A stretch of DNA of 64,000 bases from Gemmatimonadota bacterium. GTDB lineage: Bacteria; JAAXHH01. Under the pieces are notes generated by a model. That model did no database searches, was not told the origin of the DNA, and was given only the letters and a program-made list of their open reading frames with translations. The position numbers and the translations under genes are program-made. The stretch spans positions 332,735-396,734 of the forward strand of contig VXMB01000001.1 of the NCBI GenBank assembly GCA_009841265.1. The letters are read 5' to 3'. Positions 1-64,000 of the stretch are shown piece by piece (the stretch's first letter is position 1; every line of letters starts with the position of its first letter).

Positions 1-125
1 GAAAGCCCCATGGTCGTCATGGCCCTGGCGACGGCGCCGATGTTCCCCGGCACTTTCGGTTCTACGAGAATGATGTGTATGTGCGAGAAATAGTCCGGCG
101 CGGTACTTTCCGTTCGATCGGCCAT
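1..125 (-). CDS. RNA 2'-O-methyltransferase, SpoU/TrmJ family (N-terminal fragment)
   Basis: The gene reads leftwards from an ATG at 125 and runs off the window edge, so only the first 41 residues are visible. After a short N-terminal stretch they give IILVEPKVPGNIGAVARAM, which matches the start of the SPOUT fold of tRNA (Cm32/Um32) methyltransferase TrmJ and relatives (family form: VxLVEPxxPGNIGAxARAMKNMG). Members methylate ribose 2'-OH of tRNA or rRNA with S-adenosylmethionine in the cytoplasm. It follows ccmD on the same strand after about 100 bases of repeats, and may be read through from the ccm operon. The fragment is too short to separate TrmJ from other SpoU members. Confidence 0.75.
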   Translation of the reverse strand, partial: MADRTESTAPDYFSHIHIILVEPKVPGNIGAVARAMTTMGL

Positions 126-126
126 G

Positions 127-219
127 GGTCAGATCCGGGTCAGGTCCGAGTCAAGTCCGGGTCAGGTCCGGGGCCGGACCAGCGTCAGGCCAGCGTCAGC
201 TTCGGGCCAGCGTCAAGCC
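127..219. repeat. 11-bp tandem repeat between ccmD and the methylase gene
   Basis: Four consecutive 11-base units of the form GGTCAGGTCCG occupy 127-170, with only one or two changes per unit. After a 10-base interruption a second, related series AGCGTCAGGCC occurs at 181-191, 192-208 (expanded) and 209-219. The array fills nearly all the gap between the two genes. No gene or terminator is evident in it. Slipped-strand expansion is the simplest origin. Confidence 0.8.
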
Positions 220-224
220 CGTCC

Positions 225-380
225 CTACTCTTTCGACTCCAGCTCCTCCACGGCGGCCTTCAGTTCAGCGATCTCCGCCTCCAGCTTCTTTTCGCGGCCG
301 GCGATCGTGAAGAGGTACAGGAACAGCCCGACCCATATCAGCGTGTAGGCGGAAAACAGGTACCAGAAGTTCTGATCCAC
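225..380 (-). CDS. ccmD: Cytochrome c maturation protein CcmD
   Basis: A 51-residue protein with a GTG start at 380 and AGGAG about ten bases upstream. It begins VDQNFWYLFSAYTLIWVG, has a single membrane span at about residues 7-27, and ends in a charged, Glu/Lys-rich helix. This is the normal CcmD plan: one transmembrane helix plus a short cytoplasmic tail. CcmD helps release holo-CcmE from the CcmABC haem-handling complex in the inner membrane. It lies directly downstream of ccmC, the canonical position. Identification rests on topology, size and context because CcmD sequences are poorly conserved. Confidence 0.85.
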   Translation of the reverse strand: MDQNFWYLFSAYTLIWVGLFLYLFTIAGREKKLEAEIAELKAAVEELESKE

Positions 381-465
381 GGTTCAAACGCTCCTTTTTT
401 ACTCAAGTCCCCGCACGATTATCTCTCGAGTTCGCTGCGCCTCGGGCGCTTATACGTACAGGCCC

Positions 466-1194
466 TCAAATCCCCACGGTGCCGGGATGCCGGTGCTCCA
501 CGCGTTCCCGCAGGGCCTCGGTCTCGTCGCGCAGCCGCTCCAGCGCCATCCGCCGGCTCATGAGATAGAAGAACAGGAGGGTGAAGACAACCGCCGATAC
601 GCCCAGCGCGATGCGCATGTCCACTTCCATGCCCGCGCCGAGGCCTTCCTCCGTCATGACCAGGGAGTCGGGATGCAGGCCCCGCCACCACAGGGTCGCG
701 AAGTGGATGAAGGGGATGTCGATGGTACCGAGGATGCCCAGCACGGCGAGGAAAGTCTTCACCTGCGGAAGGTCGTCGCCGTAGACGCGCAGCATCAGGT
801 AGGCGACGTAGATGAGCCAGAGGATCATGGAAAAGGTGAGCCGGGGGTCCCAGGTCCACCACGTGCCCCACACGGGCTTGCCCCAGATCGGCCCGGTGAT
901 CATGACGAAGCAGCAGAAGACGAATCCGACCTCCGCGGCGCTGTAGGCCACGATGTCCCACCTGCGCTCCCGCAGCCACAGGTAGATGACGCTGGAAACG
1001 CCCACCAGCACGAAGGCGAACTCCGCGATCCAGGCGGAAGCGACGTGAAAATACATGATCCGCTGCACATCCCCCATGACCCGCTCCCGGGGCGCCCAGA
1101 TCAGCGACAGGTACAGCGTGGCAACAAGTCCCACGAGGCAGATGAGGCCGAAAGGTGTGATGCGCAGGCGGGCGGCTATGCCGGCCATAATCAT
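466..1194 (-). CDS. ccmC: Haem-handling membrane protein CcmC
   Basis: A 242-residue integral membrane protein with six predicted spans. It carries the tryptophan-rich WWTWDPRLT motif (about residues 112-120) that places haem for transfer to CcmE. Candidate axial histidines are His50 (first periplasmic-side loop, YFHVASAW) and His164/His174 near the second loop. CcmC loads haem covalently onto CcmE in System I cytochrome c biogenesis. Its ATG overlaps the ccmB stop codon by four bases (ATGA), so the two are translationally coupled. Length and motifs are typical. Confidence 0.95.
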   Translation of the reverse strand: MIMAGIAARLRITPFGLICLVGLVATLYLSLIWAPRERVMGDVQRIMYFHVASAWIAEFAFVLVGVSSVIYLWLRERRWDIVAYSAAEVGFVFCCFVMITGPIWGKPVWGTWWTWDPRLTFSMILWLIYVAYLMLRVYGDDLPQVKTFLAVLGILGTIDIPFIHFATLWWRGLHPDSLVMTEEGLGAGMEVDMRIALGVSAVVFTLLFFYLMSRRMALERLRDETEALRERVEHRHPGTVGI

Positions 1195-1871
1195 TCCTCC
1201 ACGATGTACTCGAACAGCATGACGGACGCGACCAGGAAGACGACCGTGAAGACCGAAAGCAGCCTGATCCAGTTTGTCATGTCCTGCCAGTCCCCGCCCT
1301 CGAAGGTGGTCCGCGTCGTTTCCACCAGCGCGATCAGCACCGGCGAAGCGACGGGCAACAGCAGGACAGGCAGCATGACGTCCCGCATGCGCGTGTTGAC
1401 GGCCACGGCCGCGAACAGGGTAGCGACGGACGAGAATCCGACGGTTCCCAGAAAGAAGATCACCAACAGTTTAGACAGATACGGCAGGATTGTCATGTTG
1501 AAAAACAGGACGAAGAGGGGAAGCACCGCCAGCTGGACCAGGCCGATGAGCGTGACGTTGCCCAGCAGCTTGCCCAGGAAGATGGATCCCCGGTCGATGG
1601 GCGCGAGGAGCAGTCCTTCGAAGGTGCCGCGGTCTTTTTCCGGTGAAAAGGACCGGCTGGCGCTCAGCATGCCGGCGAAGGCGAAGGCCACCCAGATCAT
1701 GCCGGGCGCCACCCGTTGCAGCACGTCCGCCCCCGCGTTGAAGGCGAAGTTGAAGATGATCACGACGATCAGCGAGAAAACGAACATGGTCACAACCCGC
1801 TCGCGGGTCCGGTATTCCACAAGCATGTCCTTGCGGTAGATCTGCCAGGACTGGGCGAGCATGGATCTCAT
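1191..1871 (-). CDS. ccmB: Haem exporter ABC permease CcmB
   Basis: A 226-residue, six-span membrane protein opening MRSMLAQSWQIYRKDMLVEYRTRE. This is the standard CcmB start, where a cytoplasmic amphipathic helix precedes the first span. The conserved region around SRSFSPEKDRGTFEGLLLAP (about residues 70-90) is the family signature. CcmB pairs with the ATPase CcmA and with CcmC/CcmD in the complex that frees haem-loaded CcmE. The ccmA gene lies 72 bases upstream, separated by a 9-bp repeat patch; ccmC overlaps downstream. Confidence 0.95.
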   Translation of the reverse strand: MRSMLAQSWQIYRKDMLVEYRTRERVVTMFVFSLIVVIIFNFAFNAGADVLQRVAPGMIWVAFAFAGMLSASRSFSPEKDRGTFEGLLLAPIDRGSIFLGKLLGNVTLIGLVQLAVLPLFVLFFNMTILPYLSKLLVIFFLGTVGFSSVATLFAAVAVNTRMRDVMLPVLLLPVASPVLIALVETTRTTFEGGDWQDMTNWIRLLSVFTVVFLVASVMLFEYIVEE

Positions 1872-1903
1872 CGTTGCGGCAACTCCCGTTACATTTCCGT
1901 ATT

Positions 1904-1937
1904 CGGCGGATCGGGCGGACCGGGCGGACCGGACCGG
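1904..1937. repeat. 9-bp minisatellite in the ccmA-ccmB gap
   Basis: Three to three-and-a-half units of GGGCGGACC (first unit CGGCGGATC) run head to tail between the ccmA stop and the ccmB start. The same 9-base unit recurs inside several genes of this window (see Findings). It has no coding role here and shows no hairpin-plus-T-tract terminator. Confidence 0.75.
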
Positions 1938-1943
1938 CCGGCT

Positions 1944-2654
1944 CTACACCGCGTGATCGCGGTAGGTCTGCTCGAAATCCGAGGTCGACAGCTGGCTGGC
2001 CTCGGCCTCAAACACCAGCCGTCCATGGTTCAGGATGGCGACGCGGTCGGCGGATTCCAGTCCGCGGACCAGGTCGTGCGTCACCAGGAGGACCGTCTTG
2101 TTCCGGGTGGCCAGGACCGTCTTGAGCATGACCATCGCATCCTGGTCCAATCCCGAGTAGGGCTCGTCGAGCAGCAGGATATCCGGATCGTGCAGCAGGG
2201 CGCGGGCCAGGGCTACCCGTTGGCGCATGCCGCGCGACAGCGTCCGTACCGGGCTCCCCGACCGGGCCTCCATGCCCACCGTGGACAGCAGTGATCCTAT
2301 CCGCTCCTCGCGGTTTTCCACCCCGAAGAGCCTCCCGTAGAACCGCAAATTCTCCAGCACGGTCAGTTCGTCGTAGAGATAGGTCTGGAAGGACAGCACG
2401 CCGATGCGTTTCCCCAGGTCTTCGTCGCGGTCCTTCGTGATTTCCTCGCCGTCCAGGAACACCTCGCCGCGGGATGGGCGCACGAGCCCGGCAATGATGC
2501 CCAGCAGGGTCGACTTGCCCGCGCCGTTGGGGCCGAACAGGGCCAGGAAGGATCCCGGCGCCACGTCCATGTCCACCCGGTGCAGGGCCCGGAAACGCCC
2601 GTAGGACTTCGTAAGTTGGCGGATGCTGATGCCAGGGGCGGATCGATCACCCAT
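1944..2654 (-). CDS. ccmA: Haem exporter ABC ATPase CcmA
   Basis: A 236-residue ABC ATPase. Walker A is GPNGAGKST (about 41-49), the signature is LSRGMRQRVALARAL, Walker B is ILLLDEPYSGLD, and the H-loop is LLVTHDL. I chose the ATG at 2654 because the ABC domain begins about ten residues later and it overlaps the previous gene's stop by eight bases. The in-frame extension upstream is low-complexity sequence that only shadows the neighbouring gene. CcmA powers release of haem-CcmE from CcmC. The LSRGMRQR signature without the usual GG is common in CcmA. Confidence 0.92.
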   Translation of the reverse strand: MGDRSAPGISIRQLTKSYGRFRALHRVDMDVAPGSFLALFGPNGAGKSTLLGIIAGLVRPSRGEVFLDGEEITKDRDEDLGKRIGVLSFQTYLYDELTVLENLRFYGRLFGVENREERIGSLLSTVGMEARSGSPVRTLSRGMRQRVALARALLHDPDILLLDEPYSGLDQDAMVMLKTVLATRNKTVLLVTHDLVRGLESADRVAILNHGRLVFEAEASQLSTSDFEQTYRDHAV

Positions 2655-3834
2655 CGCCGCTCCCGGGTTGGCGCAGCCGGAGCGCCCGGTCCTTGAGGCG
2701 GGCGCGGCGGGTCCCGTAGGCGTCCGGGTCCAGTCCTCCCGCCGCGAACTGGTCGTCCAGGGCGGCCAGGGCCTGGACAATCGCGGCGTATTTGCGTTCG
2801 TCCTCCGGCGTAAGATCGCTGAGGGCGGGCGGTTCGGCCGGCTGTTCGGGCTTGACGCGGATGCCCACCACCAGCCCCGCGGCCACGATGAGCACCACGA
2901 ATCCGAGCATACCCCACTTCATGACGTCCTGCCAGGCCAGCACGCTGGGAAAGGCGACTTCCACCGACATGCCTCTGCCCACGCCCACGCGGTTCGAAAG
3001 CAGCAGGTATTCGTCGGCGGCGATCTGCTGTACGCCGTCGTTGGTCAGATTGGTGACGGTCACCGTCTGGGTGCTCGGTGAAACCAGCACCTGGACGCGT
3101 TCGATGTCATAGTCCATCTGCCGGTTGAACCGGTGATCGATGGATGCCCGGTCCACGTTATAGGCGTAAACGACACGCGAGACCCCGGGGGGTACGGGCG
3201 CCGAGAACAGGAGGCCGCGCTCGGTGTGCTGAAGCCCCTCCATCATCGGCTGCAGTCCGAAGGCGGCCGCGGGCAGGTTATAGACGAGGCCCAGCCCCAC
3301 GCCGGGCGGCGGCGCGAAGGTGAGGATGCCCCGGTTCTCCACCACGATGATTTCCGTGACGTTCAGGATCTCAGGGCCGGCATCGATGACCAGGTGGACC
3401 GCGCTGTGGACCAGGGCCGTTTCATCGGTCGTGATTTCGAAGACCTGTAGCAAGGTGTCTATGCGGCCGGTTCCCGGTACGAGGGGGATGTGGCCGGTCA
3501 GGTAGGGTATCTCCAGGTACCGGGTGGCGACCACGTAATGCGACCCGTCGGCCCTCAGTCCGGTGAATTCGTAACGCCCGTCACCGTCGGTAACGACCCT
3601 CGCAAGGGTCTGATCCGGGCCCTCTTCGGCGCTGTGATTCAGCAGCACCACCTCGTGTCCCGCCATCGGCTGGCCCGTCGTGCCGTTCACGACGGTGAGC
3701 CCGATGCTGCCCGTTCCCTGGGCCTGCGCGGTCCGGACCGGACAGAACACGCAGACCGCCAGTGCGGCCCAGGCCGCCAGGAGCGCTCCATAAACAAAAA
3801 GCCCCGAAGGGCCGGAAAGCGGACGGTACTTCAT
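2647..3834 (-). CDS. Membrane protein with carboxypeptidase-regulatory-like domain, ccm-associated
   Basis: A 395-residue protein with a signal peptide (hydrophobic core about 12-30, Ala-x-Ala cleavage near 38). An exported beta-sandwich domain follows, resembling carboxypeptidase-regulatory/CnaB folds (SIGLTVVNGTTGQPMAGHEV, then DGDGRYEFTGL). There is a second exported region, one transmembrane helix near residues 308-330, and a cytoplasmic tail rich in charged residues. It lies between the CcmI-like gene and ccmA and overlaps ccmA by eight bases, so it is part of the cytochrome c operon. No catalytic motif is visible. I infer a scaffold or apocytochrome-handling role; no specific function can be assigned. 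Confidence 0.7.
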   Translation of the reverse strand: MKYRPLSGPSGLFVYGALLAAWAALAVCVFCPVRTAQAQGTGSIGLTVVNGTTGQPMAGHEVVLLNHSAEEGPDQTLARVVTDGDGRYEFTGLRADGSHYVVATRYLEIPYLTGHIPLVPGTGRIDTLLQVFEITTDETALVHSAVHLVIDAGPEILNVTEIIVVENRGILTFAPPPGVGLGLVYNLPAAAFGLQPMMEGLQHTERGLLFSAPVPPGVSRVVYAYNVDRASIDHRFNRQMDYDIERVQVLVSPSTQTVTVTNLTNDGVQQIAADEYLLLSNRVGVGRGMSVEVAFPSVLAWQDVMKWGMLGFVVLIVAAGLVVGIRVKPEQPAEPPALSDLTPEDERKYAAIVQALAALDDQFAAGGLDPDAYGTRRARLKDRALRLRQPGSGDG

Positions 3835-3844
3835 GAGGCTACCT

Positions 3845-4516
3845 CTAGGACAGTTTGCCTCCGCACTGGGCGCAGAACCTGGCCGACGCCGGGTTTTCGG
3901 AGCCGCAACCGGCGCAGGTGATAACTTTCAGCGATGCGCCACACTCGATGCAGAATCGGGCGGACTGCTCGTTGACCGTGCGGCAGATCCTGCATTCCTG
4001 GACGCGAGCGGACGGAACGGGCCGCGCGTCTTCGGCGGGTGCATCTTCGGCGGGCGCGGAATCGGCGGCCTCAGCTTCACCGGCCACGTCGCCAACGGCC
4101 TCGTCTCCAGCAACCTTCTCTTCCGCTGACTCGTCATCGACGGTCACGGGTTCGCCGGACGCCGGGTCACGGCGTTGCCGGATCTCCCGGACCGCCCGCA
4201 CCGCCTCCTCGATCTGCTCCTCCACGGGCAGGTCGCTGTCGGCGGTCCGGTCCAGTTCGTCCAGCACGTCCGACGCTTCCTTCATGTACTCCTGCCGGAG
4301 CGCTTCGTGATCCTCGGCGGCCAGCTTGCCCATGTTGAAGTCGATATTCAGTTCGCGTATGGAAGAATAGATGAAATCCTTCTTCTTCAGCAGGTCGTCC
4401 CGGCGGGACCCGGCGGACCTGGCGATCCCGGGGCGGTGGACCGACCGGTCCAGCATAGGACTGATCATGTAGGCGAGGACGCCCAGTGCGAGAAGTCCGC
4501 ACGCAACCAGTGTCAT
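3845..4516 (-). CDS. CcmI-like membrane protein with double zinc ribbon
   Basis: A 223-residue protein with one N-terminal span (about 2-20). A short helical segment follows, DDLLKKKDFIYSSIRELNIDF then GKLAAEDHEALRQEYMKEA, which is the hallmark of the N-terminal part of CcmI/CycH proteins. After an acidic Ala/Glu-rich linker come two CxxC...CxxC ribbons (ECRICR...FCIECG and TCAGCG...FCAQCG) at the C-terminus. CcmI normally chaperones apocytochrome c with periplasmic TPRs; here that part is replaced by cytoplasmic-type zinc ribbons. It sits between ccmE and the carboxypeptidase-like gene. The specific role is unknown. Confidence 0.75.
   Translation of the reverse strand: MTLVACGLLALGVLAYMISPMLDRSVHRPGIARSAGSRRDDLLKKKDFIYSSIRELNIDFNMGKLAAEDHEALRQEYMKEASDVLDELDRTADSDLPVEEQIEEAVRAVREIRQRRDPASGEPVTVDDESAEEKVAGDEAVGDVAGEAEAADSAPAEDAPAEDARPVPSARVQECRICRTVNEQSARFCIECGASLKVITCAGCGSENPASARFCAQCGGKLS
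4401..4436. repeat. 9-bp minisatellite inside the CcmI-like gene
   Basis: Four 9-base units (CGGCGGGAC, CCGGCGGAC, CTGGCGATC, CCGGGGCGG) lie in the linker after the membrane span of the CcmI-like protein. They encode Pro/Gly/Ala/Arg-rich residues and belong to the dispersed repeat family. Confidence 0.65.
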
Positions 4517-4529
4517 AGTCTAAGACCGG

Positions 4530-4596
4530 CTCCTCTCGTGCGCGGCACGGCCGGACAGGCTCCTCTCGTGCTCCTCTCGTGCGCGACACGGCCGGA
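4530..4596. repeat. 26-bp direct repeat upstream of the CcmI-like gene
   Basis: The 26-base unit at 4530-4555 recurs at 4571-4596 with one mismatch, and its first 11 bases (CTCCTCTCGTG) occur once more in between. The array fills the gap between ccmE and the CcmI-like gene. On the minus strand each unit contains CACGAGAGGAG, so the copies could act as extra ribosome-binding sequence for the downstream gene. Confidence 0.7.
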
Positions 4597-4612
4597 CCGG
4601 ATTGCCGGCCGG

Positions 4613-5086
4613 CTAGGATTGGGGAAGCGGTTCAGGCGACTGCGGCTCAGCCTGCTCATACTGGCCGTATCCCCCCTCGGCCTCGTACTTGGACGGACAC
4701 TTGGCGTACAGCGTATGGGCGGTGAAGGTGCCGTCCCGGCCGTATCCGCCCTCCACGACCACTTCCGAATCGTCCTTGAACGTGTCCGGGACTACGCCGG
4801 TGTAGACGACGGGGGCCTCGACACCGCCCTCGTGGGCGACAAAACGGATGCGCATGGTGCCGACGTCGTCACGCTGGATCGATCCGTTTACGACCTTGCC
4901 GTGCAGGCGCATGTTCTCGTCGTAGGCCACGTCGCCCGTTTCCACGGCGGCCTTCAGTTCGCTCACGGTGAGGTAGTACATGGTCGCGTCGGTCGCACCG
5001 GTATAGATCAGGTAACAGATGGCGGCGATTACCAGGCCGAAGCCCACCAGGAATTTGCGCTGCTTCTTCCGCTTGCGGTCATTCAT
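4613..5086 (-). CDS. ccmE: Haem chaperone CcmE, Cys-type variant
   Basis: A 157-residue protein with a short cytoplasmic start (MNDRKRKKQRK), one anchor helix (about 12-29) and an OB-fold periplasmic domain (RLHGKVVNGSI, VEGGYGRDGTFTAHTLYAKCPSKY). In classical CcmE the haem is covalently attached to His of HxxxY. Here the motif is CPSKY, Cys130-x3-Tyr134. This matches the CxxxY form described for archaeal and some Desulfovibrio-type System I* pathways. It shuttles haem from CcmC to the CcmF ligase (not in the window). It is the first gene of the operon, with AGGAG seven bases before the ATG and a good promoter. Confidence 0.93.
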   Translation of the reverse strand: MNDRKRKKQRKFLVGFGLVIAAICYLIYTGATDATMYYLTVSELKAAVETGDVAYDENMRLHGKVVNGSIQRDDVGTMRIRFVAHEGGVEAPVVYTGVVPDTFKDDSEVVVEGGYGRDGTFTAHTLYAKCPSKYEAEGGYGQYEQAEPQSPEPLPQS

Positions 5087-5124
5087 GGCTTACTCCTGTG
5101 TTTTCTGAATTGCGAGACCCCCGC

Positions 5125-5153
5125 AATATAGACAATGCCGTCCGATTCGGCAA
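5125..5153 (-). promoter_or_regulatory. Sigma-70-type promoter of the ccm operon
   Basis: On the minus strand TTGCCG (5153-5148) and TATATT (5130-5125) are separated by 17 bases and lie about 40 bases before the ccmE ATG. Confidence 0.65.
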
Positions 5154-5245
5154 GCACATTTTGGTCTGGAGCATGCGGCCGCGACGGCCCGTGGACAGGG
5201 GTCTTCGGCGTCGTGATCACCGGCCGGGCGGGGAGGTAAATGTGC

Positions 5246-5274
5246 TTGACTATCGCCCCGGCCGCGCCTACCTT
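5246..5274 (+). promoter_or_regulatory. Sigma-70-type promoter of the moxR operon
   Basis: TTGACT (5246-5251) and TACCTT (5269-5274) are separated by 17 bases and give a leader of about 95 bases before moxR. The ccmE-moxR gap (5087-5377) holds these two divergent promoters and nothing else I can identify. Confidence 0.6.
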
Positions 5275-5377
5275 ACGCCGGAGTCGACGCCCGACGAAAT
5301 CACGTCCGGGGATCATGGCGCCTGTACTGTAACCTCCCGTTTTCGCGCCCCGATTCGTCTTTGCCTTCAGGAGCATC

Positions 5378-6295
5378 ATGACCGCTTTCACATCTGCCCA
5401 GGATGTCATCCAACGCTTCGAAGCCCAGCACTATATCTGCGGACCCGATCTGGCCACGCCCGTGTTCCTCATGGAGCGGCTCGAGAAGCCGCTGCTGGTC
5501 GAGGGACCGCCCGGCGTGGGGAAGACGGAGATCGCGAAGATGCTCGCCGGTGCGCTGGGCCGCCGCCTGATCCGCCTGCAGTGCTACGAGGGGCTGGACG
5601 AATCCAAGGCCCTATACGAATGGGAATACACCAAGCAGCTGCTGTACACGCAAATGCTCAAGGACCGCATCGGCGAACTGCTGAACAGTACGGACACGCT
5701 CGGTAACGCGGTGGAGACGCTCAACCGGGAGGACAGCGCATTCTTCTCCCGGAATTTCCTGCTGCCGCGCCCCCTCCTCGAAGCCATTCTCGCGCCGGAA
5801 CCTGTCGTCCTCCTGGTCGACGAGATCGACCGGTCGGACGATGAATTCGAGAGCTTCCTCTTGGAGGTGCTGAGCGATTTCCAGGTCAGCATCCCGGAAC
5901 TCGGCACCCTGACCGCGGCCCGGCGCCCCCTCGTGGTGTTGACGAGCAACGCCAACCGGACGCTTTCCGAGGCGCTCAGACGGCGGTGCCTGTTTCTTTA
6001 CATCAACTATCCCTCCCTCGAGCAGGAAGTCCGAATCGTCCTTCGCAAGACTCCGGGCATCGACGAGGAGTTGGCCAACCAGGTCGTCCGGTTCGTCCAG
6101 AAGATCAGGACGCTCAACATGCGCAAGCCCCCGAGCATCGCCGAAACGATCGACTGGGCGCTGGCGCTGGTGGTCCTGAACGCGCAGCACCTCTCGCGCG
6201 ACATCCTTTCGAGCACGCTGAACGTCCTGATGAAGGACCGGGAAGACATCGAACGGATCATGCGGGACGGCTACCATGATCAAGCGGCTGGTTGA
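5378..6295 (+). CDS. MoxR-family AAA+ ATPase
   Basis: A 305-residue AAA+ ATPase. Walker A is GPPGVGKT (43-50), Walker B is LLVDEID (145-151), and sensor 1 is VLTSNANR. The long helical insert between Walker A and B is typical of the MoxR/CoxD group. These ATPases act as chaperones that mature metalloenzymes or membrane complexes together with a VWA-domain partner. It overlaps the next gene, which encodes exactly such a partner, by 20 bases. CAGGAG lies a few bases before the ATG. A CoxD-like role in metal cofactor insertion is possible, but no molybdo-hydroxylase genes are nearby. Confidence 0.9.
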   Translation: MTAFTSAQDVIQRFEAQHYICGPDLATPVFLMERLEKPLLVEGPPGVGKTEIAKMLAGALGRRLIRLQCYEGLDESKALYEWEYTKQLLYTQMLKDRIGELLNSTDTLGNAVETLNREDSAFFSRNFLLPRPLLEAILAPEPVVLLVDEIDRSDDEFESFLLEVLSDFQVSIPELGTLTAARRPLVVLTSNANRTLSEALRRRCLFLYINYPSLEQEVRIVLRKTPGIDEELANQVVRFVQKIRTLNMRKPPSIAETIDWALALVVLNAQHLSRDILSSTLNVLMKDREDIERIMRDGYHDQAAG

Positions 6296-7511
6296 GTTCG
6301 CCAGGCTGCTCAGGCAATCCGGCGTCCGCGTATCCATGGCCGAGACCCTGGACGCCGCCGAAGTACTTCGGCACGCGCAGGTCACCGAACGGCCGGCCTT
6401 CAAGGCGTCCCTGCGGACCACCCTGGTCAAGACCCGCGAGGACATCCCCGCCTTCGACGAGGCCTTCGAACGGTTCTTCCTGGTCCAGGTGGGCGAAGAC
6501 GCGGAGGAGCTCGATGATCCCTGCGGGGAAACCGAAGGGCCGCCCGACGGCCAACCCAACCTCGACGACGGGCAGGAAGAGGGGGACCAGGACATCCGGC
6601 GTCTCCAGGATGAGCAGGGCGAGACCGTGGCGGGGGACGGCGAAGGGGACCCTGCGAACGACGACGAGACTGGGGAACTCGAGAGCGAACTGGAGCGGAT
6701 GCTCGCCCGCGTGCAGGTGGGTGAACAGGCGTCCGACGCGGTTACCGAGCCCGGCACGCAGCCGAACCAGCAGGCGGAGGATGTCGACCTCTACCAGGAA
6801 CTGCCTCCGGGCGACGTCGAGAACCTGTACGAGGCGGTGGAGGAACTCGCCCGGAACCTGGTGACGCGCAAGTCCCTGCGATTCAGGAAGTCGCGCCATG
6901 GCCGTGTGGACATCAAGAAGACGATCCAGCGGAGTTTCCGCACGGGCAATTTGCCCTTTCACATCATTTACAAGCACCGCAAGATCAAGAAGAACGAACT
7001 GGTCGTGCTGTGCGACGTTTCGGGATCGGTCTGGGAGGTCGCCCGGTTTTTCATCAAGCTGGTCCACGAAATGCAGAACCAGTTCAGCCGGGCCCGGAGC
7101 TTCCTCTTCGTGGACCGGATCAACGAGGTGACGGACGAGTTCGACCGCAGGCCCTTCGAAGAGATCGTCGAGAACATGAAGGACGACCACGCGCTGAATT
7201 TCTTCGGCCTGAGCGATTTCGGCAGGGCCTTCTACCAGTTCCACGACGAACATTTGCTGTCCCTCTCCCGGGACACGGTGCTCGTCATCCTGGGCGACGC
7301 GCGGACCAACTGGTTCGACCCCCAGGACTGGGTGCTGGGTGAAATCCAGGGAAGGGTCCACCAGACGATCTGGCTGAACCCCGAGCCCGTACAGTACTGG
7401 GATACCGACGATTCCGTCATGTCCAGGTACAGCCCGCACTGCGATCACGTGCTGGAATGCCGGAACCTGGCCCAGCTCCAGGATGTCGGCGAACTGATCC
7501 TCAGGGCGTGA
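6276..7511 (+). CDS. CoxE-like VWA domain protein
   Basis: A 411-residue protein. Residues 1-80 form a helical domain. Residues about 85-165 are acidic low-complexity sequence, a likely flexible linker. The C-terminal half is a von Willebrand A domain with the metal-ion-dependent adhesion site DVSGS (Asp247, Ser249, Ser251), followed by conserved FSRARSFLFVDRINEVT and the second-loop Asp in ILGDARTNW. This is the CoxE/YehP arrangement. With MoxR it should form a chaperone pair in the cytoplasm. Start chosen at the ATG overlapping moxR by 20 bases, implying translational coupling. Confidence 0.88.
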   Translation: MIKRLVEFARLLRQSGVRVSMAETLDAAEVLRHAQVTERPAFKASLRTTLVKTREDIPAFDEAFERFFLVQVGEDAEELDDPCGETEGPPDGQPNLDDGQEEGDQDIRRLQDEQGETVAGDGEGDPANDDETGELESELERMLARVQVGEQASDAVTEPGTQPNQQAEDVDLYQELPPGDVENLYEAVEELARNLVTRKSLRFRKSRHGRVDIKKTIQRSFRTGNLPFHIIYKHRKIKKNELVVLCDVSGSVWEVARFFIKLVHEMQNQFSRARSFLFVDRINEVTDEFDRRPFEEIVENMKDDHALNFFGLSDFGRAFYQFHDEHLLSLSRDTVLVILGDARTNWFDPQDWVLGEIQGRVHQTIWLNPEPVQYWDTDDSVMSRYSPHCDHVLECRNLAQLQDVGELILRA

Positions 7512-7521
7512 GCCCGATCGG

Positions 7522-8319
7522 ATGGAAATGAAACGCGCACACCTTCTCAAGCACATCGGCGTGGTCCTTGCAGTCTGCCTGGTCTGCCTGGCCGGTGTGG
7601 CGCTGTGGACGACCCGCGGCAGCGGAGATTCCGGCCACGACCTCTTTCTGCGCAATGACTTCACCTTCGGCCGGGTCGTGTACCAGAACTCCGGCGGGTT
7701 CTACCGGGGATGGGGATGGGGGCGGTGGTCGGTGGATTTCCCGTCGGCCGACGCCAACGTGATCCGCGCCCTGCGGGCCACGACCTCCCTCAAGATCAAC
7801 GAACCGCAGGCCGTGGAACTCACCGATTCCGATCTGTTCGATATTCCCTTCCTGTACATCCTGGAAGTCGGATCCCTGCAGTTCAGCCAGGAGGAAGTGG
7901 ACGCCCTGCGGGAGTATCTGCTGCGCGGCGGGTTCCTGATGGTGGACGATTTCCACGGTTCCCGCCAGTGGGCGAACTGGGAATCCCAGATGAAGCGGGT
8001 GTTCCCCGAACGCGACATCGAGGAAGTCCCCGCCGGCCACGCGATATTCCACAGCTACTACGATTTCGACGAGTATCCCCTGGTGCCCGGAACCGCGGCC
8101 CTGTGGAGAATGGGTAACTACGAGCAGGACGGCGGGTTGTACGGCCATCGGCTGCGGAGCATAACTGACGACGGCGGCAGGCTCATGGTGCTGATGAACT
8201 GGAACGCGGACCTGGGCGACGGCTGGGAACACGCGGCCGATCCCGGGTACCCGCGCGCGTATTCCGTGATCGCGTACCGGCTGGCCGTGAACTACGCCAT
8301 CTACGCGATGACGCACTGA
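7522..8319 (+). CDS. DUF4159 domain protein, membrane anchored
   Basis: A 265-residue protein with an N-terminal signal-anchor (about 11-29). A globular domain follows with the DUF4159 pattern: NDFTFGRVVYQ, then FPSADANVIRALRATTSLKI, YLLRGGFLMVDDFHGSRQW and HAIFHSYYDF. DUF4159 proteins commonly accompany MoxR/VWA gene sets and look like flavodoxin/glutamine-amidotransferase-like folds without a proven reaction. It begins 10 bases after the VWA gene and ends the plus-strand operon. The function is not established; a periplasmic role with the MoxR/VWA pair is inferred from position. Confidence 0.8.
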   Translation: MEMKRAHLLKHIGVVLAVCLVCLAGVALWTTRGSGDSGHDLFLRNDFTFGRVVYQNSGGFYRGWGWGRWSVDFPSADANVIRALRATTSLKINEPQAVELTDSDLFDIPFLYILEVGSLQFSQEEVDALREYLLRGGFLMVDDFHGSRQWANWESQMKRVFPERDIEEVPAGHAIFHSYYDFDEYPLVPGTAALWRMGNYEQDGGLYGHRLRSITDDGGRLMVLMNWNADLGDGWEHAADPGYPRAYSVIAYRLAVNYAIYAMTH

Positions 8320-8389
8320 GCCGGCGCCGGAGAACCCGGCGGTTCGTTGGGGAGGCCTCCCGGTGCCATAGTTCCCGACGAACCATGGA

Positions 8390-11300
8390 TCAGAACCGCC
8401 ACCGTATCTGTATGCGCAGGCCCTGGTCAACGGATTGCGAGCTCTGGTTTACGGGCTGCGGACCTGCCGGCTCCTGTCGCAGACCTTCCAGGTTCACGGA
8501 GAGTCCCGTGATTGTGTCGCGGGACAATTGCAGCCGCGTGCCGACTCGGTACCTCCGCGCCGCGCCTTCGGCCAATTCGGAGCCCGCATAGGGGGTCAAC
8601 AGTCCCCTGCCGAAAGCCGCGACCCCATAGCCGACTTCCGTGGCCAGACGACCGGTCCGGACCTGCCGGGGTGTCTGCGGCGCGATCCCAGCGGTAGTCT
8701 GCCGAGACCACATGCCCTCCACCCCGCTCGCGACCGTACCCCAGGCCGGTGCCAGGGTCATTGACAGTCCGCGTCCCTCAGGGTCCCGGGAAATCTGCAG
8801 CCTTCCCGAGGCACCCCATTCCCGGTAATCGCTATCTTCGTGCGCCAGCAGACCCCTGACCGTCCCTTCCACGGTCAGGCCCCACACGGGGTCCGCGTAT
8901 CGCACCCGTCCGCCCACTTCCAGGCCGAACCCGGTCTCCGCGTCGCCCCGGTCATGCCGCAGGCCCATTTCAATCGTAGGTGTCAGGCGCCGCCCTTCGG
9001 CCCATTCGAACCCGCTGGCGCCTTCCAGGATCACCCGCAACCGGTGCGCGTCCACATCCGTACCTGCAAGATTCCCCGCGTGTCCGGTCACCGCATCCGA
9101 CGTAGTCCGCGTCAGCAAGGCATCCATGCGCGTTGCCAACTGAATCCCCCCTGTGGTCGCCGCCGGCAGCACGATCCCCCGGCCGCCGAACGCCCCCATC
9201 AGCAGATTCGCGTCGGTCTGCAGAGCGGCGCTGCCCACCGGGGTCAGGGTCAATTCGCCCCGGCCGTACCCGAACACGCCCCACACGTCCAGCCGATCTT
9301 GGACGGCAAACCGCAGGTACGGATGAACGCTCGTCAGCGTCTGGTCCACCGCGCCCCGTCCATGGGTGGCCATGCCTTGAGCGGCCTTGCCCTGCGCGGC
9401 ATAACTACCGTCGCCGCGGCTGTGCGCCACCGCCACCCCAGTCAGCCACCGATCCCATTCACCATCCACCCCCACGGTGCCCGTGAGCACGTCGCCGTCT
9501 ACCTGCAAGGCGTCATCGCGCCCGTCAAACCGGGTTACTGCAACCAGGCCCCAGGCGGTCAGGCGCGGGGCCCGGTCCCCCGGTTCCGCTCCGTTCAGGC
9601 TCACCCGGAAGTTACTATCCAGGAGAACTCGTCGAAGGTCGAAGCGGTCTCCGAACTGGAAGGTCCGGCTCTGCACCGGTCGGGGGGTGTCTGCTAGCGG
9701 GCCGGAGGTATCCGCTGCCAGTCTCCCTCGCTCTGCCGCATAGCCCGGTCCCAAACCAAGAAACCGCACCGCTTCCAGGAGCACCTCCGAGGCGACACTT
9801 ACTTCCCCCGCATTCCGGGGCACCTCCGATTGGACGCCCCATTCCGCCGCACCTGGCTCGCCAGCGGAAGGGCCCGTCCCATGACCGATCCGGGACGTGC
9901 CCCTCCCCTTGTCGCCCAGCGGCAACCGGTAACCGCCGATGACCACTTGCGACCCCTGCCCGGGGCCTGACCGCAATCGATCACCGACCGCGTCAGTGAC
10001 GTGCGAACTCACGGTCCGGCCGAATCGGGCCAGCCATGCCTGTGGCATGGGATCGCAGTTTTCGATGGTGCCCGTTGCAGTCGCATCCGCGAGGTACGCC
10101 CCACTTGGGTTCGACAGGGTCACGGTCATGTATTCGTTGCCCTCGTTGAGGTTGTCGTCAAGCACCGTGACACTGAAGACCTTCCCCTTTACGCCCGGTG
10201 CGAAGGTTACGGTCTCGCTCTTCGCGACGTAGTCATCGCCCGCGGTCGCACTGCCGTCGGACGTGCTGATCCGGACCGTCACGGTCTCCGAGGAGACCCG
10301 GCTCAGCCTCAAGATGAAATCGAGTGTGGCGCCCGCACCCTCCTCGACCTCGGTGTCCGCCACCGACAGCCCGTGCGGACCCGGGACCGTCACCTTGGCG
10401 GGGGTGGACAGCGCCTTGCCGTCCGGCGTGCAGAGGGCATGCGGAAAGTCGCACGAGGCAGAGGCCGGCAGGATTACCGTCACCGTTCCATTGCCCGACG
10501 GCTGGACATGGAACTGGAAGAGGTCGCGGCGCTTGTCCACCCGACGCACCATGCGCACCGCACCGCCCGCCGCTGCCAACCGCTGCGTGAGCCTGCGCTG
10601 CGCGCCCCCGGATGCCAGCGCCTCGCTGAAACGCACCCGCATCGTGAACACGCTTGACCCGTCGTGCGACGACGGCGCATCTTCGAACGATGCCGTCAGT
10701 ACCGCCGGCTGCGGCGGCGGTACCGGTTGCGGCGGTGGCACCGGCTGCTGGATGCCGGAGTCCGGCGCGTCCAGGATCTGCAATTGCACCGTGTCGCCGG
10801 CGTTCCAGTTCAGATCGGCGTTCCACCACGTCCGCACGTGGTATCCTCCGGCATCGGCGTCCTGGAACGGAAACCGCAACCCGTCGAGCACCAGCACCAG
10901 GTTGTTGACCTCGTAGTCCCTGAGTTCCCTGATGCCGCCGAATACGATGGCCAGGATCTCGCCCTGGTCGAGTTGCAGGCGGTCCGACCATCCGGCATGG
11001 GTCAACTGCAGGTCGACGATCTCAAACTCCTTCGCCACCCCGCCGGCGTCGGTGCTGACGAACGTGTTGTTTGCCATCACGTCCGGGTCGGAACAGTCGT
11101 TGACGTTGTTGGTGCTCGCGCACCCCAATGTCCTGCTGTTCCCGCTGCGGAGAAGCCCTACCGTCAGCGTCGTTTCGAGGAGTGTGCTACTCGCCTCCCG
11201 TACCGCCGCCGGCGTCGGCTCGCTCTCGAGCGGCCCCTCGGCTACGCCCCTCGCGTCTGTGAAGCTTACTTTCACCTTGATTTTCTTGCCCACGTCCGCT

Positions 11301-13024
11301 GCGACGGGTGTGTAGGTGCCCGACGTCGCCCCCGCGATGTCCTGGGGATTGGATATGCCGTCCCCATCCACCCGCACCCACTGCAGATCGTAGTCGTCCG
11401 GGAAGGTCCCCGGCAGGCCGCCGCTGTCCTTGATCGTGCCCAGTCCGGCCCTCAAGAGCCCGCCCACCCGGGGGAAGCCGGAGACCGACGGCTGCCCTGT
11501 GGCGGCAGTATTGAGCCTGGACAGGCGGACCCCCACCCTGGTGCCGATATCGGCCGCGCCAGCGAGGCGGGTTGCACCGGGGCCGGTGAATGGACGCAGG
11601 AGAGGCACGTCCGACAGCGAGCCACCCGGCGGTACGATGAGCGCATCGGTGAAGAACCAGAAACTGGGCGAGGATTGCGCTTCGCTGAACGGCAGGATGA
11701 GTTCGCCCGAGTACTTCTGGACGTGCAGCACCAGGTTCCTCGCCGCGTCCGCCGGCAAGGCCGGCTCGGTGATGAGCCACAACGTGTGACTCGATAGTGG
11801 AAATGCGATCAAAGACGTGATCGTGTAATTGACGCCCTCGTGGGTGAAGGTAACGTCGTCGAGGCTGCCGTGGCCCGATCCGAATCCGACGCTCTTGGCT
11901 CGGCCGAATTCATCGAAGTCGTGTCCCACCGTCAGCACGCCGCACCAGAAGGTGTCCGCGCCGCAGTTCGACACAGCCGCCGGCAGGACCAGTGAGCTTT
12001 CGCCGCTGATGCGCGTCTCCTCGGTACCGCCATCGTCGGTGAAGGTGACCCTCACCTTCATGTGGTGGCCCTGGTCGGCCGCGGTCAGCGCGTAGTTGCC
12101 CGTGTCTGTACCGACGTTCGTCTCCGTGCCGTCCTCGGTCACCCGGATCCACTGGTAGGCGTAGACGGCCCCGGTCAGCCCGTTGGCGTCCATGATGTCC
12201 GACGTCGACGCCGTCAGCGTCATGCCCACCTGCGCCGCACCGATAATCGCCGGGTCTCCCGTGGCGGGGTAGTTCGGCGTGACGGTGCCCCTGATCTTGA
12301 TCATCACTGACGACGAGTCGTCCCTTGCCCACGATCCGGGATCGATGTAAACGTATCTTGCGTTTCCGATGCTCCAGCCGTCGGCGGCCCCGCTATCCTG
12401 GGCGTCCGAAGAGGTAGAATGAATGCTGATCCCCGCGTCATCGGTGCCGGCGGAGTCGCTGATCACGACTGCGTACGTCGTGTTTGCGGAGAGCGTCGAA
12501 CCGGTCGGCGCCGTGAACGTGGCGACCGAGTCGCTCGTGATCGTCGTTGGGCTGACAAGAACGTACAACAGGTCATTCGGCCGGTTACTAGCGTTGGTCG
12601 AATAGATCCGAACCGAGACGTCCGGGTTTTCTACAGTAGTCCTGGTGTTGTAGACGCGCACGCCGACGGTCGTGAGCACGTAACCGGGCCCGTTGCTGCC
12701 GGTTCTGAAGGGCTGTGACACACGATTAATGTCTATAAGATAGTACGGCTGGTTCGTGTTGGACACCAGCGTCCGTTCCGTCTGCGCCTGCAAATCGGGA
12801 ACGAACGGCGCGGAGAGCGCGATGGCCAGGACGGGCAGCAGCGCCGCCGCGGCCATCCGCACCGCTAGTACACGCCGGCGGCGTCCGGCGAGCACACGCC
12901 AGCGTCTAGTGCACCGTGTGATGCTGGTCGGCACGCTCGGTATAGACAGGCGGTCACTGGATTTCGGTTCTTGTGTCAACAACTCGTACTTTCTTGTGTC
13001 ATCGGTCGTCTTGAGTGGGATCAA
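8390..13024 (-). CDS. Large Calx-beta autotransporter-like surface protein
   Basis: About 1544 residues. Basic N-region and signal peptide (MAAAALLPVLAIALSA, with cleavage after AQA-like sequence near residue 80). An anchor-type beta domain follows (about 85-250), then two Ig-like repeats ending TFTDDGGTEET and SFTDARGVAEG, and two further beta domains with a Pro/Gln spacer (PPPQPVPPPQP). A Calx-beta domain (about 895-990; VEEGAGATLDFILRLSR, DDYVAKSETVTF, LDDNLNEGNEYMTVTL) precedes a C-terminal region rich in alternating beta strands that ends in Phe (IQIRWRF), typical of an outer-membrane beta-barrel. It is probably secreted and cell-surface displayed. The first codon at 13024 is TTG; starts nearer ATG 12856 are also plausible. 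No protease catalytic triad was recognised. Confidence 0.82.
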   Translation of the reverse strand: MIPLKTTDDTRKYELLTQEPKSSDRLSIPSVPTSITRCTRRWRVLAGRRRRVLAVRMAAAALLPVLAIALSAPFVPDLQAQTERTLVSNTNQPYYLIDINRVSQPFRTGSNGPGYVLTTVGVRVYNTRTTVENPDVSVRIYSTNASNRPNDLLYVLVSPTTITSDSVATFTAPTGSTLSANTTYAVVISDSAGTDDAGISIHSTSSDAQDSGAADGWSIGNARYVYIDPGSWARDDSSSVMIKIRGTVTPNYPATGDPAIIGAAQVGMTLTASTSDIMDANGLTGAVYAYQWIRVTEDGTETNVGTDTGNYALTAADQGHHMKVRVTFTDDGGTEETRISGESSLVLPAAVSNCGADTFWCGVLTVGHDFDEFGRAKSVGFGSGHGSLDDVTFTHEGVNYTITSLIAFPLSSHTLWLITEPALPADAARNLVLHVQKYSGELILPFSEAQSSPSFWFFTDALIVPPGGSLSDVPLLRPFTGPGATRLAGAADIGTRVGVRLSRLNTAATGQPSVSGFPRVGGLLRAGLGTIKDSGGLPGTFPDDYDLQWVRVDGDGISNPQDIAGATSGTYTPVAADVGKKIKVKVSFTDARGVAEGPLESEPTPAAVREASSTLLETTLTVGLLRSGNSRTLGCASTNNVNDCSDPDVMANNTFVSTDAGGVAKEFEIVDLQLTHAGWSDRLQLDQGEILAIVFGGIRELRDYEVNNLVLVLDGLRFPFQDADAGGYHVRTWWNADLNWNAGDTVQLQILDAPDSGIQQPVPPPQPVPPPQPAVLTASFEDAPSSHDGSSVFTMRVRFSEALASGGAQRRLTQRLAAAGGAVRMVRRVDKRRDLFQFHVQPSGNGTVTVILPASASCDFPHALCTPDGKALSTPAKVTVPGPHGLSVADTEVEEGAGATLDFILRLSRVSSETVTVRISTSDGSATAGDDYVAKSETVTFAPGVKGKVFSVTVLDDNLNEGNEYMTVTLSNPSGAYLADATATGTIENCDPMPQAWLARFGRTVSSHVTDAVGDRLRSGPGQGSQVVIGGYRLPLGDKGRGTSRIGHGTGPSAGEPGAAEWGVQSEVPRNAGEVSVASEVLLEAVRFLGLGPGYAAERGRLAADTSGPLADTPRPVQSRTFQFGDRFDLRRVLLDSNFRVSLNGAEPGDRAPRLTAWGLVAVTRFDGRDDALQVDGDVLTGTVGVDGEWDRWLTGVAVAHSRGDGSYAAQGKAAQGMATHGRGAVDQTLTSVHPYLRFAVQDRLDVWGVFGYGRGELTLTPVGSAALQTDANLLMGAFGGRGIVLPAATTGGIQLATRMDALLTRTTSDAVTGHAGNLAGTDVDAHRLRVILEGASGFEWAEGRRLTPTIEMGLRHDRGDAETGFGLEVGGRVRYADPVWGLTVEGTVRGLLAHEDSDYREWGASGRLQISRDPEGRGLSMTLAPAWGTVASGVEGMWSRQTTAGIAPQTPRQVRTGRLATEVGYGVAAFGRGLLTPYAGSELAEGAARRYRVGTRLQLSRDTITGLSVNLEGLRQEPAGPQPVNQSSQSVDQGLRIQIRWRF

Positions 13025-13277
13025 AACAACCAGCCTCGGTGATTCCTACCCAAGTAGGGAACGCCGCATGGTTCTGTCGTCACGGACATGCGAAACCGGC
13101 CGCTGAGTACTCGGCCGGTGAATGCTTTTCGAAATCGGCTTTCACGGCGGCGTTGATGGTCCGTTCCGCTGTGGACTTGACCTGTGGTGGTAACGCTTAC
13201 ACGGTTACCGCCAAAGTTCTGTTATCCATATAGAAATAACATCTAACAAATAGATGATCTTGTTATAAGAAATACTA
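13025..13277 (-). promoter_or_regulatory. Long structured 5' leader of the autotransporter-like gene
   Basis: About 250 untranslated bases separate the promoter from the gene. Two strong hairpins are visible. GGTGGTAAC (13186-13194) pairs with GTTACCGCC (13204-13212), nine pairs with a nine-base loop that contains the near-palindrome GTAACGCTTAC. CCGGCCG (13096-13102) pairs with CGGCCGG (13112-13118). A third, TTCCTAC/GTAGGGAA, lies near 13043-13061. No known riboswitch consensus was recognised. It could be a regulatory leader, an operator region or both. Confidence 0.45.
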
Positions 13278-13305
13278 AATATATTGAGGTTTGAGCAGGT
13301 GTCAA
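13278..13305 (-). promoter_or_regulatory. Strong sigma-70-type promoter of the autotransporter-like gene
   Basis: On the minus strand TTGACA (13305-13300) and TATATT (13283-13278) are 16 bases apart, in an AT-rich patch that contrasts with the GC-rich surroundings. This is one of the best promoter matches in the window. Confidence 0.7.
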
Positions 13306-13561
13306 AAAAAATGTGCAATCGGCGGATAATATGCGCGACAAGTTGTTTTGGCATTGGGAGTTTACATGCCTTCAGCAACGATTCAGGTTAGCCGCAAGCT
13401 CGGCGAAGATGCCGGCAAGCCGCGCTCCGATTAATCGAACGAAGGGTTGGCTGGCGTATGGGCAGGCAGGGAGAACCGTGGCGGCCTTCAAGCCGAACGG
13501 GAGAACAGTAGATGCTTCTTGCGGGTCGGAGAGGGGATCAGTGCGGCCGACCTGAGGCCGG
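13306..13561. other. Intergenic region upstream of the surface-protein promoter
   Basis: Apart from the promoter and leader described separately, I see nothing convincing here. A short plus-strand open frame at 13313-13555 has no ribosome-binding site and no recognisable motif. The left end is AT-rich, and the right end returns to the base composition of lysK. Confidence 0.5.
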
Positions 13562-14614
13562 TTAGGCGGCTGAAGTGAGCTGCTTCAGCGCGGCCGTCAA
13601 CACCTCGACGGAGCGCAGGTACTCTTCCAGGACGATGTGCTCGTCCGGCGTATGGTCCAGGCTGGAGTCACCGGGTCCGTAGGCCGCGATCGGGCACTTC
13701 CAGGCCGGACCGACGATGCACATGTCGGACGTGCCCGTTTTCTTCTTGAAGGTCGGCCGGCCGCCTTCCTGGCGGATACCACGCAGAAGGGCGCGGACCA
13801 GCGGCGTGTTCTTCGAGGCGACGACCCCTTCCAGCCGCTGGTCGCATACGATTTCGGCCGGCCCCGCCTGGTCCATCACGAACCCGTTCAGGCCATCCAT
13901 GTCGTAACCGGGCGGCACGCGCACCGAGAAGTACGCTTCGACGCCCTCGGTCAACCCCTCGTCCGTAGTGTTGAACCGTCTCAACTCGAGCCGGGGAGAC
14001 TCGAATTCGCTTTCCGTGGCCTGGCCGGCGACGCGCGCTTGTATGGCGTTGTACAGGTCGATCGCCCGTTCGGTCGCGCGCCTGTGGTCGCCGGCGTGAT
14101 GGGCGTTGGGCTGCTCGAGGCGGTAGTCGAACCCCACGTGGCCCTTGTACCCGATGGTAACGCTGTCCCAGCCGCTCGGTTCGCCGATGAACACGCAGTC
14201 GGGGCGCATGCGGTCCACCAGGTGGCGGGCGCCCTTCGAGGTGGGGCATTCCTCCTCCACGGCGCCGACGACGGTGATCCGGCCGCCGGTGGTTTCCGTG
14301 AGCCGGCTCGCGGCAGCCGTGAAAGCGGCCAGGGACCCCTTGGCGTCTACCGTGCCGCGGCCGTAGAGACGGCCCCCGTCCTCCCGGATGGGAACGATCC
14401 CGGGCACCGTGTCGATGTGCCCGACCAGGGCAATATGCGGTTCGCCGCTGCCCGCCTCGCCTACCGCGTTTCCGGCTTCGTCCACGCGGGCACGGAGCCC
14501 TCTCCGGTCCATGGCGTCCACCAGGTAGGAGACAGCCTCGCCCTCGTTCGTGGAAGGGCTGTACCGTTCGACCAGGCCCCGCAGCAGCGCGATGTCGTCG
14601 TGGGCGGTACTCAT
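13562..14614 (-). CDS. lysK: [LysW]-lysine/ornithine hydrolase (LysK)
   Basis: A 350-residue M20-family metallohydrolase with the usual zinc-ligand motifs: [29 protein letters not shown] (catalytic and metal Glu) and [15 protein letters not shown]. It also has the C-terminal [11 protein letters not shown] and SLDHTPDEH motifs of the LysK/ArgE-like group. LysK cleaves the isopeptide bond between the LysW C-terminal Glu and the finished lysine (or ornithine). Here it is the last gene of the LysW operon and overlaps lysJ by four bases. Length is normal. Whether lysine, ornithine or both are released cannot be told from sequence. Confidence 0.92.
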
Positions 14615-15834
14615 TCGGTCTCCGGGGCGGCTACCTGGCTGGATCCGGCCCGGCGGCCCGCCGAACTTCCCTCCAACAATCCCAGCACCGCGCCCACGGT
14701 CTCCACGACCTGATCGATCTCCTCCCTGGAAATCGTCAGGGGCGGAAGGAAGCGCAGCACCGTGTTGCCCGCGGGCAGGGCCATCACGCCGCGTTCCATG
14801 AGTCCGCGGAGGACGGGGGTGACCCGTCCCTTCATCTCGACGCCGATGATCAGGCCCACGCCCCTGATCTCCCGGACGAAAGGCGCATCCAGCGCCGCGA
14901 GGGCATCCTGGAAGTACGCGCCGTTCTCCCGGGCATTTTCGACGAGTCCTTCCTCCTCAAGCACGCGTAGCGTGGCCAGGCCGGCCGCGCAGACCACCGG
15001 ACTGCCGCCGAAGGTGTTGCCGTGGGACATGGCGGGGACATCCCGGACCGTTTCGGCGCAGAGCGTCGCGCCCACGGGCAGGCCGCCGGCCATGGCCTTG
15101 GCCAGGCAGAGCATGTCCGGACGCAGGCCATGGTGCTCGCAGGCGAACAGGGCGCCCGTCCTCCCGAATCCGGTCTGTACTTCGTCCACGATGAACAGGG
15201 CGCCACGCTCCCGGCACAGGTCCGCCACGCGGTTCAGATACGCACCGTCTCCGATGCGAACGCCACCCTCGCCCTGCACCACCTCCAGGATCACCGCGGC
15301 CGTCTCGTCGCCGATGGATTCCTCCATGGCGGTGGCATCGTTGTATTTCACGTGGGTGAAACCGGGAACGAGGGGTTCGAAGGGGGCGCGGTACTTGGGA
15401 TTCCAGGTCGCGCTCAGGGACCCGAAGGTACGTCCGTGAAATCCGCGCTGGGCCGCGATGATGCCGGTCCGGCCCGTGGCGACACGGGCGAATTTAAACG
15501 CTGCTTCCACCGCCTCCGTACCTGAATTGCACAGGAAAAGCCGGTCCAGCCCCTCCGGGGCGACCCGGGTCAGGGCCGTGGCCAGTTCCGCCCGGAGGTC
15601 GTTGTAGAAGGTGTCCGGACAGATCACGAGCCGCTCCGCCTGCCGCGCGACCGCCTCCGTCACGGCCGGATGGCAGTGGCCTACGTTGGCCGTGCCGATC
15701 CCGCCGATGCAATCGATGTACTCCTTGCCGTCACTGTCCCAAAGGCGGGCGCCGCTGCCCCGGACGATCACCACGTCCCGCTTGGGCAGAATGCCCATCG
15801 ACGCCTGGTTTTCCATGGCCTGGTAGTCAGTCAT
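14611..15834 (-). CDS. lysJ: [LysW]-semialdehyde aminotransferase (LysJ/ArgD family)
   Basis: A 407-residue class-III PLP aminotransferase. The PLP-lysine motif is LCLAKAMAGGLPVGA. The FGRTGALFACEHHG and FIVDEVQTGFG (PLP-contacting Asp) motifs are present, as is the phosphate-binding NSGTEAVEAAFKFAR. In the LysW pathway it converts LysW-bound aminoadipate or glutamate semialdehyde to the amino form with glutamate as donor. It follows lysZ after a 127-base gap that holds no recognisable gene, and overlaps lysK. ArgD-like proteins often serve both lysine and arginine pathways. Confidence 0.92.
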   Translation of the reverse strand: MTDYQAMENQASMGILPKRDVVIVRGSGARLWDSDGKEYIDCIGGIGTANVGHCHPAVTEAVARQAERLVICPDTFYNDLRAELATALTRVAPEGLDRLFLCNSGTEAVEAAFKFARVATGRTGIIAAQRGFHGRTFGSLSATWNPKYRAPFEPLVPGFTHVKYNDATAMEESIGDETAAVILEVVQGEGGVRIGDGAYLNRVADLCRERGALFIVDEVQTGFGRTGALFACEHHGLRPDMLCLAKAMAGGLPVGATLCAETVRDVPAMSHGNTFGGSPVVCAAGLATLRVLEEEGLVENARENGAYFQDALAALDAPFVREIRGVGLIIGVEMKGRVTPVLRGLMERGVMALPAGNTVLRFLPPLTISREEIDQVVETVGAVLGLLEGSSAGRRAGSSQVAAPETE

Positions 15835-15961
15835 TTTCTGTGCTCCGATTTACGATTCCGTGTCGCCTCGAGTCGTCCTGCGCGGTGCGCTGGGCTACAC
15901 CGGATGGCCGCTTCGTTCGGCCGCCGCTGTCCGATCATGCTGTCCGCGCCGCGCAGGGCCG

Positions 15962-16759
15962 CTACCCGATCACCGTGCCCGCACCGCGCAGGGCCGCCGT
16001 GACCGGTTCGGGTATCCGGCCGTCCCCCAGGATCACCTGGCCTACGCCGACCTCCAGCGCCTCCTTCGCGCCGAGCAGCTTCTTCTTCATACGGTCCCTG
16101 GCATGGGTCTCGATCTCCCGGTCGATTTCGTCGCGGGCTATCCGGGGTATCAGCGTACTTTCATCGTCCGCATCCTCGAGGAATCCCGGCGTGTTGGACA
16201 GTATGACCAGCCGTTCCGCGCCGAGGGCATCGGCGATCACGGCGGCCGCCCGGTCCCCGTCAATGTTGATCACCTCGCCTTCGTAGCTGATGGCGGGGGG
16301 ACTGACGACGGGCAGGTAGCCCTGGTCGAGGAGCGTGGTCAGAAGCGAGACATTCGCCTTTTCTACCCGGCCGGTGTAGTCGTCCCGCAGGATCTTCGTC
16401 CTGCCGTCCTCCACGATGCGGATATTGGGCTTCCGGCGGCCCTCGAGCAGGCGGCCGTCCACACCGCTCAGGCCGACGGCGTTGACCCCCAGCTGCTGCA
16501 GTTTCTCGACGATGCGGGTGTTGCGCTTTCCGCAGTACACCATGGTGAAGATGTCCAAGGTTTCCTGATCGGTGACCCGGCTCGTGTATCCCGACGGCGA
16601 CGTGACCATGCGGGGCGGCTTGCCCAGTTGCTCGGAGATCTGGTTCAATTCGTCGGAAGCGCCGTGCACCAGCACCAGCGGTTCGGTCTGCCGGGCGATG
16701 TCCTCCAGAACGCAATCCAGGTTGATGCCCCGGCTTCCGCCCGTCTTCACCACAATCAT
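15962..16759 (-). CDS. lysZ: [LysW]-aminoadipate/glutamate kinase (LysZ)
   Basis: A 265-residue amino-acid kinase of the ArgB/LysZ type: MIVVKTGGSRG phosphate-binding start, LVHGASDELNQISEQLGK and GVNAVGLSGVDG. The residues SGYTSRVTDQET are the LysZ-type equivalent of the ArgB substrate loop. It lacks the N-acetylglutamate-binding pattern of classical ArgB and sits in a LysW operon, so LysW-linked substrate is the best reading. The ATG overlaps the hisS stop by four bases (ATGA). It phosphorylates the side-chain carboxylate before LysY reduction. Confidence 0.92.
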   Translation of the reverse strand: MIVVKTGGSRGINLDCVLEDIARQTEPLVLVHGASDELNQISEQLGKPPRMVTSPSGYTSRVTDQETLDIFTMVYCGKRNTRIVEKLQQLGVNAVGLSGVDGRLLEGRRKPNIRIVEDGRTKILRDDYTGRVEKANVSLLTTLLDQGYLPVVSPPAISYEGEVINIDGDRAAAVIADALGAERLVILSNTPGFLEDADDESTLIPRIARDEIDREIETHARDRMKKKLLGAKEALEVGVGQVILGDGRIPEPVTAALRGAGTVIG

Positions 16760-18021
16760 GAAGTATTCCCTTCCTTAACGGCGGCCACGGCCTGAGGTCG
16801 GGGCACGGACGCCTGCGTGCTGTCCGCCATGCGCCGGATCATCACGACGCCGTTTCTCACCTCTTCTTCGCCGAGGATCAGAGTAAAGGCGGCGCCGAGC
16901 CGGTCGGCCTGTCTCATCTGGGCCTTCAGGCTCCGGTCTTCCCACAGCGCCGTCGCACCCACGCCGGCCGCGCGCAGCTCCTGCGCCAGGACCACCGCCG
17001 CAGACTTGGCCTCCGCACCGAGATAGGCGACGAATACCCGCGGCTTCGGCACTCCGGGAGGCTCGATCCCCTCCTGCTTCATCGTGAGTATGATGCGTTC
17101 GATGCCGGAGGCGAACCCGATTGCCGGCGTCTCCGGACCGCCGACCATGCCGATCAGCCCGTCGTACCGGCCGCCGCCGCACACCGCGTTCTGCGCCCCG
17201 ATGCCCTCGGCCCAGACCTCGAACACGGTCTTCGTGTAGTAGTCGAACCCCCGCACCAGGCGATGGTTGACCTGGTAGGGCCGCCCCAGATCGTCCAGGT
17301 AGGACCTCAACCGGTCAAAGTGGGTTCTACATTCGTCGCACAGGGAATCCGCGATCCGCGGAGCCTCGTCCGCGATCGCGCGGCAGGCCTCCTTCTTGCA
17401 GTCCAGCAGCCGGAGCGGGTTCTGCTCGTAGCGGCGCGCGCATTCGCCGCAGATCCCGTCCAGGCGGTCCGCGTACCAGGCCCGCAGCGTTTCGATGTAT
17501 CCCGGCCGGCACGCCGGGCACCCCGTGCTGTTCACCTGGAAGGACAGGTTCTTGATGCCCACCGCTTCGTAGATCTGCCAGGCGACCTGCATGACCTCGA
17601 GATCGATGGCCGGGTCCTGGCTGCCCAGCACTTCCACGTCGATCTGGTAGAACTGGCGGTACCGGCCCGCCTGGGGACGCTCGTACCGGAAGGCCGGGCC
17701 GATGGTGTAGAGCCGAAGAGGCTGGGGCCGGCCGTGCAGCTTGCGCTCGGCGTAGGCCCGGCAGATCCCGGCGGTGAACTCGGGGCGCAGGGTCATGCGC
17801 TCCTCGTTGCGGTCGAGGAAGGTGTACATCTCTTTCTCGACGATGTCCGTGGATTCGCCGACGCTCCGCTCGAAGAGGCCGGTCTGCTCGAAGACCGGCA
17901 CGTCGATCTGCTCGTAGCCGAAGAGTTCGCAGACCCGGCGCGTGGTCTCGGTCACGTGACGCCAGTGGGCCTGGTCTTCGGGCAGGATGTCGTAGGTGCC
18001 TCTCGGTGCCCTGTAGTTCAT
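16756..18021 (-). CDS. hisS: Histidyl-tRNA synthetase
   Basis: A 421-residue class-II synthetase. Motif 1 is around the GYEQIDVPVFEQTGLFERSVGE stretch. The motif 2 arginine is in FRYERPQAGRYRQFYQ. The histidine-specific signature is LVRGFDYYTKTVFE. Motif 3 is GFASGIERI. The C-terminal anticodon-binding domain (PRVFVAYLGAEAKSAAV...WEDRSLKAQMRQADRLGA) is present, which argues for HisS rather than the HisZ paralogue. It is embedded between lysY and lysZ and coupled to lysZ by a four-base overlap, an unusual place for a tRNA synthetase. Confidence 0.95.
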   Translation of the reverse strand: MNYRAPRGTYDILPEDQAHWRHVTETTRRVCELFGYEQIDVPVFEQTGLFERSVGESTDIVEKEMYTFLDRNEERMTLRPEFTAGICRAYAERKLHGRPQPLRLYTIGPAFRYERPQAGRYRQFYQIDVEVLGSQDPAIDLEVMQVAWQIYEAVGIKNLSFQVNSTGCPACRPGYIETLRAWYADRLDGICGECARRYEQNPLRLLDCKKEACRAIADEAPRIADSLCDECRTHFDRLRSYLDDLGRPYQVNHRLVRGFDYYTKTVFEVWAEGIGAQNAVCGGGRYDGLIGMVGGPETPAIGFASGIERIILTMKQEGIEPPGVPKPRVFVAYLGAEAKSAAVVLAQELRAAGVGATALWEDRSLKAQMRQADRLGAAFTLILGEEEVRNGVVMIRRMADSTQASVPRPQAVAAVKEGNTS

Positions 18022-18042
18022 ATTCGTCCTATACCGGGTGGA

Positions 18043-19086
18043 CTATACCGGGTGGAGGCCCGGAAACTCCAGGCCCGTCCGTTCGTCCCACCCGTGCATG
18101 ATGTTGAGGGCCTGCACGGCCTGTCCGGCCGCGCCCTTGACCAGGTTGTCCAGCGCGCCCATGACCACGACCCGGTCGCTGTGCTCGTCGCGCTCGAACC
18201 CGACGTCGCAGTAATTGGTGCCCGCGAGAAACTTCGGATCGGGATAGCGGAACACGCCCTGCCGTTCCTTGATGATGCGGATGAAGGGCTCCTGGTCGTA
18301 GGCTTCCCGGTAGATGCCCCAGATATCCCTGTCGGACAGGTTGCCGTTTGCGAAAGCGTGCGTGGTCATCAGGATGCCGCGCACCAGCTCGATGGCCGTC
18401 GCCGAGAAATGCACCGTGGGCGCCGGCCCGCCGAAGGTGAGCTCCTGCACGATCTCCGCCGTGTGGCGATGGCCTGTGGGCTTGAAGGACCGCACGGCCC
18501 CGCTGCGGTCCGGGTGGTGGGTGGACCGGTCGGCCCGGTGTCCCGCCGCGGAGGAGCCGATCTTGCCCTCCATGAACAGCCGGGAGGGGTCGACGGCGCC
18601 GGCCCGGACGAGGGGCGCCAGCGACAGGATCGCCGTGGCGGCCAGGCACCCGGTGCACGCGACGCATTCGGCGTCCCGGATCTCGTCCCGGTAGAGTTCG
18701 GCCAGGCCGTACACGAACCGGCCGAGGACGTCGGGATGGGCATGGGCATGTCCGTACCAGGTCGGATAATCCGCCGGATCGCGCAGGCGGAAGTCGGCGC
18801 TCAGGTCGATGACGCGGGCCGACAGGCCGGAGAAGTCGTCCCACCTCTTCATCGCCTCCCCGTGGGGCAGGCACAGGCACAGGACGTCGCAGGGATCGAG
18901 GTCGGCCAGGGCGCTGAACTTGAGGTCCGTGACCCGCCGAAGGTTCGGATGGGACCGGCCGACGGGCTTGCCCGCGAGCGATTCAGACGTCACCTGCCCG
19001 ATTTCGATTTCCGGGTGGAACAGGAGCAGGCGGAGCAGTTCCCCACCGCCGTATCCGGACGCGCCGGCGATAGACACCTTGATCAT
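18043..19086 (-). CDS. lysY: [LysW]-aminoadipate/glutamyl phosphate reductase (LysY/ArgC)
   Basis: A 347-residue NADPH-dependent semialdehyde dehydrogenase. The N-terminal dinucleotide-binding motif is [14 protein letters not shown]. The catalytic cysteine lies in [11 protein letters not shown], and the [12 protein letters not shown] motif carries the conserved active-site His. It reduces the LysZ product on LysW to the semialdehyde. It overlaps lysX by four bases and ends 21 bases before hisS. The ArgC and LysY families are hard to separate; the LysW operon decides the name. Confidence 0.92.
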
Positions 19087-19922
19087 GATTGGGCCACCTT
19101 TACCAGATAGTCGATGATTCGGCCGGGAATGTCCACGCCCGTCGGCTTAATGCTGTTCCGGAATTCCATGGTGTAGTTGACCTCGTTGACCATGATCCCG
19201 TCCGGCGATTCCAGCAGGTCGACGGCCACCACGCCGCCGCCCACCGCTTCCGCGGCGCGGGCGGAAAGCATCCCCACGTCACCCTCCACGGGACAGTCGG
19301 CCGTCGTCCCGCCCAGGGCGGTGTTGGTCTTCCAGTGGTCCGAATACCGGTAGACGGCGCAGATGGTCTCGCCGTCGACCACGAAAGACCGGATATCGCG
19401 TCCGGGCTTTTCGACGTACTCCTGGATGTAGATCACCGAATGCTGATAGGACCCCAGGGTCTCCTTGTGCTCGAGCACCGCTTCGGCGGCATGACGGTCG
19501 TTGACCCGCGCGATGAGGCGCCCCCACGAGCCGATGGGCGGCTTGACCACGACGGGATAGCCCATGGATTCCATTTCCTCCAGGGCCGACTCGGCCGTGA
19601 ACGCGACGCGGGCTTTCGGCGTAGGCACCCCGTGGTCTACCAGCGCCATGGTCGTCAGGAACTTGTTCCCGCACACGCGGGCTACCTCGTAGGAGTTGAC
19701 GGTCCTGATGCCGCTGGCGTTGAGTATCTTCAGCGAGTTGAGGGCCCTGGAATGGTTGATGCACCGCTCGAGTATGACGTCGTGGTCGTACCGGTGGTTC
19801 TCCAGGTCGAAGACGATGCGCCGGTCGTCCAGCCGGTCGAAGACGATACCCCGTTTCGCCGCGGCCTCGAAGAGCATCTTCTGTTCCGTGGAAACGATGG
19901 ACAGCAGCATGCCGATCTTCAC
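19083..19922 (-). CDS. lysX: Alpha-aminoadipate/glutamate-LysW ligase LysX
   Basis: A 279-residue ATP-grasp ligase of the RimK/LysX group. I chose the GTG at 19922, which overlaps the previous gene by four bases (GTGA) and gives the family start KIGMLLS. It has [20 protein letters not shown], the YRYS...[10 protein letters not shown] loop, and metal ligands Asp235, Glu247 and Asn249 (NEVNYTMEF), ending with the family-typical TGVDIPG. LysX attaches the amino group of alpha-aminoadipate (or Glu in ArgX) to the C-terminal Glu of LysW. All catalytic residues are present, so this is the active copy. Confidence 0.93.
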
Positions 19923-20773
19923 GAGTTTCGTACCCCCTGTGCCACCGAGTCCGCCACGTAGTCCATGATCTTCCCCGGTATATTGACGCCGGTGACGTCC
20001 GATGCGTCCGAAAGCCCGGACGGCGGGCCCATCTCCTGCACGAACCAGGCATCCTTCGTGCGAACCATGTCCACCACCGCGATTCCGCCGCCGATCGCCC
20101 GGACGGCTGCGACCGCCAGGTCGTTCAGTTCCTCCGTGACGGGCTCCTGCTTCATCAGGCCGCCGGCGGTGATCGTTCCGATCCAGTGGTGGGTCAGCAC
20201 CGATACGGCGGCCACCGTCTCGTCGCCGACCACGTACGCCCTGATGTCGTGTCCGGGCGAATCGATGTGCTTTTGCATGAAGAAGATGGAGTGGTGATAG
20301 GCGCCGAGGATGCGTTTGTGCTCCAGGACCGTCGCCGCCGTATACTTGTCCCCGATACGGGAAACGAGCTGGCCCTCGGGACCTTCCACGGGCCGGAGGA
20401 CGACCGGGTATCCCATGTCCTCCATGGCTTCCAGGGCGGAACGCGGCGTGTAGGCCACACGCACTTCCGGCACCGGCACGCCGTTCTCCCGCAAGGCCAG
20501 GGACGTCAGCAGCCGGTTCCCGTACGTCTCCACCACCGACTGGCGGTTCACCGTCGGAATGCCCCAGTGGTCGAAGACGGTCAGCGCGTACACGGCGCGA
20601 TGGTGATCGATACAACGCTCCAGGACCACATCCAGGTCCATATGGCGCCGATCCAGTTCGAAGACCAGCCGCGTGTTGTCGATCGTCGTCACGTCGATGC
20701 CGCGGCGGCCCGCCTCGGCGATCAACCGCTTCTCGTCCTTCCTGATACGCGACAGCACGATGCCCAATTCCAT
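19919..20773 (-). CDS. Divergent LysX paralogue, probably altered or inactive ligase
   Basis: A 284-residue protein from the ATG at 20773 (GGAGG upstream), aligning to the adjacent LysX without gaps apart from a slightly longer C-terminus. The fold is retained: [38 protein letters not shown]. Many nucleotide or substrate positions are changed: Lys87 to Arg, Lys127 to Arg, Glu168 to Lys, Arg192 to Val, Asn200 to Thr, and NEVN to QEMG (Asn249 lost). Asp235 and Glu247 remain. It is coupled to lysX by a four-base overlap. It could be a regulatory or structural partner, or a ligase with another substrate. A canonical ArgX seems unlikely. Confidence 0.8.
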
Positions 20774-20837
20774 GAATTCCACTTCCTCCGGATATCCCGG
20801 ACCTTTCGGATATCCCGCGTCCACTTGCCCGTCATGC

Positions 20838-20885
20838 AAAAAAAAAGAGCCGGCCTCTTCGCTCAATCGAAGAGGAACACGGCTC
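20838..20885 (-). terminator. Rho-independent terminator after lysW
   Basis: On the minus strand the stem GAGCCG...CCTCTTCG / CGAAGAGG...CGGCTC is followed directly by nine T residues. It lies downstream of lysW and a mini-gene, and before the lysX paralogue. It should set lysW mRNA levels higher than those of the biosynthetic genes. Confidence 0.9.
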
Positions 20886-20923
20886 CCAACTGTTCCCGTG
20901 GCCCCATTATCCCTTTCGCAGGA

Positions 20924-21001
20924 TTACCGCGGGGCCCGATGAGCGGACGAACGCAAATCACAATCATGTTTACCATGTTTATGTTTCATTCGTTTGCTCA
21001 T
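20924..21001 (-). CDS. Possible 25-residue basic peptide between lysW and the terminator
   Basis: An ATG at 21001, eight bases after a good ribosome-binding sequence (GGAAGGAAATCAAG, then ATG), opens a 25-codon frame rich in His, Lys and Arg. It starts MSKRMKHKHGKHDCD and ends with TAA at 20924. It starts 28 bases after the lysW stop and precedes the terminator. No family is recognised. The ribosome site favours translation; the size and lack of comparison sequences leave it open. Confidence 0.35.
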   Translation of the reverse strand: MSKRMKHKHGKHDCDLRSSAHRAPR

Positions 21002-21029
21002 CTTGATTTCCTTCCATCCGTCCGCGGGC

Positions 21030-21197
21030 TTATTCGCCCCAGTCTTCCTCTTCTTCCGGTGCCAGCGCGAACTCCAGCGGGTCTACGCTGACCACTTCCA
21101 GTTCCGCGCCGCACTCCGGGCACGTGATTATTTCGCCTACCACGACATCATAATCCAGGGTGATCTCGGCGCCACATTCCGGGCAGATCCCGCTCAT
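21030..21197 (-). CDS. lysW: Amino-group carrier protein LysW
   Basis: A 55-residue acidic protein with two CPECGAE motifs (residues 5-11 and 26-32) forming a zinc ribbon, and the diagnostic C-terminus EDWGE. LysW carries the growing lysine or ornithine intermediate on the side chain of its last Glu, protecting the amino group and docking to LysX, LysZ, LysY, LysJ and LysK by charge. The ATG at 21197 has GGGGG five bases upstream. It is the first gene of the pathway operon, has its own strong promoter, and is followed by a terminator. Confidence 0.97.
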
Positions 21198-21294
21198 GAT
21201 ACCCCCGTTTTACACACATGCAGCCTTGGAACGAATCTTTTTCGAAGGCCCTTTCACCCTTCGGGGAAGGCCTTTCCTCCTGAAGAACGGACGC

Positions 21295-21322
21295 AATATA
21301 GGGTGCGCGCTAAGGGTGTCAA
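21295..21322 (-). promoter_or_regulatory. lysW promoter
   Basis: On the minus strand TTGACA (21322-21317) and TATATT (21300-21295) are 16 bases apart, just downstream of the gyrA stop. The leader of about 90 bases carries a GC-rich hairpin (AAGGCCTTC...GAAGG...GGGCCTT) near 21239-21274. Confidence 0.75.
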
Positions 21323-21330
21323 GCGCTTTT

Positions 21331-23829
21331 TTATTCTTCCTCTTCGCCGTCCGTACCGGGTGATTCAGCCGTTTCGGAAGTCTCCGGATCGTCCTCTTCG
21401 TCGCCTGGCGTAATCCTGGAAACATCGATCACCCGGTCCCCCTCGCCCAGGTTAATGAGCCGGACGCCCTGGGTGTTCCGGCCGATGGGGCGCAGGTCGC
21501 GGACCGGCAGGCGTATGATGAGGCCGTTCGTGGTAATGATCATCAGCTCGTCTTCGTCGGAGACCGCGTGAATCGACACGACGGGGCCGTTGCGTTCGCT
21601 GGTGCGTATGTTGCTCACGCCCTTGCTGTGGCGGCGGGTCAGCCGGTAGTTCTCGATGTCCGTCCGCTTCCCGTAGCCGTTCTCCGTCACGGAAAGCAGC
21701 GTGGAGTCCCGATCCGATGCCAGCATGCCCACGACCCGGTCGCCTTCGCCGAGGCGTATGCCCCGCACCCCCTGTGCGCCGCGGCCCATCGTCCGGACGT
21801 CGCTCTCGTGGAAGCGGACGGCCTGGCCGTTCCGGCTGGCGATGACGATGTCGTTGTCGCCGTCGGTCAGCAGGGCCTCGATAAGGGCGTCGCCCTCGAG
21901 GATGTTCAGCGCCACGATGCCGTTCCGTCGGGGATTCCCATAGGCCGACAGCACGGTTTTCTTCACCAGGCCACCCCGCGTCACCATCAGGATATAATGC
22001 TCGTCGTCGAAGTTCCTGATCGGCAGGAAGGCCGCGATGCTCTCTCCCTGGTCGAGCTGCAGCAGGTTGACGACGGCCTTGCCGCGGGCGGTGCGGCCGG
22101 CTTCGGGGATCTCCCACACCTTGAGCCAGTAGCATTTGCCGCGGTTCGTGAAGAACAGGATGTAGGAGTGGGTCGAGGCGGAGAAGAGGTGCTCGACGAA
22201 ATCCTCTTCCCGGGTCTTCATGCCGGTGATCCCCTTGCCGCCGCGGTTCTGGCTGCGGTAGGTGTCCATGGGCAGGCGCTTGACGTAGCCGGCGTGGGAT
22301 ATGGTGATGACCATCTCCTCGTCGGCGATCAGGTCCTCGATGCTGAGATCGCCCTCGATGTCGATCAGTTCGGTACGTCGCTCGTCGCCGTAGCGCTCCT
22401 TCAGGTCGATCATCTCGTCCTTGATGATCTGCATCCGCCGTTCCAGCCGCGAGAGGATGTCCCGGTAATCGGCGATCCGCGCGACCAGCTCTTCGTATTC
22501 TTCCTCCAGCTTGTCTCTTTCCAGCCCGGTCAGGCGCTGCAGGCGCATGTCCAGAATGGCCTCGACCTGTGCGCGGGACAGGCCGAACTCGTCTCCCAGG
22601 ACCTCCATGGCCTCCTCGCCGGTATGCGATCCGCGGATGACTTCGATCACGCGGTCCACGTTGTCCAGCGCGACGCGCAGGCCTTCCACGATATGGGCCC
22701 GCTGCTCGGCTTTCTCGAGGTCGAAGGTGGTCCGGCGCACCAGCACCTCGTGGCGGTGGTCGATGAAGTGCTGGATGCACTCCTTGATGTTCAGGACCCG
22801 GGGCCGCCCGTCCACGAGCGCCAGCATGGTGACGCCGATGGTGGTCTCCAGCGGCGTCATCTTGAAGAGGTGGTTGAGCACGATGTTGCCCGGGATGTCC
22901 CGCCGCACGTCGATGGCGATGCGCATGCCCGACCGGTCCGACTCGTCCCGTATGTCGGTAATGCCCAGTATCTGCTTCTCCCGGACGAGGTCGGCGATCT
23001 TCTCGATCAGGCTGGACTTGTTGACCTTGTAGGGGATCTCCGTGACGACGATGGTTTCCTTTTCGCTTTGCTCGTGCACCTCGATCGTCGTGCGGGCGCG
23101 CACCTTGATCTTCCCGCGGCCGGTGTGGAAATACTCGTTGATCGCGTTGCGGCCGTAGATGATGGCGCCGGTGGCGAAATCGGGTCCCTGGATGTGCGCG
23201 GCGAGCTCCCCGATGGTGATTTCCGGGTGGTCGATCACCGCCACGATGCCGTCCACCACTTCGCCGAGGTTATGGGACGGGAGATTGGAGGCCATGCCCA
23301 CGCCGATGCCGAGGGAGCCGTTGCAGAGCAGGTTGGGGAACTTGCCCGGAAGCACGGTTGGCTCGTCTTTCGACTCGTCGTAGTTGGGCATGAAATCGAC
23401 CGTGTTCTTGTCGATATCCTCCATCATCTCGATAGCCAGGCGGGACATCCGCGATTCGGTGTACCGCATGGCGCCCGGCGGATCGCCGTCGATGGACCCG
23501 AAATTGCCCTGGCCGAAGACCATGGGGTAGCGCATGCTGAAGGGCTGGGCCATCCGCGCGAGGGTATCGTACACGGCCAGGTCGCCGTGGGGGTGGTAGT
23601 CCCCGATCGTCTGGCCGACGATCTTGGCGCACTTCCGCGTGGGCCTTCCCGGCGTGAGGTTCAGGTCGCGCATCGCCACGAGAATGCGCCGCTGGGACGG
23701 CTTGAACCCGTCGCGGACGTCCGGAATCGCCCGGGACAGGTTCACGCTCATGGAGAAATCGAGATAGGAACTCTTCATCTCGTCTTCGATGAAGATCGGC
23801 TGGATGTTGTCGTGTTGTTCTACCGCCAT
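21331..23829 (-). CDS. gyrA: DNA gyrase subunit A
   Basis: An 832-residue type IIA topoisomerase subunit. The winged-helix and tower region carries the catalytic Tyr123 in GAMRYTESRMS. A C-terminal six-bladed wrapping domain contains the gyrase-box-like QNRGGKG (about residues 526-532), which favours GyrA over ParC. The tail is acidic (DEEDDPETSETAES...EEEE). With GyrB it introduces negative supercoils. It lies 57 bases after gyrB, with GGGG upstream of the ATG. Length is typical. The quinolone-region sequence around GDYHPHGDLAVYD shows Asp at the first usual resistance position. Confidence 0.97.
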   Translation of the reverse strand: MAVEQHDNIQPIFIEDEMKSSYLDFSMSVNLSRAIPDVRDGFKPSQRRILVAMRDLNLTPGRPTRKCAKIVGQTIGDYHPHGDLAVYDTLARMAQPFSMRYPMVFGQGNFGSIDGDPPGAMRYTESRMSRLAIEMMEDIDKNTVDFMPNYDESKDEPTVLPGKFPNLLCNGSLGIGVGMASNLPSHNLGEVVDGIVAVIDHPEITIGELAAHIQGPDFATGAIIYGRNAINEYFHTGRGKIKVRARTTIEVHEQSEKETIVVTEIPYKVNKSSLIEKIADLVREKQILGITDIRDESDRSGMRIAIDVRRDIPGNIVLNHLFKMTPLETTIGVTMLALVDGRPRVLNIKECIQHFIDHRHEVLVRRTTFDLEKAEQRAHIVEGLRVALDNVDRVIEVIRGSHTGEEAMEVLGDEFGLSRAQVEAILDMRLQRLTGLERDKLEEEYEELVARIADYRDILSRLERRMQIIKDEMIDLKERYGDERRTELIDIEGDLSIEDLIADEEMVITISHAGYVKRLPMDTYRSQNRGGKGITGMKTREEDFVEHLFSASTHSYILFFTNRGKCYWLKVWEIPEAGRTARGKAVVNLLQLDQGESIAAFLPIRNFDDEHYILMVTRGGLVKKTVLSAYGNPRRNGIVALNILEGDALIEALLTDGDNDIVIASRNGQAVRFHESDVRTMGRGAQGVRGIRLGEGDRVVGMLASDRDSTLLSVTENGYGKRTDIENYRLTRRHSKGVSNIRTSERNGPVVSIHAVSDEDELMIITTNGLIIRLPVRDLRPIGRNTQGVRLINLGEGDRVIDVSRITPGDEEDDPETSETAESPGTDGEEEE

Positions 23830-23886
23830 GCTTTCCCCTTGAACGTGTTAATTTGTGATGTGGTCACGCCGGGCGGGTGCCGGATG

Positions 23887-27767
<3,881 letters not shown>

Positions 27768-27768
27768 C

Positions 27769-28899
27769 TTAGCTTTCCGCCTCGGTCGTCCTGAAGGGCA
27801 TGATCAGGCACTGGTAGTCCTCGCCCTCCGCTTCCTCCCCGGACGGGGTGATGATCCCTGCGCTGACCGGCGTATCCAGTTTGAAAACCACTTCTTCGCT
27901 CTCGATCCGCTCCACGACGTCGAGGAGGTAGCGGAAATCGTAGGTCGTATCCATGGCTTCGCCTTCGTATTCGGCCGGCACTTCTTCCCGGGCCTCGCCG
28001 CCGATATCGTGGCTAAAGGAACTCAATTCGACGAAACCCGGTCGGAAGGAATACCGAATCTGCCGGGTGGAGGGGTTGGACAACACGGACACGCGGCGGA
28101 CGGCGCTCTCCAGCTCCTCGCGGTTCACCTTGACCACCTTGTCGTTGCCCGTGGGAATTACCCTCTCGTAGTCCGGATAGGTCGCTTCGATCAGCCTGGC
28201 GAACAACCTGGCGTTCTCCAGTTCGAACAGGACGTGGTTCTCGCCGATGGTGATCCGGGACGGCGAATCCGATTCCCCGATGAGGCGCGAGAGATTGTTC
28301 AGCGCCTTGGGCGGCACGATGATCCCCTCCGTGGCCGCATCGGAAACATCGCAGGGGAGCGTCGTCTTGGCCAGCCGGTGCCCATCGGTGGCCACCATCC
28401 GGACGGCGCCGCGGCCTATGCGTAGGAACGCGCCCCAGAGACTCGGGTGGATCTCGTCCTTCGATACGGCGTACACCGTCTTCCGGATCAACCGCTGCAG
28501 CGAAGACGACGGAATCTCTATGGTCTGTTCGGACGTCACATCCGGCAATGCCGGGTACTCGTCCTTGCTGATGCCCACCAGACGGAATACCCCGCGGTCA
28601 CACCGGATGATCACCTTGACCCCGTCCACCTCGATATCCACGGGCGCGTCCGGCAGCTCGCGCACCATTTCCGCGAATTTCCTTCCGGGCACCGTGATCG
28701 ATCCCTCCCCCGATATCTGGGCGGGGATCTTCGTCATGATGAATATGTCCAGGTCGGTGGCCCCAATGCTCAGGTGGCCGTCTTCCGTCTCCAGCAGCAT
28801 GTTGGACAGGATGGGCAGGGTGGTCTTCGGCGGAACGACATTCAGAACGGTCTGTATTCCGCTCATCAGGGTGGAACTGGACGGAATGGTGATTTTCAC
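27769..28899 (-). CDS. dnaN: DNA polymerase III beta sliding clamp
   Basis: A 376-residue clamp with three related domains: PILSNMLLETEDGHLSIGATDLDI, FLRIGRGAVRMVATDGHRLAKTTL and FKLDTPVSAGIITPSGE...CLIMPFR. The C-terminus YQCLIMPFRTTEAES is slightly longer than the usual MPMR ending. The start is GTG at 28899 with AAGGAG eight bases before. It encircles DNA and tethers the polymerase. The gene is separated from dnaA by the origin region rather than following it directly. Confidence 0.96.
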   Translation of the reverse strand: MKITIPSSSTLMSGIQTVLNVVPPKTTLPILSNMLLETEDGHLSIGATDLDIFIMTKIPAQISGEGSITVPGRKFAEMVRELPDAPVDIEVDGVKVIIRCDRGVFRLVGISKDEYPALPDVTSEQTIEIPSSSLQRLIRKTVYAVSKDEIHPSLWGAFLRIGRGAVRMVATDGHRLAKTTLPCDVSDAATEGIIVPPKALNNLSRLIGESDSPSRITIGENHVLFELENARLFARLIEATYPDYERVIPTGNDKVVKVNREELESAVRRVSVLSNPSTRQIRYSFRPGFVELSSFSHDIGGEAREEVPAEYEGEAMDTTYDFRYLLDVVERIESEEVVFKLDTPVSAGIITPSGEEAEGEDYQCLIMPFRTTEAES

Positions 28900-29013
28900 A
28901 GAGTACTCCTTTGGGCAGTCTACTGGGCGTTCTTCGCCGGTTACCTCGTAGGGTCCGAACTGTACAGAATGAACCGGGGAGGTTTCTTGTACAGTAACCT
29001 ATTACTATTATTG

Positions 29014-29041
29014 AATATAGATCACGCTCAGGACAGCGCAA
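29014..29041 (-). promoter_or_regulatory. Candidate dnaN promoter
   Basis: On the minus strand TTGCGC (29041-29036) and TATATT (29019-29014) are 16 bases apart in AT-rich sequence, giving a leader of about 110 bases. Two copies of the near-palindrome (C/T)TGTACAG lie in that leader (about 28960 and 28988) and could be a repressor site. Confidence 0.45.
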
Positions 29042-29064
29042 GGGTTTTGTGAGTCAAAACCACC

Positions 29065-29215
29065 CTATATTGTATAACGTCGCGGTATGGCGCTAAAAAC
29101 GTACAATATATTGTGTATACTATGAATTTTAATATGTATGTATAAGAAAGGAATAATACTAATAAGGAATGTGGATATGTGCATAAACACGTATTTATGA
29201 TGATAAGTAATAATA
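29065..29215. other. Probable DNA-unwinding element
   Basis: About 150 bases composed almost wholly of A and T with TATATT and TAATAAT runs lie between dnaN and the nearest DnaA boxes. Position and composition fit the duplex-unwinding element of oriC. Open frames seen here on the minus strand encode Phe/Ile/Tyr-rich nonsense and are not genes. Confidence 0.65.
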
Positions 29216-29681
29216 AAACCAAACATTTGCGGGGAAAAAAAGATGTGGAGAAATTGGCAACTAAACAGGTGTTTATCCACATAATCCACACACTAGAAAC
29301 CGAAACGGGATAAAACCCCCGTTTATACACAAATCATCGACACACCCCATCCCCTTATCCCCCGGGTTATCCACATCATCTCCAGCCCGTAAATGCGCCA
29401 GATGTGCGCTGGCGTGCAATCGGGCGTATGAAAGCCGATTTGAAGCCGGTTCCAGGTCGAAACGAGGCCATTTTGCGCCGCGGCCGGAGACCTTTCCACA
29501 CCGAGGTGGACTAACCCTGGTGGATTGGTGTGGAAATTCGGTATATACAATATGCAACATTATGCCGGGGCGGGAGTTACGACAGGCGCGATTTGTTGAC
29601 AAAATGTGGATAAGTTGTTGGTTATCCACACATACCGGAGCGAATTAACCGTGTGGTGTGCGTTGCTGAACGTCAGGCGGG

Positions 29682-31061
<1,380 letters not shown>

Positions 31062-31250
31062 CGCGTATTACCTTGTGGACCGAAGGGAATGAAACGCCTT
31101 TGAACGGACCGGTGCTTTTCCGGCCCGAAAACACACTCGTACGCTTGCATGCAACATGCTAAATTGTTGAAATTACTACATTTAAGGTGGTATTAGGTGC
31201 GACAACAAATCCACGGCAGGCGGAAACGTTGCGGGTCGTATCTTCATCTT

Positions 31251-31279
31251 AGTATGTATGGTGAGTGGGGTGCTGTCAA
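31251..31279 (-). promoter_or_regulatory. dnaA promoter
   Basis: On the minus strand TTGACA (31279-31274) and CATACT (31256-31251) are 17 bases apart, giving a leader of about 185 bases to dnaA. The gap 31062-31404 otherwise holds only the divergent rpmH promoter and AT-rich sequence with no clear DnaA box. Confidence 0.6.
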
Positions 31280-31326
31280 GAGAATATCTCGAAAAGATTT
31301 GCTACCCGGGACCGACCAAAAACAAC

Positions 31327-31355
31327 TTGACTTTAACGCGCTCCGGGGGTAATAT
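31327..31355 (+). promoter_or_regulatory. rpmH promoter
   Basis: TTGACT (31327-31332) and TAATAT (31350-31355) are 17 bases apart. Transcription would begin near 31362, about 40 bases before the rpmH start. Confidence 0.75.
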
Positions 31356-31404
31356 GGAGGGCTGTTGTTTTTGCGAAAACAGGTAGAAAAAACGGGAGTA
31401 AACG

Positions 31405-31539
31405 ATGAAGCGGACCTTTCAGCCGAGCAATCTCAAGCGGCACCGCAGGCACGGGTTTCGTCGAAGGATGAGCACCAGGGCGGGACGGTTGATTCTGAAC
31501 CGCCGACGAGCCAAGGGAAGGGTACGCGTTGCCGTTTAG
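31405..31539 (+). CDS. rpmH: 50S ribosomal protein bL34
   Basis: A 44-residue, highly basic protein beginning [20 protein letters not shown] and continuing [19 protein letters not shown], an unmistakable bL34. GGGAG lies seven bases before the ATG. It is the first gene of the conserved rpmH-rnpA-yidD-yidC-mnmE-mnmG-rsmG block next to dnaA. Confidence 0.98.
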
Positions 31540-31571
31540 GCGCCGCCCGAACGCGGCAGGACCGATGCATC

Positions 31572-31943
31572 ATGGCCGCCGGTTCCCGACGTTTTCCCCA
31601 CGACGAACGCATGAGACACCGGTGGGAGTTCGAACGGGTCAGGAAATGCGGACTGACCGTCCGCGGACGTTCGATGACCCTGTCTCTGGCCGCGTGTCCG
31701 GACCGGCTTGAGCGCCGGGTAGGTTTCATCGTGACCCGGCACTACGGCGGTGCGGTCAGGCGTAACCTGGTCCGCCGGAGAATGCGGGAGATCTACCGGT
31801 TGAACAGGTGCCGCCTGAAGAGGGGGGTGCACTTGGTGCTTATCGCCCGCAGTCCCGGCCGGGAATGGACCTACCGCCAGATGAACGAAGAGTTCCTGTC
31901 CCTCTACCGTACCGCGGTGACACGCTTATGTGGAAACGGCTGA
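31572..31943 (+). CDS. rnpA: Ribonuclease P protein component
   Basis: A 123-residue basic protein with the RnpA pattern: [50 protein letters not shown] (the RNR motif region) and [15 protein letters not shown]. It binds the RNase P RNA to process tRNA 5' ends. I chose the ATG at 31572, 32 bases after rpmH, because the family core starts about six residues later. The same frame stays open upstream through all of rpmH to a TTG at 31365 (see Findings). It overlaps yidD by 16 bases. Confidence 0.93.
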
Positions 31944-32209
31944 CCAGGGCAATCACGGCCACGCTCGTCTGGGGCGTCCGCGGCTATCGGCTCGCAGTCT
32001 CCCCGCTCCTCCCGCCAAGCTGCAGGTTTACCCCCACCTGTTCGAATTACGCCATCGAAGCACTGGAACGCAAGGGCCTGTTCACCGGGGTCCGCATGGC
32101 CGCGTGGCGGCTGCTGCGCTGCCATCCCTTTCACCCGGGCGGCTACGATCCGGTGGAGCGACCGGACGGGCCGGCTGGAACTGGCGGATCTGGCGGACCA
32201 CGCGATTAG
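31928..32209 (+). CDS. yidD: Membrane protein insertion efficiency factor YidD
   Basis: A 93-residue protein from the ATG at 31928. The YidD core [28 protein letters not shown] and [16 protein letters not shown], with its conserved cysteines, is complete. YidD is a small amphipathic inner-membrane-associated helper of YidC. The C-terminal 15 residues ([14 protein letters not shown]-like) come from a 9-bp repeat tract and are probably unstructured. The overlap with rnpA suggests coupled translation. Confidence 0.93.
32164..32199. repeat. 9-bp minisatellite at the 3' end of yidD
   Basis: Four 9-base units (GGACGGGCC, GGCTGGAAC, TGGCGGATC, TGGCGGACC) encode a Gly/Pro-rich tail. It belongs to the same repeat family as the copies in dnaA, the M24 peptidase gene and the ccmA-ccmB gap. 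Confidence 0.7.
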
Positions 32210-32248
32210 CCGCAGGCCACGGCTTGAAACCCCGGAATCACAACGACC

Positions 32249-34048
32249 ATGGAAAAACGGGTACTCGGCGCATTCGGACTGATCATACTGACCTGGATCG
32301 GTTACTACTACATAATATACCCCATGTACGCGCCCCAGCGTCCTGCCCAGGTCGACCGGGTGGTCCCGCAGGGGCAGCCGGGGGATTTCGCGACCGGGGA
32401 CGATCCCGCGGGCGCCTACCCTCCAGTCGAGACACCCGGACAGGCTTTCGACGCGCCGCAGGATGCCACAGGGCCGTCTTTTGACGCGCCGCCGGACGCC
32501 GCCGTAACCGAGCCCGGGCGGACGCCGCCTCCCCGCATCGAAGATCGCCCCCGGCAGGACGTGGCCGCGGACAGCTGGGACCGATCCGAGCGCGTGTTGT
32601 TTCTCCCCCCGGTCGAAGGCACGCCGGCGCCCCGTGAAATCGTCGTCGAAAACCAGTACTTCCGGGGTGTGATCAATACGATGGGCGGTGTGATAACCAG
32701 CTGGAAACTCAAGGGTTACAGGGGAATCGGCGGGGAAGAAGTGGAACTCGTCCCCCCCGATCGGGAGTCCGGCCCCGACATCGTGCTTACCACGGAGCGG
32801 GGGCCCCGCAGCACCCGCGCCCTGCGCTTCGCCGCGGACCGCGACGCGGTCGTGCTGGGTCCCGGACAGTCCTCGGGATCCGTGACGCTGACGGCCGACG
32901 CGCCGGGAGGCCTGACCATCACCAAGGCCTTCGTCATCAACCGGGACGATTACGCCGTGGATCTCCAGGTGCGGATCGACGGCGGACAGGACCTGGCCCT
33001 GGGCAGCAAGTACTATCTCCGGTGGGGCGGCGGGATCAACGTGACGGAGCAGGACTGGGACCAGGATCTGTATGCCTTCAGGGGATTCGCCTCGCTCAAC
33101 GATACGGTGATCGACGAAGACCTCGGGACCGAGTTCGAAGATCCGCGGCCCGAGACCACGGGAGAGACCCACTGGGTCGGCGTGCGAAGCAAATACTTCT
33201 TCACCGCCATGGTGCCGGTGGACCGAAAGGCCAGGGGATACCGGCTGAACGGCCGGCCCGTGCAGCGCCCCCAATACGACGACCGGCAGATCGCCGTGGA
33301 ACTGTCCATGGGACTCGCGTCACCCCTGGTGGACAACTTCCTCCTCTATCTCGGCCCGGTCCACTACGATACCCTGGAAAGTTACGGATACGGCCTCGAG
33401 GGCGCCGTCGATCTCGGTTGGACGATCATTCAACCGATCAGCCGGATCACGCTCATTTCCCTGGTCTGGCTGCACCAGTTCATCACCAATTACGGCGTCG
33501 TGATCATCGTGCTCTCCATCATCGTGAAGATCCTGCTCTTTCCCCTGACCCACAAGAGCATGAAGGCCACGCAGGGCATGGCCGCGCTCCAGCCGAAGAT
33601 GGAATCGCTCAAGGAGAAGCACAAGAACGACTCGACCAAGCTTAACCAGGAGATGATGAAGCTGTACCGGGACGCGGGGGTGAACCCGCTGGGCGGCTGC
33701 CTGCCGCTGCTGCTGCAGATGCCGATCCTCATCGCGCTCTACACCATCTTCAGCAGCACGATCGAACTGCGGGACGCGCCTTTCATCGGGTGGATCCAGG
33801 ACCTGTCCCTCCGGGACCCGTACTACGTGCTGCCCGTCCTCATGGCGGCCACGATGCTGATCCAGTCCAAGATGACGATGAAAGACCCCCGGCAGGCCAT
33901 GTTCGTCTACATCATGCCCGCGGTGCTGTTCTTCATCATGATGAACCTGCCTTCCGGACTGATCCTGTACTGGACCATGATCAACGTGCTGACCATCGTG
34001 CAGCAGGCCTTTCAAAACCGGTTCTTCCCCGTTCAACCCGCCAAGTGA
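32249..34048 (+). CDS. yidC: Membrane protein insertase YidC
   Basis: A 599-residue insertase of the Gram-negative type. TM1 is near residues 6-22. A Pro-rich linker leads to a large periplasmic beta-sandwich domain (about 110-370), followed by the conserved five-span core region: LVWLHQFITNYGVVIIVLSIIVKILLFPLTHKSM, NPLGGCLPLLLQMPILIALY and LPSGLILYWTMINVLTIVQQ. It inserts and folds inner-membrane proteins with or without SecYEG. It follows yidD by 39 bases. There is no jag/khpB gene between it and mnmE. Confidence 0.97.
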   Translation: MEKRVLGAFGLIILTWIGYYYIIYPMYAPQRPAQVDRVVPQGQPGDFATGDDPAGAYPPVETPGQAFDAPQDATGPSFDAPPDAAVTEPGRTPPPRIEDRPRQDVAADSWDRSERVLFLPPVEGTPAPREIVVENQYFRGVINTMGGVITSWKLKGYRGIGGEEVELVPPDRESGPDIVLTTERGPRSTRALRFAADRDAVVLGPGQSSGSVTLTADAPGGLTITKAFVINRDDYAVDLQVRIDGGQDLALGSKYYLRWGGGINVTEQDWDQDLYAFRGFASLNDTVIDEDLGTEFEDPRPETTGETHWVGVRSKYFFTAMVPVDRKARGYRLNGRPVQRPQYDDRQIAVELSMGLASPLVDNFLLYLGPVHYDTLESYGYGLEGAVDLGWTIIQPISRITLISLVWLHQFITNYGVVIIVLSIIVKILLFPLTHKSMKATQGMAALQPKMESLKEKHKNDSTKLNQEMMKLYRDAGVNPLGGCLPLLLQMPILIALYTIFSSTIELRDAPFIGWIQDLSLRDPYYVLPVLMAATMLIQSKMTMKDPRQAMFVYIMPAVLFFIMMNLPSGLILYWTMINVLTIVQQAFQNRFFPVQPAK

Positions 34049-34050
34049 CG

Positions 34051-34110
34051 CACCCAAAGGGCACCGCCGCAGGCACCGGGCCCAAGGGCACCGACCCGCA
34101 GTGCACCGGG
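34051..34110. repeat. 30-bp tandem duplication between yidC and mnmE
   Basis: Two adjacent imperfect 30-base units, each containing CCCAAGGGCACCG or its variant and ending GCACCGGG, fill most of the 87-base intergenic gap. No gene or terminator is recognised here. Confidence 0.65.
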
Positions 34111-34135
34111 CGCGGCAGCAAGCCTCGTTAACCCC

Positions 34136-35518
34136 ATGACCTCGCAGGCCCCGAACGATACCATTGCCGCGATCGGAACGCCGCCCGGCGAGGGCGGACT
34201 GTGCGTGGTGCGCATGAGCGGTCCCGACACTTTCGCCATCGCCGACCGGGTGTTCGGAGGCACCAGCCGGCCTTCCGAGTGCGGGACCCACACCATCCAT
34301 CACGGCCACGTCATCGATCCCCGGAGCCACGAGCGGGTCGATGAAGTGCTCATGTCCGTATTCAGGTCGCCCCGTACCTACACCCGGGAGGACCTGATCG
34401 AGTTCAGCGGCCACGGCGGCATGGTTCCGGGCGGGATGATCCTGGACGTCCTGATCAGGTCGGGCGCCCGGCTGGCGGAGCCGGGGGAGTTTACAAAGCG
34501 CGCCTTTCTCAACGGAAGGATCGACCTGCTGCAGGCGGAAGCGGTGGGCGAGTTGATCCGGGCGCGGACCGATGCCTGCGCGCGGGCGGCCCTCAGGCAG
34601 CTGAACGGGACCTGCTCGCAACAGATCGACGAATTCAGGATCAAATTAATACAAATAATTGCATATATTGAAGTTACGCTTGATTTCACCGAGGAGGGCA
34701 TCCCCGATATGACGCCGCGGACCTTCCTCGACCAGCTCCGACCCGTCCGGGAAGCGCTCGGCCGACTCATCAAGTCTTCCCACGAAACGCGCGTACTGAG
34801 GGACGGGGTCCGGGTCGCGTTGCTCGGCAAGCCGAACGTGGGGAAGTCCAGTCTGCTCAACATGCTTACGGCGCGTGACCGGGCGATCGTGCATCCGGAA
34901 TCGGGGACGACGCGGGACACCATCGAGGAAAGCGTCGACATCGAGGGCGTGCCCGTTGTCTTCGTGGATACGGCGGGTATCCGGAAGACCTCGAACCGGG
35001 TGGAACAGCAGGGCGTTATCCGGTCGCGCACGGAACTGGAACAGGCCGATATCCCGCTGGCCGTCTTCGACGCCACAAGCCCGCCGGACGACGACGACCG
35101 GCAACTGGTGAAGATGTTGTCCGGGCGGACCGCCGTGTTTATATTCAACAAGTGCGACCTGGATGCTTACGATCCGGACGCATACCTGGAATTGACCGCG
35201 GGCGGCCGGTGGATCCGAACCTCGGCAAAGCACGGCGAGGGTCTGGAGAATCTCAGGGAAGCGATTCTCCAGACCGCGCGGTTCGATCCCGCCGGTTTCG
35301 AGTCGGGACTCGTCGTCAATGCTCGTCAGGGCGAGCTGCTTGACCAGGCGAAAACGAGTCTTGACCGGGGTATCGGGGTACTGGAAGAAGGGCTCGGCGC
35401 CGAAATGGCCGCCGTCGATCTGAGGGAATGCGTGCACCGGCTGGGTGTACTCGTGGGAAAGGAAATCGGCGATGCGGTACTCGATCATGTGTTCTCCAGG
35501 TTCTGCATCGGGAAATGA
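34136..35518 (+). CDS. mnmE: tRNA modification GTPase MnmE
   Basis: A 460-residue GTPase. The N-terminal tetrahydrofolate-binding domain begins NDTIAAIGTPPGEGGLCVVRMSG. A helical domain follows, then a central G domain (G1 GKPNVGKS at about 231-238, G3 DTAG, G4 NKCD). The C-terminal FCIGK carries the conserved cysteine. With MnmG it installs the 5-carboxymethylaminomethyl group on wobble U34 of tRNAs. Length is normal. Its stop codon abuts a parS site. Confidence 0.97.
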   Translation: MTSQAPNDTIAAIGTPPGEGGLCVVRMSGPDTFAIADRVFGGTSRPSECGTHTIHHGHVIDPRSHERVDEVLMSVFRSPRTYTREDLIEFSGHGGMVPGGMILDVLIRSGARLAEPGEFTKRAFLNGRIDLLQAEAVGELIRARTDACARAALRQLNGTCSQQIDEFRIKLIQIIAYIEVTLDFTEEGIPDMTPRTFLDQLRPVREALGRLIKSSHETRVLRDGVRVALLGKPNVGKSSLLNMLTARDRAIVHPESGTTRDTIEESVDIEGVPVVFVDTAGIRKTSNRVEQQGVIRSRTELEQADIPLAVFDATSPPDDDDRQLVKMLSGRTAVFIFNKCDLDAYDPDAYLELTAGGRWIRTSAKHGEGLENLREAILQTARFDPAGFESGLVVNARQGELLDQAKTSLDRGIGVLEEGLGAEMAAVDLRECVHRLGVLVGKEIGDAVLDHVFSRFCIGK

Positions 35519-35534
35519 TGTTCCACGTGGAACA
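35519..35534. promoter_or_regulatory. parS centromere site, copy 1
   Basis: A perfect 16-base palindrome TGTTCCACGTGGAACA, which matches the bacterial parS consensus TGTTNCACGTGNAACA. It starts at the base after the mnmE stop codon. Confidence 0.9.
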
Positions 35535-35545
35535 GGGACCGGGTA

Positions 35546-37483
35546 ATGGCTGAAAACGAACGGCTGACATCGGTTGAAGTCCTCGTCATCGGCGGAGGCC
35601 ACGCCGGATGCGAAGCCGCCCTGGCTTCGGCGAGAATGGGCGTAAAGACGGCGCTCGTAACCCTCGATGCTTCGAAGATCGGGCAGATGTCCTGCAATCC
35701 TTCCATCGGCGGCCTGGGCAAGGGACAGCTCGTGAGGGAGGTCGACGCGCTCGGCGGGGAGATGGGCAAGGCCGCGGACGCGACGGCCGTGCAGGTCAGG
35801 ATGTTGAACACGCGCAAGGGTCCGGCGGTACAGTCTCTGAGATCCCAGAATGACCGCGTGGCATACCGGGATTATATGCAGCGGGTCATCGGGGAAACGC
35901 CGAACCTGACGGTAGTGGAAGGCGAGGTCGCGTGCCTGGACGTCGACCAGCGCTGCGTGACGGGGATCCGGACCAACGATGGGCGCGCCATATCTTGCCG
36001 TGCCGTGGTCGTGGCTTCAGGCACTTTTCTGAACGGCGTCATGCATCGGGGCGCGAGCAGTTCCTCCGGAGGACGTCTGGGAGAAAGGGCGGCCACGGAG
36101 CTGTCCGACTCCCTGCGGGATCTGGGGTTCGACATCGGCCGGCTGAAAACCGGCACGCCGCCCAGAGTAGATGGTAAATCCATAGATTACAATGAGTTGG
36201 AAATCATTGCGGGCGATGAGCTTCCCGAGCATTTCTCCCAGGAAAGGCTGTCACCGGCCGATGAGCAACTGCCCTGCTACCTGACCTTCACGAACGCCCG
36301 GACCCACGACATCATCCGTTCCGCCCTGGATCAGTCGCCCATGTACTCCGGCCGGATCACCGGCCGCGGTCCCAGGTACTGTCCATCCGTCGAAGACAAG
36401 ATCGTACGGTTCCCTGATCGGGACAATCACCAGATCATCCTGGAACCCGAGGGGTGGAATACCGACGAGGTATACGTAAACGGCTTCTCCACCAGCCTTC
36501 CGGAACCGGTGCAGGACCGGGCGCTGCACACGATAAAAGGCCTGGAGAAGGCGGAGATCCTTCAGTTCGGATACGCCGTCGAATACGATTTTATCCCTCC
36601 CGAAAACCTGACACGTTCCCTGGAAACGCGCCAGGTAGACGGGCTGTTCCTCGCGGGTCAGATCAACGGTACCACGGGCTATGAGGAGGCCGCGGCACAG
36701 GGTATACTGGCCGGCATCAATGCCGCGCTGAAGGTCGGTAAACGCCCGGCGTTTACCCTCGACCGGGGAGAGGCTTACATTGGCGTGATGGTCGACGATC
36801 TCATCACGAAGGGAGCGGACGAACCTTACCGGATGTTCACTTCGCGTGCGGAGTACCGCCTGCTGTTGCGGCACGACAACGCGGATATGCGCCTGTCGGA
36901 CCGGGCCTTCGAGATCGGTGTGATTTCAAGAGAACGTCACGAGGCCACAGTAACCCGTCGCCAGCTGGTGGAATCGGAATCAAACCGGCTGAAAGGGGAA
37001 TACGTGGCTCCGGACCGGATAAACCCCATACTCGAGACCAGGTTCTCGACGCCGGTATCGGAGCCGGTGTCCCTGCACAAGCTGCTGTCCCGCCCGGAGA
37101 TACAGTATTCCGACCTCTATACCGTAGACCCGGATCCCATGGACCATGAACCGTCTGTCATCGGCCAGATTCAGACAACGGTCAAATACGCCGGGTACCT
37201 CGAACGCCAGCACAAGGAAATTGAACGCATGCGGTCCTGGGAATCCCGTGCGATCCCCGGGGAATTCGATTACGCTTCCATCCGGGCCATGTCCCACGAA
37301 GCACGTGAAAAGCTGGCCATCATCCGGCCGGCAAACGTGGGGCAGGCGTCGCGGATCCCGGGCGTAACACCCGCCGATCTGTCCATCCTCGTCGTACATC
37401 TCGAACGCTTTACGGCGAAGTCCCGCACCGAAAAGTCCAGCCCCGAGAACCAGGTGTTCCACGTGGAACATACCAAGACATGA
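35546..37483 (+). CDS. mnmG: tRNA uridine 5-carboxymethylaminomethyl modification enzyme MnmG
   Basis: A 645-residue FAD/NADH-dependent protein. The dinucleotide-binding motif is [12 protein letters not shown] near the N-terminus. The MnmG signatures [17 protein letters not shown] and [16 protein letters not shown] follow, as do [32 protein letters not shown] and a helical C-terminal domain ([21 protein letters not shown]). It works with MnmE on tRNA U34. Its last codons contain the second parS site, so the coding sequence there is constrained by both functions. Confidence 0.97.
37455..37470. promoter_or_regulatory. parS centromere site, copy 2 (inside mnmG)
   Basis: The same perfect palindrome TGTTCCACGTGGAACA as copy 1, here inside the mnmG reading frame (encoding V-F-H-V-E-H) near its stop codon. 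It lies about 1.94 kb from copy 1. Confidence 0.88.
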
Positions 37484-37484
37484 C

Positions 37485-38138
37485 ATGGACACTTTCGAGC
37501 ATTTCGTCCATGGTATGGAGAATCTCGGTCATCGGCTTGACGCCCGTAAAATCGGGGCATTCGAGCGATACCTGTACGAAATCCTGCGTGTAAACCACGT
37601 ACTCCGCATCATATCCACGAACGATCTGGAACGCATACCTTCGCGCCATTTTTGCGATTCGCTCATGCCCGCACTGAAGGGTGTCCTGCCCACGGGCGGC
37701 GTGATCGTGGACATCGGAAGCGGTGGCGGTTTCCCCGGGATACCCCTCGCCATTTTCGTGCCTGGAACACGCTTTGTTGCGGTCGAATCAAATCAGAAGA
37801 AGTGCGCTTTTCTGAAGTTGGCACGGCGTGCGTTGTCGCTGGATAATCTGAATGTCTGCAATATACGGATAGAGCAATTACCGGAACGTGCGCCGGATGG
37901 CATGTATGACGGCGCGGTGGCGCGGGCGGTCAGTTCTATCGGCCAACTCGTGGAATGGAGTAGTCCCGTCTTGAAACCCGGAGGGAAGCTGGTCTGCTAC
38001 AAGGGGCCCGGTCCGGAGGAAGAGATCGAATCGGCTGCATCGATCATGGAGGCGCAGGGCATGGTATGGGAAGCTATCGTTCCATACGAAGAAGGGGTTG
38101 TTAGCTCTCCTACCCTCGTGGTGCTTAAGAAAGTGTGA
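37485..38138 (+). CDS. rsmG: 16S rRNA (guanine-527-N7)-methyltransferase RsmG
   Basis: A 217-residue Rossmann-fold methyltransferase with the SAM motif VDIGSGGGFPGIPLAI (about 75-90) and the conserved KPGGKLVCYKGP strand. RsmG makes m7G527 in 16S rRNA; its loss gives low-level streptomycin resistance in other bacteria. It begins one base after the mnmG stop, in the usual operon position. The usual parA-parB pair is not found downstream: convergent moeA genes follow after 180 AT-rich bases in which I see no feature. Confidence 0.95.
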   Translation: MDTFEHFVHGMENLGHRLDARKIGAFERYLYEILRVNHVLRIISTNDLERIPSRHFCDSLMPALKGVLPTGGVIVDIGSGGGFPGIPLAIFVPGTRFVAVESNQKKCAFLKLARRALSLDNLNVCNIRIEQLPERAPDGMYDGAVARAVSSIGQLVEWSSPVLKPGGKLVCYKGPGPEEEIESAASIMEAQGMVWEAIVPYEEGVVSSPTLVVLKKV

Positions 38139-38320
38139 GATGGTAGACCGTTGATTCAGGAAGGGTTATCGTATCGAAAAATTATCGTCAGATGGCAAGA
38201 AACCCGCCGATGAAACAGGCTACCCCTTCCCCGATCGCCCCATGTGGAAGGTATACGGATATACATAATAATATACGTATTTATGAAGCGAATTTGAAAA
38301 TGCCGTAAGTTATATAATTA

Positions 38321-39562
38321 TCAGTAGTTACGATCAGCAGAGAGCCCGCTGTAACCCCCGAGTAACATGACCTCGATTTCCTGGCCGGCCGGCATGAATT
38401 CCTGATCTTCGTGACTTACGGCCAACCCGTCGGCGATGGACATGGATCTCAGAATGCCTGAGCCCTGCGCGCCGGTACGCGACGCGAAGTATTGGTCTCC
38501 CCGCTTCTGGAGGGTCACGCGAATGAACTGTTTGCGTCCAAGCGATTTCGTCAGGTCTTCCAGCAGGCGTGCCTTGATCGTGGGGCGGAAGATACGGGTG
38601 TATCCCTGCATCGTGAGCAGGGCGGGACGCATGAAGAGCTCGAAGGTAACCATGGAGGCTACCGGGTTGCCGGGCAGGCCGAATACGATGGTGTCGTCAA
38701 TTGAACCGAAGGCGAGGGGGCGACCGGGCGTCATGGACACCTTCCAGAAGGCCATGGAGGTGCCGACGGCCTCGAGGGCGGCCTTGACGTAGTCGTATTC
38801 TCCCACCGAGACCCCGCCCGAGGTGATGACCGCGTCCGCAAGGAGTCCGTCGCGCAGCGCCTCTTCGAGCGCTTCCTGGGTATCGGGAATGATGCCCAGC
38901 CGCAGGGGTATGCCGCCGGCGTCCGCCACCAGCGCGGAAAGGGCGTATCCGTTGCTGTCCACGATCTTGCCGTCCTCGAGGGGTTCGTCCACGTCGACGA
39001 TCTCGTCGCCGGTGGACAGCACGGCAACCCGCGGCCGGCGGTAGACCGTTACGTGGGAGCGGTTGGTCGAGGCCAGCAGGCCGACTTCGGCCGGCCGGAT
39101 CAGCATGCCGGACGGGATGATGAGATCCCCTTCGCGGATGTCTTCGCCGGCACACCGGAGGTCCGTTCCGGGTTCCACGGCCTGGAGTATGCGTACGCGG
39201 CGCGCATCGATCCTTAGCGTGCGTTCGGCGCGGACGATGGTATCCGCGCCTTCGGGCACCGGCGCGCCCGTCATGATGTGTATCGCCTGTCCCGGTCCGA
39301 CGGAACGTTTGGCCACGTATCCGGCGGGTAGGTCTTCGACGATCTCCAGTTCCGCCGGGGAATCGGGCGACGACGGTACCGTATCCGCGGCCCGCACCGC
39401 GTAGCCGTCCATGGCTGAATTGTCCCAGGGCGGCTGGTTTCTCGTGGCGTGTACGTCCTCGGCCAATACCCGGCCGCGCGCCGAGGCGATATCGACGCGC
39501 TCCACGCCGATCGGCCGGATCCGGTTCAGAATGGTGTCCCGGGCTTCGATAACGGAGATCAT
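38321..39562 (-). CDS. moeA: Molybdopterin molybdotransferase MoeA (copy 1)
   Basis: A 413-residue MoeA from the ATG at 39562 (TGAGG nine bases upstream). Family motifs: PPWDNSAMDGYAV, IMTGAPVPEGADTIVRAE, VLSTGDEIVDVDEPLEDGKIVDSNGYAL, ITSGGVSVGEYDYVK and FGLPGNPVASMVTFE. MoeA inserts molybdate into adenylylated molybdopterin. A second moeA lies 22 bases upstream on the same strand. Tandem copies may divide Mo and W handling, as is known for some organisms, but no residue here decides that. Confidence 0.94.
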   Translation of the reverse strand: MISVIEARDTILNRIRPIGVERVDIASARGRVLAEDVHATRNQPPWDNSAMDGYAVRAADTVPSSPDSPAELEIVEDLPAGYVAKRSVGPGQAIHIMTGAPVPEGADTIVRAERTLRIDARRVRILQAVEPGTDLRCAGEDIREGDLIIPSGMLIRPAEVGLLASTNRSHVTVYRRPRVAVLSTGDEIVDVDEPLEDGKIVDSNGYALSALVADAGGIPLRLGIIPDTQEALEEALRDGLLADAVITSGGVSVGEYDYVKAALEAVGTSMAFWKVSMTPGRPLAFGSIDDTIVFGLPGNPVASMVTFELFMRPALLTMQGYTRIFRPTIKARLLEDLTKSLGRKQFIRVTLQKRGDQYFASRTGAQGSGILRSMSIADGLAVSHEDQEFMPAGQEIEVMLLGGYSGLSADRNY

Positions 39563-39584
39563 CGCGCGTTCCTCACGGTAAATC

Positions 39585-40856
39585 CTATCGGGCCTCGCCC
39601 TGTCCGGCCGCACTCTGCTCGGCCGCGCCCATCAGCAGCACCTGGACCTTGGATCCGCGGGGCACGGAGGTTACGCCCGTTTCCACGACGACGAGACCGT
39701 TGGTCCCGGTCATGGAGCTGAGCATGCCGGACCCTTGGCCCGCGACGGTCGAGGCGTAGAACCGTCCGCCGGTAGCGGTGATCCTGGCGCGCAGATAGTG
39801 CCGCCGGTCTCCGCCGGCCGTCAGATCGTTCTCGAGTTCCGCCTGGACCGTGGGCAGGCCCCAGTCATGGGGGCTGTAGCCCATCATCTTACGCATGGCG
39901 GGCCGTGCGAAGAGGAGGAAGGAGACCATGCAGGAGACGGGATTGCCCGGCAGGCCGAAGAACGGCTTCCCCTGCAGCAACCCGTAGGCGAGAGGCTTGC
40001 CAGGTTTCATCTTCACCCGCCAGAATCTCATGTCCGCGCCGAGGTCCTCCAGCACCTTTTTCACGTAGTCGTAGTCGCCCACGGAAACGCCGCCGGTGGA
40101 AAGGACGATATCCGCGCTCAGCGCCGACCGGATGGCCTTCGCGATCTCCGCTTCGCTGTCCCTGGCGATGCCCAGGTTGACCGGCCGGCCATTGCATTCC
40201 CGCACGAGCGCGGCCAGGGAATAGCTGTTGCTGTTGACGATTTTTCCCGGTACGAGCCGTTCGTCGATTTCGACGACCTCGTCGCCCGTGGAGAGGATGG
40301 CCACGGCCGGACGTCTGCGCACCGCGACCTGGGACCGTTGGAAGGCCGCCAGGAGGCCGATCTCGCCGGGACCGATTTCGGCGCCGGCGAAAAGGACCCG
40401 CTGGCCCTGTTTTACGTCTTCCCCCCGGTAGCGCACGTTCTGACCCGGCTCTACCGCCTTCAGGATCTCCACGCCATCCGCATGCTGCCTGGTGTTCTCC
40501 ACCATGACGACGGCGTCCGCGCCTCCGGGGAGGAAGGCGCCGGTCATGATGCGCGAGGATTTGCCGGGAACCACGTGCGCGGACGGAACGGTGCCCGCGG
40601 GAATCTCTTCGAGGACCTCGAGGCGGCAGGGGGCGTCCTCGGATGCGCCCGACGTGTCCGTTGCTATTACGGCATAACCGTCGACGGAGGAATTATCCTG
40701 TGGCGGCACGTCGAACCTGGGCGCCACGTCTTCGGCGAGCACCCGGTCCTGGCTCTCGTACAGCGGTACGCGCTCGACGCCCGAGACGGAGACCGAATCC
40801 AGCACGATCTCCTGGGCCTCCTCCACGGTGAGCATTCGGTCCGCTGTCATGTTCAT
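39585..40856 (-). CDS. moeA: Molybdopterin molybdotransferase MoeA (copy 2)
   Basis: A 423-residue MoeA paralogue. Motifs: PPQDNSSVDGYAV, IMTGAFLPGGADAVVMVE, ILSTGDEVVEIDERLVPGKIVNSNSY, LSTGGVSVGDYDYVK and FFGLPGNPVSCMVSF. The likely ATG is at 40856; a TTG at 40934 overlapping the upstream peptidase is an alternative. The overall sequence is clearly diverged from copy 1, so this is an old duplication, not a recent one. No other molybdenum-cofactor genes are in the window. Confidence 0.93.
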   Translation of the reverse strand: MNMTADRMLTVEEAQEIVLDSVSVSGVERVPLYESQDRVLAEDVAPRFDVPPQDNSSVDGYAVIATDTSGASEDAPCRLEVLEEIPAGTVPSAHVVPGKSSRIMTGAFLPGGADAVVMVENTRQHADGVEILKAVEPGQNVRYRGEDVKQGQRVLFAGAEIGPGEIGLLAAFQRSQVAVRRRPAVAILSTGDEVVEIDERLVPGKIVNSNSYSLAALVRECNGRPVNLGIARDSEAEIAKAIRSALSADIVLSTGGVSVGDYDYVKKVLEDLGADMRFWRVKMKPGKPLAYGLLQGKPFFGLPGNPVSCMVSFLLFARPAMRKMMGYSPHDWGLPTVQAELENDLTAGGDRRHYLRARITATGGRFYASTVAGQGSGMLSSMTGTNGLVVVETGVTSVPRGSKVQVLLMGAAEQSAAGQGEAR

Positions 40857-40930
40857 GTGTCCATCCCGGAAACCGGAGGTACGGTTTGCCGGCCGTCTGT
40901 GGGTGAAGCGCCCGGCTATCGGCCGGGTCT

Positions 40931-42610
40931 TCAAGGAGCGGGTTGCGCCATGAAGGCTTCGACGTCCTCGATCGACCGGGGCGTGCCTTCCGACAGCACA
41001 CGGTGTCCGTCTTCAGTCACCAGCACGTCGTCTTCGATGCGCACCCCGATATTCCGGTACCGTTCGAAGGCGGGCCGTACCGCCTCGATCAGCGCCCGGT
41101 GCCGCGGGGTGTCGTCCAGGTTCTCCAGTGTGTCCTCCCGGACGTAGATGCCCGGTTCCACCGTGATCACCATGCCCGGCCTGAAGGGCATGTCCCTACC
41201 GCCCACGTCATGGACGTCCAGCCCGATCCAGTGGCTCGTGCCGTGCATGTACCACATGCGGTACTGGTTTCCCGACGTACTCGTGATCAGCCCCAGTTTC
41301 AGGAGTCCGTCCGCGATCACCTTCCGCGCCACTTCATGGACCCTGCGCATGGTCATGCCCGGCCGGACGGCGGCGACGCCCCGGGCATGGGCATCGAGGA
41401 CAACCTCGTACACTTCGCGCTGGGCCTCCGAGAATACCCCGCCGACCGGAAACGTCCGCGTTACGTCTGCCGTGTAGTATCCGACGGCCGCGCCGATATC
41501 GGCCAGGACGAGTTCGCCGCTTGCGATCTCACGGTTGTTTTCCTCGTAGTGCAGGGTCGTGGCGTTGGGCCCCGAGGCCACGATGGACGGGAACCCCCAG
41601 TGCGCACCGTAGGCGCGATAAATGGAAAGAATAATGCCGTCGAGTACGGATTCGTTCAATGGTCCGCCTGGTCCGCCTGGCCCGCCCGTTCCGCCCGGTC
41701 CACTTGCCCTGCGCATGATGGCGCGCTGCGCCAGGCGGGTGATGTCGACGGCGCGTTGCAGCCGCTGCAGCTCCCAGGCCGATTTGACGACGCGCAGGTC
41801 CCGGAACAGGCCGGATGCCAATCTTACCTGGACTGCGGGAAAACGGGCGGCCTCCGAGGCGAACCGGAGGGCCCGGGGATACCGGCTCCCGTACCTGGAG
41901 CTGGCGTCGGCCAGGAGCCAGAGGGCCACGGGCGTTCCATTCTCGACGGATTCGCCGATGGCCCGGTAGTCCTCTGCGTCACCGGAGGGACGTTTTTCAT
42001 AGGCCGATCCGTGGAGAACGGTCTCCACAAAGCCATCGAATTCTTCACTCGGCCAAACATGGGTGATCCCGGTCCGGCGGCGGGCTTCTTCCACCCCGAT
42101 CATGTGGCCGGTCCAGATCTCACGGGCAGGGTCGCGCCTGGGGAGGAAGAGGATCTCCTTCTGGCTTCGATTCCCGGGCAGCAGCACGAGCGCGGCGCCG
42201 GGTTGGCTGATGCCGGTCAGGTAGAAGAGGTTGCTTTCCTGCCGGTAGGGATAGTTCACGTCGTTGCTGAATACCTTGGGTTCCGCCCCGAAGAGGATCA
42301 TGATCCCGCCGCCCATGCCTTTGCGTATCCGTTCCCGCCTTTCCGCCAGCTCGTCCGCCGGCGCCGGCCCGGGGTCCGACGTGATCGACACGGATTCCGA
42401 CTGGGCGGCGGCCGGGGAAGCCGAGGTTACGCCGTAGAGGACCATTCCCCAGAGCGCGGCAGTGAAGATCGTGCACAGCGCGGCGGAAGTAACCGGTCCG
42501 AGCTTGGTGGCGGCCGTTTGGGGTGTGGCGCGGGCCCTGCGCAAAAAGGTGCCGAGCGTGCGCAACCCGTTGCCGGCCGAAAAGTAAACAGTTTTATAAG
42601 GAGGATTCAT
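40931..42610 (-). CDS. M24 family Xaa-Pro aminopeptidase, exported or membrane anchored
   Basis: A 559-residue protein. The N-terminal half is a creatinase-like domain ([31 protein letters not shown]-type region). The C-terminal pita-bread domain keeps the five metal ligands: two Asp in [19 protein letters not shown], His in [15 protein letters not shown], and Glu in VEPGIYV and RIEDDVLV. Unlike ordinary PepP it has a hydrophobic signal or anchor (about 42-65) ending in ASPAAAQ. A Gly/Pro tract ([13 protein letters not shown]) from a 9-bp repeat interrupts the linker. It likely cleaves N-terminal residues before proline in the periplasm. Confidence 0.88.
   Translation of the reverse strand: [559 protein letters not shown]
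41661..41701. repeat. 9-bp minisatellite inside the M24 peptidase gene
   Basis: Four and a half units (GGTCCGCCT twice, then GGCCCGCCC, GTTCCGCCC and a partial) encode the Gly-Gly-Pro tract on the minus strand. It belongs to the same family as the dnaA, gyrB, yidD and ccm copies. Confidence 0.8.
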
Positions 42611-42648
42611 GGGTCGGCGTCCTTGTATTCCGTGGAATCGTACGTGTA

Positions 42649-43860
42649 TCAGGTGGTATATTCCGCATTCACGGTCACGTATTCGTGGGACATGTCGCAG
42701 GTCCACACCGTCGCCGCGCCGTCTCCCAGCCTGAGGTCGATTTCGACGGGAATTTCCTCGACGGAAAGGGCCTCCCGCATGGCCGGCTCGTCGAGGGGGA
42801 GCCCCTGGCCGTCGCGCGTCAGCTGGTGGCCGCAGAGGAACAGGTCGATCGTGTCCGGATCCGATTCGGCGTCCGCGTACCCGACGGCGCAGAGGATCCG
42901 GCCCCAGTTGGGATCGTGGCCGTAGATAGCCGTCTTAACGAGGGCGGAGTTCGCCACGCTCATGCCGATCGTCCGGGCGTCCTCGTCCGACCGGGCGCCC
43001 CGCACGCGTATCTCCACGAGTTTGGTCGCGCCTTCGCCGTCCCGGGCGATCTTCTTCGCCAGATCGGTGCAGACGTGCTCCAGCGCTTCGGCGAACCGCT
43101 CGTAGGCATCCCCGGCGGGCTGCGTGATCGGTGAATTGCCCGCAGCGCCGTTGGCCAGGATGAATACGGTGTCGTTCGTGCTCATGTCCCCGTCGACGGT
43201 GATGCAGTTGAAGGACTTGCCTACCGCCCGTCGGAGAGCCGACTTGAGGGCGCCCGGCGCGATGGCGGCGTCCGTAGTGACCACGCCGATCATCGTGGCC
43301 ATGTCCGGGCAGATCATGCCCGCACCCTTGGCGATCCCGCCGACTGTCACGGCCGTACCATCGAGATCGCACCGCACCGCGCAGGTCTTGGGGACCGTGT
43401 CGGTCGTCATGATCGACTCGGCGGCGTCCGGGTCAGGACCCTGCGGCTGCCGGTCCAGCGCTTCCCGGATGCCATCGCGGATCACGTCCATGGGCAGGGG
43501 CCGGCCGATGACCCCGGTGGAAGCGACGAGGATCTCGCTCGCGGGCACGGACAGCCCCTCGGCCACCAGGGCGGCCATCTCCCGGGCGTCCGCCATGCCG
43601 GGTTCCCCGTTGCACGCATTGGCGTTGCCGCTGTTGACCACGACGGCCCGCGCCATGCCGGTCTGCAGATGGTCTTCCGAAAGGATCACCGGGGCGGCCC
43701 GCACCCGGTTCGTGGTGAACACCCCCGCCGCGGAGGCGGTCCCGCCCGCGGCGATCACCACCAGGTCCTTGCGGCTGCCCTTCGGACTGTTGATGCCGCA
43801 GCCCGCCGTGTTGGCCAGGAACCCCTTCGGAGCCAGTACGCCGCCGTCTGCCGTCTGCAT
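42649..43860 (-). CDS. argJ: Glutamate N-acetyltransferase / ornithine acetyltransferase ArgJ
   Basis: A 403-residue protein from the ATG at 43860, two bases after carB. It carries the self-cleavage site in KGAGMICPDMATMIGVVTTD (Thr189 becomes the nucleophile of the beta chain), VVVNSGNANACNG, and the oxyanion-hole pair Thr-Gly in VASTGVIGRPLP. ArgJ transfers acetyl from N-acetylornithine to glutamate in the cyclic arginine pathway. Its presence means arginine can be made on acetylated intermediates, so the LysW operon is more likely for lysine. The C-terminus (NAEYTT) is typical. Confidence 0.94.
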   Translation of the reverse strand: MQTADGGVLAPKGFLANTAGCGINSPKGSRKDLVVIAAGGTASAAGVFTTNRVRAAPVILSEDHLQTGMARAVVVNSGNANACNGEPGMADAREMAALVAEGLSVPASEILVASTGVIGRPLPMDVIRDGIREALDRQPQGPDPDAAESIMTTDTVPKTCAVRCDLDGTAVTVGGIAKGAGMICPDMATMIGVVTTDAAIAPGALKSALRRAVGKSFNCITVDGDMSTNDTVFILANGAAGNSPITQPAGDAYERFAEALEHVCTDLAKKIARDGEGATKLVEIRVRGARSDEDARTIGMSVANSALVKTAIYGHDPNWGRILCAVGYADAESDPDTIDLFLCGHQLTRDGQGLPLDEPAMREALSVEEIPVEIDLRLGDGAATVWTCDMSHEYVTVNAEYTT

Positions 43861-43862
43861 GG

Positions 43863-46800
43863 TCAAACCCTCGCTTCCTTCAATGTCTCGTGCCACTCCT
43901 GCAGGCTCTTCACCGAGATCTCGCGCCCCTCGTTCTTGAGCGCCTGGATGGCCTTGACCGCGGACCAGGCCGCCGAGAGCGTGGTGATGCAAGGGATGTT
44001 CGCCTCGATGGCCGCGCGGCGGATCATGTAGTCGTCGTCCCGCGCGCTCTTGCCCAGGGGCGTGTTGATGATGAGTTGGATGTCGCTCCGCCGGATGTGG
44101 TCCACGATGTGTGGTTCGCCTTCCCAGACCTTGTTGACCCGGACCACCGCCAGGCCGGCGTCCTCCAGCGTGCGGCCGGTGCCGCTCGTCGCCATGATCG
44201 TGAAGCCCAGCATATCGAGTTCCCGGGCGATGTCCACGACGTTCTCGTGGTCGAAGGCGTTGACGCTGACCAGGACGGTGCCGGTCAGGGGCAGGGAGCC
44301 GCCCGCCGCGCTCTGCCCCTTGGCGAAGGCGATACCCGGTTCTTCGTAGATGCCCATGACCTCGCCGGTCGACTTCATTTCGGGTCCGAGCAGGCTGTCC
44401 GACCCCGCGAATTTCACGAAGGGCAGCACGACCTCCTTCACCGAGGCGTAGGGCGGGATGATCTCCTCGGTGAACCCGAGATCGCGCAGTGTCTTCCCGG
44501 CCATGACCCGGGCCGCGAGCTGGGCCAGCGGCACGCCGATGGCCTTGGACACGAAGGGTATCGTCCGCGAGGCGCGCGGGTTGACCTCCAGCACGTAGAC
44601 GACGTCGTTCTTTATGGCGTACTGCACGTTGATCAGGCCGACGACCTTGAGGCTTCTCGCCAGGGCGTGGGTGTAGTTCCTCATGGTGTCGATATGCATG
44701 GGCTTGACCATGTAGGGCGGCAGCACGCAGGCGCTGTCTCCGGAATGGATGCCCGCTTCCTCGATGTGTTCCATGATCCCGCCCAGGACGACGTCCGTCC
44801 CGTCGGAGATGGCGTCCACGTCGTACTCGAAGGCGTCCTCGAGGAATTTGTCGATGAGGATGGGATGCTCGGGGGAGACGTGGACGGCGGTCCGCATGTA
44901 GCTTTGCAGGGAGTCGTCGTCGTAGACCAGGGCCATGTTGCGCCCGCCAAGGACGTAGGAAGGCCGCACCAGCACGGGGTAACCGATCTCGCCCGCCACC
45001 TCGCGGGCCTCTTCGAAGGAGAAGACCGTCCCGTGGGGCGGATGGGGGATGCCCAGCGCCTTCGTCAGGGCGCCGAACCGCTTGCGGTCCTCGGCCAGGT
45101 CGATGCTGTCGGGCGAGGTGCCGATGATGGGCACGCCCGCGCGCTCGAGCGGCAGGGCCAGCTTGAGGGGCGTCTGACCGCCGAACTGGACGATCACGCC
45201 GTCCGGCTTTTCCGTCTCGACGATGTTCATCACGTCTTCGAAGGTGAGGGGCTCGAAGAACAGCCGGTCCGAGATGTCGTAATCGGTGCTCACGGTCTCC
45301 GGGTTGCTGTTGACCATGATCGTCTCGTATCCGTCCTCCTTCAGCGCCATGACCGCCTGCACGCAGCAGTAGTCGAACTCGATCCCCTGGCCGATGCGGT
45401 TCGGCCCGCCGCCCAGGATCATAATCGTCTTCCGCGTCTTGGGCCGGGTCTCGTTCTCAGTCTCGTAGGTCGAATAGTAATAGGGCGTCATGGCCTCGAA
45501 CTCGGCCGCGCAGGTGTCGACGGTCTTGAACACGGCGTCTACGCCCGACTCGAGGCGCCGGGTGCGGACCGACCGCTCGTCGCTACCGGTCAGGTGGGCG
45601 ATCTGCATGTCGGAGAAACCGGCCTGCTTGGCCTTGTGCAGCAGGTTCCGGGGCATGGACCCGTTCCGGTGCGCGCCGATTTCGCCCTCGAGATCGACGA
45701 TGTCCCTCAGGTTGTGCAGGAACCAGGGATCGACGCCGGTAAGCGCATAGATCTCGTCGACGGGCATGCCGAGCTGGAGGGCGGTCTTGATCTGGAAGAT
45801 GCGCTCCGCCGTGGGCCGGGTCATCTGCTCCCTGAGATCGTCCAGCACGCCGTCCACCGCGTCCTTCCCGTCCGCGCCGAGGCCGTGGCGGTCGATCTCC
45901 AGGCCCCTGAGCCCTTTCTGGACCGCTTCCTTGAAGGTCCGACCGATGGCCATGGTCTCGCCCACCGACTTCATCTGCGTGCCGAGCTGGGTGTCGGCGT
46001 TGGGAAATTTCTCGAATGCCCACCGCGGGATCTTCACCACCACGTAGTCGATGGTGGGTTCGAAGGATGCCGGGGTTTCGCGGGTAATGTCGTTCGGGAT
46101 CTCGTCCAGCGTATATCCGACCGCCAGTTTCGCGGCGATCTTGGCAATGGGGAAGCCCGTGGCCTTGGAAGCCAGGGCCGAGCTGCGAGACACGCGCGGG
46201 TTCATCTCGATGGCCAGGATGCGGCCGTCCTCCGGGCTGACGGCGAACTGGATGTTCGATCCGCCCGTCTCCACGCCGATTTCCCGGATCACCTTGATCG
46301 AGGCGTCCCGGAGCGCCTGGTATTCCTTGTCCGTGAGCGTCTGCGCGGGCGCGACCGTGATGCTGTCGCCGGTGTGCACGCCCATGGGGTCGAAATTCTC
46401 GATGGAGCAGATGATCACCACGTTGTCGGCCAGGTCGCGCATGACCTCGAGTTCGTATTCCTTCCAGCCGATGACCGACTCCTCGATCAGCACCTCGGTG
46501 ATGGGACTGGTGGACAGGCCCCATTCGACGGCCTCGGCGTAATCCGATTCGCTGCGCGCGATGCTACCGCCCGCGCCGCCCAGGGTGAAAGCCGGCCGGA
46601 TGATGGCGGGGAAGCCCGTATTCTTCACCAGTTCCCAGGCCTCTCCGACGGTCCGCGCGAAGCCGCCCCGGGGCACTTCCAGGCCGATGCGCTCCATGGC
46701 CTGCTGGAACAGTTCCCGGTCCTCTGCCATCTTGATCGCTTCGAGCTTGGCGCCGATGAGTTCGACCCCGTAGCGGTTCAGCGTGCCCGACTCGGCGAGC

Positions 46801-47102
46801 TCGACGGCGACGTTCAGCGCGGTCTGTCCCCCGAGCGTGGGCAGCATCACGTCGGGGCGCTCGCGCCGGATGACCTTCTCCACGTATTCCGCGGTGATGG
46901 GCTCGACGTAGGTCCGGTCCGCCATGTCCGGATCCGTCATGATCGTGGCCGGATTGCTGTTGATCAGCACGACCCGGTAGCCTTCTTCGCGGAGCGCCCG
47001 GCAGGCCTGGGTGCCGGAATAGTCGAACTCGCAGGCCTGTCCGATGACGATCGGCCCGGAGCCGATGATCAGGATGGATTCGATGTCGGTGCGTTTCGGC
47101 AA
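43863..47102 (-). CDS. carB: Carbamoyl-phosphate synthase large subunit
   Basis: A 1079-residue protein with two homologous ATP-grasp halves ([31 protein letters not shown] at the start, [31 protein letters not shown] in the middle), an oligomerisation domain between them, and a C-terminal MGS-like allosteric domain. The start is taken as TTG at 47102, which follows GAGGG by six bases and restores the family N-terminus PKRTDIES; a GTG at 47159 is the alternative. It makes carbamoyl phosphate for arginine and pyrimidines. carA is not adjacent. Confidence 0.95.
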
Positions 47103-47249
47103 GATGACCCTCAAAGGCGCCCGCGGTGAGGCGCCTGCGGTGAAGCGCTCGCGCGTCACCAGCGTTCAGAAGGAGCAAACCGCATGAATATAAATTGAGA
47201 AGGCCCGAATCGCAACGTTAAAACCGGCCCGAAGGGCAGGCCTGCGCGT

Positions 47250-49982
47250 TCACTCCAGCGACCGGAGCAGGACTTCCTGGGCGGCTTCGAAACCCGGTGC
47301 GTCCTCCAGGGCTTTCAGCGCGGCCTTCCTGGCGTCGTCCTTCCTTCCCGCCGCCAGGTATGCGCGGGCCAGGTCGTACTGCGCCTGCACCCGGTCGGTG
47401 GTCTCGACCGCCAGCACGGCTTCATATTCAGGCACGGCCAGGTCCGGCCTTCCATCCCGTTCGTACAAACCGGCGCGCATCTTTCGGATCTCGGCGTCGA
47501 AGGGATCGATCATGACGGCCCGTTCCAGGATGCGGAGGGCGTCCCCGCGCCGGCCTTCCCCGGCGTAGAGCCCGGCCAGGGTCTTGCAGGATTCGATGTC
47601 GTCCTCGTCGACGGCGGTGAGGGCCTCGAGGGCCTCCATCGCCGCTTCCGTGTTCCCCTGTTCGAGGTAGATCTCCGCCAGCAGTGCGTGGGGACTGCCG
47701 GCATGGGTGTAGTTTGCGAAGAGGGTCCGGGCGCGTTCAAGCGGCGTGATGGCTTCTTCATACCGTTTCTGCATGTGCAACGCCTGGCCCAGCATCAGGT
47801 GGGCGTAGAAACTCTCCGGATGATCGGCCGCCATCGCCTCCAGTTCGGCCATGGTCGGCTTCTCGTCGCGCGACGGCTTGAATTGCAGGACGCGCCGGAG
47901 CCCGGCGATTCGCTTTTCGGTATAGTCCGCGAAAGCCCGGTCGAAGTCTTCCATGGACCGGCCCGTTACCTCGCGAACGACTTCGGCGGTGGTCCGATTC
48001 CGGTTGTACAGGTCCAGCATGCTCCGGACCGCCTCGAATCCGAAGGTGTCCACCATGTATTCCACGACGATCGAGGCCTGGTAGTAGGAAAGGACGATCT
48101 GGTTCCGTGACTTCGGCCGGGTGAAACCCCGGTTCAGTTCGCTGACGGCGAGCAATTCGCCCTGGACCGCCGCCTCGGTGAACTCCGCTTCCAGGTCCAT
48201 GTCCCATTCCGGGCGGGCGAGACGCGTCTCGTAGACGGCGATGCCTTCCGCCAGCCAGCGGGGGATGCGGTTGCGCGTCTGCTGCAGATGGGTGACGTGG
48301 ACGTACTCGTGCCAGAGCGTCTGCCCCCAGTTGAACGTCCCCTTCGGCCGGGCCCTGGGCGAATTTGCCACCACCACTTCGCCGAAGCAGACCCCCAGCA
48401 GGCCGCCCGTTCCCGGCACGCCGGCGATGCGCACCATGAAGTCGTCGTTGTCCGGCAACATCTCTACATGGACGTGCCCACCCGGCGTGAATCCGTACCG
48501 CGGGGCGATCGTCCGGTGGGCTTCTTCGAGCAGATCGAGGGCCAGCTTTCCGTACACGGCGTCTTCGTCCCGGTGGATCTTCAAGATAAACGGACCACTT
48601 TCCCGGGTCTCGAAATCTTCAAAGGAATCGAGCAGCTCCAGCGTGTTGTAGGTACGGGTGTCGAAGGGGTCTCGGTCGAAGGCCTGTTCCAGCATCCGCC
48701 GGGCCTCATCCATCTCGCCGACCCGGGTCAGGCTGATCCCCAACCCGGCATAGGCCGACCAGAGCGCGGGGTCGGTCTCGATCGCCCGGCGGCCCATCTC
48801 CACGGACTCCCGGAACCGGTAGCGCCGCGTGAGGTGGTTCGCGATGATTTCGTACATCCGGCCATAGGAAGGATTGATGTCCATGACACGCTGCCGGGCG
48901 GCTTCGAATTCGGCCTGGCGGCCCTGACCGTGGTAAGCGGCCGCCAGGAGGGCATGGGTTCCGGGTGATTCCGGGTTGACCTCCAGGGCTTGGTCCAGCT
49001 GGCCGATCGCATTATCATAGGCCTCGTCCGTCAGGTGAAGCCCCGCGAGGAAATGGCGTCCCTCCATGAGCGAGGGATTTATCGCTAGTGCCTTCCGTAC
49101 CACGGCTTCCGCCGGCAGCGGCTGTTTCTCCGCAAGCGCCTCGGCCAGGCCGATCAGCGCGGGCGGATATCCGGAGTCGATCTTCAGCGCGTCCTCGAAA
49201 ATCCCGGTCGCTTCCGCGCGGTTGTGCTTGTCGAGGAAGAGGCGCCCCCACGCTACGTAGGCATCGAGGTGCTCGCTGTCGACACGGGTGGCCGCGGCCA
49301 GAAAAGAGTTGGCCTCGTGAGAAAGTTCCAGGTACCGCGCGGCGAGCCCCGCGGCCAGCAGGTTCGGCGCGTTCGCAGGCCCTTGTGTTCCCGTGTCCCT
49401 CAGGACTTCGCGGCACAGTTCGAGGCCCTCCTCGGTCCTGCCCGTCGTGAAATACACCTCCGCGAGCCGAACGGTAGCCAGCGCCAGCCCGCCCTGGCGA
49501 GACCGGGCGGCAGCCAGCACGGATTCTGCCTCGACATGCCGCCCCACGTGCAGGAGAAGCCTGCCGAGCAACGCGCGCATCTCGCCCGTGTCGGCGGTCG
49601 CGGCTTGCGAATGGTTCGTCGCGCCCGCATCGCTTGTCGCGTCCGCTTGCCCCACTGCGCTCTTCAGGAGTTCGACTGCCTGCACATACTGTCCGACGGA
49701 CGCGTGAAGCCGCGCAAGTGCCAGGATCGTCTCGTTGTGTCGCACCTGCTCATCACGACTGCCGGTCCCGGCGTTGCGCAGGCGGGCGTTCTGCCGCGAA
49801 ACTTCCGTCTGGAGTTCCCCGATCCGGTCCACGTAGCGCTGGCGCGCCGCGCGGCCTTCCTCGATCGCTTCTTTGAAGGCGGCGCCGTCCTGGGCGGTTG
49901 CGTCCTGGGCGGTTGCAGCGGGAGGTGTTTCCACCGCGGCGAGCAGCAGAAACACCATGAACACGCGGGCGGTTCTGATCAT
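47250..49982 (-). CDS. Exported TPR protein with peptidase-MA-like domain
   Basis: A 910-residue protein. It has a signal peptide (about 1-25), N-terminal TPR-like repeats (about 60-450), and then a gluzincin-type zinc peptidase domain with HEYVH (558-562) followed by WLAEGIAVYE as the third ligand region. Further TPRs (about 690-905) complete it. The arrangement resembles the peptidase MA family linked to TPR scaffolds seen in several environmental phyla. It is predicted periplasmic or secreted. The promoter is probably in the short gap before comEC. Substrate unknown; the peptidase motif looks complete. Confidence 0.78.
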   Translation of the reverse strand: MIRTARVFMVFLLLAAVETPPAATAQDATAQDGAAFKEAIEEGRAARQRYVDRIGELQTEVSRQNARLRNAGTGSRDEQVRHNETILALARLHASVGQYVQAVELLKSAVGQADATSDAGATNHSQAATADTGEMRALLGRLLLHVGRHVEAESVLAAARSRQGGLALATVRLAEVYFTTGRTEEGLELCREVLRDTGTQGPANAPNLLAAGLAARYLELSHEANSFLAAATRVDSEHLDAYVAWGRLFLDKHNRAEATGIFEDALKIDSGYPPALIGLAEALAEKQPLPAEAVVRKALAINPSLMEGRHFLAGLHLTDEAYDNAIGQLDQALEVNPESPGTHALLAAAYHGQGRQAEFEAARQRVMDINPSYGRMYEIIANHLTRRYRFRESVEMGRRAIETDPALWSAYAGLGISLTRVGEMDEARRMLEQAFDRDPFDTRTYNTLELLDSFEDFETRESGPFILKIHRDEDAVYGKLALDLLEEAHRTIAPRYGFTPGGHVHVEMLPDNDDFMVRIAGVPGTGGLLGVCFGEVVVANSPRARPKGTFNWGQTLWHEYVHVTHLQQTRNRIPRWLAEGIAVYETRLARPEWDMDLEAEFTEAAVQGELLAVSELNRGFTRPKSRNQIVLSYYQASIVVEYMVDTFGFEAVRSMLDLYNRNRTTAEVVREVTGRSMEDFDRAFADYTEKRIAGLRRVLQFKPSRDEKPTMAELEAMAADHPESFYAHLMLGQALHMQKRYEEAITPLERARTLFANYTHAGSPHALLAEIYLEQGNTEAAMEALEALTAVDEDDIESCKTLAGLYAGEGRRGDALRILERAVMIDPFDAEIRKMRAGLYERDGRPDLAVPEYEAVLAVETTDRVQAQYDLARAYLAAGRKDDARKAALKALEDAPGFEAAQEVLLRSLE

Positions 49983-50038
49983 ATTGGACCGGGCAGGAAT
50001 GTGGAGTTAAATATATGTTTGATAATGACTTATGTGCG

Positions 50039-52579
50039 TTACCGGAATATAGAAAGAGGGGATTTTCCTGTCAAGAGAAACCCATCCACTACTTGGCGGG
50101 GTGTAGGGCCGATGGGTGCTGGCGGCGCAAAGTGCGCCATGTCCCAGGACCGGCCGTTGCTGCGGATCATGACCGCGCCGCCCTCGTCCGTTCGAAACAC
50201 CTCGGCTCCCCGCCGCCTGTACCGCTCGATGACCTCGGGCGAAGGATGGCCGAAGTTGTTGTATATGCCGGCGGAAACGGCCACCGCCTCCGGGTCGACG
50301 GCGTTCAGGAAGGCTGATCCGCTCGACGATTTGCTTCCGTGATGGGGTGATTTGAGGACTGTGCTTTTTAGGGAGGACGGCCGGCGAACAGTCGCGGCCT
50401 CGCCTTTTTCCTCGATGTCGCCGGTCAGCAGCATGCTAAACGCGCCAAGGGACAGGCGCAGGACCACGGACACCTCGTTGGAGCTGGACTTCGCCGCGCC
50501 GGTCAGGAACAGGGGGTCCGGATGGAGAAACAGGCCGCGCACGCCGCCCAGTGCCGCGAGGGTGTCCCCCTTCACGACCGCGCGGTAAGGGATGCCTTGC
50601 CGGTCGACAGCCTCGCGCCAGGCCCGGTAAGAACCGGATTCCGAACCGACGCCGCTTGAAAGGACTTCGCCCACTTCGACGGACTCCACAACGGCCCGGA
50701 GTCCGCCGTAGTGGTCCAGGTCGGGATGGGTGACGATGATCGTATCCACGCGGCGATATCCCTTCGCACGCATGAAGGGCAGGATGACGCGGGCGCCTGC
50801 GTCGTAGAAGGGCGTACGGGCGCCGCCGTCGACCAGGAGGGTGTGCCCGTTGGGACAGGCAACGAAAATGGCGTCCCCCTGACCAACGTCGAGGACGGTG
50901 ATCCTCAGCGACCGGTCGGGCAACAGGTTGTAACAGAAGAGCAGTAGGCAGAGGGCCACCAGCCCCTGCCGTGCCCGCCGCGCCCGGACCCCATCCGGTT
51001 TCCAGAGCAGTAGCAGGCCCGCGCCGTAGAAGGATGCGAAGAAGAGGGTGGAAGGCGCCGGCACCTCGACCAGCGCGGACGGCGCGTCGGAGAAGGCCGT
51101 CGAGAGATGGATCATGGCGAAGAGGACCAGTGCGTTGGCCGCGCTGAAGAGTCGGGCGATTTCGATGGCCAGGGGGCCGGTCAGGGCGGTGAGTACGCCG
51201 AAGGTTGTATTCAGGAACACCAGCGGCCCGATGAAGAGATTCGCCACCGCCGACATCCAGGAAACCTGGTAGAACGTACCCGCCACCACGGGCAGCGCGC
51301 CTAGTTGCGCCGCGACCGAGACCAGCAGCCCGTCCCGCAGCCACCGGGCCCACCATTTCTCCGACCGGGAAATCCGTTCGGGGAGCAGTTCCTTCATCCT
51401 GGGATATCCCGTGATGATGGCATAGGTCGCCAGGAAGGAAAGCTGGAAGCTCAGGTCGAAGAGGGCCGAAGGCCAGATCAGTAGAATGACGATAGCCGCC
51501 ACGGCCAGGATGTTGACGGTGTCGGTCTGACGGTCCAGCTGGCGGCCCGCCAGGAAGAGCGCTGCCATGATCGTGGCCCGGATGACCGACGGCGTCAGGT
51601 TGGTGATGAAGGCGTAGAGCACCAGGACGCCCAGCGTGCCGGCGACGACGATGTTCCTCGGCAGTCTCAGGACGGACAGTAGCGTGTAAATCACCAGCGT
51701 GATCAGCCCGACATGCAGTCCGGACACGACCAGGATGTGGGCCAGCCCGATCGTCCTGAAAGTCTGGAGCAGTTCCTCGGGCAGCTGCCGCCGCTCGCCC
51801 AGCAGGATGCCTTTCAGCAGGGCGGCGGAATCGCCCCGCATGGTCCGGTCGATGGACCGGTCGATGCTGTTGCGCAACGGATCGATGACCCCGGTCTGCC
51901 AGGTGAAGGACGTGTTGCGCCGCGTAACGCGATAGCCCGCCTCATCGCGCACGCTCATCAGCGCATGGACTCCCCTGCTCGTGTAGTAGGTCCGCGCATC
52001 GAACCCACCGGGGTTCCGCGCGGGTTGAGGGCTGCGCAGGCGTCCCGATACGAGGACGCGGTCACCGTAACGGCCGGGATCGATGCCGCTGGTCAGGCGG
52101 ACCTGCAGACGTCCCGTTGCCGGCGCCATGCCTGTGGCGGCTGCCCCTCCCGAGGCCGGCGCCATGCCAGCCGATCCTGCCCGGATCCGCGATTCCCTCA
52201 ATGTCCGCCCGGTGCCCGTCAGCGAGATGGCGTCCACGTCCACCGTGACCAGGGTGAAACGTTCCCTTGCATCGGGCGATCGGACGATCGTCCCGGCCAG
52301 CACATGCCGCTGCCGCTGGTCGCAGAATCGCCGGATGTCGTTCGCGGGCACGACCCGCACCTGCACCGCGTACCAGAAGGCGCCCGCGAACACGAGACCC
52401 AGGGCCATGCAGACCCGAAGGGCCAAAGCGTCGTTCCCACAGGTCCGGTAGAACGCGTAACCCGCCGCGATGACCGCGATTGCACCCAGCGCAAAGAGGA
52501 CGGGCGATACGTGGACGCGGTGTCCCAGCAGAATCCCGATGACAAAGCACACCGCGATGAAAAGGGCCGGGCGTTGCAT
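50039..52579 (-). CDS. comEC: DNA uptake channel ComEC/Rec2
   Basis: An 846-residue protein. It has two N-terminal spans with an OB-fold DUF4131 domain, a polytopic competence domain (about 230-510; LLKGILLGERRQLPEELLQTFR, AHILVVSGLHVGL) and a C-terminal metallo-beta-lactamase-like domain (DVGQGDAIFV, VTHPDLDHYGG, LTGDIEEKGE, KSPHHGSKSS). It carries single-stranded DNA across the inner membrane during natural transformation. GGGGAAG lies upstream of the ATG. No other competence genes are in the window. Confidence 0.94.
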   Translation of the reverse strand: MQRPALFIAVCFVIGILLGHRVHVSPVLFALGAIAVIAAGYAFYRTCGNDALALRVCMALGLVFAGAFWYAVQVRVVPANDIRRFCDQRQRHVLAGTIVRSPDARERFTLVTVDVDAISLTGTGRTLRESRIRAGSAGMAPASGGAAATGMAPATGRLQVRLTSGIDPGRYGDRVLVSGRLRSPQPARNPGGFDARTYYTSRGVHALMSVRDEAGYRVTRRNTSFTWQTGVIDPLRNSIDRSIDRTMRGDSAALLKGILLGERRQLPEELLQTFRTIGLAHILVVSGLHVGLITLVIYTLLSVLRLPRNIVVAGTLGVLVLYAFITNLTPSVIRATIMAALFLAGRQLDRQTDTVNILAVAAIVILLIWPSALFDLSFQLSFLATYAIITGYPRMKELLPERISRSEKWWARWLRDGLLVSVAAQLGALPVVAGTFYQVSWMSAVANLFIGPLVFLNTTFGVLTALTGPLAIEIARLFSAANALVLFAMIHLSTAFSDAPSALVEVPAPSTLFFASFYGAGLLLLWKPDGVRARRARQGLVALCLLLFCYNLLPDRSLRITVLDVGQGDAIFVACPNGHTLLVDGGARTPFYDAGARVILPFMRAKGYRRVDTIIVTHPDLDHYGGLRAVVESVEVGEVLSSGVGSESGSYRAWREAVDRQGIPYRAVVKGDTLAALGGVRGLFLHPDPLFLTGAAKSSSNEVSVVLRLSLGAFSMLLTGDIEEKGEAATVRRPSSLKSTVLKSPHHGSKSSSGSAFLNAVDPEAVAVSAGIYNNFGHPSPEVIERYRRRGAEVFRTDEGGAVMIRSNGRSWDMAHFAPPAPIGPTPRQVVDGFLLTGKSPLSIFR

Positions 52580-52588
52580 GGTGAGCGT

Positions 52589-52705
52589 TTACTTCCCCTG
52601 TTCAAGCAAAATGCGCTCGAGCCGGCTTCCCTTCGCCTCGCGCCAGAAGAAGATGAAGGCGGTCAGCAGGATCAGGGGCTGAGCCCAGAGATGTACGTTT
52701 TCCAT
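52589..52705 (-). CDS. Small single-span membrane protein
   Basis: A 38-residue protein starting at the ATG 52705, four bases after AAAGGAG. It begins MENVHLWAQPLILLTAFIFF and continues into a basic tail. The hydrophobic stretch about 6-20 is one membrane helix. It ends nine bases before the comEC start. No family is recognised. Its excellent ribosome-binding site and the similar small gene next to it support expression. Confidence 0.6.
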   Translation of the reverse strand: MENVHLWAQPLILLTAFIFFWREAKGSRLERILLEQGK

Positions 52706-52754
52706 GATGCTCCTTTCTTGGGGTTGCAAGTCGAACGTGGATGACCTAGACCAT

Positions 52755-52970
52755 TCAGTTCTTCGTATCCGATTCAATGGGGTTGCTTTTCCGTACGAAC
52801 GCCTCAAACAGCCCTTCTATCCGGGAAACGCGCTCGCCTAAATGCGAAATCCGTTCCTCGATCTGCGAGACCCGCTCAGAGAGTTGAGAAATCCGCATGT
52901 CGAGGCTGCGCCAGACGAAGAGCAGGATCCCGATCACAACCACATTGCTTATGACGTTGGTAGCGTCCAT
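52755..52970 (-). CDS. Small membrane protein with coiled-coil tail
   Basis: A 71-residue protein from the ATG at 52970, preceded by AGAAAGGAG. One hydrophobic helix (about 6-19) is followed by at least four clean heptads, ISQLSER-VSQIEER-ISHLGER-VSRIEGL. This is a single-span protein with a rod-like cytoplasmic or periplasmic coiled coil that should oligomerise. It is next to an orphan LolD-like ATPase and another small membrane protein; a structural or regulatory partner is possible. No family is recognised. Confidence 0.65.
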   Translation of the reverse strand: MDATNVISNVVVIGILLFVWRSLDMRISQLSERVSQIEERISHLGERVSRIEGLFEAFVRKSNPIESDTKN

Positions 52971-52987
52971 GTTTAGCTCCTTTCTAG

Positions 52988-53698
52988 TCATTCAGAACTT
53001 TCCGACCGGTCCTCCTCAATCACGCCGTCGCACAACCTGATGATCCTCCTGCAGTGCCTGGCGACGTGCGCTTCGTGCGTCACCAGTACGATCGTATGTC
53101 CTTCCCCGTTCAGCCGGTCAAATATCGCCATGATCTCCTCTCCGGTCCCGCTGTCCAGGTTTCCTGTGGGCTCGTCCGCCAGGATGATGGACGGCTCGCT
53201 GACCAGCGCGCGGGCGATGGCCACGCGCTGGCGCTGCCCGCCCGACATCTCGTTGGGCCGGTGGCGGGCGCGGTCGCTCACGCCCACCGCTTCCATGGCT
53301 TCCATGGAGCGCCAATGCCGTTCCCTGCTGTCCATGCCGCGGTAGAGGAGCGGCAGTTCCACGTTGTGCAGCGCGTCCATTCTCGGGAGAAGATTGAAGG
53401 CCTGGAACACGAACCCAATCATCCGGTTCCGGATGAAGGCCTGTTCGTCGTCCGTGAGATCTCCGACGGACCGGCCGTCGAGGGCGTACCTGCCCGCCGT
53501 GGGCGTGTCCAGGCAGCCCAGGATGTTCATCAGGGTGGACTTTCCGGATCCCGAACGGCCCATCACGGCCACGTATTCGCTCCGGTTGATGGTGGCGGAT
53601 ACCCCCCGGAGCGCGGGAATACGGCCGTCTCCCATCGGGAAGGACTTATGCAATCCCTCGATGGAGATCAGGGATGGAGAATGAAAGGAATGACGCAC
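52988..53698 (-). CDS. ABC transporter ATPase, LolD/MacB type
   Basis: A 236-residue ATPase. Walker A is GRSGSGKST (47-55), with [20 protein letters not shown] after the Q-loop, signature [15 protein letters not shown], Walker [17 protein letters not shown] and H-loop LVTHE. These match the LolD/MacB/FtsE-like subgroup, which drives lipoprotein release, macrolide export or similar membrane extraction. The usual permease gene (LolC/E or MacB) is absent on both sides. It may work with a distant permease or with the two small membrane proteins downstream. Confidence 0.85.
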
Positions 53699-53855
53699 GA
53701 CGCCTCCCTGTGACCGGGTGTGTGATTCGGTGCTATACAGGAATGGTCGTGTTTACGTGGGGGAATCTCGTGGGGAATGAGGATTTTTATGGAAGCTTAC
53801 AAGACAGCGTGTGAGTCGTCAGTGAATACTTCGTTGCATGCGGGAACCAGTTCAG

Positions 53856-53884
53856 TTGACGGGACGTTTGCATCCCTGTACCAT
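53856..53884 (+). promoter_or_regulatory. Promoter of the thioredoxin-fold/TonB gene
   Basis: TTGACG (53856-53861) and TACCAT (53879-53884) are 17 bases apart, about 75 bases before the gene. The gap 53699-53965 holds this promoter and no gene I can support. Confidence 0.6.
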
Positions 53885-53965
53885 AGTTATCCCAATACAA
53901 ATGTTGTTTTTCCTAAAATTAACGTCCCTGACCGGGTTATTGCCCCAAACCAAGGAAACAGCGAC

Positions 53966-55009
53966 ATGTCCACACCTGACTCACGCACGAACACTCGGCT
54001 GTACCTTTACGTCGCTTTTGCCGTCCTCGTCGCATTGAGCGCCGTCCTCCTCTGGCACAATGACCGGCAAAGGCAGGACGTTCAAAACCTGCAGCACAGT
54101 CTGTACAACGCCCAGGTGAGAATCCGTGTACTGCAGGCAGAGAAGATCTTCGGCACGCCGTTTATTGCCCCCTTCGCCGCGGTAGACCAGGAAGGCCAAC
54201 CTGCTACATTGCCGAATCTGGGCAACGGGCACCAGCTCCTCTTGTTATTCGGGCCGCGGCACAATCCACTCATCCTCGATCTGATGTCTTCATTTAGATC
54301 GGTGCTCGGGGACAATGTTCCGGTCATCGGCGTTCTCCAGGGAGAATCGGCCGATGAGATCGCGCCGATCGTGGAGAAATTCAGGCTCCAATTCCCGGTG
54401 TACCTGGCCGTCGATTCTCCCTTTGAACTGCCGCGTGTACCCCACGGTGTGTTGATTGATGGGGTCGGCAACGTGTTGCACCTGGCACCCATCGGGTCCG
54501 ATACCCCATCGGTGGAAGGACAAATCTCGGAATTTGCGCAGATGGTGAGGCGACTGGAATCGGATGTCCAACCGGACATGGCCGTCCGACTGGTACCGAC
54601 GGTTCCGCCGGATCAGGAAGGAAGTCCACCGGACCAGGCTGTACAATCGGCCATGGAGGCCGATCGGTTGGCAGACGAAAGAGCCGGGATTTACCGTCCC
54701 AACACGGTGGACACGCTAGGCGAGATTTTGTATTTCCCCAAACTCCCCACCGAAGCCGTCGATCTCAATTTCAATGGCGATGTTGTGGTGCAACTCGTCG
54801 TAGCTACGAATGGCAACGTGGTGGCGGCACTCGTGGAAAAACCATCGGGTCGCGCCGAGGTGGACTCTTTGATACTGAACGAAGCTCAAAAAATGGTCTT
54901 TACGCCGGCAGTACATGACGGAGCCCGCGTAAAGTTTCGCACGGTGATGCCATTTATGTTCAGGACAAGAGCCCCAGCTCCTGTCGAGGAGGCCGTTACG
55001 GAGGAGTGA
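53966..55009 (+). CDS. Membrane-anchored thioredoxin-fold protein with TonB C-terminal domain
   Basis: A 347-residue protein from the ATG at 53966 (AAGGA upstream). There is a signal anchor at about 12-32 and a short coiled segment. A redoxin-like domain follows (FAAVDQEGQPATLPNLGNGHQLLLLFGPRHNP) in which the CxxC position is occupied by non-cysteine residues. The C-terminal TonB-like domain (DVVVQLVVATNGNVVAALVEKPSG...MVFTPAVHDGARVKFR) has the energy-transducer pattern. The combination could link the periplasm to an outer-membrane partner, but no TonB-dependent receptor is nearby and the redoxin part is catalytically dead by sequence. Confidence 0.7.
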   Translation: MSTPDSRTNTRLYLYVAFAVLVALSAVLLWHNDRQRQDVQNLQHSLYNAQVRIRVLQAEKIFGTPFIAPFAAVDQEGQPATLPNLGNGHQLLLLFGPRHNPLILDLMSSFRSVLGDNVPVIGVLQGESADEIAPIVEKFRLQFPVYLAVDSPFELPRVPHGVLIDGVGNVLHLAPIGSDTPSVEGQISEFAQMVRRLESDVQPDMAVRLVPTVPPDQEGSPPDQAVQSAMEADRLADERAGIYRPNTVDTLGEILYFPKLPTEAVDLNFNGDVVVQLVVATNGNVVAALVEKPSGRAEVDSLILNEAQKMVFTPAVHDGARVKFRTVMPFMFRTRAPAPVEEAVTEE

Positions 55010-55047
55010 GGGGTGGGGCAGGTCTCGCAGTCTACTTAACGGTCAAA

Positions 55048-56931
55048 TCAATGGTGTTTTCCGTTCTTCGTCACTTCGAATTCGACGGTGCCGCTTTCGG
55101 TAATGACCGTGATGTCGGGATCTGAAAGATCTTGGGTTGTCGCAAAGGACATCCAGTATTCGTTGTGCGGCCATGATGAAATTACGGGTATTCTCTTCTT
55201 TAATTCTCCATACTTCGCTACACCGCAAATCGTATGCATGACCAGGCTGGTGTTTTTTACACTACTTTCGTCCAACATTAGGCCAACGTCACCGGAAACA
55301 GATCGTACGTAGCATCGGTGCCCGATGTTGCGGCTACCCTGTGACAACCGGGTACAGCCATAGCGGTTGTAAATGGCTATATCTCCCTCCAGGTCAAGCG
55401 CGCTCAAGTTCATACATCCTACGTCGATATCCACTCCACCCTTGACCGATTCGATGATCCCTTCGTTCTGATAGGGATTTCGTCTGAACGTGTCGTTGTC
55501 CAGGCTACAACCTCCATCTCCGTACCCGTACATGCGCTGGAACAACGATCCGTCTACACTTCGTATTTCCGAGAAATTGCTGTTGAAAAGGAACACGTCA
55601 CCTGTGATCTCGTTTACCCGGCAGGTTGAGCAGGCGTAAGCCATTAGTGAACCATCCAGACCATCGACATTTACCCGATCGGATCTGAAAACCGAGATAT
55701 TCATGCCGGCTGGAACCGAAACCGAGACGTGGCAGTAGGTCGCAGGTCCGTATACCCTGGTGCTATCAGACTGCATAGAACGGAATATACGCTCTACCTT
55801 GTCTGACACGGCATCTCTTGTCATTCTGATGGGTCGCGCCTCTGAAGCATGAACCGTGATCCGCATCGATTTCCTAAGGGATTTCTCCGAAGGTTCCGGC
55901 AACGGCAGAAACAGATTGATTTCATGCTTCGAATCCGGTAAGGCGTCGACCATTTTCACCCCGCACAGCCTTTCATCGAACATACTTTCGTTCTCCAGGT
56001 CGCGCCTCCAGTATTTACTGATAGGTTCAGTGTACGGGACGTTATCGGGAAACCAGGACTTGACGCCGAGAAACAACGCTCCGTCGTGGGGGCCTGTTTC
56101 CAGATAGTTTTCGACCTGGTCATGAGATATATGTAAGCCGTCGAGGTTACCTCGCGCTTCTTCCTCCGTCAGGCCCAACGCGATCTTCGAACCTTTAATT
56201 ACAACTTGATCACCTTCAGCCTGACTGATCTCGACCTCCGTATTCACGCCGCAATAGAGGACGATGTTTTCCACGTCTCCCATATCGATCTTTTCTTCGA
56301 AGTCTTCTCTGGCGATCTTGCAGAGTACATCCTGCACATCCTCGGTGACATCGATCTGGCTCATGACAAGGGTCTCCTGTTCCTGGGACGATAACGCGTT
56401 TTTAAGTCGGATTCGGGATTGATAGAGCCGTCCTTTCACCGTCGATTCTGGAATGTCCAGAAAGGCGGCGATTTCTTTCAGTGTAAAACCTGTGTAATAG
56501 TACAGATTGACGACCCGGCGATAGTGTTCGGGCAGTCTGTCGACTTCGTCCCAAAGCTCAAGGCTCTCGATGTAATTTCGATGGATCCGGTTCGCCTGGG
56601 GGTATTCACCACGGTTGTGTTCGGATTCCGGATCGATGCGGACCAGGTGACTGACTTTCTGCCGACGGCGCCATTCCTTGCAACAATTGACGACGATTCG
56701 ATGCAGCCAACTGCCGAAGACGGACGGGTCCTTCAACTGCGACAACTTGCAGTAGGCGGCCACAAAGGCGTCCTGTACCACGTCCTCCGCGTCTGTCCGG
56801 TCCCGAAGGAAACCCATGGCCACGGCGAATGCGGCGTTCTGGTACCGCCGGACCAGCGGCTCAAAGGCGTCGGCGTTTCCTGCCAGGCACTGCAGGATGC
56901 TGTAAGCGTCATCGTGGGCAGTAGTCGTCAT
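55048..56931 (-). CDS. ECF sigma factor fused to a large C-terminal beta-rich domain (copy 1)
   Basis: A 627-residue protein. Residues about 16-90 are ECF sigma region 2 (AFEPLVRRYQNAAFAVAM, DAEDVVQDAFVAAY), and about 125-180 are sigma region 4 with a helix-turn-helix (YYYTGFTLKEIAAFLDIPESTVKGRLYQSR). From about 185 a domain of ~440 residues follows with a repeated short-strand pattern (ENIVLYCGVNTEVEISQ, GSLMAYACSTCRVNEITGDVFLFN, LDLEGDIAIYNRYG) resembling DUF4097-like beta-helices. It has no signal or membrane span. A CxxC pair (Cys434, Cys437) is conserved in copy 2. No anti-sigma gene is adjacent. An intramolecular sensor or inhibitor is inferred. Confidence 0.85.
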   Translation of the reverse strand: MTTTAHDDAYSILQCLAGNADAFEPLVRRYQNAAFAVAMGFLRDRTDAEDVVQDAFVAAYCKLSQLKDPSVFGSWLHRIVVNCCKEWRRRQKVSHLVRIDPESEHNRGEYPQANRIHRNYIESLELWDEVDRLPEHYRRVVNLYYYTGFTLKEIAAFLDIPESTVKGRLYQSRIRLKNALSSQEQETLVMSQIDVTEDVQDVLCKIAREDFEEKIDMGDVENIVLYCGVNTEVEISQAEGDQVVIKGSKIALGLTEEEARGNLDGLHISHDQVENYLETGPHDGALFLGVKSWFPDNVPYTEPISKYWRRDLENESMFDERLCGVKMVDALPDSKHEINLFLPLPEPSEKSLRKSMRITVHASEARPIRMTRDAVSDKVERIFRSMQSDSTRVYGPATYCHVSVSVPAGMNISVFRSDRVNVDGLDGSLMAYACSTCRVNEITGDVFLFNSNFSEIRSVDGSLFQRMYGYGDGGCSLDNDTFRRNPYQNEGIIESVKGGVDIDVGCMNLSALDLEGDIAIYNRYGCTRLSQGSRNIGHRCYVRSVSGDVGLMLDESSVKNTSLVMHTICGVAKYGELKKRIPVISSWPHNEYWMSFATTQDLSDPDITVITESGTVEFEVTKNGKHH

Positions 56932-57268
56932 AGGATTGGCTCGTACTAGATAGGATAAACGGAAGAGTTACATAGAATAAGACGACCCTGCGGCCTCAAA
57001 GGTTAAAATCCGGATCGTGGAGTTGCTGCATGCTGTCGTGCGGATACGTTCTGTAGAGTTGAAATGCGGTCCATTTTACCGTAGGGAATGGCATTTCGAG
57101 GCCGACAACGGAAATTTGGTGTCGGTTCGTAGTGAAAGGTTCAGTTTCGAAAGGATGCAAGACTCATGCCCGGTATCGCAAGTGCGTTCAGATTCCTAAA
57201 GGCATAGTCTATTTTGGATGGAAGACCTCAAACGTGGAGTCATCTGCGGCGTTCGAGTTCTATTTTAT
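56932..57268. other. Intergenic region between the two sigma-fusion genes
   Basis: This holds 337 bases of mixed composition with no supported gene. A candidate extracytoplasmic-function promoter lies at its left end (separate entry). The remainder contains nothing I can recognise, no terminator hairpin with a T-run included. Confidence 0.5.
56981..57004 (-). promoter_or_regulatory. Possible ECF-sigma promoter upstream of copy 1
   Basis: On the minus strand AAC (57004-57002) and CGTC (56984-56981) are separated by 17 bases, the canonical spacing of ECF-sigma -35 AAC and -10 CGT elements. The -35 context is TTTTAACC rather than GGAAC. The gene start is 50 bases further on. Autoregulation, or control by copy 2, would follow if it is real; a chance match is quite possible. 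Confidence 0.35.
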
Positions 57269-59140
57269 TTACTTCGAATCTGGGCCATTTAACAACTCGA
57301 CTTCGGCTGTGCCACTTTCTGTAAGAAGCAGATAGTCCGCTTGGGTTGTATCGTACGTAGTTCCAGCTGTGATGCGATGTCCGTCGTTGTACGTCGAATA
57401 CATCCGCATTTCGTTCTTCGCCTTACCCAATTTCAAGACGCCACAGCGCGTATACATCACCAGGCTGACCTTCTTTGCAAGGCTTTCATCCAGCACCAGT
57501 TTTGTCTCCCCTGATACAGTCCTGAGGTTACACCGGGTCCCGGATTCCCGGGATGACTGGTAAAAGCGGGTTGTACCGAATCGATTGTAAATGGATACGT
57601 CACCCGCCAAATCCTGAGCATCCAATACTAAACGACCGACATCGATATCTACACCACCCTTTACGTTGGAGAGTTTTCCTTCCCACACATCCTTGTTACG
57701 TATAGTTCCCTCAAGGTAGTTCGCGGCACCGAATTCATACATGCGCTGGCAAAACATACCACCTACTTCATGTATATCCGAAAACATGCTGTTGAACAGG
57801 TACACATCCTTCGCGATATCAGTTATCTGGCAGGATTGGCAGGCATATACCATCAGACTACCATTCAACCCCTCCGCGTTGATTCGTTTCGCTCTGAACA
57901 CCGAAATGTTCTTTCCGGCCGGAACCTCAATGGAAACATGACAGTACGAAGCCGGTCCAAAAACCTTTGAAGCATCGGACCAGTAAACCTGAAAGACGTC
58001 CTTGATACTTCCCGTCAAGGCAGTATTAGGTACATGAATCGGCCGTACTTCCATCGTGTGAACCGATATTCGCACTGATTTGCTCAAGCTCTCTCGCGCT
58101 TTTTTCGGTAGCGGAGGAAACGCATCGATATCAGATTTCAGGTCCGGATACAAATCGACCAACCTGACGCCGTTACACACTTCGTCCAGCATCCAGTTGT
58201 TCATCAGATCCCGTCTCCAGTGGTCGCTGATCCGGCTGGTCATGGCTGTGTTTTCGTTGCCTGATGAATCTACACCGACGAAAAGTTCGCCTTCATGGGG
58301 ACCGGATTTATAGAAATCATCGACTGTATCGTGAGAAACGGCAAATCCGCCAAGGTTGTGGCGTGCCTCTTCGTCGGTATAGCCAAGTCCGATTTTCGAC
58401 CCTCTGACAAGCAATTGCTCTCCTTCGGTCCGGATGATTTCCACTTCCGTACTGACGCCGCAATAAAGGACGATGTTTTCTACGTCTCCCATGTCGATCG
58501 TTTCTTCTAAATCCTCCCTGGCAAGCTTGCAAACGACATCCTGAACTTCCGCCGTTACATCGATCTGGCTCATGGCGATGGACTCCTTTTCCTGGAGCGA
58601 CAGCGCTTCTCGCAGACGGATCCGTGACTGGTAAAGCCTCCCTCTTGCGGTCGATTCGGGGATATCCAGGAAGGCGGCAATTTCCTTCAGTGAAAAGCCC
58701 GTGTAGTAGTACAGTGAGACAACATCACGGTAGTGTACGGGCAACTTCTCAACAACATTCCATAGTTCAAGACGCTCGATGTATTTTCGATGAATACGAT
58801 CCGACATGGCGTGTTCATCGCGTAATCCATCGGAATTCGCATCAACGCGGACTCTACGACCGATCTTGCTACGGCGGATCCACTCCTTGCATCGGTTGAC
58901 AACGATTCGGTGAAACCAACTGCCGAAAACGGCCGGATCTTTCAGTTGCGATAGTTTACAGAAGGCCGAGATGAAGGCATCCTGTACCACATCCTCGGCA
59001 TCTGACCGGTTTTGGAGGTATCCCAATGCCACGGCGAAAGCGGCGTTCTGATATCGCCGGACTAACGGTTCGAAGGCGTTCGCGTTTCCGTCCAGGCAAA
59101 GCCGGACGTTATAGGTGTCGTCGTTTGTGCGTGTCGACAT
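57269..59140 (-). CDS. ECF sigma factor fused to a large C-terminal beta-rich domain (copy 2)
   Basis: A 623-residue paralogue of the preceding protein, aligning without gaps over roughly the first 470 residues. Sigma region 2 (EPLVRRYQNAAFAVALGYLQNRSDAEDVVQDAF), region 4 (FSLKEIAAFLDIPESTARGRLYQSR) and the C-terminal extension (ENIVLYCGVSTEVEI, GSLMVYACQSCQITDIAKDVYLFN) are all kept, including the CxxC (434-437) and Cys227 and Cys400. The extension ends in LLLTESGTAEVELL. It starts 33 bases after a predicted metallopeptidase gene, so they probably share a transcript. Function is as inferred for copy 1. Confidence 0.85.
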   Translation of the reverse strand: MSTRTNDDTYNVRLCLDGNANAFEPLVRRYQNAAFAVALGYLQNRSDAEDVVQDAFISAFCKLSQLKDPAVFGSWFHRIVVNRCKEWIRRSKIGRRVRVDANSDGLRDEHAMSDRIHRKYIERLELWNVVEKLPVHYRDVVSLYYYTGFSLKEIAAFLDIPESTARGRLYQSRIRLREALSLQEKESIAMSQIDVTAEVQDVVCKLAREDLEETIDMGDVENIVLYCGVSTEVEIIRTEGEQLLVRGSKIGLGYTDEEARHNLGGFAVSHDTVDDFYKSGPHEGELFVGVDSSGNENTAMTSRISDHWRRDLMNNWMLDEVCNGVRLVDLYPDLKSDIDAFPPLPKKARESLSKSVRISVHTMEVRPIHVPNTALTGSIKDVFQVYWSDASKVFGPASYCHVSIEVPAGKNISVFRAKRINAEGLNGSLMVYACQSCQITDIAKDVYLFNSMFSDIHEVGGMFCQRMYEFGAANYLEGTIRNKDVWEGKLSNVKGGVDIDVGRLVLDAQDLAGDVSIYNRFGTTRFYQSSRESGTRCNLRTVSGETKLVLDESLAKKVSLVMYTRCGVLKLGKAKNEMRMYSTYNDGHRITAGTTYDTTQADYLLLTESGTAEVELLNGPDSK

Positions 59141-59173
59141 GTTCGAATCAAATCGAGTTCTGAATACTGACGG

Positions 59174-60172
59174 TCATTCGAGATAGGTATCCAAAGCCTT
59201 CAGCAATGCAGGATAGTAATCTTCGAAGGTCTGATTTTGAATATGATGCTGCTCGTAATCCTCAAGTGCGCGTAAAAGGGCAGGGAGGTAGCGAAATCCC
59301 TTTTCTATATCCCGCACGAGTAAACGATCACCGTGTTTCGGACCCCATTCGCGGTGAAACAATCGAGATGTAATGGCGCGGATCAAATGTTCGTTAAGGC
59401 ATATCTCCCAATCTCCGTAACCACCCGTTTTTGCCATTTTCTCCAGAATTGGATCTAACAACAGAGCATACTTCCCAATGTCGGGGCGATGTCGTTCAGT
59501 AACGGGATTAACGAACGAATGGCCGAACTCATGCCAGATGAGTTCCAGCAATTCGTCCCTGGTTCCGAACACCGGGATACCATCAACCGATCCAACCGGC
59601 CCGATTACGCTGAAAATGGACAGCCTGTTATCAGGGTTTCGAACACGAGGCCCGATTCCACCGTGTTGAAACAAGGGACTTAAAACCAGATTGTAGTCCT
59701 GTTGTCGCATTCCGTAGTATCGTTCCAGGACGTCGATCAAATTCTTACTGTTCAGCGTTTTAGCAACTGTGTCGATTAAGGATTGGTAATATAAGGTTTG
59801 GCTTTCAAAAAAAGTGCCGAAGTCTGATTGGATCGCAAAACCACTTAGTAGTTCGTAGAACGTTCGAAACCGGGTTTCGTCTTGAAATGCTCGAATGTAG
59901 TATTCGTAGTTTTCGAAGGGGAATTGAGGCGTAAGTTCCGGCGGTTTCGACAGCGACAACACCGGACTCAGGTAGGCGTCCGAGTAAGTGCGATGCTCTG
60001 TAATTTCTTTAAACAGTTTGACTGCCTCATGGGTTTTAAATGGTGAAAAGTAATCCCGCATGGACTGGGAATACGCCACGTCGTACCTGGTTAGTCCTTC
60101 ATAATCGCACAGCAACTTTATGGTGATGACAAGTTCAATTCTGGGATCTACGTCGATGTTCAAACTGGCCAT
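59174..60172 (-). CDS. Predicted zinc metallopeptidase, DUF4932-like
   Basis: A 332-residue protein from the ATG at 60172, eight bases after GGAG; a GTG at 60253 or ATG at 60178 are alternatives. The core starts NIDVDPRIELVITIKLLCDYEG, as in DUF4932 proteins, and contains the zinc motif WHEFGHSFVNP (His214, Glu215, His218) with a conserved NEHLIRAI helix about 45 residues later. There is no signal peptide or membrane span, so it is cytoplasmic by sequence. It lies between another predicted metallopeptidase and the sigma-fusion gene copy 2. Confidence 0.72.
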   Translation of the reverse strand: MASLNIDVDPRIELVITIKLLCDYEGLTRYDVAYSQSMRDYFSPFKTHEAVKLFKEITEHRTYSDAYLSPVLSLSKPPELTPQFPFENYEYYIRAFQDETRFRTFYELLSGFAIQSDFGTFFESQTLYYQSLIDTVAKTLNSKNLIDVLERYYGMRQQDYNLVLSPLFQHGGIGPRVRNPDNRLSIFSVIGPVGSVDGIPVFGTRDELLELIWHEFGHSFVNPVTERHRPDIGKYALLLDPILEKMAKTGGYGDWEICLNEHLIRAITSRLFHREWGPKHGDRLLVRDIEKGFRYLPALLRALEDYEQHHIQNQTFEDYYPALLKALDTYLE

Positions 60173-60236
60173 CACCATGTCTCCGTTTTTTGGGACGAAG
60201 GAGCGGGTATAGCTCGATCTGAGATACCTAATGTGT

Positions 60237-61127
60237 TTAATGACCGTAACCACTATCCTTCAAAAATCGAAGCGCGTCGGGACTGTTCTTAATCGAGAGA
60301 ATGCCTTCTATAGCCGCCTTTTTGTCGGTCGTCTTCTCGTAGTAAGCTTCACATATCTTGTAACCCGCGTAGTATCCCAGGTCGGCCGGCCTTTCTGCTG
60401 TGGACCTGCCTCCGTTGTATAGCCAGTTGTCGAAGTTGGTTTGTAGCATGTCTTTCGAGAACGATTCCCACAGTTCAGATTCGTGAGCATCTCCATACAC
60501 GTGCAAATGGGGATTTATGTGTTTTCCGGTTGCCAGCTCTCCAAGAAAGTCGGCGGCACCTTCGTTTATAGACTGACCCAGTAGTGTGTTATCTCCATAA
60601 TCATAGGCCTGCTGTGTGTGCATAAGTTCGTGAATAACGATATATGGAATGTCTTCTACAGGTCTGAGGACTTCAAAATACCACTCGGTCAGTTCGTCCG
60701 TGGGGAGATCGTCCGTTCGACAGGAAATCTCGGTCCCAATTAAAAGGCCATTGCTCGATGTCGTTCCTCCAGAAGTCATTTTACCGATCAGAAAGTACAC
60801 GTCTGGGTAAACCGCTTTGTCGTACAGTTGCTTCCAGTTGTGCATATACCCGCGGATCTGATCGGTTAAGTCCAATACACGGTTTGAGCTCTCCCTTATT
60901 GAAGCGTAATACCTCGGCCGGGCTTCGATTACCTCGACCAACCCCTCCGCGCTTTCGATTCTGGCGTCGATGAAATCCTTAAGACCGATACTGCCCTTTG
61001 CGAAGTATTCCGATTCGAAAATGTTGATCTTTTCTTCCGTAGTCTTGCCTTCCGACAGATCGTACGCCAGCCAGAAATGATCGATATCGGTAGTAACCAA
61101 CCGGACTTCATCGGGATCGCTATTCAT
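60237..61127 (-). CDS. Predicted zinc metallopeptidase, DUF2268-like
   Basis: A 296-residue protein without signal peptide. The zinc motif is HELMH (166-170), followed by the third-ligand region SINEGAADFLGELA (Glu189). This spacing matches the DUF2268/GldB-like group of predicted Zn-dependent proteases. GGGAGG lies nine bases before the ATG at 61127. It is the first gene of an apparent three-gene minus-strand operon (two peptidases, sigma-fusion). The substrate is not known; processing of the sigma-fusion protein is a natural hypothesis. Confidence 0.72.
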   Translation of the reverse strand: MNSDPDEVRLVTTDIDHFWLAYDLSEGKTTEEKINIFESEYFAKGSIGLKDFIDARIESAEGLVEVIEARPRYYASIRESSNRVLDLTDQIRGYMHNWKQLYDKAVYPDVYFLIGKMTSGGTTSSNGLLIGTEISCRTDDLPTDELTEWYFEVLRPVEDIPYIVIHELMHTQQAYDYGDNTLLGQSINEGAADFLGELATGKHINPHLHVYGDAHESELWESFSKDMLQTNFDNWLYNGGRSTAERPADLGYYAGYKICEAYYEKTTDKKAAIEGILSIKNSPDALRFLKDSGYGH

Positions 61128-61477
61128 CGAGGAGAACCTCCCGGCCTGTTTGTTGTATGTGTTGGTTGCTCAGTGAGAGACACAACCTTCTGATAGTTAA
61201 GACGTTTCAGAACCCCGGTTAATCAAATTCATATCTACTGATTCTAAAAATCCGCCTATGGAAGTCCATACACGATCGTAATAGTGACCATTTTTATCGA
61301 GTGTTTTGTCTTCGATCTGGTGGTATGTTCTCTTACTTTCCCCACCCACCGAATCATTGACACCGGCCCCATATCCCCTATATTCATTATTAGTAGTACT
61401 ACATATATAGTCATATATAATCGAAGCATGGTTTGAACCTGGCATCACTCAATTTTCAACCTGAACGGGAGTAATCC
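61128..61477. other. AT-rich intergenic region with a doubtful short frame
   Basis: This 350-base region is markedly more AT-rich than the rest of the right arm. A minus-strand frame at 61197-61445 could encode about 82 residues (MPGSNHASIIYDYICSTTNN...) but has no convincing ribosome-binding sequence and no recognised motif. The region must also contain the promoters of the peptidase operon and of the redoxin gene; I could not place either with confidence. Confidence 0.45.
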
Positions 61478-61972
61478 ATGGCGTTCCTGGAAGCCGGGGT
61501 CGCGGCCCCGGAAGTCGCGCTGGAAGACGTGGACGGCAATTCGACATCGCTGGCTGACCAGGCGAACGGCGGCTGGCTGCTGGCGGTCTTCTACAAGGTG
61601 GGCTGCGGGACCTGCAAGTTCAGCGCCCCTTATTTCGAGAAGATCCACCAGGCCTACGGCGGCAACGGTGGATTCCGGGTGCTCGGCGTCTCGCAGGACA
61701 CGCCGGAGGACACGCAGGCGTTCATGTACGAGTACGAAGCGTCCTTCCCGAATGTGTACGACACGACCCACTGGGCTTCATCGGATTTCGGACTGACGAA
61801 CGTGCCGACGTGGTTTCTCATGGACGAGGGCGGCGGCATACTCGACAGCAACACGGGCTTCTGCCGGACCGACCTGAACGACCTGTCGAAGACCATCGCG
61901 GGCCACCTCGACGAGGAGGCCGTGGTCATTTCGCCGGGGGACGACGGCGCGCCCGAAATGAAACCTGGATGA
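61478..61972 (+). CDS. Redoxin/TlpA-like thiol protein
   Basis: A 164-residue thioredoxin-fold protein of the AhpC/TSA-redoxin superfamily: [17 protein letters not shown], active-site motif [13 protein letters not shown] with Cys43 and Cys46 (CxxC), and the cis-Pro region [11 protein letters not shown]. There is no signal peptide, so it is cytoplasmic by sequence. The CxxC makes it thioredoxin/TlpA-like rather than a one-Cys peroxiredoxin. ACGGGAG lies upstream of the ATG. lipA follows, which needs a reducing environment for its clusters, but no functional link is shown. Confidence 0.85.
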
Positions 61973-62111
61973 GGCTCGAAACAACCGGTCGGGCCTCGAC
62001 CGTAACCCGGATAGCAAAGAGCAAGTAAAGTACCTGACATCCATGGCGGCCGCTTCGGCGCGGAACGACGGTTCACGGCGCCGGAGGGTCGCTTTTTGTT
62101 CCTGTAGAGCC

Positions 62112-63107
62112 ATGAGCGAAACAACCAACTCCCACGTGCCCAAGCCCCCGTGGCTCAAGGTGCGCCTGAAGCAGGGGCCGAACTTCCAGGAATTGAAGCG
62201 GCTGGTGGGGGACAACCGGCTCCACACCATCTGCGAGAGCGCCCAGTGCCCTAACATCTGGGAATGCTGGGAGCAGCGCACCGCAACCTTCATGATCCTG
62301 GGCGACATCTGCACGCGCAGCTGCGGGTTCTGCGCGGTGAAGACGGGCCGGCCGGACCAGGGGCTGGATTGGGACGAGCCCGAGCGAGTGGCCGGGGCCG
62401 TGGAGAAGCTGGGCCTGCGGTTCGCCGTGATTACCTCGGTAAACCGGGACGAGCGGGCCGACGGCGGCGCGCCGATCTTCGCGAAGACGATCCGGGCCAT
62501 CCGGCGCCGGTGCCCGGGTGTGGGCGTGGAGGTGCTCATCCCGGACTTCAAGGGCTCGGAATCGGCGCTTCAGACCGTGCTCGATGCCCGTCCCGACCTG
62601 CTCAATCACAACCTGGAGACGGTGCCGGACCTGTACCGGACCGTGCGGCCCCAGGCTCGGTACGACCAGTCGCTGGAGCTGCTCGAACGCGCGAAGGCCC
62701 GCGGCGCGAAGACCAAGACGGGCATCATGGTGGGGCTCGGCGAGACCGGCGAAGCCGTCCATGCCCTGATGCGCGACGTGGCCGCGGTGAACTGCGACAT
62801 CCTCACGGTGGGACAGTACCTGCAGCCGACGAAGAAGCATCTGCCGGTACGCAAGCACTATCATCCGGACGAATTCGCCCGGTTCAAGCAGGCGGGCGAG
62901 GCGTACGGCATCCCGCACGTGGAGTCCGGCCCCCTGGTCCGCAGCTCCTACCACGCGGCCGACCAGGCGGAAAGCGTGGGAAATGGGCAGGCGGGCGACG
63001 CGGCATCAGGTAACGGTGGCGGTCAGGCCGCAAATGAGAATGGCGGGCTTGCGGGTGGCGCCGCCACGGACAACAACGGACTGCTGACCATAGAACCGGC
63101 CACGTAG
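62112..63107 (+). CDS. lipA: Lipoyl synthase LipA
   Basis: A 331-residue radical-SAM enzyme from the ATG at 62112. Both iron-sulfur cluster motifs are present: the auxiliary [12 protein letters not shown] (Cys41, 46, 52) and the radical-SAM CTRSCGFC (Cys67, 71, 74). It also has the [25 protein letters not shown] and LTVGQYLQP signatures. It inserts two sulfur atoms into octanoyl groups on lipoyl domains. After the normal end (about residue 285, [11 protein letters not shown]) it carries an unusual Gly/Asn/Ala-rich tail of about 45 residues. lipB is not nearby. Confidence 0.95.
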
Positions 63108-63291
63108 TCCCGAGCCTGAGCCGGTCTGGAACTAACCGGCAGCCGACTCCGTAATCCTGGGCGAAAATCGGGCAGCGTGGGAGCCCCGAAATCCGGCAAC
63201 TTGAAGCCGTAAATTAGGGCTCCGTCTCGGCCCCCGAATCCGTTTGTAAAACGCACGTTTGGTCAACAGGAATTAAAAATAAAGAAACCTG

Positions 63292-63320
63292 TTGACTTCA
63301 ACTACCCGGCTGTGTATCTT
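63292..63320 (+). promoter_or_regulatory. rRNA operon promoter
   Basis: TTGACT (63292-63297) and TATCTT (63315-63320) are separated by 17 bases and followed by a GC-rich discriminator (GCGCGGG), as expected for a stringently controlled rRNA promoter. The gap 63108-63448 otherwise contains only boxA and leader sequence. Confidence 0.75.
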
Positions 63321-63342
63321 GCGCGGGTTGCGGTAAGTTTAC

Positions 63343-63354
63343 GCTCTTTGAAAA
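63343..63354 (+). promoter_or_regulatory. boxA antitermination element
   Basis: GCTCTTTGAAAA closely matches the boxA consensus (TGCTCTTTAACA) for NusB/S10-dependent antitermination and lies about 95 bases before the 16S gene. Confidence 0.7.
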
Positions 63355-63448
63355 CATGGCAGCGTGCATGTCCTTAAGTCGTCTGACAAGGCTCTCCGGA
63401 TCCGTCCGGGGAGTTCACAGCAGATGCAATTCCAGATTGGACTTTTCT

Positions 63449-64000
<552 letters not shown>

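Follow-up and report, generated by a model that had tools for sequence, protein, structure and literature searches.

ECF sigma factors fused to a predicted Toastrack domain, with a conserved candidate internal start at the junction

How is an ECF sigma factor controlled when no anti-sigma gene adjoins it and a large soluble domain belongs to the same polypeptide? The question is raised by two adjacent open reading frames on the minus strand of the window, by which we mean the whole 64,000-nucleotide stretch of Gemmatimonadota contig VXMB01000001.1 analysed here. Their products are 57% identical across 620 residues.

55048..56931, minus strand: ECF sigma factor fused to a predicted Toastrack domain, copy 1 (627 residues; sigma factor 1-189, domain 190-627)
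57269..59140, minus strand: ECF sigma factor fused to a predicted Toastrack domain, copy 2 (623 residues; fold predicted for residues 190-623)

Both proteins matched Sigma70_r2 (residues 26-92) and Sigma70_r4_2 (residues 124-176) above the Pfam cut-offs, which places regions 2 and 4 within the first ~190 residues; neither gave a Pfam match to sigma region 1 or 3. The initial annotation, which had each protein begin with a complete ECF sigma factor, was borne out. Its claim that the fusions lack a membrane span also held: the highest 19-residue Kyte-Doolittle means were 1.00 and 1.03, against 2.43 for a ComEC-like control protein, and a mean of 1.6 was reached by 2 of 124 full-length relatives. 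A large soluble extension thus follows the sigma factor in both window fusions, and no 19-residue mean above 1.03 was found that would suggest a membrane-anchored inhibitory extension of the IutY type. The claim that no anti-sigma gene lies nearby was likewise upheld, as no anti-sigma domain was found in the ten encoded proteins scanned against Pfam between positions 47250 and 63107. That the sigma factor carries a built-in, soluble C-terminal domain, probably a regulatory one, with no anti-sigma gene adjoining, is well supported.

Two approaches had been proposed for the C-terminal part. Profile searches gave no Pfam or NCBIfam family at cut-off for this part of either fusion; for NCBIfam the result covers, for the two proteins, the best 25 of 96 and of 91 families, every one of those 25 a sigma factor. 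Structure prediction for copy 2 (residues 190-623), on the other hand, gave a beta-helix with 4qrk and 4opw among its best structure matches, and the domain is accordingly predicted to fold as a Toastrack. At the sequence level, PF13349 (DUF4097) was matched by 15 of 56 family members with E up to 1 (best 3.3e-4), one member scoring 18.7 bits against a cut-off of 22.9, and the window domain itself had no match to PF13349; comparison with the sequences of solved structures gave two rows (best E 0.13) and nothing useful. A library of viral structures produced a single match with E < 0.001, a putative adhesin. Toastrack domains (DUF4097/DUF2154/DUF2807, including LiaG, LiaF and PspC fusions) are described as intracellular and linked to transcription control and ABC transporters, and those described there are joined to membrane or SHOCT-like domains or lie beside a separate regulator (PMC11237479). 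The window domain differs in being fused behind an ECF sigma factor and in its length, 434 residues compared with 166-247 in the matched adhesin-like chains.

Such a domain need not regulate the sigma factor; it could deliver it to a membrane complex, or be a passenger. In the full-length model (pTM 0.66) residues 181-202 have pLDDT < 50, and no sign of a fixed contact between sigma factor and domain was seen; the linker is probably flexible, and the first 11 residues of the domain-only model also fall below 50. Domain length and many residues are nevertheless retained down to ~30% identity, and Toastracks are tied to transcriptional control elsewhere (PMC11237479), so that we regard a non-regulatory domain as very improbable.

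The domain was found in 12 of 17 genomes of the window's phylum, and all 12 belong to a single genus (13 genomes). In a wider set it occurred in 13 of 385 genomes, of which the only one beyond the genus (G150, E 9e-4) was discounted as a negligible match. Five named relatives of the locus comprise four labelled Candidatus Latescibacterota and one labelled Gemmatimonadetes, the latter matching G011, a member of the window's genus, in coordinates and scores. The genome-contig scan recovered five loci, all of the near clade; DNA for the distant clade (P0080-P0135, ~30-35% identity) was not found in the 385 genomes, viral contigs or plasmids.

Across 12 genomes the fusions occupy one slot, flanked on one side by lipoyl-synthase/redoxin genes and on the other by an ABC ATPase/ComEC-like pair, with the slots of G002, G003 and G007 cut by contig ends. 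The window neighbours include:

52988..53698, minus strand: ABC transporter ATPase, at the locus border in 12 of 12 genomes
53777..55009, plus strand: redoxin-like protein with a TonB C-terminal domain (TonB_C by Pfam; redoxin-like by our own reading)
59174..60253, minus strand: DUF4932 putative metallopeptidase (HEFGH), accessory to the sub-lineage of copy 2
60237..61127, minus strand: DUF2268/GldB-like predicted Zn protease (HELMH), first gene of the copy-2 gene run

The TonB_C protein is a variable neighbour, with no match in the slots of G004, G007 (cut), G008 and G012 and fragments in G009. In 3 of 12 loci (G004, G005 and G008) the fusion has a MacB_PCD/FtsX permease beside it, which in G004 and G008 lies between ABC ATPase and fusion; the permease gene of G005 (L019:3000-5417, plus strand) is split by an in-frame stop. 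A 910-residue TPR protein with Peptidase_MA_2 (window 47250-49982, minus strand) is a third metallopeptidase-like gene near the locus, conserved alongside the slot in the genus. In G006, G008 and G009 there is a 16S rRNA gene within a few kb of the slot (L063, L065, L066).

As the initial annotation had noted, copy 2 follows two predicted Zn peptidases in the same orientation. The GTG start of the DUF4932 gene is doubtful: alignments begin at residue 18-21 in the three relatives having DUF4932, and the true start probably lies downstream. The annotation went on to suggest that the C-terminal domain senses or inhibits, with possible release by these peptidases or by thiol or metal chemistry at a conserved CxxC. 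Proteolytic release of a fused sigma factor has a precedent in IutY (PMC8999054), and the peptidase run stands behind a promoter-like motif of the same kind as that before copy 1. Co-occurrence holds within the copy-2 sub-lineage (domain identity at least 85%; 5 genomes), where DUF2268 precedes the fusion in 5 of 5 and DUF4932 in 4 of 5, on the same strand. It does not extend further, since the four complete slots without this sub-lineage contain no peptidase match, and copy 1 and the other sub-lineages share the architecture. The peptidases were therefore rejected as universal partners and cleavage does not serve as a general mechanism. CxxC fares similarly. Both window copies have it, yet of the 134 family members with letters at the two columns only 61 do; being missing from more than half, it was rejected as a family-wide sensor. 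Of the proposed self-contained system the built-in domain is thus well supported and the CxxC chemistry is not, and release by either route seems unlikely. Other cysteines are near-invariant in the family alignment, at columns 15, 61 and 84 of the sigma part and 204, 227 and 566 of the Toastrack domain; these six may have a metal or redox role.

The junction between sigma factor and domain carries a feature that the initial annotation did not mention, an in-frame ATG (Met190) behind a Shine-Dalgarno-like (SD) sequence, which we propose as a second start.

56362..56364, minus strand: in-frame internal ATG (Met190) of copy 1, proposed second start, conserved
56374..56378, minus strand: AGGAG, Shine-Dalgarno-like, 9 nt before the internal ATG of copy 1
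58571..58573, minus strand: in-frame internal ATG (Met190) of copy 2, conserved
58583..58588, minus strand: AAGGAG, Shine-Dalgarno-like, 9 nt before the internal ATG of copy 2

Of 137 aligned proteins, 136 have Met190, and this holds down to about 30% identity; the runner-up Met column, initiator excluded, reaches 81 of 131. The 137-row alignment was drawn from 138 proteins and excludes P0139, which was found later, and P0136, a permease containing part of the domain, which was treated as a probable assembly chimera. In the DNA, AGGAG ends 9 nt 5′ of the Met190 ATG in 15 of 15 copies from 11 genomes, all of one genus, so that within this genus an internal start codon and an SD at suitable spacing are conserved together. 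The 3′ ends of four 16S genes from genus assemblies read GGATCACCTCC, with the anti-SD CCTCC; one of them (L094, from G004) is unlike the rest and could be a contaminant. Relatives were used because no 16S gene was found in the window's own assembly. The mean SD duplex energy was -7.0 at Met190, compared with means of -1.55 for annotated starts and -2.53 for 172 further internal ATGs in these genes. Codon 186 is GAG in all 15 copies, although GAG accounts for 223 of 660 Glu codons elsewhere in these genes, while 14 of 15 copies have GAA at codon 184. The codon and SD pattern is suggestive of an internal start signal, though not decisive: GAG fills 2 of 23 Glu columns completely, and among internal ATGs of neighbouring genes, 6 of 67 had an equally strong SD.

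A rival reading has the gene make a single product, a one-component sigma factor that its attached Toastrack controls by way of a partner or ligand, as has been proposed for the ECF41 and ECF42 extensions; Met190 and the purine-rich codons would then be kept because the linker peptide matters. The peptide around Met190 is indeed conserved (I193, D194, V195, V199, Q200, C204), and single-gene synonymous nulls were not significant (P 0.19 and 0.27). Methionine, however, is often exchangeable in proteins, and here residues 191 and 192 vary while Met190 does not. The sole exception (P0112) has Val, the residue that GTG would specify. Spacer codons vary while the SD core stays constant, and at Met1 the SD is weak or absent in 15 of 15 copies. 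The predicted fold does not account for the conserved junction, because the junction residues lie in the stretch with pLDDT < 50. The ECF41, ECF42 and ECF238 extensions are all described as parts of one protein (PMC8999054), and the one-product reading is a possible account, if a less probable one than a second start. Reading frames beginning exactly at Met190 (5 of 118 homologs) were not accepted as evidence of a stand-alone gene; they prove little because they are 90-98% identical to fused proteins.

We lean towards an explanation in which the fused sigma-Toastrack protein and a free Toastrack made from Met190 together restrain the sigma factor until a signal arrives. Type III secretion offers a partial likeness: in SctQ/YscQ an internal start gives a C-terminal part that binds the full-length protein (PMC4295842). 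That case concerns a structural protein and was shown by experiment, whereas the second product of the fusion gene is inferred, and the comparison extends only to how the two may work.

Promoter-like motifs precede the operons.

56972..57008, minus strand: promoter-like motif before copy 1 (TTTTAACCTTT...GTCGTCTTATTCTAT)
61198..61227, minus strand: promoter-like motif (TTTGAT-N17-CGTCTTA) before the peptidase/copy-2 run

Sequences like TTTTGATCTTT-N13-CGTCNTATACTA, at one spacing, occur upstream of sigma genes, of a DUF2268-sigma run (G009) and of an FtsX-sigma run (G005). A matrix seeded by eye from 9 sites scored 22.0-49.3 bits in 11 of 21 upstream regions tested; three of the 11 are near-identical, one of them a seed site, and their scores therefore cannot count as genuinely left-out. 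Within the window a single site exceeded 14 bits, and it belongs to the training set. The peptidase runs of G000, G004, G006 and G008 scored poorly (-6.1 to 4.6) and have only TTTGA and CRTCT elements in common, with the spacing unchanged; the motif is missing before six sigma genes placed directly behind another gene. The pattern TTTGAT-N17-CGTCNTA had 7 exact matches in 13 genomes, 6 of them at the fusion locus, against 2 for a control pattern, counts that give no independent support for motif function because the pattern was built from such sites. The distribution points to a small set of targets. With one mismatch allowed, the window's own genome has 8 matches, 7 of them inexact, against 3 for the control. 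For a regulon this narrow ECF41 offers a precedent: it too has a conserved promoter motif, and its targets are confined to the neighbouring gene (PMC3426412).

On balance we favour, with moderate confidence, a locus that is transcribed by its own product and encodes its regulator in frame twice, once attached to the sigma factor and once as a free subunit from the conserved internal start. The regulatory steps that we infer are as follows. Translation from Met190 would yield a free Toastrack domain, which would assemble with the attached one through beta-helix faces. The domain would restrain the sigma factor and act as a docking surface, and a docking partner or signal at the membrane would free the sigma factor; the MacB/FtsX-type ABC permease beside 3 of 12 fusions is noted in connection with this step. 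The released sigma factor would then transcribe its own locus, and the burst would also raise free Toastrack from the same mRNA, limiting the response. In ordinary ECF operons, a co-transcribed anti-sigma gene limits the response. For one sub-lineage, the two peptidases would act as targets or accessories.

ECF groups with C-terminal extensions resemble the window fusions in having a complete ECF sigma factor followed by the extension, with no anti-sigma gene. Their SnoaL and TPR types are about 120-200 residues long (PMC8999054), whereas the extension of the window fusions has 434 residues and a predicted Toastrack-like fold, and is preceded by an SD with a conserved candidate internal start. 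Pfam gave no SnoaL match in the fusion proteins with E up to 10, which sets them apart from ECF41. Neither DUF4097 nor Toastrack is among the ECF extensions in the available portion of PMC8999054, and neither a Toastrack-like extension nor an internal start with SD is reported there for the extension groups; DUF4097 was not found in the accessible part of PMC8103513. No description of a sigma-Toastrack fusion was found in the literature searched on sigma factors, DUF4097/Toastrack and internal starts. If true, the arrangement would add a new layout of sigma control to separate anti-sigma factors, membrane-fused anti-sigma factors and single fused extensions. For many ECF extension groups no mechanism is known, 15 of 26 remaining to be studied (PMC8999054), and the signalling role of Toastrack, a pan-bacterial domain, is only proposed; with both in one polypeptide, direct control of transcription by a Toastrack becomes a simple assay. 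Were the internal start real, genome annotation would also be overlooking one further protein at every such locus, and the case would illustrate how genes for a sigma factor and its regulator can become fused without loss of a free regulator.

The same genome contains an unfused counterpart, in which genes for an ECF sigma factor, a zf-HC2/HEAT anti-sigma factor and a DUF4097 protein lie together (L089:2007-5173, plus strand). This cluster is alike in encoding an ECF sigma factor and a Toastrack protein together, but differs in having separate genes with the anti-sigma factor in between; by analogy, it suggests how the fusion could arise. By our own reading, its DUF4097 protein has a signal-peptide-like start. 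At L090:2309-5581 (minus strand), three successive open reading frames resemble DUF4097 repeats, one of them confirmed by Pfam, and have lipoprotein- or signal-peptide-like starts.
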